Shown here in pieces: positions 1 to 27,327 of a stretch of 27,327 nt of DNA; within the stretch, counting starts at the first letter, position 1, and the number at the start of each line of letters is the position of its first letter. The position numbers were made by a program, and so were the translations under genes. The notes beneath the pieces were generated by a model. It searched no databases. It saw nothing but the letters and a program-made list of their open reading frames with translations, and had not been told where the DNA came from. This DNA is from a virus. The DNA lies in IMG/VR virus record IMGVR_UViG_3300032313_000630, positions 1 to 27,327 of that record. One strand, 5' to 3'.

Positions 1-8
1 GAAGCATA

Positions 9-221
9 ATGTATTTTGAGTTGACTGCTCCCGATAGGCTATCTCTCGAGATGGCTTATTGGGATGCACAAATCACTGGACTCGACCCTGAGTTTATGCC
101 ACCGTTGACTTTCAACATCGGAACTGGTAGTATTGAGAAAGTAAGTCGCATTCGTGACAAGTATAATTTGAAAGAATCTTACTGGGCAGACAAAGAAGCG
201 ACAGGATATAAGGAGAGATAA
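9..221 (+). CDS. Hypothetical protein, 70 aa
   Basis: I do not recognise a family. The product is soluble and mixed-charge, with an N-terminal MYFELTAPDRLS segment and a charged C-terminus ending in GYKER. There is no signal peptide, membrane segment or Cys pair. Its ATG overlaps a TAA at positions 7-9 that closes an upstream gene lying almost wholly outside the window. Its own TAA shares one base with the next ATG (TAATG). This coupling on both sides makes it very likely a real member of a polycistronic + strand run. Confidence 0.75.
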   Translation: MYFELTAPDRLSLEMAYWDAQITGLDPEFMPPLTFNIGTGSIEKVSRIRDKYNLKESYWADKEATGYKER

Positions 222-367
222 TGTCAGATTATAAAGATGGTTTTAATGACGGGTATAAGTTTGCTCGTGAAGAGATTATGGAAAAGTTAGCAGAGATTGA
301 CATTGCTGACATCGATTCTTGGATCTTAGACCGTCTTTCCGAAATGATTGAAGGTGGTGCACTGTGA
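221..367 (+). CDS. Small acidic hypothetical protein, 48 aa
   Basis: A short frame starting at an ATG that shares its A with the preceding stop. The product begins MSDYKDGFNDGYKFAREE and ends in EMIEGGAL. It is acidic and predicted mostly helical. The upstream sequence AGGAGAG is a good ribosome-binding site. The stop TGA overlaps the next start (TGATG). Function is unknown; the support is the tight coupling and the ribosome-binding site. Confidence 0.65.
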   Translation: MSDYKDGFNDGYKFAREEIMEKLAEIDIADIDSWILDRLSEMIEGGAL

Positions 368-555
368 TGGCTGAATGGCTTAAGTGTGATCAATGTGCAG
401 CTCAGGCTATGTGGCAAGCAAAGAAAGATGATATGTCTCTTTATTTCTGCGGACACCATAAAAATTCACAGGGAGAGTCCCTTGTGGACTGGGCCGAAGA
501 AATGATACAATTGCTCAACTACGAGCAGGAACAACAACTAACAAAGGCGGAATAA
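367..555 (+). CDS. Small zinc-binding protein, DUF7455-like, 62 aa
   Basis: The product carries CDQC near residue 8 and CGHH near residue 29. This CxxC ... C-x-HH arrangement should bind one zinc ion and is the pattern of the small DUF7455-type proteins common in actinobacteria and their phages. The molecular role of that family is unknown. An acidic helical tail (DWAEEMIQLLNYEQEQQ) follows. The ATG at 367 overlaps the previous TGA; a GTG at 364 is an alternative start. The next gene begins one base after the stop, so the three small genes here look like one operon. Confidence 0.75.
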   Translation: MAEWLKCDQCAAQAMWQAKKDDMSLYFCGHHKNSQGESLVDWAEEMIQLLNYEQEQQLTKAE

Positions 556-556
556 A

Positions 557-925
557 ATGGGTGACAGAGCAAACTTTGGGTTTAGAGACCGCAAGGGAGA
601 TACAGTGTTTTTATACGGTCACTGGGCTGGATTTAAAATGCTAGAAACCTTGGCGGATGCTGTACATACTGCAAAGCCACGTTGGACTGATGAATCATAT
701 GCGACACGTATATGCATTAGCAACATGATTGGGCCCGCATGGGAACCTTTGACAGGCTGGGGCATTACAGTAAATGAATTGTCTGACAACGAGCACAAGG
801 TACCTGTAATTGATTGGTCCAAGCAAACGTTTACTTTATACGAGGAAGACCTCACCACTGTAGTATTTACCACGGACCTGAATAGTTTCGTGACTAAGTA
901 TTCTAGTCAATCAGTTATGGTATAA
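557..925 (+). CDS. Conserved phage-type hypothetical protein, 122 aa
   Basis: The product starts MGDRANFGFRDRKGDT and continues with a beta-rich, Trp-rich body (GHWAG, PAWEPLTGWGI, VIDWSKQTFTLY). Proteins starting MGDRANFGF occur repeatedly in phages of actinobacteria, without known function. It follows the zinc protein by one base with AAAGGCGG as ribosome-binding site. It is the last gene of its run: a hairpin terminator starts six bases after the stop. Confidence 0.8.
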   Translation: MGDRANFGFRDRKGDTVFLYGHWAGFKMLETLADAVHTAKPRWTDESYATRICISNMIGPAWEPLTGWGITVNELSDNEHKVPVIDWSKQTFTLYEEDLTTVVFTTDLNSFVTKYSSQSVMV

Positions 926-930
926 TTATT

Positions 931-953
931 ACTAGGACTTTGGTCCTGGTTTT
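931..953 (+). terminator. Rho-independent terminator after the 557-925 gene
   Basis: ACTAGGAC and GTCCTGGT form an 8-bp stem with one G-T pair around a TTTG loop, followed by a short T run. It lies six bases beyond the stop of the last gene of the run. Confidence 0.65.
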
Positions 954-1050
954 AATATAGAAATGAAATGGTGCGTCTAACTAGTCTACGGGCCAGGCGC
1001 TAAGTAAAGCGGTTTATTTCTTTCGTTGGAAATCAGCAGCCATATTCATA

Positions 1051-1078
1051 CCCCCCAGCTTATAGCTTGGGGGGTTTT
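1051..1078 (+). terminator. Strong Rho-independent terminator
   Basis: CCCCCC plus AGCT on the left pairs with AGCTT plus GGGGGG on the right, with one bulged base and a small TAT loop. The T-rich tail TTTTATTTT follows. The G/C stem is striking in such AT-rich DNA. It lies well past the last gene, so it either backs up the 931-953 terminator or ends a small RNA. Confidence 0.75.
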
Positions 1079-1178
1079 ATTTTGCCCGCAAAGACATGAG
1101 GGTAGCAGAATTTGCTTACGGAGTCAATATGAAATCGCCTGAAAATTTGTGATCTTTACCACATAGCTTGGAAAATGT

Positions 1179-1193
1179 GGTGTGATTCACACC
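1179..1193. promoter_or_regulatory. Perfect 7-bp inverted repeat upstream of a promoter (operator candidate)
   Basis: GGTGTGA-T-TCACACC is a perfect dyad with a single central base. It ends ten bases before the -35 of the promoter at 1203. The half-site resembles TGTGA/TCACA regulators, but the CRP/GlxR spacer is six bases, so the binding protein is unknown. Confidence 0.4.
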
Positions 1194-1202
1194 CATATTG
1201 CA

Positions 1203-1232
1203 TAGACAATTGTCAGTGGTCCATTATATAAT
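1203..1232 (+). promoter_or_regulatory. Sigma70-type promoter for the 1260 operon
   Basis: TAGACA (five of six matches) lies 18 bases before a perfect TATAAT. Transcription should start near 1239, giving a short leader with the ribosome-binding site GAAAGGA before the ATG at 1260. Confidence 0.75.
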
Positions 1233-1259
1233 TAGGTCATATCAACGAAAGGATATAAA

Positions 1260-2036
1260 ATGCCAAATTGGTGTTATAACACATTAACTATCCAAGGACC
1301 TAAGTCTGAGGTAGATATGATTAAAGATAGATTGAATAAGCCATTTACATTAGCACAAGAGACATATGGTATGGGTGATATTTCTACTATGGGTTTCCCC
1401 ACCAAAATTGAATTAGTTGAATATAATAATCCTGTCTTTGCTTTCCACAATATCCACTCATATAAGGATGACGGAATTACTGATGAGGAATATGCTTGCC
1501 AGCCTTCTCGTGGCAACTATGATATTCAGAATGACCCTGATTGGTTCCGCAAGTCTGTTGAGTTTGCTAAGACTCAGAAGGATTGGTATTCTTGGAATAC
1601 ATCTAATTGGGGAACTAAATGGGATGTAGCCGTCCGTGACGGTGATGAATATCCAAATACAGAATTGATTGAATACAAATCAGAAGGTGATGACAATTGG
1701 CTTGTATATAAATATGAGACTGCTTGGTCACCTGCTGTAACTATCTTAACTAAACTATCTAATCTTGTTCCGAACTGCCTGCTCACATTAGAGTTTGAGG
1801 AAGAAACAGGTTGGGGTGGAGAATATGAGATTGTTCGTGGTGAAGTAAAAGAATTGGCTGAATGGGAGAACCGTTGCTATGCTTGCCAATCTTTTGATAC
1901 ATTATCTTATTGTGAAGATGACTGCGGTGAATTCTGTTCAGAATGCAATGAGGGCTCTTGGCAAGATGAAGAGGCTATGAAAGAATGTCAGACCCACATG
2001 GTATTATTGACCCCTACAGGAAAGGCGGAAGTGTAA
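1260..2036 (+). CDS. Api92/DUF1281-like protein with C-terminal Cys cluster, 258 aa
   Basis: The N-terminus MPNWCYNTLTIQG is the hallmark of the Api92/DUF1281 group, which has a ferredoxin-like fold and is found in phages and plasmids. Its role is unknown. A middle region rich in Trp, Tyr and Asp follows (WYSWNTSNWGTKWD). The last 60 residues carry many Cys (CYACQS, CEDDCGEFCSEC), probably a zinc-binding module that usual family members need not have. It is the first gene behind the 1203 promoter with a good GAAAGGA site, and its TAA overlaps the next ATG (TAATG). Confidence 0.75.
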   Translation: MPNWCYNTLTIQGPKSEVDMIKDRLNKPFTLAQETYGMGDISTMGFPTKIELVEYNNPVFAFHNIHSYKDDGITDEEYACQPSRGNYDIQNDPDWFRKSVEFAKTQKDWYSWNTSNWGTKWDVAVRDGDEYPNTELIEYKSEGDDNWLVYKYETAWSPAVTILTKLSNLVPNCLLTLEFEEETGWGGEYEIVRGEVKELAEWENRCYACQSFDTLSYCEDDCGEFCSECNEGSWQDEEAMKECQTHMVLLTPTGKAEV

Positions 2037-2248
2037 TGGAAGCATTTACAGATACAGTTGGAGAACATATCCTTGGAGCAATTCAAGTAGATATTGAGCA
2101 ACATCTATTTGAGCAATGGAACAATAATAATTTAGATGAGGGCTCAGCATTTGCAGAATATAAGTTTATGCAATTTGCTCCTGATAGCCTAAAACAATCA
2201 TACAATGAGTATTATGGCTATATTGAGGGAGATGAGTTCTGCTTATGA
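2036..2248 (+). CDS. Acidic hypothetical protein, 70 aa
   Basis: I chose the ATG that overlaps the preceding TAA, preceded by AGGAAAGGCGG, over an in-frame upstream ATG buried in the 1260 gene. The product is acidic and aromatic-rich (EYKFMQFAPDSL, YNEYYGYIEGDEFCL). No motif is recognised. Its TGA overlaps the next ATG (ATGA), so it is translationally coupled on both sides. Confidence 0.7.
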   Translation: MEAFTDTVGEHILGAIQVDIEQHLFEQWNNNNLDEGSAFAEYKFMQFAPDSLKQSYNEYYGYIEGDEFCL

Positions 2249-2391
2249 TTACTACACAAGAACTAATTGATTATATTTATGATGACAACTTAATCCATTT
2301 TGACGACAGAGATACATCAGATGATTGTGATTGTCACATTCATATAACATTACAAACTATGGTTAAATATATGGAGGCAATAGAATGCTAG
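2245..2391 (+). CDS. Small acidic protein with Cys/His cluster, 48 aa
   Basis: A short frame starting at an ATG that overlaps the previous stop (ATGA). It starts MITTQELIDYIYDDN and carries DDCDCHIHI, a compact CxCHxH group that could hold a metal ion. It ends YMEAIEC and overlaps the next start by seven bases. Function is unknown. Confidence 0.6.
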   Translation: MITTQELIDYIYDDNLIHFDDRDTSDDCDCHIHITLQTMVKYMEAIEC

Positions 2392-2567
2392 GATATACCG
2401 AATCCGATCTAAATAGAATGATTAATGCTATACACGATTCAAAGCTTTTTTATCTTAGGACCCCGTCCGATTTAATGGACAAGGAGCCTTTGAGGAAAGA
2501 CTTGGAAGACGCTGTTAGTTTCTTGCAAGGTTTATGGGCGGAGGGTTACTTTGACCACACAAACTAA
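2385..2567 (+). CDS. Hypothetical protein, 60 aa
   Basis: A small, mostly helical product (MLGYTESDLNRMINAIHD ... LEDAVSFLQGLWAEGYFDHTN) with ATGGAGGCAATAGAATG upstream giving a GGAGG site. No family is recognised. It overlaps the previous gene by seven bases and the next by 17, consistent with one operon from the 1203 promoter. Confidence 0.65.
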   Translation: MLGYTESDLNRMINAIHDSKLFYLRTPSDLMDKEPLRKDLEDAVSFLQGLWAEGYFDHTN

Positions 2568-2748
2568 ATCATCATACTTCCTAGAGTATATGAAACTTCA
2601 TTTAATTAGTCTTGAACAAGACTTAGAAATGAATCCTGAATCTATCAATGTAATTGATATTCCAGGACAAATTGAAGCAACCAGGCATTTATTGTCAGTG
2701 GCAACTGATATAATGAATAACTCTAACGAAAGGTATAACAATGAATAA
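2551..2748 (+). CDS. Hypothetical helical protein with TTG start, 65 aa
   Basis: The likely start is a TTG at 2551 served by GGCGGAGGG six bases upstream; the next in-frame ATG is at 2590. The product is helical with alternating charges (LISLEQDLEMNPESINVIDI ... EATRHLLSVATDIM). No motif is seen. It overlaps both neighbours, and the CGAAAGG site for the next gene lies inside its 3' end. Confidence 0.6.
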   Translation: MTTQTKSSYFLEYMKLHLISLEQDLEMNPESINVIDIPGQIEATRHLLSVATDIMNNSNERYNNE

Positions 2749-3013
2749 TGAAGACATTGGGCTCCCGCCCCATTTGCAACGTTTGGTTAATGCAGGTGTT
2801 AGTGGATTAGATATAATGCACGGCGAACTAAAGAATCTAATGCTCATTGCTGAGCAAGAACTAGCAGAGGCAATTGCAGTAGAAGAAGAGTCAGAAGAAG
2901 CCATGGATTCTATGGACCGCACACGATGTGAAGGTTCCCTAGATACATTAGTTTCATTATATGATTTAACATATCAACTATCATTTGCGATTGGAGCACG
3001 TAATGAAGCCTGA
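2741..3013 (+). CDS. Acidic helical hypothetical protein, 90 aa
   Basis: The product is acidic. Its centre (LMLIAEQELAEAIAVEEESE) looks like a long helix or short coiled coil. One Cys and no membrane segment. The upstream sequence CGAAAGG is the ribosome-binding site. It overlaps the previous gene by eight bases and the next by eleven. Function is unknown. Confidence 0.7.
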   Translation: MNNEDIGLPPHLQRLVNAGVSGLDIMHGELKNLMLIAEQELAEAIAVEEESEEAMDSMDRTRCEGSLDTLVSLYDLTYQLSFAIGARNEA

Positions 3014-3320
3014 TGACAGAAACAAACTAAATGAATGTATCTCTATCTTACAAGACACAGACCTTGGTCTCTCCCTGGTTTGGTTGTGGACATGGGACAG
3101 CATTCTATACAAAATGCAGGACGACAACTACCGTTGTACAGTAACTGAGGAACAGATGTGGGAGCACCTCTGTGAGGCCGTGGAGGCTGGTTACGGGTTC
3201 TCTCTAGAGTACGGGGCGGAACAGCACAGCGAAGAACTAACAGACTGGATGTTGGATAAGGGATACATTATCGACCTATCCGAAGAAGAGGAAGAGGATG
3301 AAGAAGATGAAGATGAGTGA
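3003..3320 (+). CDS. Hypothetical protein with polyacidic tail, 105 aa
   Basis: I chose ATG 3003, with GGAGC five bases upstream, over a TTG at 2985. The body is Trp-rich (LSLVWLWTWDSILYKM) and amphipathic. The last 17 residues are almost all Glu and Asp. Such an acidic tail can mimic nucleic acid or act as a charged partner-binding tail, but nothing here shows which. It overlaps the previous stop by eleven bases. Confidence 0.75.
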   Translation: MKPDDRNKLNECISILQDTDLGLSLVWLWTWDSILYKMQDDNYRCTVTEEQMWEHLCEAVEAGYGFSLEYGAEQHSEELTDWMLDKGYIIDLSEEEEEDEEDEDE

Positions 3321-3447
3321 CGAGTACCTGAATGATCAATTAAATACAGCACAAAAGCTTTTATGGGGTGGATCCGAAACTGAAAATATCGAAGCTCACA
3401 ACATCATTGCTAAATTAATTAAAGATCGAGTTGAACAGATTAATTAA
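3313..3447 (+). CDS. Small hypothetical protein, 44 aa
   Basis: Starts in the 3' end of the acidic-tail gene. The product is MSDEYLNDQLNTAQKLLWGG followed by a short helical tail ending DRVEQIN. An in-frame ATG at 3307 is an alternative start. The upstream GAGGATGAAG run is purine-rich and could serve as binding site. No family is recognised. It closes the operon that began at 1260. Confidence 0.55.
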   Translation: MSDEYLNDQLNTAQKLLWGGSETENIEAHNIIAKLIKDRVEQIN

Positions 3448-3481
3448 ATATAAGGGCAGAAAAAAAGTCTTACGGCAGCTA

Positions 3482-3510
3482 TTTACAAACCCGTGAAAAG
3501 TTGCTATAAT
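3482..3510 (+). promoter_or_regulatory. Sigma70-type promoter for the Lsr2-like gene
   Basis: TTTACA, 17 bases, then a perfect TATAAT. The start of transcription should be near 3517, with GAAAGGA at 3531-3537 serving the ATG at 3546. Confidence 0.8.
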
Positions 3511-3545
3511 TAAAACAAACCAATTATCTCGAAAGGATAAAACAA

Positions 3546-3686
3546 ATGACAACAAAGCGAGAATATCTAAAGGCCCAGGGAATCCATGTCGGAGTCCGTG
3601 GACGTTTTTCAGGCGCAGCTAAGCAGATCCTTAAGGAAGCTGAAGAAAAGGGTCTAACGTTTACCAAGGAAGTAAAGACAAAGTAA
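3546..3686 (+). CDS. Lsr2 C-terminal-like DNA-binding mini-protein, 46 aa
   Basis: The product is REYLKAQGIHVGVRGRFS followed by a helix (AAKQILKEAEEKGL) and a basic tail. The order helix, V-x-x-RGR and helix matches the C-terminal DNA-binding domain of actinobacterial Lsr2, where the RGR loop enters the AT-rich minor groove. The N-terminal dimerisation domain of Lsr2 (full length about 110 residues) is absent. Alone, this domain could bind or compete for Lsr2 sites. It has its own strong promoter and ribosome-binding site, so high expression is likely. The assignment rests on the motif only. Confidence 0.6.
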   Translation: MTTKREYLKAQGIHVGVRGRFSGAAKQILKEAEEKGLTFTKEVKTK

Positions 3687-3716
3687 TCTTGGACGGGGTC
3701 GGGGAATCGTTGGTCC

Positions 3717-3745
3717 TTGACCCCTCCTACCATTTCTGATATAAT
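3717..3745 (+). promoter_or_regulatory. Sigma70-type promoter for the 3769 gene
   Basis: TTGACC, 17 bases, perfect TATAAT. The -35 overlaps the right arm of an inverted repeat (GGGGTC 3695-3700 with GACCCC from 3719), which may be an operator or a weak terminator of the Lsr2-like gene. Confidence 0.8.
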
Positions 3746-3768
3746 CAACAGTTAGGCGGAAGGCGGAC

Positions 3769-4158
3769 ATGACTAAGACACCAGAAATCAAAGTAGCAGA
3801 ACAACTAGTAAATCTAACAGAGTCGCATTGGTTCAATCCAGCAATTCTAGGTAGATATCTAGCAGACCAGCCATACTATACAGTTGATAGGGTTATGGAG
3901 ATGATTGTTTATATAATCAAAGAGCAATCAAGACGACATGACACAGAAGTTGTAGATGACCTTTCATCTGAAGGTATCTTGCTTGCAAGAGAACTCTATG
4001 AATGTGTGCGGGCATACAAAGAAGGACGGGAATTCAAGAACTTGAAACTCCCTAAATCAGTTAGCCATATCACCAAGACCCAACTACCTGCTCTATCATA
4101 TAGAATCAATAGAGAATATGAAGAGAAGGAATTTGACGGAATAAATCTAATCAATTAG
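3769..4158 (+). CDS. Hypothetical protein, 129 aa
   Basis: The product is helical and basic at the C-terminal half (AYKEGREFKNLKLPKSVSHI). Nothing diagnostic is seen: no Cys pair, signal or membrane segment. The segment PAILGRYLADQPYYTVDRVMEM could be part of a small helical DNA-binding fold, but I cannot support this. It has its own promoter (3717-3745) and the site GGCGGAAGGCGG before the ATG. It is the last + strand gene before the non-coding junction. Confidence 0.75.
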   Translation: MTKTPEIKVAEQLVNLTESHWFNPAILGRYLADQPYYTVDRVMEMIVYIIKEQSRRHDTEVVDDLSSEGILLARELYECVRAYKEGREFKNLKLPKSVSHITKTQLPALSYRINREYEEKEFDGINLIN

Positions 4159-4228
4159 GCATATACAATGAGAGACGAATGCCTGTCTATATAGATAAAC
4201 ATATATAGGCCAAATTATCCACAGGGTT

Positions 4229-4250
4229 ATCCACATCCTGTGGATTTTTT
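4229..4250 (+). terminator. Hairpin terminator overlapping a TTATCCACA box
   Basis: ATCCACA-TCC-TGTGGAT forms a perfect 7-bp stem followed by five T residues, about 70 bases after the stop of the 3769 gene. The left arm is also the second of two TTATCCACA boxes, so terminator and protein-site readings compete. Confidence 0.6.
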
Positions 4251-4261
4251 GTGTGTGGGCA

Positions 4262-4326
4262 TGTGGGCCAAATTTTCCTTTTACGACAAAGATCCAAAAA
4301 CCCCTGAAGCTTGTGGGCCAAATTTT
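4262..4326 (+). repeat. Pair of 15-bp direct repeats, 50 bp apart
   Basis: TGTGGGCCAAATTTT occurs at 4262-4276 and 4312-4326. A shorter match (GGCCAAATTA) starts at 4208. The bases after each full copy are also similar (TTTACGA), so the repeated unit may be longer than 15 bp. They could be iterons or regulator sites. Confidence 0.6.
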
Positions 4327-4590
4327 ATATTTACGAAGGCCTTGACAAAATCCCTGAAATTTGCTACAGAATATGTCAGAATAGATAATTATACATTATG
4401 AATGTCGACAAATCTGTAGAAAATATGGCAAAATAGATCAAAATTCCTCATGAAATCTATTGACAAATATGGATCAATATGCCCTGAATTTGGGCTTGAC
4501 ATTACGTCCATCTAAATGGTATGCTCAATTACATATGTATATCTAACTATATATATCTATAGTATATGATATGTTATCTAGAGTATAAAT

Positions 4591-4620
4591 TCTCCACTAT
4601 GCTCCACTTTACTCCACTAT
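4591..4620 (+). repeat. Three tandem 10-bp repeats (CTCCACT core)
   Basis: TCTCCACTAT, GCTCCACTTT and ACTCCACTAT follow one another. The 10-bp period places each copy on the same face of the helix, as in a phased protein-binding array. A hairpin (AGCCTT-CTA-AAGGCT, 4624-4638) follows immediately. Confidence 0.55.
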
Positions 4621-4693
4621 ATAAGCCTTCTAAAGGCTATTAGAGAGGAGATAAATGGGAGGGGGATATAGGAGTTAGGAGCTTACTTTGGCT

Positions 4694-4858
4694 CTATTCA
4701 AACGTAGTTTGTGATGCCCATAGATCTATTGCTTCTTGGGTCATATCGTCTATATCTTGGTGATCTTCACAATGTTCAAAAGGATATGTAATTCCTTCAA
4801 TTGAATCTGTATAGGTCATTATATGTATAGCTTCTTTAGTGCAGTAGTAGCATTTCAT
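4694..4858 (-). CDS. Small Cys/His zinc-ribbon-like protein, 54 aa
   Basis: The start chosen is the ATG at 4858, preceded by AAGGCGGGAAG; the longer frame to 4939 overlaps the next gene and lacks a binding site. The product has CYYC at residues 3-6 and HCEDH at 29-33, a likely single-zinc site. An acidic, helical tail follows (DDMTQEAIDLWASQ). Function is unknown. It is the most promoter-distal gene of the leftward run that starts near 5524. Confidence 0.65.
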   Translation of the reverse strand: MKCYYCTKEAIHIMTYTDSIEGITYPFEHCEDHQDIDDMTQEAIDLWASQTTFE

Positions 4859-4871
4859 AGCTTCCCGCCTT

Positions 4872-5063
4872 TTATTTACAAGACATGCAGTAGTATGGAA
4901 CACGTAGGTTATCTGGACTGATATATCCTGTTCGAGCACATTTATGACATGTAGCTTTAACTACATTAGGATCTTCAAAATCTACCCATTTGATCCGTGC
5001 ATCTCTGGTATAAAATATTTTGGTTGCATACCATGTAATGGCTATTGCTAATATAGTTATCAT
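4872..5063 (-). CDS. Membrane-anchored zinc-ribbon protein, 63 aa
   Basis: The product has a hydrophobic N-terminus (MITILAIAITWYATKIFY, a probable membrane anchor). A C-terminal ribbon has CHKC near residue 39 and CMSC just before the final Lys. A TACAAT lies exactly six bases before the ATG (5070-5075), so the gene may also have its own leaderless transcript. The ribbon should face the cytoplasm if the N-terminus acts as an N-out anchor. Function is unknown. Confidence 0.7.
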   Translation of the reverse strand: MITILAIAITWYATKIFYTRDARIKWVDFEDPNVVKATCHKCARTGYISPDNLRVPYYCMSCK

Positions 5064-5075
5064 TGCTTTATTGTA

Positions 5076-5336
5076 TCATTTTCTTGTCCAAGTTGAAACC
5101 TTTTGTCCAGGGGTTCCCTTATATGTATCTTCAATCAAAGCTTTATTCTTATCTAGGTCTTGTATTGCCTTATTGAGTTCGATCATATCTCTAGCTGAAA
5201 GTCTAATACTTGTCAGTTCCCGCCCTTTTATAGCATCAAGCTTACGTCTAGTCTTTTCAATATCAGATAGGCTCTTCTGCTTTTCAGCAGCAATCGATGC
5301 CCTAGACATACCTTTATATTTCTTCTTTTTAGCCAT
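5076..5336 (-). CDS. Basic helical hypothetical protein, 86 aa
   Basis: The product is strongly basic, starting MAKKKKYKGMSRASIAAEKQ, with a long helical middle (KTRRKLDAIKGRELTSIRLS) and a Lys-rich end. No Cys and no membrane segment. The charge suggests nucleic-acid or polyanion contact, but this is inference. The ATG shares bases with the upstream stop (TAATG), so it is coupled to the 5336-5524 gene. Confidence 0.65.
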   Translation of the reverse strand: MAKKKKYKGMSRASIAAEKQKSLSDIEKTRRKLDAIKGRELTSIRLSARDMIELNKAIQDLDKNKALIEDTYKGTPGQKVSTWTRK

Positions 5337-5524
5337 TATTCAAAATCCATCTGTGTCTCGAACATAGCTTCAGGTGTGGGAATCGGACCAACATTATCGG
5401 TTTCGGAAACCGCTCTACTACCATTATAGGAACCTGAAATGTCCCGTTCATTATCCATACTACCACAAATTGCACAAGTTATCTGACCGTCAAGGTCTAA
5501 TTCAAATCTGTGATCATGTGGCAT
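5336..5524 (-). CDS. Small CxxC protein, first gene of a leaderless operon, 62 aa
   Basis: The product has a His/Asp-rich N-terminus (MPHDHRFELDLDGQ) and one CAIC pair, then a polar low-complexity tail. His residues plus CAIC could bind a metal ion. The promoter TTGTCA-17-TACAAT ends six bases before the ATG, so the transcript is predicted to begin at the start codon itself; no Shine-Dalgarno is seen. Function is unknown. Confidence 0.7.
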   Translation of the reverse strand: MPHDHRFELDLDGQITCAICGSMDNERDISGSYNGSRAVSETDNVGPIPTPEAMFETQMDFE

Positions 5525-5530
5525 ATATTA

Positions 5531-5559
5531 ATTGTAGCATTTAAGTCAGGTACTGACAA
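5531..5559 (-). promoter_or_regulatory. Leaderless promoter for the 5524 operon, with upstream TCGGCGGTAGAGA element
   Basis: On the - strand: TTGTCA (5554-5559), 17-base spacer, TACAAT (5531-5536), six bases, ATG. Four bases upstream of the -35 lies TCGGCGGTAGAGA (about 5564-5576). The same 13 bases lie three bases upstream of the promoter at 7712-7740, which suggests a shared activator site. Confidence 0.75.
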
Positions 5560-5599
5560 GGGGTCTCTACCGCCGATTTTTTCACTATTCGGGCCTATA

Positions 5600-5767
5600 T
5601 TAGGATGATAGTCCTTTAAATGAATGACAGGCACATACGCCTACTATCTGATATGTTTGATCTATCTTAGCTAGGTCATTATATGTAGCTATAGCTTGAC
5701 AGTAATGGCATTTATCTGGCTTTTCCGCCCACTCTACATATGCCTCTAGATTATCTAGTATGCCCAT
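5600..5767 (-). CDS. Small Cys/His zinc-binding protein, 55 aa
   Basis: The product starts MGILDNLEAYVEWAEKPDK, then CHYC at 20-23 and CACH at 45-48: a compact treble-clef or ribbon-type zinc site. The ATG overlaps the preceding TGA (TGATG), so it is translationally coupled. The conspicuous Cys pairs and coupling support it as a gene. Function is unknown. Confidence 0.65.
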   Translation of the reverse strand: MGILDNLEAYVEWAEKPDKCHYCQAIATYNDLAKIDQTYQIVGVCACHSFKGLSS

Positions 5768-5868
5768 CACATTGCTTTCTTTACTTTATTTAGGGCTCTA
5801 TGAAACTTGATATATAGAATTGGATTCTTCCATATTTTAAGTGGAAGCTTTACCTTTTTCTTTGCCAT
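5767..5868 (-). CDS. Basic micro-protein, 33 aa
   Basis: The product is MAKKKVKLPLKIWKNPILYI followed by a basic end (LNKVKKAM). It is very basic with a short hydrophobic core. Its ATG overlaps the previous TAA and its TGA overlaps the next ATG. The double coupling is the main evidence; function is unknown. Confidence 0.5.
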   Translation of the reverse strand: MAKKKVKLPLKIWKNPILYIKFHRALNKVKKAM

Positions 5869-6104
5869 TAGTCTACCTTCGGTTTAAATACGCCATTCCA
5901 AGAAGTTGTTGGTTCTTCTGGTAATCCTGTTGCTTTATTAATTGGAACACAGTTAGGTACTTTCTTTCCACCCTTATTCTTCATACCAACCTGCTTGTAT
6001 CCCGCCCAGCAAGCCTTTTCAAAGTTATTCCATTTGTCGACATGCTCATCGTCTGACATGTAATTCTTTGAGATTTCTTCGTCGTTCAATTCAATGTTGT
6101 CCAT
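5868..6104 (-). CDS. Phage protein with CWAGYKQVGMK ... VPNCVP motif, 78 aa
   Basis: The N-terminal half is acidic. The centre carries CWAGYKQVGMKNKGGKKVP and then NCVP. A C-W-x-GY-x-x-x-G-x-x-x-KGG-x-x-VPNCVP motif recurs in many phage proteins, mainly of T4-like and marine phages, without an agreed function. A TATAAT exactly six bases before the ATG, no Shine-Dalgarno and a divergent neighbour indicate a leaderless transcript. It heads the 6104-5600 run. Confidence 0.7.
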   Translation of the reverse strand: MDNIELNDEEISKNYMSDDEHVDKWNNFEKACWAGYKQVGMKNKGGKKVPNCVPINKATGLPEEPTTSWNGVFKPKVD

Positions 6105-6110
6105 CTGACT

Positions 6111-6128
6111 ATTATATCATAGTACAAT
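6111..6128. promoter_or_regulatory. Divergent leaderless -10 elements between the 6104 and 6135 genes
   Basis: Only 30 bases separate the two ATGs. TATAAT on the - strand (6111-6116) and TACAAT on the + strand (6123-6128) each end exactly six bases before their start codon. No good -35 is visible for either, so activity may depend on an activator or on AT-richness. Confidence 0.6.
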
Positions 6129-6134
6129 ATAGGT

Positions 6135-6650
6135 ATGGACTATGTATTATTAACATTCCCTAGATCTGGATCACATTACCTACAGCAACTGATATACCAG
6201 AAGACTGGTTTATTTATACAGAAGACTCACCACATATCTGAGGTAAATGGTAGGTCTATTATATCTATAATCCGTAAACCAGAAGAGACATTTAGATCAA
6301 TGGCTACTATGAAAAGATATTATTCTGAAGATAAGCATATTGGTATTGGATTGCCATTAAAAGGATATGTAGAGTTCTATGGTTATATAATGGACAATTC
6401 AGACATACTTGTAAGCTACGATGATTTGATCTTAAACCCAGACAGACTACTAAATTCTGTGGCTAAACATATTGGTCTTAAAGTAAATGATATGGAGTAT
6501 CAAAATGTATTGTTTGATCAGCCACAGTATAAGCATCTGGTCTCCAGTAAGGTTTCCGATGAATACAACACCATTGACCTTTCTAAATTTAATATGACAG
6601 AATGCAACAGAATTTACGATAATGCAATGCTACAAGTTATACCTATTTAA
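6135..6650 (+). CDS. Sulfotransferase-like protein, 171 aa
   Basis: The start carries LLTFPRSGSHYLQQLI, the phosphate-binding loop for the 5'-phosphosulfate end of PAPS (residues 6-20). SIIRKPEETFRSM (44-56) matches the R-x-P-x-x-x-x-x-S segment that binds the 3'-phosphate. LVSYDDLILNPDRLLNSVAKHIG is the typical helix near the C-terminus. The usual domain is 230-300 residues, so this is a compact version. It should transfer sulfate from PAPS to a hydroxyl; the acceptor is unknown. It runs against its neighbours, has a leaderless -10, and overlaps the convergent next gene by eight bases. Confidence 0.75.
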   Translation: MDYVLLTFPRSGSHYLQQLIYQKTGLFIQKTHHISEVNGRSIISIIRKPEETFRSMATMKRYYSEDKHIGIGLPLKGYVEFYGYIMDNSDILVSYDDLILNPDRLLNSVAKHIGLKVNDMEYQNVLFDQPQYKHLVSSKVSDEYNTIDLSKFNMTECNRIYDNAMLQVIPI

Positions 6651-6795
6651 GGTTTATTCGTTTTATCTCATAAGCGCATTCATCGCAGTCGCCTCGGTAT
6701 AACCATTTACCAGAATCCAACTTTACGATTTCTTTGACGCTACCAGAGACCAGCTTCTTGCATAAAGTACAGTATGCATTAATTTTTATTGTCAT
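6643..6795 (-). CDS. DUF5679-like zinc-ribbon protein, 50 aa
   Basis: The product starts MTIKINAYCTLCKKLV and has CDEC near residue 37. AYCxxCKKxV ... G-x-C-x-x-C resembles DUF5679, a small zinc-ribbon family in archaea, bacteria and phages with unknown role. The 3' end overlaps the sulfotransferase gene in opposite orientation, and the 5' end overlaps the next small gene by 17 bases. Confidence 0.65.
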   Translation of the reverse strand: MTIKINAYCTLCKKLVSGSVKEIVKLDSGKWLYRGDCDECAYEIKRINLK

Positions 6796-6907
6796 TTGAT
6801 ATCTCGTGATGCCGTATGTGATAATCCCTTAGCTGATATGTAACAGCGCAGTAGCATATTGGACAACTTGTCATCCATTCTGATTTATCTGACCACTCTC
6901 TAGCCAT
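6779..6907 (-). CDS. C2H2-type zinc-finger micro-protein, 42 aa
   Basis: The product carries SCPICYCAVTYQLRDYHIRH then H. CPIC followed by H-x-x-HH gives a C2H2-like arrangement. It overlaps both neighbours (17 bases with the downstream gene, eight with the upstream gene). No clear Shine-Dalgarno, so translation probably depends on coupling. Confidence 0.55.
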   Translation of the reverse strand: MAREWSDKSEWMTSCPICYCAVTYQLRDYHIRHHEISNDNKN

Positions 6908-7088
6908 TGTCGTCTAGAGACTCTATTTGTTTTATAGCCCACTCTTCAAACATTTTTACTAAGTTAACGTTGTACTCTTTAATCTCATCCGCCACACCCA
7001 TGCATTCCTTACACAAGATAAACAGATCTCCGTATTGATTTTGGTACGGAAACATCTTGCCTCTGTAGTGACAAATGTAGCACATCAT
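6900..7088 (-). CDS. Zinc-ribbon micro-protein, leaderless, 62 aa
   Basis: The product has CYIC at 3-6 and CKEC at 26-29, with a helical acidic tail (VADEIKEYNVNLVKMFEEWA). TATAAT at 7095-7100 ends six bases before the first of two ATG codons, and there is no Shine-Dalgarno, so a leaderless mRNA is predicted. It heads the small group 7088-6643 of three zinc-type micro-proteins. Confidence 0.65.
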   Translation of the reverse strand: MMCYICHYRGKMFPYQNQYGDLFILCKECMGVADEIKEYNVNLVKMFEEWAIKQIESLDDNG

Positions 7089-7110
7089 GGTTTAATTATA
7101 CTCTTATTGT

Positions 7111-7401
7111 TTATAATGCATGGCTATCTGCTTCACGAAGCCACTGGTCTTCCCATAAGCCCATTAAGGATTCGTTCCCAATATCATCAAAATAGTATCT
7201 ATTGATTACTGGATTAAATGTCCAGCCATACCATCTATCACCTTCCGACCATGTTAGATTAGTTGGACCGCTTTTTTCATATTCCCACATTGATCTGTCT
7301 ACGGATTGATACAGCCTGACCTCATCAAACACTGCCTTGCGAAGTGGATCCCATCTAAATATTCTATTGACTAGCCAATTTATCATATTATTCATTCCCA
7401 T
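7111..7401 (-). CDS. Trp-rich hypothetical protein, 96 aa
   Basis: The product starts MGMNNMINWLVNRIFRWDPL with many Trp and Arg residues (WSEGDRWYGWTFNPVINRYY). The first 20 residues could form an amphipathic membrane-associated helix. No family is recognised. Its start lies 14 bases inside the upstream gene; an ATG at 7395 is an alternative. Probably co-transcribed from the 7712-7740 promoter. Confidence 0.65.
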   Translation of the reverse strand: MGMNNMINWLVNRIFRWDPLRKAVFDEVRLYQSVDRSMWEYEKSGPTNLTWSEGDRWYGWTFNPVINRYYFDDIGNESLMGLWEDQWLREADSHAL

Positions 7402-7705
7402 ATCTTGCTATGCTTGCTGCTCTGTGAAAATCACATTTGCAAGAGTTGTTCATTAATGTGTAGCATTGGCCCTCTATATCTAGCGCTATTGACTCTCTCA
7501 TTTGTTGTTCTTTTGCCAAAATCTTTTTATTAACTATACCAGATTTTCCGCCGTTTTTAGCTTTATGCTCTCTAACCTGCCTAATTCTAGTTTGATTTTC
7601 ACCAACAGGATCATGCACATGACACCAACTGTTTCTAGACTCCTCACCAATAATTGGGCAGGGCTTACCTTTTGCTGTAATTGCTGGACATTTTAAAATA
7701 ACCAT
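7388..7705 (-). CDS. DUF5763-like Cys/His phage protein, leaderless, 105 aa
   Basis: The N-terminus KCPAITAKGKPCPI followed by WCHVHDP matches a small zinc-knuckle pattern (C-x-x-x-T-x-x-G-x-x-C ... C-x-x-H, DUF5763-like) frequent in phages and mobile elements. The middle is basic (RQVREHKAKNGGKSG). The C-terminus has CKCDFH, possibly a second metal site. The promoter TTGACG-17-TATATT ends six bases before the ATG and there is no Shine-Dalgarno. Confidence 0.75.
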   Translation of the reverse strand: MVILKCPAITAKGKPCPIIGEESRNSWCHVHDPVGENQTRIRQVREHKAKNGGKSGIVNKKILAKEQQMRESIALDIEGQCYTLMNNSCKCDFHRAASIARYGNE

Positions 7706-7711
7706 ATAGTT

Positions 7712-7740
7712 AATATACTATATATGACGAGTAGCGTCAA
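7712..7740 (-). promoter_or_regulatory. Leaderless promoter for the 7705 operon, with upstream TCGGCGGTAGAGA element
   Basis: On the - strand: TTGACG (7735-7740), 17 bases, TATATT (7712-7717), six bases, ATG. TCGGCGGTAGAGA lies at 7744-7756, three bases upstream of the -35, matching the element near 5564-5576. GGCCC and AATAGTG are also shared further upstream. Confidence 0.8.
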
Positions 7741-7779
7741 TACTCTCTACCGCCGACGCACTTTTCGCACTATTTTGCT

Positions 7780-8595
7780 TTATTTGGGCCATAAGATATT
7801 TAATTTAATTTCATGTATTACTTTATCAAGGTTATCCCACATCGGTACATGCCCTGAATCGGGCCATGAGAGCCATTTTGCGCCCTCTGGAAGCAGTGAC
7901 CTATCCTGATACTTGGGCCTGGTAAAAGACGTGTCTCTCCTGCCAAATATGACAGTAATAGGAATGGTACTATCTATATGTTTATTAAATCCATCAGACA
8001 GGATATTAGCTTGAACTTCAAAGTTATTGATCTTTTTTGATTTATACCAAGAGTCACACGCTATAGAAAAAGATTTTATTGCATCTATGGCTGACCTTGT
8101 TTCTACCTTTTTATAATCAGCAACAGCAGATGAAAAGGCTATCTTTTTTAATTTATCTATTCTTGGCACTATATTTGCAACCAATGGTAGCAACATGTGC
8201 ATTAGTTTTAATACTGGCATTGGCGGGTATTTATATGTATTTTTATGTTTCCATAGGCCAGCAGGTGCTATAGCAGTAAAAGATAATAGTCTATCTGGAT
8301 AAGCACTTGCTATTTCAAGTCCGACCCAACCACCTAATGAATGTCCTACCAAATGAAACTCTTTTACACCTAAACTATTAATCCCTTCTATTACAACTCT
8401 TGCCATATCTTCTGGGGTTAAAGGATCCCATTCGTTAAATGGTGTGTCTCCGTGTCCAGGAAAATCAAATAGAATACATTGTTTACTGTGCTGTATTTCT
8501 TTTACAATTGGCTTCCATACAGATGAACTAGACCCCATTCCATGAAGAAATACGACTGGTGTTCCTTGTCCGTATACTTTACTCCGTAGCTTCAT
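7780..8595 (-). CDS. Alpha/beta hydrolase (MhpC-like), 271 aa
   Basis: All hallmarks of the fold are present: oxyanion loop FLHGMGSSSSVW (17-28), nucleophile elbow GHSLGG with Ser86, acid in FGRRD (Asp221) and PDSGHVP with His249. Length is normal for a soluble esterase/hydrolase. There is no signal peptide, so it acts in the cytoplasm. The substrate is unknown; the acyl-handling neighbours (KAS III, SGNH) make an ester or thioester plausible. Its start lies inside a small Cys protein gene (8579-8722). Confidence 0.85.
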   Translation of the reverse strand: MKLRSKVYGQGTPVVFLHGMGSSSSVWKPIVKEIQHSKQCILFDFPGHGDTPFNEWDPLTPEDMARVVIEGINSLGVKEFHLVGHSLGGWVGLEIASAYPDRLLSFTAIAPAGLWKHKNTYKYPPMPVLKLMHMLLPLVANIVPRIDKLKKIAFSSAVADYKKVETRSAIDAIKSFSIACDSWYKSKKINNFEVQANILSDGFNKHIDSTIPITVIFGRRDTSFTRPKYQDRSLLPEGAKWLSWPDSGHVPMWDNLDKVIHEIKLNILWPK

Positions 8596-8722
8596 CTAAT
8601 GTAATCATTGCCTCACAACGTTCACAGTATTCATAAGAAGATCCAGTGAATGGGCATTGTCCTGCGGGCCTCAAGTTATGACCAACTATCTTGCAAAAAA
8701 CTGCTTTTATTTTATTAATCAT
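8579..8722 (-). CDS. DUF1660-like small Cys protein, 47 aa
   Basis: The product is MINKIKAVFCKIVGHNLRPA followed by CPFTGSSYEYCERCEAMI. The pattern FCKxxGHxL ... YCxRC resembles the prophage protein family DUF1660, a small zinc-ribbon of unknown function. It overlaps the start of the alpha/beta hydrolase by 17 bases and is coupled by ATGA to the tiny gene upstream. Confidence 0.6.
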   Translation of the reverse strand: MINKIKAVFCKIVGHNLRPAGQCPFTGSSYEYCERCEAMITLDEATE

Positions 8723-8808
8723 ATTATTTCATGCCCTTCTACAAAATCAATAGCATCGTCTATGCTAAACGATGGCTCTTTAGTGCAACTTCCTTCATTT
8801 CTTGGCAT
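8719..8808 (-). CDS. Micro-protein, 29 aa
   Basis: The product is MPRNEGSCTKEPSFSIDD followed by AIDFVEGHEII. It starts inside the 3' end of the SGNH gene and its TGA overlaps the next ATG. The unbroken chain of overlaps supports translation, but the frame is short and could be chance. Confidence 0.4.
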   Translation of the reverse strand: MPRNEGSCTKEPSFSIDDAIDFVEGHEII

Positions 8809-9796
8809 CTTTATCCCAGCCCTTATCTTTAAAAACTTTTAAAAAATTATTTGAAATTATCTGGTGATACCCTGTTCCAAGATGCCCATCTGATTTTTCT
8901 AAAGTATATGATGGATTTTCTGCAATTAAATTAACTACATCAGATCTATTGAACCGATCAACAAAGCTGTGTTTAAAATTATTTTTAACTTCATTTAAAG
9001 TAAAATTATCATTAGTGTCTAATAGAGTCCATAAAAACTTTATTTTCTTTTCTTTACATAGTTCTTCAAATAGCTTAACTGCAAGACAAAAATCTATCAA
9101 GTCTGATCTTACTTTTGAAACCGAATATGTATTTTTATGCCAAATTCCAGAGCCAGTTAATCTATATCTACCCGATAAGGTTTCTCCTTTATCTCTTTGT
9201 GGCATTAACATGTAATATCCAGATTTAAAGTTTATTTCTTCTAAATTATTTTCTGTGCTTAAATCTTCTTTTTCAATCCAGCTTTGTTTACGCAATAATG
9301 AAGGAAATGCAATCATTATGTAATCTGGTTTTGCATGTGTGTTCCAGTACTGCATGCATAAGTTTATTATGTCCTGGTATCCCTTTCCAGGAAATCCAAT
9401 ATTAAAGTATCCCGAGGATCCAATAGAGCCTGACAAATCAAGGTAAGTTTTGTACGCCCATGAGTCTTCTAGCTCCCCTCCCTCACCAAATGTTTCTGAG
9501 CATCCAGCAAATAAAATGTGTGGCTGATCATGCATTTTTTTAAATTCATCAGATCTAAATCCAAAAGAGTTTAGTTTTGCGTGATAGGAAGCGTTTAATT
9601 CTTTTCCCTTGCTAAAAGCTGTACTTTTTTGCATTGAATCAATATTTTCAAATCCAGGCCTTAACAGAGATGCAAACATATAACCAAATGGCTTAATTGT
9701 TCGGCTTTCTAAAAAATTAGACTGCTTTTTTAATGCATCATTGGAGTTTTTATTTTTTAATAAATGAAAAATTTTTCTGATTTCTTTTTTCTCCAA
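8795..9796 (-). CDS. SGNH/GDSL-type hydrolase, 333 aa
   Basis: After about 75 variable residues the segment LNSFGFRSDEF leads into HILFAGCSETFGEG, block I with nucleophile Ser100. GFPGKGYQD (134-142) fits the block II/III oxyanion region. SDGHLGTGYHQ (302-312) supplies the catalytic Asp and His. Such proteins are esterases or acyltransferases on glycans or lipids. No signal peptide, so it probably acts in the cytoplasm. The likely start is a TTG at 9796 preceded by weak purines; a 26-codon frame beginning TAATG at 9837 overlaps it and may couple translation. A degenerate paralogue lies at 25114-25845. Confidence 0.75.
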   Translation of the reverse strand: MEKKEIRKIFHLLKNKNSNDALKKQSNFLESRTIKPFGYMFASLLRPGFENIDSMQKSTAFSKGKELNASYHAKLNSFGFRSDEFKKMHDQPHILFAGCSETFGEGGELEDSWAYKTYLDLSGSIGSSGYFNIGFPGKGYQDIINLCMQYWNTHAKPDYIMIAFPSLLRKQSWIEKEDLSTENNLEEINFKSGYYMLMPQRDKGETLSGRYRLTGSGIWHKNTYSVSKVRSDLIDFCLAVKLFEELCKEKKIKFLWTLLDTNDNFTLNEVKNNFKHSFVDRFNRSDVVNLIAENPSYTLEKSDGHLGTGYHQIISNNFLKVFKDKGWDKDAKK

Positions 9797-9836
9797 ATCT
9801 TTATCTTTAAAACAATAATTTTTATTTTTTTAATCA

Positions 9837-11261
9837 TTATCTTATTATACCAAACTTATACTCAGATTCCCAGTTAACTATATCTAGTTCATCATTAAGC
9901 AAAGGCTGACCTTTTATATTTAAGCTTGTATTCAGAAGCACTGGCACTCCAGTTTGCAGATAAAATTTATTTAAAACACGCCATAAACCTCGGTGTTGCT
10001 CTTTATTTACAGTTTGAACCCTTGATGTTCCATCTGCATGTACAACGGAAGGTATTTTATCTGGCTGTAAGCATTTAACTGTGTACTGCATATAAGGAGA
10101 TGTAAAATTCATATCAAACCATTTAGAGGCACACTCTTCCATTATTACTGGAGCAAACGGCCTAAACAACTCTCTTTGTTTAATTAGGTTTACCTTATCT
10201 TTTATGTTTGGGTCTCTCGGATCTGCAAGTATACTCCTGTTTCCTAAAGCTCTTGGTCCATACTCAGCTCTTCCATTTGCTACTGCGACAATACCATCCT
10301 TTAATATACCATCAACAATTTTTTTTACTGGATACTCTCCTCCAAGATCATATCCTAAATAAGGAGACTTCCATTCAATATGGTTTCCGTATAAGGCTGC
10401 TGCTGCACCTAAAGAACTTCCAGCATCACCTGGATTTGGCATAATCCAAATATCATCAAATATTTTCCAAAGCAATGTGTTGGCTGATGAATTAAGAGCG
10501 CATCCGCCCATAAAAACTAAATTTGTTTTACCAGTAATTCTTTTTGCCATACGCATAAAATCATTAAGCCTTTGCTCGTATACCATTTGAACAGCCGCCG
10601 CAATATCAAATTTATCTTGATCGTTTATGGGTTCATTCCAGTCTTTAATTCCTTTATGAAAGTTATATCTTTGTTCAGAGTATGCTGGAAAATAAGAGTC
10701 TACCTTTTTATAATATCTTGTCCAGTCTCCGTATGCTGCCATTCCCATCATAATGTATTCTTCTTGGTTTGGCATTAGGCCTATTAGATTTGTAAAAGCT
10801 GAATAAAATAAACCAAAACTTACTGGGTAATTTTGTTTATACTTAAGTTTAATTTTATTATTATTTCCTACCCAGATAGTAGAAGTATTGTACTCTCCGA
10901 TAGCATCAAGAACTACAATTACAGCATCATTAAAATGACTGGTGTAGTATCCAGCAGCAGCATGTGATTGATGGTGGCTAAAATGTTTAACTGGGATACC
11001 CTTGATATTAAATCTAGGCTTCCACTCTCCAGCACCACCGTGAATAAAAAGTCTGGATGCTTTTAAAATTGGTTTTTCATAGTAGGCTATTTTTTGGGGG
11101 GTTCCATAAGATAGTGCGTCTTGGATTAATGATTCATTTAAGTACCAGTCATTTTTTTTCTTGCTATATCTTTCAGAATGACCAGCAAAGAGTATTTTGC
11201 CGTCATTTATAAGTGATACTGATGCGTCATGAGATGTCTCGTTTATACCTAAAATAATCAT
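9837..11261 (-). CDS. NodU/CmcH-type O-carbamoyltransferase, 474 aa
   Basis: The enzyme transfers a carbamoyl group from carbamoyl phosphate, through an ATP-dependent adenylate, to a hydroxyl. The N-terminal ASKHA-like domain begins ILGINETSHDASVSLI and carries HSERYSKKK, HHQSHAAAGYY (metal ligands near 96-100) and FMGGCALN. The C-terminal domain carries GRAEYGPRALGNRSILADPR, RPFAPV, HADGTSRVQTV and NTSLNIKGQPL. I chose ATG 11261, where homology begins, not the frame end at 11318. At 474 residues it is shorter than typical 550-600-residue members but keeps the motifs. Known acceptors include Nod factors, antibiotics and, in some phages, modified pyrimidines; here the acceptor is unknown. Confidence 0.9.
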   Translation of the reverse strand: MIILGINETSHDASVSLINDGKILFAGHSERYSKKKNDWYLNESLIQDALSYGTPQKIAYYEKPILKASRLFIHGGAGEWKPRFNIKGIPVKHFSHHQSHAAAGYYTSHFNDAVIVVLDAIGEYNTSTIWVGNNNKIKLKYKQNYPVSFGLFYSAFTNLIGLMPNQEEYIMMGMAAYGDWTRYYKKVDSYFPAYSEQRYNFHKGIKDWNEPINDQDKFDIAAAVQMVYEQRLNDFMRMAKRITGKTNLVFMGGCALNSSANTLLWKIFDDIWIMPNPGDAGSSLGAAAALYGNHIEWKSPYLGYDLGGEYPVKKIVDGILKDGIVAVANGRAEYGPRALGNRSILADPRDPNIKDKVNLIKQRELFRPFAPVIMEECASKWFDMNFTSPYMQYTVKCLQPDKIPSVVHADGTSRVQTVNKEQHRGLWRVLNKFYLQTGVPVLLNTSLNIKGQPLLNDELDIVNWESEYKFGIIR

Positions 11262-11275
11262 AAATATCCAATCTA

Positions 11276-11305
11276 TTGTCTTTAGTATATCAAATATTAT
11301 ATAAT
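11276..11305 (+). promoter_or_regulatory. Leaderless promoter for the 11312 oxygenase
   Basis: TTGTCT (11276-11281), 18 bases, perfect TATAAT (11300-11305), then six bases to the ATG at 11312. It lies in the 50-base gap between the divergent carbamoyltransferase and oxygenase genes. Confidence 0.65.
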
Positions 11306-11311
11306 AAGTAT

Positions 11312-11920
11312 ATGACAATTTTAACAGAGCAATTTGAGCCAGTAATTATAGATGATTGTCTGGATTCAGCACATATACTATCTGCATATAGAACTATGGC
11401 AATGGCACCGCATGTTTTAAATACAAAAAGCGGTAAAAGAGATTTAGTGCAGCCTGATCCAGAATTTGGATATATATCTTATAATAAAAATCCAGATGCT
11501 TTTGTACGTGATAGAATTATGGAGTTGGTTGCATCAAAAACAGATATACCTTTTAATGTTCCAGATTTTCATTTTGCTAAATACGCAAAGTCAAGTGGAT
11601 ACAGGCCACAACTTTACCCTCATTACGATGTACATTTAAAAAAGCCACATTTGACATTAAGCATTCAGATTGAATCTACATTCCCTTGGACTATGTTTGT
11701 TGACGGTAAGGCTTACACTTTAAAAGACAATCAGGGTCTTTTGTTTTCTGGTACCCATCAAATACATTGGAGAAGTAACACTGAATTTGGTGAGTATGAC
11801 TACTCTGATGTACTTTTATCTCAGTTTAGCGTAGCTTACGATGAGAATTTAAGTGATGAACATTATGCACATATGGAATCAAAAAAGTCTAAATACTGGA
11901 ATATCTGGGAAAATAATTAA
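11312..11920 (+). CDS. 2-oxoglutarate/Fe(II) dioxygenase, IHWR subfamily, 202 aa
   Basis: The double-stranded beta-helix core carries YPHYDVH (Fe ligands His104 and Asp106) and SGTHQIHWR (distal His152 and Arg154, the likely 2OG contact). The strand LTLSIQIES and FVDGKAYTLKDNQGLLFSGT lie between. It couples 2OG decarboxylation to hydroxylation; the substrate is unknown. ATG 11312 is chosen because TATAAT ends six bases before it; an upstream ATG at 11276 would lack a signal. It runs opposite to its neighbours and its stop overlaps the convergent membrane-protein stop by four bases. Paralogues of the same type: 15205-15915, 17835-18461, 23827-24414. Confidence 0.85.
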   Translation: MTILTEQFEPVIIDDCLDSAHILSAYRTMAMAPHVLNTKSGKRDLVQPDPEFGYISYNKNPDAFVRDRIMELVASKTDIPFNVPDFHFAKYAKSSGYRPQLYPHYDVHLKKPHLTLSIQIESTFPWTMFVDGKAYTLKDNQGLLFSGTHQIHWRSNTEFGEYDYSDVLLSQFSVAYDENLSDEHYAHMESKKSKYWNIWENN

Positions 11921-12069
11921 AAAGATTTCGCTTTATTTCTATTTTCTTTATCCATAGATTTAAGCCTTTTTCTTTTTCTTTTAAATTTTTCTATTTTATC
12001 AATTAACAAACTTAAAAGCAATAAAGAAAATAAATAAGTACCAATTATTATATTTTTTATTTTATTCAC
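11917..12069 (-). CDS. Small single-pass membrane protein, 50 aa
   Basis: The frame starts with GTG at 12069, inside the last codons of the catalase gene. The first half is a hydrophobic helix (IIIGTYLFSLLLLSLLI) and the second half is extremely basic (KIEKFKRKRKRLKSM), so an N-out/C-in topology is expected. Close coupling to catalase suggests joint expression. Function is unknown; a membrane tether or small regulatory peptide is possible. The start codon and overlap are the weak points; the hydrophobic/basic pattern is the strong one. Confidence 0.55.
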   Translation of the reverse strand: MNKIKNIIIGTYLFSLLLLSLLIDKIEKFKRKRKRLKSMDKENRNKAKSF

Positions 12070-13342
12070 GATTAAAACCTAGAGACTCTAAAGCTAAAAG
12101 AACTCCATCTGCATAAGCCTGGTCTATCATAGAAAATAAATTTAATTGGTTCATAACTGTATCTTTTCTTACACGTATTAAAGTATTTGCAAGATTAGAG
12201 TAAAGTCTATTTTTTTCTTCATCAGAAAAAGATTGCCATAAGGCCCTTGGTTGATTAAAATGATCATTTGTTTCTTTATTTTCGCATAAATAAAATGTTT
12301 CTGTTGACAAAAAGTTTTTAATCTCAGATTTAACATGTTTAGATAGTTTGTTTATATCAAAACCAACTCTTGTTTTTTGCACAAGGGGGTAAGCGGTTGC
12401 ACGATCAAGTAGCGCCCCATCATGAGACATACCTATACCTTCTGGCATGTTAGAAGGTGACCAAGCCATTCTTTCAATTGTTACAAGTTGATGGTATTGT
12501 GAAATATTTAACTCCATAACCCCAACTTCTATTAATGGGAACTGGCCGTGAGGCCATACATTGTTCATTCTAAATGGATTAAATTCTAATTTTGTGCATT
12601 CATCTTCTGGCATAATTTGTACATAAAGTTTCCATTTTGGAAAATTTCTTTTAGCTATTGCCTCGTACATGTCATAGGTATGATAATTTGGCTCTATCTG
12701 AGAAATTTCTGCAGCTTCTTTATCTGTAAGAAATTCATGCCCTTGCATAGTTTTAAAATGAAATTTTACCCAAAATCTTTCATCGCTTTCATTAATAAAA
12801 GAAAATGTATTACATCCGTAGCCATTCATATTACGCCATGTGCGTGGGATTCCTCTGTCAGACCAAACCATTGTTATCTTATGTAGAGACTCTGGAGTTT
12901 TGCTAAAAAGAGACCATTTTTCATTAGCCTCGTATAATCCAGAAAAATAATTTCTTTGAGATCCGTTATGCAAATGTAAAACATTTTCTCTATCTACCAC
13001 ATACTGTATGGGTACATTAAGTCCGACTATGTCAAATGGCCCATCTTCACCTTTAAACCTTACACTAAATCCTCTAGTGTCTCTAAACAGTTCTGATGTG
13101 CCATGTTGGGAGGTGGTGCTAGATAATCTAACAACCACCTCGGTTTCTTTTCCTAACTCTGAAAAGATTTTAGCCTTGGTGTATTTTGTTATATCATTGG
13201 TGACTTTAAATATACCGCCAAATCCAGTTCCATTTCCATGAAAAATTCTTTCTCTGGTAGTATCTTTATAAAAGTCATTCATTCTAGATGCATTTACACT
13301 AACAAACATATTACTTGTTAGTAAATCATTAGTATTTTCCAA
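12062..13342 (-). CDS. kat: Heme catalase, 426 aa
   Basis: Converts H2O2 to water and oxygen. The active-site region RERIFHGNGTGFGGIF holds the distal His35. VGLNVPIQYVVD supplies the conserved Asn109. MPEGIGMSHDGALLDRATAY holds Arg314 and the heme-ligand Tyr318 in the R-x-x-x-Y arrangement. WVKFHFKTMQG is also typical. The usual small-subunit catalase is about 480 residues; this one is shortened at both ends. GYGCNTFSF replaces the usual GYGSHTF, losing that His. There is a TATAAT 13 bases before the ATG, with GGGAAG as ribosome-binding site. Catalase is unusual cargo for a phage. It may protect against a host or phage-induced oxidative burst or supply O2 to the nearby oxygenases (inference). 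Confidence 0.85.
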   Translation of the reverse strand: MENTNDLLTSNMFVSVNASRMNDFYKDTTRERIFHGNGTGFGGIFKVTNDITKYTKAKIFSELGKETEVVVRLSSTTSQHGTSELFRDTRGFSVRFKGEDGPFDIVGLNVPIQYVVDRENVLHLHNGSQRNYFSGLYEANEKWSLFSKTPESLHKITMVWSDRGIPRTWRNMNGYGCNTFSFINESDERFWVKFHFKTMQGHEFLTDKEAAEISQIEPNYHTYDMYEAIAKRNFPKWKLYVQIMPEDECTKLEFNPFRMNNVWPHGQFPLIEVGVMELNISQYHQLVTIERMAWSPSNMPEGIGMSHDGALLDRATAYPLVQKTRVGFDINKLSKHVKSEIKNFLSTETFYLCENKETNDHFNQPRALWQSFSDEEKNRLYSNLANTLIRVRKDTVMNQLNLFSMIDQAYADGVLLALESLGFNRE

Positions 13343-13357
13343 TTTACTTCCCGACTA

Positions 13358-13540
13358 TTATATTTTTTTGCGACCAGTTTTCTTTGGAGGCTTAGGCATT
13401 AAATTAGTTTCTCTACGTATGCCATGTTTATTTGTATCAATCTTGAGTCCTTGCCTAGGATGTTTCTTAGGTGTTTGTCTAGATGTTACTGCGCCTGCTG
13501 GTTCATTATTTGGTGCTGGTACTGGTGATCCGTCTGACAT
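13358..13540 (-). CDS. Pro/Lys-rich disordered protein, 60 aa
   Basis: The product is low-complexity: MSDGSPVPAPNNEPAG then Lys/Arg/Pro-rich stretches ending KPPKKTGRKKI. No fold is expected. The strong basic tail could bind nucleic acid. Its ATG overlaps the stop of the upstream micro-gene (TAATG), so it is the last of four coupled small genes running from 13966. Confidence 0.6.
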   Translation of the reverse strand: MSDGSPVPAPNNEPAGAVTSRQTPKKHPRQGLKIDTNKHGIRRETNLMPKPPKKTGRKKI

Positions 13541-13641
13541 TAGGCTATTACTTCTGCCTGTCCATCTGACACATCATTGATGTTCACTGGAGTTGCCCCA
13601 AGTGTGCTTCCTACTGTTTCGCATCCGCATTCATAGCACAT
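13540..13641 (-). CDS. Cys-rich micro-protein, 33 aa
   Basis: Starts MCYECGCETVGS: CxxCxC at residues 2-7 may hold a metal ion or form disulfides. The rest is a polar tail (VNINDVSDGQAEVIA). Both its start and its stop overlap neighbours in TAATG form, which is the main evidence that it is translated. Confidence 0.5.
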   Translation of the reverse strand: MCYECGCETVGSTLGATPVNINDVSDGQAEVIA

Positions 13642-13805
13642 TAGTTGCAGTTCTCGCAATCTTTAACAGCACAAGGATTTTCGCCTCTTGTGTCTCGTGT
13701 GCAATTTGTTACAAAAGAAACTGGTGCAACTACTGGCTTAACTGCTTCTGCAATTGCTGCCTCTACTGTTGGTGCCGATACTTCTTCTTTATCAAAAAGA
13801 CCCAT
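13641..13805 (-). CDS. Small protein with C-terminal Cys cluster, 54 aa
   Basis: Starts MGLFDKEEVSAPTVEAAIAEAV, then a Pro/Val hinge, and ends NPCAVKDCENCN with an earlier Cys (VTNC). The four Cys residues form a C-x9-C-x4-C-x2-C series that could bind zinc or an iron-sulfur cluster. Two bases separate it from the upstream gene, and it is coupled to the next by TAATG. Function is unknown. Confidence 0.55.
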   Translation of the reverse strand: MGLFDKEEVSAPTVEAAIAEAVKPVVAPVSFVTNCTRDTRGENPCAVKDCENCN

Positions 13806-13807
13806 TA

Positions 13808-13966
13808 TTACTTACCGTTGTTTCCTACTCCAGCGCCGTCTTGTGTAGACTTATCTGTTGAAGGGAATGCTGATCCTGTATTGTCTGAGTAGTGTGCATT
13901 AATATCGTTTGTTCCTGCTGGCTTTGCGGCTTCAAATCCTCCGCCGTTAATTCCGTTTGTTGTCAT
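13808..13966 (-). CDS. Polar Gly/Asn-rich protein, 52 aa
   Basis: Starts MTTNGINGGGFEAAKPAGTN and ends GAGVGNNGK. Low-complexity and probably disordered. TAGGAGAATAAA upstream gives a good ribosome-binding site. A TATAAT near 14022-14027 and an AAGCGG/CCGCTT inverted repeat (13994-14015) lie in its leader. It heads the four-gene micro-cluster before the catalase gene. Function is unknown; a minor virion protein is possible. Confidence 0.6.
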   Translation of the reverse strand: MTTNGINGGGFEAAKPAGTNDINAHYSDNTGSAFPSTDKSTQDGAGVGNNGK

Positions 13967-14040
13967 TTTATTCTCCTATAGGTTATTTATTTAAGCGGGA
14001 CTAGTATTCCGCTTATAAGTCTATTATAGCATTTAGTTGA

Positions 14041-15072
14041 TTAGGGCAGTTTTATAACCTGTGTGGCATAAGACAGCCCAGCCCCAAATCCTCCAATTAG
14101 CGCAATATCCCCACTTTTTGCCTGGCCGCTTATAATTAAAGCATCTAGGGCTAATGGAACGGATCCAGAAGACGTGTTGCCAGTATGCTCTATGTCATGA
14201 GATACAGTAACATTTTCTGGGATACCAAGTCTTCTTGTTAACGCTTGAGTAATCCTGTCATTTGCTTGATGGGGAATAAATACATCTATATCGTCAATTG
14301 TAATTCCAGTTTTTTCTAATACAGAAGACATAGCATCAGCAACAGTAGTTACTGCAAACATAAAAACCTTTTCGCCTTCCATCTTCATTGCTGGCCATTT
14401 AGGTATAGGGTTACCATTTTCATCTTTATCTAGCATTTGCGGCCTCATGTCTATCCATGAAGTATCGAGTATTAAAGCTCCTCTATTTTCAATATCCCCA
14501 CCTAAAATTGCTGGTCCAATTCCGTTTTCTTCGCTGCTACATTTTTGAACTATAACTGCGCCAGCGCCGTCTGCAAATATAAACTCAACATCTGGGCTAT
14601 TGTGATTGTTATTTACCTGCAGTGTCTCAGCACCAATCACAACAATGTTATCTGTAGTTCCATTTTTAATCAAACTAGATGCAATTTCTAAAGAATAACA
14701 GAATCCAGCACATGCTGAATTTAAATCCATAGCTGCTACATTCTTGCCACCTAAGATCAAAGCAATTTCACTTGCACCGCTTGGGGTTGCGTGGGGGTAT
14801 GTAGTTGTTGAAAATATAATCATTCCTATTTTTTCTATAGGAATATTTGCTTTTGACATAGCTTTTTTTGCTGCTTCGGAAGCCATGAAGGCAAGAGTTT
14901 CTCCGCCATCAACATCCGCAATCCCTCTAGACTTTATACCTGTTCTTTTTTGAATCCACTCATCTTCAAATCCCATTGCTTGGTATCTTGTATTGTCTAC
15001 ATTATTTTTAGGTCGATAAGATCCAGTAGAAACAATTCTTGCACCTACTTCAGAGCCTGTTTTAATTTTCAT
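14041..15072 (-). CDS. fabH: 3-oxoacyl-ACP synthase III (KAS III/FabH-like), 343 aa
   Basis: Thiolase-fold condensing enzyme. The catalytic triad is complete: Cys121 in LNSACAGF, His268 in IPHQAN and Asn299 in HTGNTSSGS. KRTGIKSR, FADGAGAV and IGGFGAGLS are further family marks. FabH starts fatty-acid synthesis by condensing acetyl-CoA with malonyl-ACP; related enzymes start polyketides or transfer acyl groups to hydroxyls. Length is normal and no residue is missing. No acyl-carrier protein or other FAS gene is seen nearby, so it must use host ACP or have an acyl-transfer role. Ribosome-binding site AAGAGA. Confidence 0.9.
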   Translation of the reverse strand: MKIKTGSEVGARIVSTGSYRPKNNVDNTRYQAMGFEDEWIQKRTGIKSRGIADVDGGETLAFMASEAAKKAMSKANIPIEKIGMIIFSTTTYPHATPSGASEIALILGGKNVAAMDLNSACAGFCYSLEIASSLIKNGTTDNIVVIGAETLQVNNNHNSPDVEFIFADGAGAVIVQKCSSEENGIGPAILGGDIENRGALILDTSWIDMRPQMLDKDENGNPIPKWPAMKMEGEKVFMFAVTTVADAMSSVLEKTGITIDDIDVFIPHQANDRITQALTRRLGIPENVTVSHDIEHTGNTSSGSVPLALDALIISGQAKSGDIALIGGFGAGLSYATQVIKLP

Positions 15073-15080
15073 TTTATCTC

Positions 15081-15200
15081 TTATACTTTATATTCTTTGT
15101 GCCAACACATGTCACAAATTTCTATATATTTAGTTCCTAAATTAACTATCTTTGATGATCTATTATAGCAATCTTTTAATTCGCAAGTTCTATTTGACAA
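15081..15200 (-). CDS. Small Cys-rich zinc protein, uncertain start, 39 aa
   Basis: The Cys pattern is TCELKDC then CDMCWH near the C-terminus, a likely zinc site. I chose a TTG at 15200, just past the stop of the upstream oxygenase and just before the Cys region. The same frame runs to an ATG at 15287 (68 aa), but that version would overlap the oxygenase gene by over 80 bases. Function is unknown; the start is uncertain. Confidence 0.5.
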   Translation of the reverse strand: MSNRTCELKDCYNRSSKIVNLGTKYIEICDMCWHKEYKV

Positions 15201-15204
15201 ATAT

Positions 15205-15915
15205 CTACCAAACCTTAAGTATTCTTTGATAGCACTTATGCATATATGGAGGGTATATTGAATCGGCATACTCTTTATATGCATCATAATATGGTTTTAC
15301 ATCTGAGTCGTGATCATCTGCAGAACCAATTTCCATGTTTTTGTTGTTAAATGTAACAAACATTAAATCTAAAAATTGCCCATCTTCAAACACTTGAGGT
15401 TTTCTCCAATGAATTTTTTTTGTTACGTCTAGTATAAGAATATCATTGTCTACCATGTTGTACTCACCATGTTCAGCAACAACCAAAGGCCACTGGACAT
15501 TTGAATTTACCTGAATATCAAAAAGAAATTGAACCCTTGAAGGTTTGTCGTAGTGAGGTATAAGCTGTACAAATCCGTATTGCTTATCATACCTTATGAA
15601 GGAAATTATTCCTAGTTCTAGGTCGGGATTTATTTTTTGGGCCTCTTCGTTTAGCTTTCTTATTATTCCATATGGTATATCTTTTTGTTTAAGGTTGATT
15701 CGTATTCTGCCTAAATTTCTGTCTAAATAAAAATCATTAAAGTCTTTTTTAAAAACACTAGAGTCAACTTTTTTTGGATCTACTTTGTCTTTTGTATCAA
15801 TTAAAAAATTAATCTTATCTACAAACGCTTTTAGTTCATCTTGATCAAAAAAATTATGTCTTAGTTCGACACCATTCAATTTACTTTTTCCCAAATCTTT
15901 CCCAGAGTCTTTCAT
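15205..15915 (-). CDS. 2-oxoglutarate/Fe(II) dioxygenase, IHWR subfamily, 236 aa
   Basis: Same subfamily as 11312-11920. QLIPHYDKPSR holds Fe ligands His121 and Asp123. FLFDIQVNSNVQWPLVV is the core strand pair. DVTKKIHWRKP holds His169 and Arg171. The SGT of its relatives is DVT here. The N-terminal 100 residues are longer and more charged. I chose ATG 15915; the in-frame TTG at 15939 has no better signal. It overlaps the DUF2061-like gene by 35 bases, so the two are coupled. Its substrate is unknown. Confidence 0.8.
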   Translation of the reverse strand: MKDSGKDLGKSKLNGVELRHNFFDQDELKAFVDKINFLIDTKDKVDPKKVDSSVFKKDFNDFYLDRNLGRIRINLKQKDIPYGIIRKLNEEAQKINPDLELGIISFIRYDKQYGFVQLIPHYDKPSRVQFLFDIQVNSNVQWPLVVAEHGEYNMVDNDILILDVTKKIHWRKPQVFEDGQFLDLMFVTFNNKNMEIGSADDHDSDVKPYYDAYKEYADSIYPPYMHKCYQRILKVW

Positions 15916-16075
15916 GAATATAATACCCCAGAGACTCAACGGCTATATAAAATATGGCCCCAAGGCTTGCATACTCCCATTCGCCAGTAAATAAATAAAT
16001 TATCCCAGCCAAAACAACCACATGGAATGTTTCCCAGCTAATTGTTTTAATTATACTTTTTTTTGGTGTGCTCAT
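15881..16075 (-). CDS. DUF2061-like two-helix membrane protein, 64 aa
   Basis: KSIIKTISWETFHVVVLAG then IYLFTGEWEYASLGAIFYI and a C-terminal YYIHERLWERFGKK reproduce the DUF2061 pattern: a short basic N-terminus, two membrane helices and a YxHERxW end. The family role is unknown. TAGAAT (16082-16087) ends six bases before the ATG, so a leaderless mRNA is predicted. The 3' end overlaps the oxygenase gene. Confidence 0.8.
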   Translation of the reverse strand: MSTPKKSIIKTISWETFHVVVLAGIIYLFTGEWEYASLGAIFYIAVESLGYYIHERLWERFGKK

Positions 16076-16100
16076 AAGTCTATTCTATCATTTAAATAAT

Positions 16101-16130
16101 AAAGGGGCAAGGCCTAAGCCCTGCCCCTTT
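16101..16130. terminator. Bidirectional Rho-independent terminator
   Basis: AAAGGGGCA pairs with TGCCCCTTT, and the inner AGGC with GCCC, around CTAA. On the - strand the stem is followed by TTTATTATTT. It lies 11 bases after the stop of the secreted protein gene and so ends the 17182 transcript. Confidence 0.85.
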
Positions 16131-16141
16131 AATTAAGGTAT

Positions 16142-17182
16142 TTACTTCTTTAATGCTACCTTTAGCTTAGGGAACTTCTTGTTCCACTTATTTGCAAGTG
16201 CATTGTATTCCGCCTTGTATGTAGCCTTAGCAAGATCTGCTGCTGCTTGTGCTGTTACTGTTGCTGCCTTTGCTGTTGCAGTTGCAGAATCTGCTGCTGC
16301 TTTATCGGCTGCACGTCCTGCCTTCTCTGCTGCTAGTGCTGCATTGGCTGTTGCAAGTGCTTGGTTTGCTGCTGCAAGTTCTGCATTCTTTGCTACAAGT
16401 TCTGCTGCAATATCACGTACTACAATTGTAGCACTTACAGAACCGACTGGTGCTGCTAAACCTGTTACGGCTGTTGCTACTGTTGCGTATGCAACTACTG
16501 TGATTGAACCAGTTGCAGGGACTGTTACTGTCTGCTCTTTTGTTCCAAGTGTTGCTACTGCTGTGTCAGTTGTCAGCGCTGTTGCCAATGCTGCTCCAGA
16601 GCTTGAAACCAAAGTATTAATTGTGGCTCCACCCTTTGCATTACCGAACACGTCAAATCCAGATACCTTGAGTACCTGTGATGTACCTGCTGCTGCTGAT
16701 GCAGGAGCGGTTAGTGTAATCGAGTTCAAAGCACCTGCGGTACCTTGTACATAATAAACTGTTGTAGTTCCAGCACGAGTAATCGATACTGATCCTACTG
16801 CTGTACTTTTAGTATATACATAAAAGTCTGCTGAGTTTCCAGTTCCTGTTGAAACTGAAAGTGTTGATGTTCCAGATGACGCTGTAACTACTGTAGTTCC
16901 AGTTAGAGCAGGAACAATTGTTGCATTAACTGCAACTGCTGTTACTACTGTGCCTGTGTCTACTGATGTTACTGCAATCTTCAATGCATCTGCTGCATCG
17001 ACACTGTTATCTGCTGGTACTGGCAGTGATACAGGAGTTGTTACTACTGTTCCACCTGTTGCTGCAGATCCCGCCACCGTTAGGGTGACAGTTCCAGCGT
17101 TAGCGTTAGCTGCTGGCGATACAAGCATTGTGCTAGTCAGGGCTGCAGCGATGATTAGCGATACTTTCTTGAATGACTTCAT
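16142..17182 (-). CDS. Secreted Thr/Ala/Val-rich surface protein, 346 aa
   Basis: A clear Sec signal peptide (MKSFKKVSLIIAAALTSTML, cleavage near VSPAANANA) precedes about 220 residues of Thr/Ser/Val/Ala-rich beta repeats resembling bacterial Ig-like domains. SITLTAPASAAAGTSQVLKV and VFGNAKGGATI look like a typical beta-sandwich. An Ala-rich coiled coil (AELVAKNAELAAANQALATA onwards) and a basic end (NKKFPKLKVALKK) follow. The overall style is that of host secreted proteins, not phage structural genes, and base composition is richer in G and C than its neighbours, so recent acquisition from a host is likely. It has the site AAGGAG and its own terminator. Confidence 0.75.
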   Translation of the reverse strand: MKSFKKVSLIIAAALTSTMLVSPAANANAGTVTLTVAGSAATGGTVVTTPVSLPVPADNSVDAADALKIAVTSVDTGTVVTAVAVNATIVPALTGTTVVTASSGTSTLSVSTGTGNSADFYVYTKSTAVGSVSITRAGTTTVYYVQGTAGALNSITLTAPASAAAGTSQVLKVSGFDVFGNAKGGATINTLVSSSGAALATALTTDTAVATLGTKEQTVTVPATGSITVVAYATVATAVTGLAAPVGSVSATIVVRDIAAELVAKNAELAAANQALATANAALAAEKAGRAADKAAADSATATAKAATVTAQAAADLAKATYKAEYNALANKWNKKFPKLKVALKK

Positions 17183-17232
17183 TCTATTTATTTCTCCTTC
17201 TGTTAATCTGTCTCTTGACGAGTACAGAAATT

Positions 17233-17269
17233 TGTGACATGTTCACACTATGTAAGACGTTTTTCTTAC
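17233..17269. promoter_or_regulatory. Two inverted repeats upstream of the secreted protein gene
   Basis: TGTGA-CATGT-TCACA (17233-17247) is an inverted repeat with a five-base centre; GTAAGA-CGTTTT-TCTTAC (17252-17269) is a perfect 6-bp one. Both lie 50-90 bases upstream of the ATG at 17182 in the 97-base gap after the 17280 gene. They are candidate operator sites; no clear -10 is seen. Confidence 0.35.
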
Positions 17270-17279
17270 CCAAATGTCG

Positions 17280-17480
17280 CTACATTAGCGCATTTATTTT
17301 TACATGGAACGAGCATGGATCTCCGCCTTCATCCCATTCCTGGCTTTCTTCTTCTGTTAAAGGTGGACCTTCATGAGTATCGCAAAATACATCTGACACC
17401 CACCCACGATCATATCCATTTTTCAGCCAGATTTCAAACTCTACATGATCAATGTAACCGTCATCAGGCTCTAAATCCAT
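17280..17480 (-). CDS. Conserved actinophage-type acidic protein, 66 aa
   Basis: The C-terminal segment FCDTHEGPPLTEEESQEW then EEGG-like DEGGDPC and FHVKI is a pattern seen in small proteins of actinobacterial phages: C-x-x-H, an acidic helix and GGDPC. The Cys and His residues could share a metal. The function is unknown. Its start overlaps the thioredoxin stop by ten bases, so it is coupled to that gene. Confidence 0.7.
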   Translation of the reverse strand: MDLEPDDGYIDHVEFEIWLKNGYDRGWVSDVFCDTHEGPPLTEEESQEWDEGGDPCSFHVKINALM

Positions 17481-17773
17481 TCTTTAATCTCCTCTAGTAT
17501 AACATGCTTTGGCCTTGCCCCGATTATTGACTTTACTGGAAACCCAGACTTAAATAGGATCATGTTCGGTATAGAGGTCACCTCGTACTCAACAGACTTA
17601 ATGTTATTTTGGTCAATATTTAACTTTCCTACTGTAAGTCCAATTTCAGATGATATCTCATCTAGGATTGGGGAGACGGTCTTGCATGGTCCGCACCATT
17701 CAGCCCAAAAATCAATTAGAATTAAATCGTTATCCTTTAAAGCTTGGTCAAAATTGCTATCGTTTATTTCCAT
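17471..17773 (-). CDS. trxA: Thioredoxin, 100 aa
   Basis: The product has the standard core: LIDFWAEWCGPCKTVSPIL with the redox pair Cys27 and Cys30, VGKLNIDQN, and the cis-Pro loop SIPNMILF. Length is typical. I chose the ATG at 17773 because the consensus promoter ends six bases before it; the frame extends to 17815 but without a signal. It reduces disulfides in the cytoplasm. In phages it may serve a ribonucleotide reductase, a polymerase or, here, reactivation of oxygenases (inference). Confidence 0.9.
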   Translation of the reverse strand: MEINDSNFDQALKDNDLILIDFWAEWCGPCKTVSPILDEISSEIGLTVGKLNIDQNNIKSVEYEVTSIPNMILFKSGFPVKSIIGARPKHVILEEIKEWI

Positions 17774-17779
17774 ATATGA

Positions 17780-17828
17780 ATTATATAAAATATCACCAGC
17801 CTTGTCAATAGCCAATATATTGTATAAT
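17780..17828. promoter_or_regulatory. Divergent leaderless promoters with a shared -35 (thioredoxin and oxygenase)
   Basis: - strand: TTGACA (17803-17808), 17 bases, TATAAT (17780-17785), six bases, ATG of thioredoxin: a perfect consensus. + strand: TTGTCA (17802-17807), 15 bases, TATAAT (17823-17828), six bases, ATG of the oxygenase. The sequence TTGTCAA is used as -35 on both strands, so the two genes should compete for polymerase. Confidence 0.8.
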
Positions 17829-17834
17829 AGGTAT

Positions 17835-18461
17835 ATGATAGATTACCAGCCATACAACGAGCTTAAAGCTAAACACAAAATTTCTAACGAAGACTTTAAC
17901 GTTTGCGTTGCGGACGACGTCCTAACAAAAGATCTAATAGACTACGTATACAACAACCTTAAAGAAGATAGCGTAACAATGCAAGACTGGGGTGGCAGAA
18001 AATCTTACTCCATGCCCTTAAATCCATTGCTTGCACGTAGGATCAATGAGGTTGCAAAGGCAACCACTGGGCTTGATATATACTTAAAAGAATTTTTCTT
18101 TTTAAGATATACCCTAGACTATGGCTATGAGCCTAAACTATTTCCTCACTGGGACAGCAGAGAGTCACAAAGAATAACTTTTGACATACAGCTTAATGCA
18201 GATGAAGAATGGGGCGTAGTTGTTGAAGGAGAAAACTACAGGCTTAAGTTTAATCAAGGTCTTTTATTCTCTGGAACACAACAGATTCACTGGAGAGAAA
18301 ATATTAAGCTTTCTCCAGGAACTGTAGTGGATATGCTTATATGTAACATGGCTTACACAAAAGACATTCCTTTAGACGAAGGACAAGCAGAAATACTTGA
18401 AGAGCGTAGCCTATTCCTTATGGAAGAAACTGGAATTGGAAACAAAGCTATAGAAGCTTAG
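17835..18461 (+). CDS. 2-oxoglutarate/Fe(II) dioxygenase, IHWR subfamily, 208 aa
   Basis: KLFPHWDSRES supplies Fe ligands His105 and Asp107; FDIQLNADEEWGVVVEGENY is the core; LLFSGTQQIHWREN supplies His152 and Arg154. It is closest in layout to the 11312 copy, sharing NQGLLFSGT. The frame extends upstream to 17562, but the ATG at 17835 has a TATAAT six bases ahead, as a leaderless start. It runs against the surrounding genes and its stop overlaps the convergent methylase stop by four bases. Its substrate is unknown. Confidence 0.85.
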   Translation: MIDYQPYNELKAKHKISNEDFNVCVADDVLTKDLIDYVYNNLKEDSVTMQDWGGRKSYSMPLNPLLARRINEVAKATTGLDIYLKEFFFLRYTLDYGYEPKLFPHWDSRESQRITFDIQLNADEEWGVVVEGENYRLKFNQGLLFSGTQQIHWRENIKLSPGTVVDMLICNMAYTKDIPLDEGQAEILEERSLFLMEETGIGNKAIEA

Positions 18462-19315
18462 TGGTAAATACCATGCTCTACTGGGTGATTACACCTATGT
18501 GTAAATCGATCAATTGGTGCATGCGGCTTTCCTAAATATTTTTGTCCTGGGAATAAATCTCTAATTGCATTACAAATATGATGATCGCATTCTTCAGTGT
18601 GTAGCATCTCACCAAGAACAATAGTAAGCAGCGTTCTATCGTTTATTTTTTTAATGTCTGGGTGGTTTTTAATGTTATTAGCCCAGTCAGTTATGATAAA
18701 TTCATTATCGGTAGTTAGGTTGCAGCACAGGGCAACAAGTTTATTTGCAACGTTTTCCCCATTAAATTCCCACCTAAAGTCTTTGTCTATCATATCTAAA
18801 ACCTTTGGAAAATCTTTACCCCAGATATAAACTGTAGTAGTGTGTGTTATGTCTTTTAGTGGTGGAAATTCAACTTCAACATTTTTAGGTTCAATTGTAG
18901 GGTGAATAAAAACTCTACCGTTTGAGGTACCGCTTGTAACTAAGGCTTGAATTCCAGCGTTAGCTCCTGGAAGAACTACATAGTCAAGCTTTTCACGAAT
19001 ACACTCCTGTATAAATTGAATTCCTGGGTCAGATACAGCAAGCTGTCCTTCTGATGAAACTATCAATACTGACTTGCCAGCTCTAATTAGGTCAATAACT
19101 TCATTTACTTGATCCCACTCTGCATGGCAAGAGTGAAAGCTTTTAAGCATTATCTTTTCAGTCTTAATGTCATACTTTTCTCTTAGTGTGTCAATATACG
19201 TAGTTGGAAAATCTACGTACATAACATCACAGGTTTTTAATGCATCTAGCATTCTTAGAGTTATATCATCCATATTGCCTAGTGGCATTGATCCTACTAT
19301 TAGCTTACCGTTCAT
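18458..19315 (-). CDS. RsmI-like tetrapyrrole-methylase family protein, 285 aa
   Basis: SAM-binding fold of the type seen in RsmI, which 2'-O-methylates C1402 of 16S rRNA. GKLIVGSMPLGNMDDITLRM (3-22) and VSSEGQLAVSDPG (86-98) with LPGANA (115-120) and VTSG match the order and spacing of RsmI motifs. The usual AEDTR is replaced by YVDFP and SDAGTP by SEGQLA, so the substrate may differ. The C-terminus is unusual, rich in His and Cys (HTEECDHHIC, HTHRCNHPVEHGIYH in effect), suggesting a metal site. AAGGAG precedes the ATG, which overlaps the stop of the 19312 oxygenase-like gene. It might modify rRNA or a small molecule. Confidence 0.7.
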   Translation of the reverse strand: MNGKLIVGSMPLGNMDDITLRMLDALKTCDVMYVDFPTTYIDTLREKYDIKTEKIMLKSFHSCHAEWDQVNEVIDLIRAGKSVLIVSSEGQLAVSDPGIQFIQECIREKLDYVVLPGANAGIQALVTSGTSNGRVFIHPTIEPKNVEVEFPPLKDITHTTTVYIWGKDFPKVLDMIDKDFRWEFNGENVANKLVALCCNLTTDNEFIITDWANNIKNHPDIKKINDRTLLTIVLGEMLHTEECDHHICNAIRDLFPGQKYLGKPHAPIDRFTHRCNHPVEHGIYH

Positions 19316-19917
19316 TTTAACTCCTTTAAGTTATATTTATTAACATCATTTGGTACCATCTTATCACGCATTTGTTTTCTAACATGCTCTGGAAGAGCAA
19401 AAAATTCTCTTGCCTTTATAAGAGCTTCATGCCCTTCTGGAGCAAGATTAACAAATATAACTATAAGATAATCTTTATTATCATTTGAAGGATATTTAGG
19501 TCTTGAGTGGTAGTCTTCGTCACCCTTTAAAAACATTCCAACATTTGGTGTGCTCGGAAAATATTCTCCCTCTACCTCCAGGGGCCAATCAATTGTAGCT
19601 TCTATTACTATATCCATGGTATGGGTAGCATAAAAATTATCCTTGTGTCTTCCTAAAGACGGGATACACCCATCTTTAATCTGATACTTAGCGCATTGTG
19701 TATAAACAATATCTAAATTATCTATTCCAAAATTTTCTCTTGCTTTTTGTAAAATCAAAGACCTCATTGGTTCTTCAAAATGCACTCCCTGATAATACCT
19801 GCCATAAGCTTTAGCATATCTAAAATCTTCAAAGGAATCTATTTGAGAGAGTATAAATGACTTTAAATCATTAAATTCTTTCTCTTCAAATAGATTCTCT
19901 TTAAAAAACGATTTCAT
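19312..19917 (-). CDS. Divergent 2-oxoglutarate/Fe(II) oxygenase-like protein, 201 aa
   Basis: SLGRHKDNFYATHTMDIVIE gives Fe ligands His91 and Asp93. IDWPLEVEGEYF is the core turn seen in the IHWR group. GDEDYHSRPKYP gives His137 and Arg139, so HxD...H-x-R is kept although IHWR has become YHSR. The C-terminal 40 residues are helical and basic. ATG overlaps the stop of the upstream 19914 gene and its stop overlaps the methylase start, so oxygenase and methylase are probably made together. Its substrate is unknown. Confidence 0.7.
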   Translation of the reverse strand: MKSFFKENLFEEKEFNDLKSFILSQIDSFEDFRYAKAYGRYYQGVHFEEPMRSLILQKARENFGIDNLDIVYTQCAKYQIKDGCIPSLGRHKDNFYATHTMDIVIEATIDWPLEVEGEYFPSTPNVGMFLKGDEDYHSRPKYPSNDNKDYLIVIFVNLAPEGHEALIKAREFFALPEHVRKQMRDKMVPNDVNKYNLKELK

Positions 19918-20123
19918 TCTTTATCTTTTAGTTCTTCCGCTGCTGCATTAAATCTATTCATAAATTCTTGTATCACAAATAGAGTAGTTTCATGTGCATT
20001 CTTGGACATTGCGCTAAATGCTTGCTGATTCTTTTCGTCATCGGGCATTGCTGAGACCCATTTTTTATATAGGCCCTCAGCAACCTCGCCAATGATTTCA
20101 TCCATTACTGTAAGATCAGCCAT
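19914..20123 (-). CDS. Acidic helical hypothetical protein, 69 aa
   Basis: MADLTVMDEIIGEVAEGLYK starts an all-helical, acidic protein with no Cys. No motif is recognised. It overlaps the protease gene upstream by eight bases and the oxygenase-like gene downstream by four. It may be an adaptor or inhibitor for a neighbour, but nothing in the sequence shows that. Confidence 0.65.
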   Translation of the reverse strand: MADLTVMDEIIGEVAEGLYKKWVSAMPDDEKNQQAFSAMSKNAHETTLFVIQEFMNRFNAAAEELKDKE

Positions 20124-21288
20124 TTAGTTTTGCCAGCCATGATGCTTTAGTCGCAGCAAGTTTATCCTGTGCAGCTTTTAATTCTGCTTGATACTGTGCT
20201 TCTGCTGCTGCAATGGCAGCATTTACTTGTGATTGCAATAAAGCTTTTGCTGCAAGTAGGTCTGCTGCTGCCTTATCTGCAATTACCTTGTCTGCAGCAG
20301 CTTTTGCTGCAGCAATTTCTGTTGCTGATGGACCAGATGGTGCAGTAGGCACAGATGTTCCTGACATAGCAGCGCTTAAATCAATAAGCTTTTTAATTGT
20401 GCCTTGTCTACCTGAAGTACTCTTAGATGTTGATTTAAGTAAATCAATAAGTGACTGCATTGAAAGGTTTGGCTTTTTTGATTTAAGTGCAATAAATGAA
20501 CCTGCTGCTGATTGAATTGCTGCTGATGATCCAGAAATATTTTTAACTAGGCCTCCTGGCCCAGCAACAGTAAAGAATCCTGGGGCAAAAAAATCAAGCT
20601 TTGCTTCATCGTAGTTGCTATTTGCTGCAATTTCGCCAATTCTATCCACGTATCCTACTGAAACAGATGCATCAATGCATGCTGGCCAGTCAAGTCGCTT
20701 ATAATCTCGTCCATTACCAGAAGGGAAAAATACTGGAATCCCATCAGATGCAAGGCTTTCCACGGAAGACTGTGTTGCTGGAGTCTTTGGGCAATAGTCG
20801 GTTCCCGCAACACCTAGGTTGTGGTGTCCTTGTGCCATAGTCACGGCCTGAATGTTATATCTTGAAGCATTTGCTTTGACCCAGTTTAATGCATTAAATA
20901 CTGTGGATTCAAATGCAATTTGTCTTCCGCCAGTCGCAGTGTTTCCAATAATTTTAATAAAGATTACGTTCATGTTTGGGTTTGATTCCATTAGAACAGA
21001 TGTCATCTGTGTTCCATGATCAAATCCATTAATTTTAATTAAATCTACTGGCATTGATGCTGCGCCAGGGCCTTCCATAAAATTAGATCCGTTTGGACAT
21101 GTTGTCCAGTCTAGGATACATACCTCTTGAACAATTCTTCCTTTGAATGCAGGAAGAGAAGTATCGATTGCTGTATCTAAAATAGCTACGGTTGGTAGCT
21201 GAGCTGTCTTGTTTTCCAGGGCCGCATGGGCCGTTGTTGGGACAATGAGTGAAAGTGCTACTAGAGCAGTTATTAGTTTTTTATTCAT
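20116..21288 (-). CDS. Secreted subtilisin-like (S8) serine protease, 390 aa
   Basis: Signal peptide MNKKLITALVALSLIVPTTA with an AHA-A site. The catalytic triad is complete: Asp38 in VAILDTAID, His91 in FDHGTQMTS and Ser255 in SGSSAAIQ (GSSAA where the norm is GTSMA); Asn192 in PSGNGRD forms the oxyanion hole. The domain ends near 300, then a Pro/Ser linker and an Ala-rich coiled coil (AAAKAAADKVIADKAAADLL onwards), similar in style to the end of the 16142 product. There is no obvious propeptide. It should act outside the cell, on host surface or competitor proteins. The promoter is a perfect consensus ending six bases before the ATG. Confidence 0.85.
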   Translation of the reverse strand: MNKKLITALVALSLIVPTTAHAALENKTAQLPTVAILDTAIDTSLPAFKGRIVQEVCILDWTTCPNGSNFMEGPGAASMPVDLIKINGFDHGTQMTSVLMESNPNMNVIFIKIIGNTATGGRQIAFESTVFNALNWVKANASRYNIQAVTMAQGHHNLGVAGTDYCPKTPATQSSVESLASDGIPVFFPSGNGRDYKRLDWPACIDASVSVGYVDRIGEIAANSNYDEAKLDFFAPGFFTVAGPGGLVKNISGSSAAIQSAAGSFIALKSKKPNLSMQSLIDLLKSTSKSTSGRQGTIKKLIDLSAAMSGTSVPTAPSGPSATEIAAAKAAADKVIADKAAADLLAAKALLQSQVNAAIAAAEAQYQAELKAAQDKLAATKASWLAKLNG

Positions 21289-21294
21289 TTTACT

Positions 21295-21323
21295 ATTATA
21301 TAAAATTTATAAGTTTGTGTCAA
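21295..21323 (-). promoter_or_regulatory. Perfect-consensus leaderless promoter for the protease operon
   Basis: TTGACA (21318-21323), 17 bases, TATAAT (21295-21300), six bases, ATG at 21288. The -35 lies inside the last codons of the 21307-21471 gene. Confidence 0.85.
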
Positions 21324-21471
21324 TAGCCTTTGGATACCATTTGCCAGCATCCATGCGTAAAGATTGCTCTGTGTCTACGTATTCTTTAAACATTTCAGCA
21401 AGCATTTCTACCTTTTTGGTCAAGATGTATACTTCTGCCTCTAAATCATCTAGCCTTGTTTTATCTTTCAT
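21307..21471 (-). CDS. Small coiled-coil-like protein, 54 aa
   Basis: MKDKTRLDDLEAEVYILTKK begins a heptad-like helix (LDDLEAEVYILTKKVEMLAE, Leu and Val at a/d positions), followed by a polar tail ending WYPKAIDTNL. Its ATG overlaps the previous TGA (ATGA). The 3' end contains the -35 of the protease promoter. Function is unknown. Confidence 0.65.
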   Translation of the reverse strand: MKDKTRLDDLEAEVYILTKKVEMLAEMFKEYVDTEQSLRMDAGKWYPKAIDTNL

Positions 21472-21821
21472 TCCATACTCTCTCTATCTAATGGTGTGGG
21501 CGCTGTTGCTAGCGTTCCACATTCCAAGCATTGCATATCTAAGAAATAACTCGATATCTCAAAGTCTTGGAATATTGCCTTGACTGACCATATGTTAGAT
21601 CCGCATATACATTCATGTGTGGGGGTCCCCCTTAAATCTAAAGCATTGGCTTCTGCTTGTTCCGCCGCCTTAACTACTTCATCAAGATGTCTATTGAACA
21701 CTTCTTCTTCTTCTTTGTTAATATAATAAAATCCATAATCGTATCTTGTCCTAATCGCTTGACGCAGTTTGTAAATTCCAAACAAAAGGATTGCTAACGA
21801 CGCATAGGCAAAAGTTTTCAT
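21468..21821 (-). CDS. Membrane-anchored zinc-ribbon protein, 117 aa
   Basis: The N-terminal helix (MKTFAYASLAILLFGIYKL) is probably a membrane anchor and is followed by Arg residues. The middle is helical and charged. The C-terminal third has CICGSNIWSV and then MQCLECGTLA, a four-Cys ribbon. TATAAT ends five bases before the ATG, a leaderless arrangement one base shorter than the others. Topology and role are unknown. Confidence 0.7.
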   Translation of the reverse strand: MKTFAYASLAILLFGIYKLRQAIRTRYDYGFYYINKEEEEVFNRHLDEVVKAAEQAEANALDLRGTPTHECICGSNIWSVKAIFQDFEISSYFLDMQCLECGTLATAPTPLDRESME

Positions 21822-21834
21822 ACCTAATTATACA

Positions 21835-22392
21835 CTAAACTTGAATATATGTATAGGGTGCTGCTACGCTCATGTTGAACTCTGTTGCTGCTTCTAATGC
21901 TGCTTTTAAACGCACCTTTGGGTTTTGCTGCTTCTTGGTTGCATGCAATGCTCCTAAAGCTATCATTCCACCACTGCCTTCAGCCATGTAGTTAACTATA
22001 TTTTCCCCAACATGAAAGTCTTCATCTATAGTAAAAAGTCTTCCACACACACCAACAATAAAAATACCACCAGTATCTTCTTCAGATGCCGATCCAATGC
22101 TTCCGTAACCATTATCTTTAAATGCAGACTTTACGGAATCTATAAACTTAGTTCTCATAAACTTATCTAACCCTGAGTTTGTTTTAGTTGGTGTGTACTT
22201 TGGAGGTGTCCACATGTATTGTAGGATTTGTCCCATGCGAAACGAGTCTGTAAATGCAATTCCATACTGACCATTTTTAAAAACTTTTGGTTCTTTTCTT
22301 GAAAGAATCCAGCCAGTTTTATCATCTGAGGCGGCATGGTCGGACGCCATATAAACTACACCATTTTGGGCAATTGCTACTATACAGGTCAT
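21835..22392 (-). CDS. Proteasome-like Ntn hydrolase, 185 aa
   Basis: MTCIVAIAQNGVVYMASDHA is the start of a 20S/HslV/Anbu-type beta subunit. Removal of Met would expose Thr2 as nucleophile; Asp18 and Lys36 (KEPKVF) fit the catalytic set. GGIFIVGVCGRLFTIDEDF and YMAEGSGGMIALGAL are further fold marks. Length is near that of HslV (175), with no ATPase partner here. Such genes occur in phages and may assemble as rings that cleave peptides. TATACT ends six bases before the ATG, so a leaderless mRNA is predicted. Confidence 0.8.
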   Translation of the reverse strand: MTCIVAIAQNGVVYMASDHAASDDKTGWILSRKEPKVFKNGQYGIAFTDSFRMGQILQYMWTPPKYTPTKTNSGLDKFMRTKFIDSVKSAFKDNGYGSIGSASEEDTGGIFIVGVCGRLFTIDEDFHVGENIVNYMAEGSGGMIALGALHATKKQQNPKVRLKAALEAATEFNMSVAAPYTYIQV

Positions 22393-22424
22393 ATATATAG
22401 TATACTAAATAAAAATTAGTAGTG

Positions 22425-22733
22425 CTAGTCCTCTTCTACGTGTAATTCTAGATGGGTGAGCTTAATTAGGGATTCTTCTAGGTCAGACCGAACCTTAATT
22501 AGCTCCTGAATAGCATCATAATATTTGTCTTTCCACTCATCAAGATCTTTTTCAAGCTTATATAACTTTATTTGAAGATCCTTTAATTCTATACGCATCT
22601 CGTCCCTGGCTTTTTCTTCAAGCCGTTCAGAATTTGCATTTTTATTTCTTTTTTGATTTATTAAATTAGCAACCAATCCGCTTAAAAGCGAGGCCACTAT
22701 TGTTAGTATAATTTGATTAGACGATATATCCAT
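22425..22733 (-). CDS. Membrane-anchored coiled-coil protein, 102 aa
   Basis: One membrane helix (IILTIVASLLSGLVANLI) near the N-terminus is followed by a long charged coiled coil (LKDLQIKLYKLEKDLDEWKD and on). Size and layout resemble inner-membrane spanin or holin-associated proteins, but no lysin is visible next to it, so a lysis role is only a guess. TATAAT lies nine bases before the ATG, giving a leader of about two bases. Confidence 0.65.
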   Translation of the reverse strand: MDISSNQIILTIVASLLSGLVANLINQKRNKNANSERLEEKARDEMRIELKDLQIKLYKLEKDLDEWKDKYYDAIQELIKVRSDLEESLIKLTHLELHVEED

Positions 22734-22762
22734 GTTAAGTCAATTATACCGTAAAATGATTA

Positions 22763-22999
22763 TTAAACTAATAATTCAGAAGCTGATATCTCGTTTCCGC
22801 AGTACTTCTTTTTAATAATAAATTCCTTTACAAAATCAGATCCAAACTGTCTTCCAGCTAAAATAATTGTCCATCTAGGCTCAAGTTTGTTGTCGGTGCA
22901 TGAATTACACAGTAGTAGATTAATTGGCAGTAGTGCTGATTTCTTTACACTAAGTGCATTTTTGCTTTTGTTGCATGAGTAGCATAGTACCTTATCCAT
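22763..22999 (-). CDS. Conserved actinophage zinc-ribbon protein, 78 aa
   Basis: VLCYSCNKSKNAL and LLLCNSCTDN give two CxxC pairs 25 residues apart, a zinc ribbon. It continues LEPRWTIILAGRQFGSDFVK and ends EISASELLV. Proteins with this layout recur in phages of actinobacteria; their function is not known. It lies in the WhiB cluster and overlaps the gene upstream by eight bases. Confidence 0.75.
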   Translation of the reverse strand: MDKVLCYSCNKSKNALSVKKSALLPINLLLCNSCTDNKLEPRWTIILAGRQFGSDFVKEFIIKKKYCGNEISASELLV

Positions 23000-23312
23000 T
23001 ATTTTTGCCTCCTGGCTTTCCTTCTAATTCAACTCTGACTCCGTATGATTGCAAAATATTTTTTACCATTTCTATATACTCTATTACTCTGACTCTCATT
23101 GAGCCGTCGTATTGTGCAAAATTATTTTCGTATAGCCTGATAGCCAAAAAGTCTGGATATTTAACTATATCCATCTCAAGATTTGGCGCTGGAGATTTTA
23201 ACTCTCTAACTTTTTTAGCCATCTCTTTGGTATAGAATACTGGCTTGTTTGGCTCACCAGTCCATTCGTTTATTCCATGTGCAAAATGATTCTTAGATTT
23301 ATCAATGAACAT
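22992..23312 (-). CDS. Conserved hypothetical protein, 106 aa
   Basis: A soluble alpha/beta protein. The start FIDKSKNHFAHGINEWTGEP and the middle VKYPDFLAIRLYENNFAQYD look well-conserved in style (predicted strands and a helix IEYIEMVKNILQSYG). The C-terminal GKPGGKNNG is flexible. No enzyme motif is seen. Overlaps the WhiB gene by eleven bases and the zinc-ribbon gene by eight, so it is part of one coupled run. Confidence 0.7.
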   Translation of the reverse strand: MFIDKSKNHFAHGINEWTGEPNKPVFYTKEMAKKVRELKSPAPNLEMDIVKYPDFLAIRLYENNFAQYDGSMRVRVIEYIEMVKNILQSYGVRVELEGKPGGKNNG

Positions 23313-23613
23313 GTCTTGCCTTCAGTCTTTTCCATACATCTTTTGTTTTATGTGCATTTTTACCTTTGTCGGTTTCACCAGCGTTTAGGTAAACGCCTCC
23401 CCAAACTCCATAGTCATTGTTAGCAACACCGTTATCGTGGCATATTTTAATTACTGGGCAGCTCATGCATGCTTCATCAATACCTTTGGCAACACTTATA
23501 TCAGATTCATATTTGTCAAAAAACAAATTTGTATCCATACCACGGCATAGGGCTAAGTCATACCACTTGGGATCTGATTTATCTATTCCAAGATCATTTA
23601 AAATATTTGACAT
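23302..23613 (-). CDS. whiB: WhiB-family iron-sulfur regulator, 103 aa
   Basis: Four Cys ligands at 23, 49, 52 and 58 (ALCRG ... ACMSCPVIKIC) fit the [4Fe-4S] site of WhiB proteins, which bind sigma factor region 4. YGVWGG (68-73) is the signature turn, and a basic C-terminus (KTKDVWKRLKARH) serves as DNA-binding tail. The family is confined to actinobacteria and their phages. It may redirect host polymerase to phage promoters or block host WhiB proteins. It lies in a run of overlapping small genes. Confidence 0.9.
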   Translation of the reverse strand: MSNILNDLGIDKSDPKWYDLALCRGMDTNLFFDKYESDISVAKGIDEACMSCPVIKICHDNGVANNDYGVWGGVYLNAGETDKGKNAHKTKDVWKRLKARHVH

Positions 23614-23830
23614 ATTTTTTATTCAACTTCCATACACCATCATTGTTTATGGACACTTTATGCGCCATACCCCAAGCATTATTTCTAAACATACCGCCAG
23701 GTGATGCGTATCCAGATGAATTTTTATTCCAGATTACAATATCGTAATTGTCCCAGAATGATTTTGAAGTTTTGCCCTCAAACCTTTTCATAAAAATTTC
23801 TACACCAGCTTCAGTTAGTACCAACATCAC
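23594..23830 (-). CDS. Conserved hypothetical protein, 78 aa
   Basis: LVLTEAGVEIFMKRFEGKTS is followed by DNYDIVIWNKNSSGYASPGG and KVSINNDGVWKLNKKYVKYF. A small beta-rich basic protein, without Cys. It has no recognised motif. It is coupled by ATGA to the 23827 oxygenase and overlaps the WhiB gene by 20 bases. Confidence 0.7.
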   Translation of the reverse strand: MMLVLTEAGVEIFMKRFEGKTSKSFWDNYDIVIWNKNSSGYASPGGMFRNNAWGMAHKVSINNDGVWKLNKKYVKYFK

Positions 23831-24414
23831 ACATACTCATTCAAATATTTAGTTGATAGGAGTTTCATATCAACTCTGTGTTTATCCGATATCTCTTCCG
23901 CCTGAGTGTCTTCAAGATGACAAAATATCATGTCTAGATATTGTTCATCCTTAAGCTCTATTTTTGGCCTCCAGTGTATCTGGTGTGTTCCAGAAAATAC
24001 TAGAGCCTCATTGTTTTTTAAAGTATATGAAATCCCATTAACATATACTGGCCAAACCAAGTTAGAATTCATTTGTATATCTACAGTTATCATAGGCTTT
24101 TTAAATACCTTGTCATAATGTGGTGGAAGCCACGCAGGGTTCCCGCTCTTTGTAGTATACCTAACGAATTGAATTGCTGCTATCTTTAGATCTATATTAT
24201 ACTCTGACTTAAGCATATTTTCAATAGATATATATATATCTTCTGCACCAGATTCTCTTGAATCAAACTCGTCAATAAAGAATGCAAGCTGACCATAACT
24301 ATTTGGAGCCTTTATTTTATCTTCTGGACAAGAGTTGACCAACTCGTATACTCTATCAATTTGATCTTGATTTAATACGTTTTGAACAACTCTGTTGTCT
24401 AGATTATAATCCAC
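23827..24414 (-). CDS. 2-oxoglutarate/Fe(II) dioxygenase, IHWR subfamily, 195 aa
   Basis: WLPPHYDKVFKKP supplies Fe ligands His99 and Asp101; VDIQMNSNLVWPVYVNGISY is the core; VFSGTHQIHWRPK supplies His147 and Arg149. The GTG start at 24414 shares a base with the TAG of the upstream oxygenase (TAGTG), so a prolyl-hydroxylase-like and an IHWR-type enzyme are made in tandem. Substrate unknown. Confidence 0.85.
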   Translation of the reverse strand: MDYNLDNRVVQNVLNQDQIDRVYELVNSCPEDKIKAPNSYGQLAFFIDEFDSRESGAEDIYISIENMLKSEYNIDLKIAAIQFVRYTTKSGNPAWLPPHYDKVFKKPMITVDIQMNSNLVWPVYVNGISYTLKNNEALVFSGTHQIHWRPKIELKDEQYLDMIFCHLEDTQAEEISDKHRVDMKLLSTKYLNEYV

Positions 24415-25121
24415 TAATAAGACCTTAGATGGGATGTGTCTTCGCCTTCATTTACCCATAATCCTTTTGAGTCTTCTGGGTTATAGTTCATTTGTCTTTC
24501 TGGCGCACCATTATCAAATGTCCACCATATTGGCATTGTGTATCTTATTCCATCTTCTACTTCAGTAACAATATGATTGTAGTAGTTGTTGGCTGGGAAC
24601 ATTACTAGGTCTCCAGCCTCTGGCTTAATATCTAAATCGTAATCTGGGAACTGAATGTGACCACCAGTGTAGTCATCATTTGGATAAATAAGCGCAGTAA
24701 TATTTAGCTTATAATAATTTGATTTCATTAAAGGATCACCATTTGGATACTGGCAATCTGAATGCAACCCAGAACCCATAGTTGGACTCCATTTTATAAA
24801 GTGCAGTTCATTCCATGGCTTTTCAAATAACTTAATGTCATATTTTTCTACAAAGTTTTTTCTTGCCACATCAAACATTTTTTTCTCATAAAGCTTTATT
24901 AAATCTGCTACTTCTGGGTTTTCATCTTTAACCTGAATATGTCTTAGGCTTTTCCCACCAGAAAACTCTTTATCATCCCTATGTGTGTTTAAATAATCTA
25001 CAATCTTAACCCTGTGATCTTCATCAAGAAATTTTTCTACAACGATAATGTTGTCTTCTGATTTTCCTATTTTATCAAAATCTGCTTGGTAGTATGACCA
25101 AACCTTCATATCATCATTCAT
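24414..25121 (-). CDS. Prolyl-4-hydroxylase-like 2OG/Fe(II) oxygenase, 235 aa
   Basis: GSGLHSDCQYP gives Fe ligands His120 and Asp122, YTGGHIQFPDYD is the typical GG strand, AGDLVMFPANNYYNHIVTEV holds His183, and DGIRYTMPIWW holds Arg193 for 2OG. This is the standard P4H arrangement, unlike the IHWR copies. ATG 25121 is chosen for AGGAG six bases upstream; the frame extends to 25193. Family members hydroxylate proline, other residues or small molecules; here the target is unknown. Its start overlaps the stop of the 25114 gene by eight bases. Confidence 0.85.
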   Translation of the reverse strand: MNDDMKVWSYYQADFDKIGKSEDNIIVVEKFLDEDHRVKIVDYLNTHRDDKEFSGGKSLRHIQVKDENPEVADLIKLYEKKMFDVARKNFVEKYDIKLFEKPWNELHFIKWSPTMGSGLHSDCQYPNGDPLMKSNYYKLNITALIYPNDDYTGGHIQFPDYDLDIKPEAGDLVMFPANNYYNHIVTEVEDGIRYTMPIWWTFDNGAPERQMNYNPEDSKGLWVNEGEDTSHLRSY

Positions 25122-25845
25122 TATTACTCCTAATTGTGTTAACGAAATGGCTATATATCTGTTCTTGGCTATATAGGTCTTGCTGTGTTTCAAAAAAATA
25201 TCTAAACGATTTATCCTTAAGTATTTCTGATGTTTCTTTATCCCATGTAGTCCAAAATAAATTTATTCCAGCTGCATCGCAATACGACTCAAGAATTCTA
25301 ACTGATCTTATATAGCTTAAAGCAAGAAGCTGCAAGGAAACATTATTTGGCTCTGCCATAATATTATGCTCTACACCGTCTTCTGATTTTAACTGCCTAT
25401 ACATCTTTGGCTTATAAACTTTTCCTTCTGGCCAGTATCCATATTGTCTAATAATTTCTGGCATTAAAACAAAAAGTTTTGATGGTGCCCCGTATAAATC
25501 AACATATTTAATTATGTTTGAAACTATCTTCTGTGGGTCTGCTCCAGGGTAAGCTAAACTTCTAAATGTTCCAACAGTACCAAGATAATATTTGTATAGG
25601 TTGTACGACCAAGCATCTTCTATTTTGCTATCTATAGGAAGTGTGTACTCACATCCAGCAAATAATATATGCTCTTCTTTTGGTATCTTGTAAAATTCGT
25701 CGCATCGAACTCCATGAGAATTTAATGAGTAATCATTTTCTTCCATCCACGGAGTAGGAAATTCAACCATAGGTTCTATTTTATTAGAAAGCCATGTTGT
25801 GTATTCTGAATTAAGATCAAGAAGTTGATCTTTGTAAGACAGCAT
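25114..25845 (-). CDS. Degenerate SGNH-like protein, 243 aa
   Basis: The N-terminal half is clearly related to the 8795 SGNH hydrolase: LNSHGVRCDEF, then HILFAGCEYTLPI with EDAWSYNLYKYYLG. The nucleophile position is Glu66 (GCEYT versus GCSET in the active paralogue). The C-terminal DGH segment is missing: the protein stops 90 residues earlier. It is thus probably inactive as hydrolase and may bind a substrate or a partner. A good promoter (25872-25901) and AGGAG-type site lie upstream. It heads an SGNH-like/P4H/2OG operon. Confidence 0.75.
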   Translation of the reverse strand: MLSYKDQLLDLNSEYTTWLSNKIEPMVEFPTPWMEENDYSLNSHGVRCDEFYKIPKEEHILFAGCEYTLPIDSKIEDAWSYNLYKYYLGTVGTFRSLAYPGADPQKIVSNIIKYVDLYGAPSKLFVLMPEIIRQYGYWPEGKVYKPKMYRQLKSEDGVEHNIMAEPNNVSLQLLALSYIRSVRILESYCDAAGINLFWTTWDKETSEILKDKSFRYFFETQQDLYSQEQIYSHFVNTIRSNNE

Positions 25846-25871
25846 TAAGATTTTCTCCTAGCGACTTTACA

Positions 25872-25901
25872 ATTATACATCCTGCAACATAGTGCTGTCA
25901 A
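25872..25901 (-). promoter_or_regulatory. Sigma70-type promoter for the 25845 operon
   Basis: TTGACA (25896-25901), 18 bases, TATAAT (25872-25877), followed by a leader of about 20 bases containing AGGAGA. Unlike most others in this part of the window, it makes a leadered mRNA. Confidence 0.8.
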
Positions 25902-25903
25902 GA

Positions 25904-26050
25904 CTATTTTAATTCTTTAATCGATACCAGATTTATTGATTTAATTTCATCGTCAGTAATAAATATATCATTTAGATACTCTTTAGCATCTTCTGGATTA
26001 AACGCCTCTACTTCTAAAAAGACATCTAATTTAATTGAATATTTATTCAT
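25904..26050 (-). CDS. Small acidic hypothetical protein, leaderless, 48 aa
   Basis: MNKYSIKLDVFLEVEAFNPE then DAKEYLNDIFITDDE: a predicted beta-beta-helix fold, acidic, without Cys. TATAAT (26057-26062) ends six bases before the ATG and there is no Shine-Dalgarno. It fills the gap between the holin-like gene and the SGNH-like gene. Function unknown. Confidence 0.6.
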   Translation of the reverse strand: MNKYSIKLDVFLEVEAFNPEDAKEYLNDIFITDDEIKSINLVSIKELK

Positions 26051-26065
26051 AATACAATTATAGCA

Positions 26066-26356
26066 TTATTTAGAAGCTTTTTTATCGACTGCTGAAAATG
26101 CGGCATTTATTTCAGCAACAGTCAGCTTTCCGTCGTCCAGGAAACCTCGTGCAAGCCTTTCAACTACGGTGGCAACGCCAAGAGTCCCAGCTAATATAAC
26201 TGCTTTAGCTGTGCTAATTCCTACTACTGCACCTGCTCCAATTACTGAAAGTCCTGATGCTGCAAATACGGCTATAATACGCATTACAATATTATTAATA
26301 CTTGCAATTGCTCCGCCTCCAACATGCTTTGGCTCTTCAATATATGCTTTTGCCAT
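26066..26356 (-). CDS. Holin-like membrane protein with EF-hand-like motif, 96 aa
   Basis: Two hydrophobic helices (IVMRIIAVFAASGLSVIGAG and VGISTAKAVILAGTLGVATV) are separated by a short turn, followed by a charged tail with DDGKLTVAEINAAF. This tail matches the D-x-G-x-[ILV]-[ST]-x-x-E unit found three times in the 26535 product. Size and topology fit a holin or a virion-linked membrane protein. I favour holin, but no endolysin is adjacent within the window. Confidence 0.6.
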   Translation of the reverse strand: MAKAYIEEPKHVGGGAIASINNIVMRIIAVFAASGLSVIGAGAVVGISTAKAVILAGTLGVATVVERLARGFLDDGKLTVAEINAAFSAVDKKASK

Positions 26357-26358
26357 TT

Positions 26359-26541
26359 TTAATCCTCATTTCTATTTCTGATCGGACTTGTAATTATCCA
26401 AAGAGCAGTTGTTGCTATGATTCCATAACCAACAATTGTCTTTGCACTTCCGTCCAGAACTACCCAAGCAATAAACATACCAAGAAGGGTCCATGCTTGG
26501 TCAACCATATCTTTTAGGATATTCTTTATTATTCTTACCAT
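26359..26541 (-). CDS. Small two-helix membrane protein, holin-like, 60 aa
   Basis: MVRIIKNILKDMVDQAWTLL begins an amphipathic/transmembrane segment (TLLGMFIAWVVLDG), then a second helix (IVGYGIIATTALWIITSPI) and a basic-acidic end (RNRNED). This layout resembles the small membrane proteins that precede holins in phages of actinobacteria. It overlaps the 26535 gene by seven bases and is followed within three bases by the 26356 gene. Confidence 0.65.
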   Translation of the reverse strand: MVRIIKNILKDMVDQAWTLLGMFIAWVVLDGSAKTIVGYGIIATTALWIITSPIRNRNED

Positions 26542-27327
26542 TTTCTTCCTCCTCGTGAACCTGGTGAATTTGCTCCTGATGAGCCTCCCCCAGAACTTCC
26601 TCCGCCTCCTGTGCCACCTCCTGTGGCTCCTCCTGTGGCAACTGCTGCTGCATTAATTGCGGCACCTGCTGCTACAACTGTTGCTACAACCATTTCTGTT
26701 GCCTCTTCTCTTTCTTCATCTGACATATCTGCGCCTATATTGCTTAGTGCCTGAATAGCCGCTCCAGGGTCTGAAAATGCTGTTGATAATAACTCTGCAG
26801 GATTTTCAAGCAATACCAAGGATGCTGCTACCTCTGCAGTAATAACAACTTCGTTACCGTTTTCATCTTGACGAACTTCAACAGGTGTATCTGCAGGCAA
26901 ATCTTTATACTCAATGCCAGCCTCTTGTATTTGTTCTTTAGTTAAAGATTCTCCAGGAGCAATAGACTTTACAAGAGCCTCTGATACTAATTCTTTTTCT
27001 GCATTAGTTAATTTTCCATCTTCGGATAAAGCATCTGCAAGATTTTGAACTTCTTCTGCAGTTACTTCACCATCACTTGCTAACTCATTTAAAATATCTT
27101 CTGCTTCCTCTGCATCTATTTTGCCATCAGACAATGCGTCATCAACAGATTCTTCTACTGCTTCTTCTGATCCCGCCTCTGGCTCCTCAGCAGGTGGCTC
27201 CTCAGCAGGTGGCTCTTCTGCAGGTGGCTCTTCTGCAGGTGGCTCTTCTGCAGGTGGCTCTTCTGCAGGTGGCTCTTCTGCAGGTGGCTCTTCTGCAGGT
27301 GGCTCTTCTGCAGGTGGCTCTTCTGCA
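26535..27327 (-). CDS. Partial protein with PPAEE repeats, EF-hand-like repeats and Gly-rich tail
   Basis: The 5' end lies beyond the window; 264 codons are visible. They begin with at least nine PPAEE units, then EEAVEESVDDALSDGKIDAE. Three 16-19-residue units follow, each with a DG-x-[IVL]-[TD] core (SDGKIDAEEAEDIL, SDGEVTAEEVQNLA, EDGKLTNAEKELV), resembling EF-hand or dockerin-like calcium loops. A hydrophobic segment with VVATVVAAGAAINAAAVA and a Gly/Ser-rich tail ending GSRGGRKW complete it. It may be a tail, fibre or surface protein. The repeats are prone to length change. It is coupled to two holin-like genes. Confidence 0.6.
   Translation of the reverse strand, partial: AEEPPAEEPPAEEPPAEEPPAEEPPAEEPPAEEPPAEEPPAEEPPAEEPEAGSEEAVEESVDDALSDGKIDAEEAEDILNELASDGEVTAEEVQNLADALSEDGKLTNAEKELVSEALVKSIAPGESLTKEQIQEAGIEYKDLPADTPVEVRQDENGNEVVITAEVAASLVLLENPAELLSTAFSDPGAAIQALSNIGADMSDEEREEATEMVVATVVAAGAAINAAAVATGGATGGGTGGGGSSGGGSSGANSPGSRGGRKW
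27181..27327. repeat. 15-bp tandem repeat encoding PPAEE
   Basis: GGCTCTTCTGCAGGT is repeated head to tail, nine full units and one cut by the window edge. The first two units carry synonymous changes (CCTC, CAG); the other units are identical, a sign of recent expansion. It encodes an extended Pro/Glu-rich spacer. Confidence 0.9.

Follow-up and report, generated by a model that had tools for sequence, protein, structure and literature searches.

Many freshwater and marine phages share a pair of adjoining genes, encoding a predicted O-carbamoyltransferase (CT) of the NodU/TobZ type and an enzyme of the SGNH fold, and the recurrence of this pair suggests a putative common chemical decoration of a target other than phage DNA. 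In the 27,327-nucleotide stretch of a virus record that was analysed (hereafter the window), both genes lie on the minus strand, with CT upstream and a gap of 40 bp between them (Table 1). NodU-type CTs in phage genomes have so far been listed as stray auxiliary genes, and a conserved CT-SGNH unit raises the testable question of what is carbamoylated and which host defence or receptor is answered by it. In the open-access literature searched, no report of CT-SGNH pairing in phages was found, nor anything relevant on CT and sulfotransferase genes as phage auxiliary genes.

Table 1. Genes of the window that bear on the proposed decoration module, with predicted products (2OG, 2-oxoglutarate-type Fe(II) oxygenase family).
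Product	Positions	Strand	Basis
Short sulfotransferase-like protein, 171 aa	6135-6650	+	PF00685, E 8.9e-5, slightly above the cut-off; homologues in a 115 kb relative
Alpha/beta hydrolase	7780-8595	-	
SGNH-fold hydrolase/acyltransferase, 333 aa; predicted catalytic Ser100, Asp303, His305	8795-9796	-	Family HMM, alignment, AlphaFold2, Foldseek, VIA-align
CT, NodU/TobZ-type O-carbamoyltransferase, 474 aa	9837-11261	-	PF02543 and PF16861, phrog_1601, phmmer, profile
2OG-Fe(II) oxygenase-like, divergent from CT	11312-11920	+	No Pfam match; HxD...HxR
Haem catalase	12062-13342	-	PF00199, E 8e-98
FabH-type KAS III	14041-15072	-	NCBIfam, 1.3e-91
2OG-Fe(II) oxygenase-like	15205-15918	-	HxD...HxR alignment
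2OG-Fe(II) oxygenase-like	17835-18461	+	HxD...HxR alignment
Subtilase (S8), apparent signal peptide	20116-21288	-	
2OG-Fe(II) oxygenase-like	23827-24414	-	HxD...HxR alignment
2OG-Fe(II) oxygenase, PiuC/prolyl-hydroxylase type	24414-25121	-	PF13640, E 3.1e-10
Second SGNH paralogue, probably inactive	25114-25845	-	Glu replaces the catalytic Ser; C-terminal DxxH motif absent

The CT product contains both domains of its family, Carbam_trans_N (PF02543, E = 2.5e-35) and Carbam_trans_C (PF16861, E = 3.6e-54), matches the Nol-like family phrog_1601 at 5.1e-104, and retrieves the PDB chains of NovN, GdmN and TobZ with phmmer (profile E values of about 1e-91 to 2e-108). Its motifs are located at residues 96 (HHQSHA), 118 (LDAIGE), 278 (GDAGSS), 335 (GPRALGNRS), 367 (RPFAP) and 442 (LLNTS), and the core residues of the active-site motifs (HHxxHA, D, GDxG, GPRALGxRS, RPFAP and NTS) are invariant in nine diverse members of the family. 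Judged by its domains and residues, the window CT is an intact NodU/TobZ-type O-carbamoyltransferase, which agrees with the sequence-only reading of it as a NodU/CmcH-type enzyme. NovN, GdmN and TobZ are antibiotic-tailoring enzymes of about 570-700 aa; the two-domain family and active-site motifs are common to them and the window CT, but the latter has 474 aa, is phage-borne and is paired with an SGNH gene. A helper role in nucleotide metabolism, by which CT would feed pyrimidine synthesis as annotated for the CT of cyanophage S-SZBM1 (PMC9146016), is extremely improbable, given the N and C domains of the NodU/TobZ family and the O-carbamoyltransferase homologues in the PDB, which distinguish CT from an aspartate carbamoyltransferase.

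The partner gene is recognizable chiefly as a member of a family. With the SGNH protein of the window as query, searches of Pfam, PHROG, NCBIfam and (as a single sequence) the PDB gave zero matches, tblastn against 50,697 phage records returned nothing, and viral contigs yielded no relatives; SGNH alignments are too diverse for pattern scans, and relatives were gathered via CT. The protein possesses a block I motif (GCSxTFG, with Ser100) and a C-terminal motif SDGHLG (with Asp303 and His305), and the family alignment has the catalytic serine in 70 of 71 rows and the histidine in 68 of 71. Block III (GxND, with the oxyanion-hole Asn) was not seen by inspection, and the family keeps P165 and R169 there. 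The family profile matches solved GDSL/lysophospholipase-L1 esterases (E = 1.9e-4), and an AlphaFold2 model with a core pLDDT above 90 overlays TesA, PAF-AH and GDSL esterases in Foldseek and VIA-align, with VIA-align Z scores of 13-16 to GDSL, TesA and carbohydrate esterases. Motifs, profile and predicted structure thus confirm the product as an SGNH-fold enzyme with Ser-Asp-His motifs. The TTG annotated as its start (9796) is open to doubt: an ATG overlapping the stop codon of CT (9796-9839, minus strand) opens a short ORF in a frame other than that of SGNH; either the TTG is the start or there is an indel in an A-rich run.

A CT search of viral contigs gave at least 598 related loci, of which the best 80 (81-86% identity) constitute the freshwater set, dereplicated at 97% CT nucleotide identity to 55; no phage record close to the window at the DNA level was found. 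According to the SGNH-family HMM, an SGNH gene directly adjoins CT in 65 of the 80 loci (upstream, downstream or on both sides), and in 14 of the other 15 the gene immediately upstream of CT is 2OG-Fe(II) oxygenase-like, the last being cut off at a contig end. SGNH is adjacent to 45 of the 55 distinct CTs, versus 8.5 expected, and SGNH or 2OG to 54 of the 55, versus 16.5 expected (each 0 of 20000 permutations, in a test that assumes independent loci beyond dereplication). The CT-SGNH tandem in freshwater phages is therefore more than local chance, and the sequence-only description of an SGNH enzyme in tandem with CT holds for the fold and for the arrangement, and more strongly than it was put. 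Counted alone, 2OG oxygenases are beside CT in 20 loci versus 13 expected, an excess that is small because these genes are so abundant in these genomes.

CT is among the most conserved genes in these phages, being 85% identical between relatives of 115 kb and 117 kb whose DNA polymerases are 53%, portals 50% and helicases 38% identical. The median amino-acid identity of 56 distinct CTs is 86%, and their fourfold sites, at 50% identity versus 36% for random sequence, are close to saturation. On a quick CT tree with many weak branches, the partner arrangement changed at least 21 times; the SGNH partner is diverse, far more variable than CT, has switched sides repeatedly and is often present in several copies per locus. 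CT thus resembles a fixed tool whose partners can be exchanged, and such divergence of SGNH would be odd if both enzymes recognised one constant substrate. Variability and copy number of this kind are expected of an enzyme that faces variable host surfaces, and one marine SGNH has a weak tail-fibre match, as if SGNH were a receptor- or capsule-deacylating enzyme that is merely beside CT and functions separately. This explanation is nevertheless unlikely, as SGNH, on one side or the other, has stayed adjacent to CT in a bacterium and two phage lineages, with repeated rearrangement, and the SGNH proteins are single-domain, with neither a tail-fibre part nor an export signal evident by inspection.

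The pairing extends beyond the freshwater phages. Among annotated phage records, the nearest CT (44% identical) belongs to a virus from a marine single-cell sample and has SGNH genes upstream; among the 80 relatives of this marine CT (63-100% identical), SGNH is adjacent in 60, versus 31 expected (0 of 5000 permutations). These marine loci contain T4-like gp25 and gp6 baseplate genes, but as they represent a single lineage, having such genes nearby does not count as independent support for a target on the virion. Among the families encountered most often no more than 7 kb from CT, CT and SGNH alone are frequent in the two sets alike, freshwater and marine. Six cellular genomes have CTs that are 43-47% identical: in the Geodermatophilus chromosome just 2 bp separate CT from an SGNH gene upstream of it, in Streptomyces hoynatensis an SGNH frame abuts or overlaps the end of CT, and SGNH is within about 2.3 kb of CT in two more. 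Beside other CTs, direct SGNH adjacency was found in only 2 of 80 loci, and thus the pairing, present in Geodermatophilus, marine and freshwater loci, follows this CT subfamily. The Nol/NodU-like CTs of cyanophages and pelagiphages are auxiliary genes of the same family, mostly about 30% identical to the window CT; several are located among sugar, epimerase or methyltransferase genes, unlike the window CT with its SGNH neighbour, and some sit among sugar-nucleotide genes. Six records of this type (five annotated phages and one single-cell virus) have no direct SGNH neighbour of CT, and Mosig alone among them has an SGNH-like gene, about 2 kb away.

Genes for other modifying enzymes recur near the pair. 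Five diverged oxygenase-like proteins align with an invariant HxD...HxR motif, and the family of the PiuC/prolyl-hydroxylase-type oxygenase of the window adjoins CT directly in relatives. Sulfotransferase-like genes are found near CT in freshwater phages and in 59 of the 80 marine loci; a family with weak similarity to glycosyltransferases is present in 78 of the 80 marine loci. About 20 freshwater loci have a glycosyltransferase-like gene of GT-A fold, related to PF11397, and a gene of this fold lies beside 2OG and CT; in the 27 kb window itself, neither a glycosyltransferase nor a nucleotide-sugar gene could be recognised. In 43 of the 80 loci of the freshwater set, an APS-kinase-like/nucleotidyltransferase fusion is encoded no more than 7 kb from CT. 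In two phages that share 53% identity in their polymerases, the fusion (L088:16020-16781 and relatives) is 88% identical, and a gammaproteobacterial MAG contig (L103) apparently has the APS-kinase-like and nucleotidyltransferase genes separate, just upstream of CT.

The sequence-only reading had proposed that the cluster, with KAS III and the alpha/beta hydrolase included, could hydroxylate a target and then cap it, an idea that is partly supported. The conserved CT-SGNH unit, with 2OG oxygenases nearby in freshwater phages and sulfotransferases nearby in marine and freshwater phages, makes hydroxylation followed by capping a reasonable inference; by contrast, not one of the freshwater loci (the best 80 of at least 598) has KAS III, the alpha/beta hydrolase or the catalase, which thus lie outside the conserved module. 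No export signal was evident by inspection in CT or the SGNH protein, from which a cytoplasmically accessible acceptor is expected. Decoration of a glycan or glycoprotein would be in line with the sulfotransferases and glycosyltransferase-like genes, and with the genomic setting of some CTs in other phages. A cytoplasmic, phage-encoded hydroxylate-and-cap module that acts on something other than DNA (a glycan, glycoprotein or peptide, with a sugar of a glycan or glycoprotein as the likeliest acceptor) is accordingly proposed, with about an even chance of being correct. As TobZ does, CT would convert carbamoyl phosphate and ATP to carbamoyl-adenylate; it would then move the carbamoyl group onto the acceptor, at a hydroxyl or, less probably, an amine; the acceptor may be part of the virion or of the surface of the host. 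The neighbouring SGNH enzyme would remove an ester-linked group from the same acceptor or add one to it, the 2OG-Fe(II) oxygenases would create hydroxyls, and the sulfotransferases and glycosyltransferase-like enzymes would cap other hydroxyls. The benefit could be escape from a host defence or an altered host or virion surface; this benefit is inferred, like the acceptor, the SGNH reaction and the order of the steps.

Phage DNA is the least likely of the proposed targets and is disfavoured by gene content, contrary to the precedent of carbamoylated hydroxymethyl pyrimidines cited in the sequence-only reading, which took a hydroxymethylase gene as a pointer to DNA. In the MetaGPA study (PMC8670742), a phage-derived CT, of Pfam families shared with the window CT, carbamoylates 5-hydroxymethylcytosine (5hmC) in vitro, and modified contigs carry CT together with homologues of thymidylate synthase. 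Here, in contrast, a thymidylate-synthase-type hydroxymethylase (PF00303) was found in none of 36 related records, which include five above 110 kb, have no completeness estimates and were searched alongside a control that was positive in 9 of 14 genomes; the window itself is a 27 kb fragment. A C5 methyltransferase (PF00145) was found in none of 17 related records. The hydroxymethyl group could in principle come from 2OG oxygenases, and there are Tet_JBP (PF12851) matches, but these are weak and all below the cut-off, and one of them, on checking, proved to be a general 2OG oxygenase (PF13640). Positions 408, 421 and 423 of TobZ, named in that study for the CT subfamilies, would map to V327, G340 and R342 of the window CT. 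Hypermodification in which CT carbamoylates 5hmC or another hydroxymethyl base, as the MetaGPA enzyme does, would also leave the SGNH partner without explanation and is very unlikely.

Peptides and small molecules deserve more weight as acceptors. In crocagin biosynthesis the 2OG dioxygenase CgnC, the SGNH-fold leader peptidase CgnD and the carbamoyltransferase CgnI cooperate (PMC10070186), and in other crocagin-like clusters a glycosyltransferase replaces CT. The phage loci match this combination of enzyme types, and in VIA-align the SGNH model is matched best by CgnD (8a2n; 206 residues aligned at Z = 16.0 and rmsd 4.0), although its lead is small (next match, 14.7) and CgnD was not found in the PDB by sequence, with SGNH profiles and the Geodermatophilus SGNH as queries. 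A peptide is the substrate of one NodU-like CT that is fused to an S8 peptidase (PMC13174530), and S8 homologues are near CT in about 30 of the 80 loci, but the phage S8 protease bears an apparent signal peptide. The S8 gene is immediately upstream of CT in two loci (L044 and L045). Unlike crocagin clusters, the phage loci have no recognised precursor peptide: no precursor-like conserved small ORF was recognised within 4 kb of CT in 55 loci, by a search that could miss short or fast-changing precursors. A module that builds a modified ribosomal peptide or metabolite acting on the host, as in crocagin, would also be in keeping with the presence of NovN, GdmN and TobZ among the solved CT homologues; on balance it is somewhat unlikely. 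A crocagin-like modification of proteins or peptides, shared by phages that infect abundant bacteria of fresh and marine waters, is quite unlikely; in it, 2OG oxygenases would hydroxylate side chains of virion or host proteins or of ribosomal peptides, CT would carbamoylate them, and SGNH would trim or free the product.

Two groups of relatives (G032, L090-L095; G004, L084-L089) have many 2OG-like genes, with more than 15 calls in a 117 kb phage, and a run of such genes is located among structural genes. One relative rich in prolyl-hydroxylase-like oxygenases encodes a collagen-like protein with 14 Gly-X-Y repeats (L084:15830-16558, PF01391); collagen-like hydroxylation targets were set aside, such a protein having been found in that relative only. 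The sequence TATAATA is found 12 bases before start codons (window positions 11300, 17823 and 21300), as in leaderless transcripts, a weak excess of 5 occurrences versus 2.3 expected. The freshwater phages with CT-SGNH are actinophage-like: the DNA polymerase of one relative is 54% identical to those of Streptomyces phages of about 127 kb, and the window encodes WhiB, a marker for freshwater actinophages (PMC6802176).
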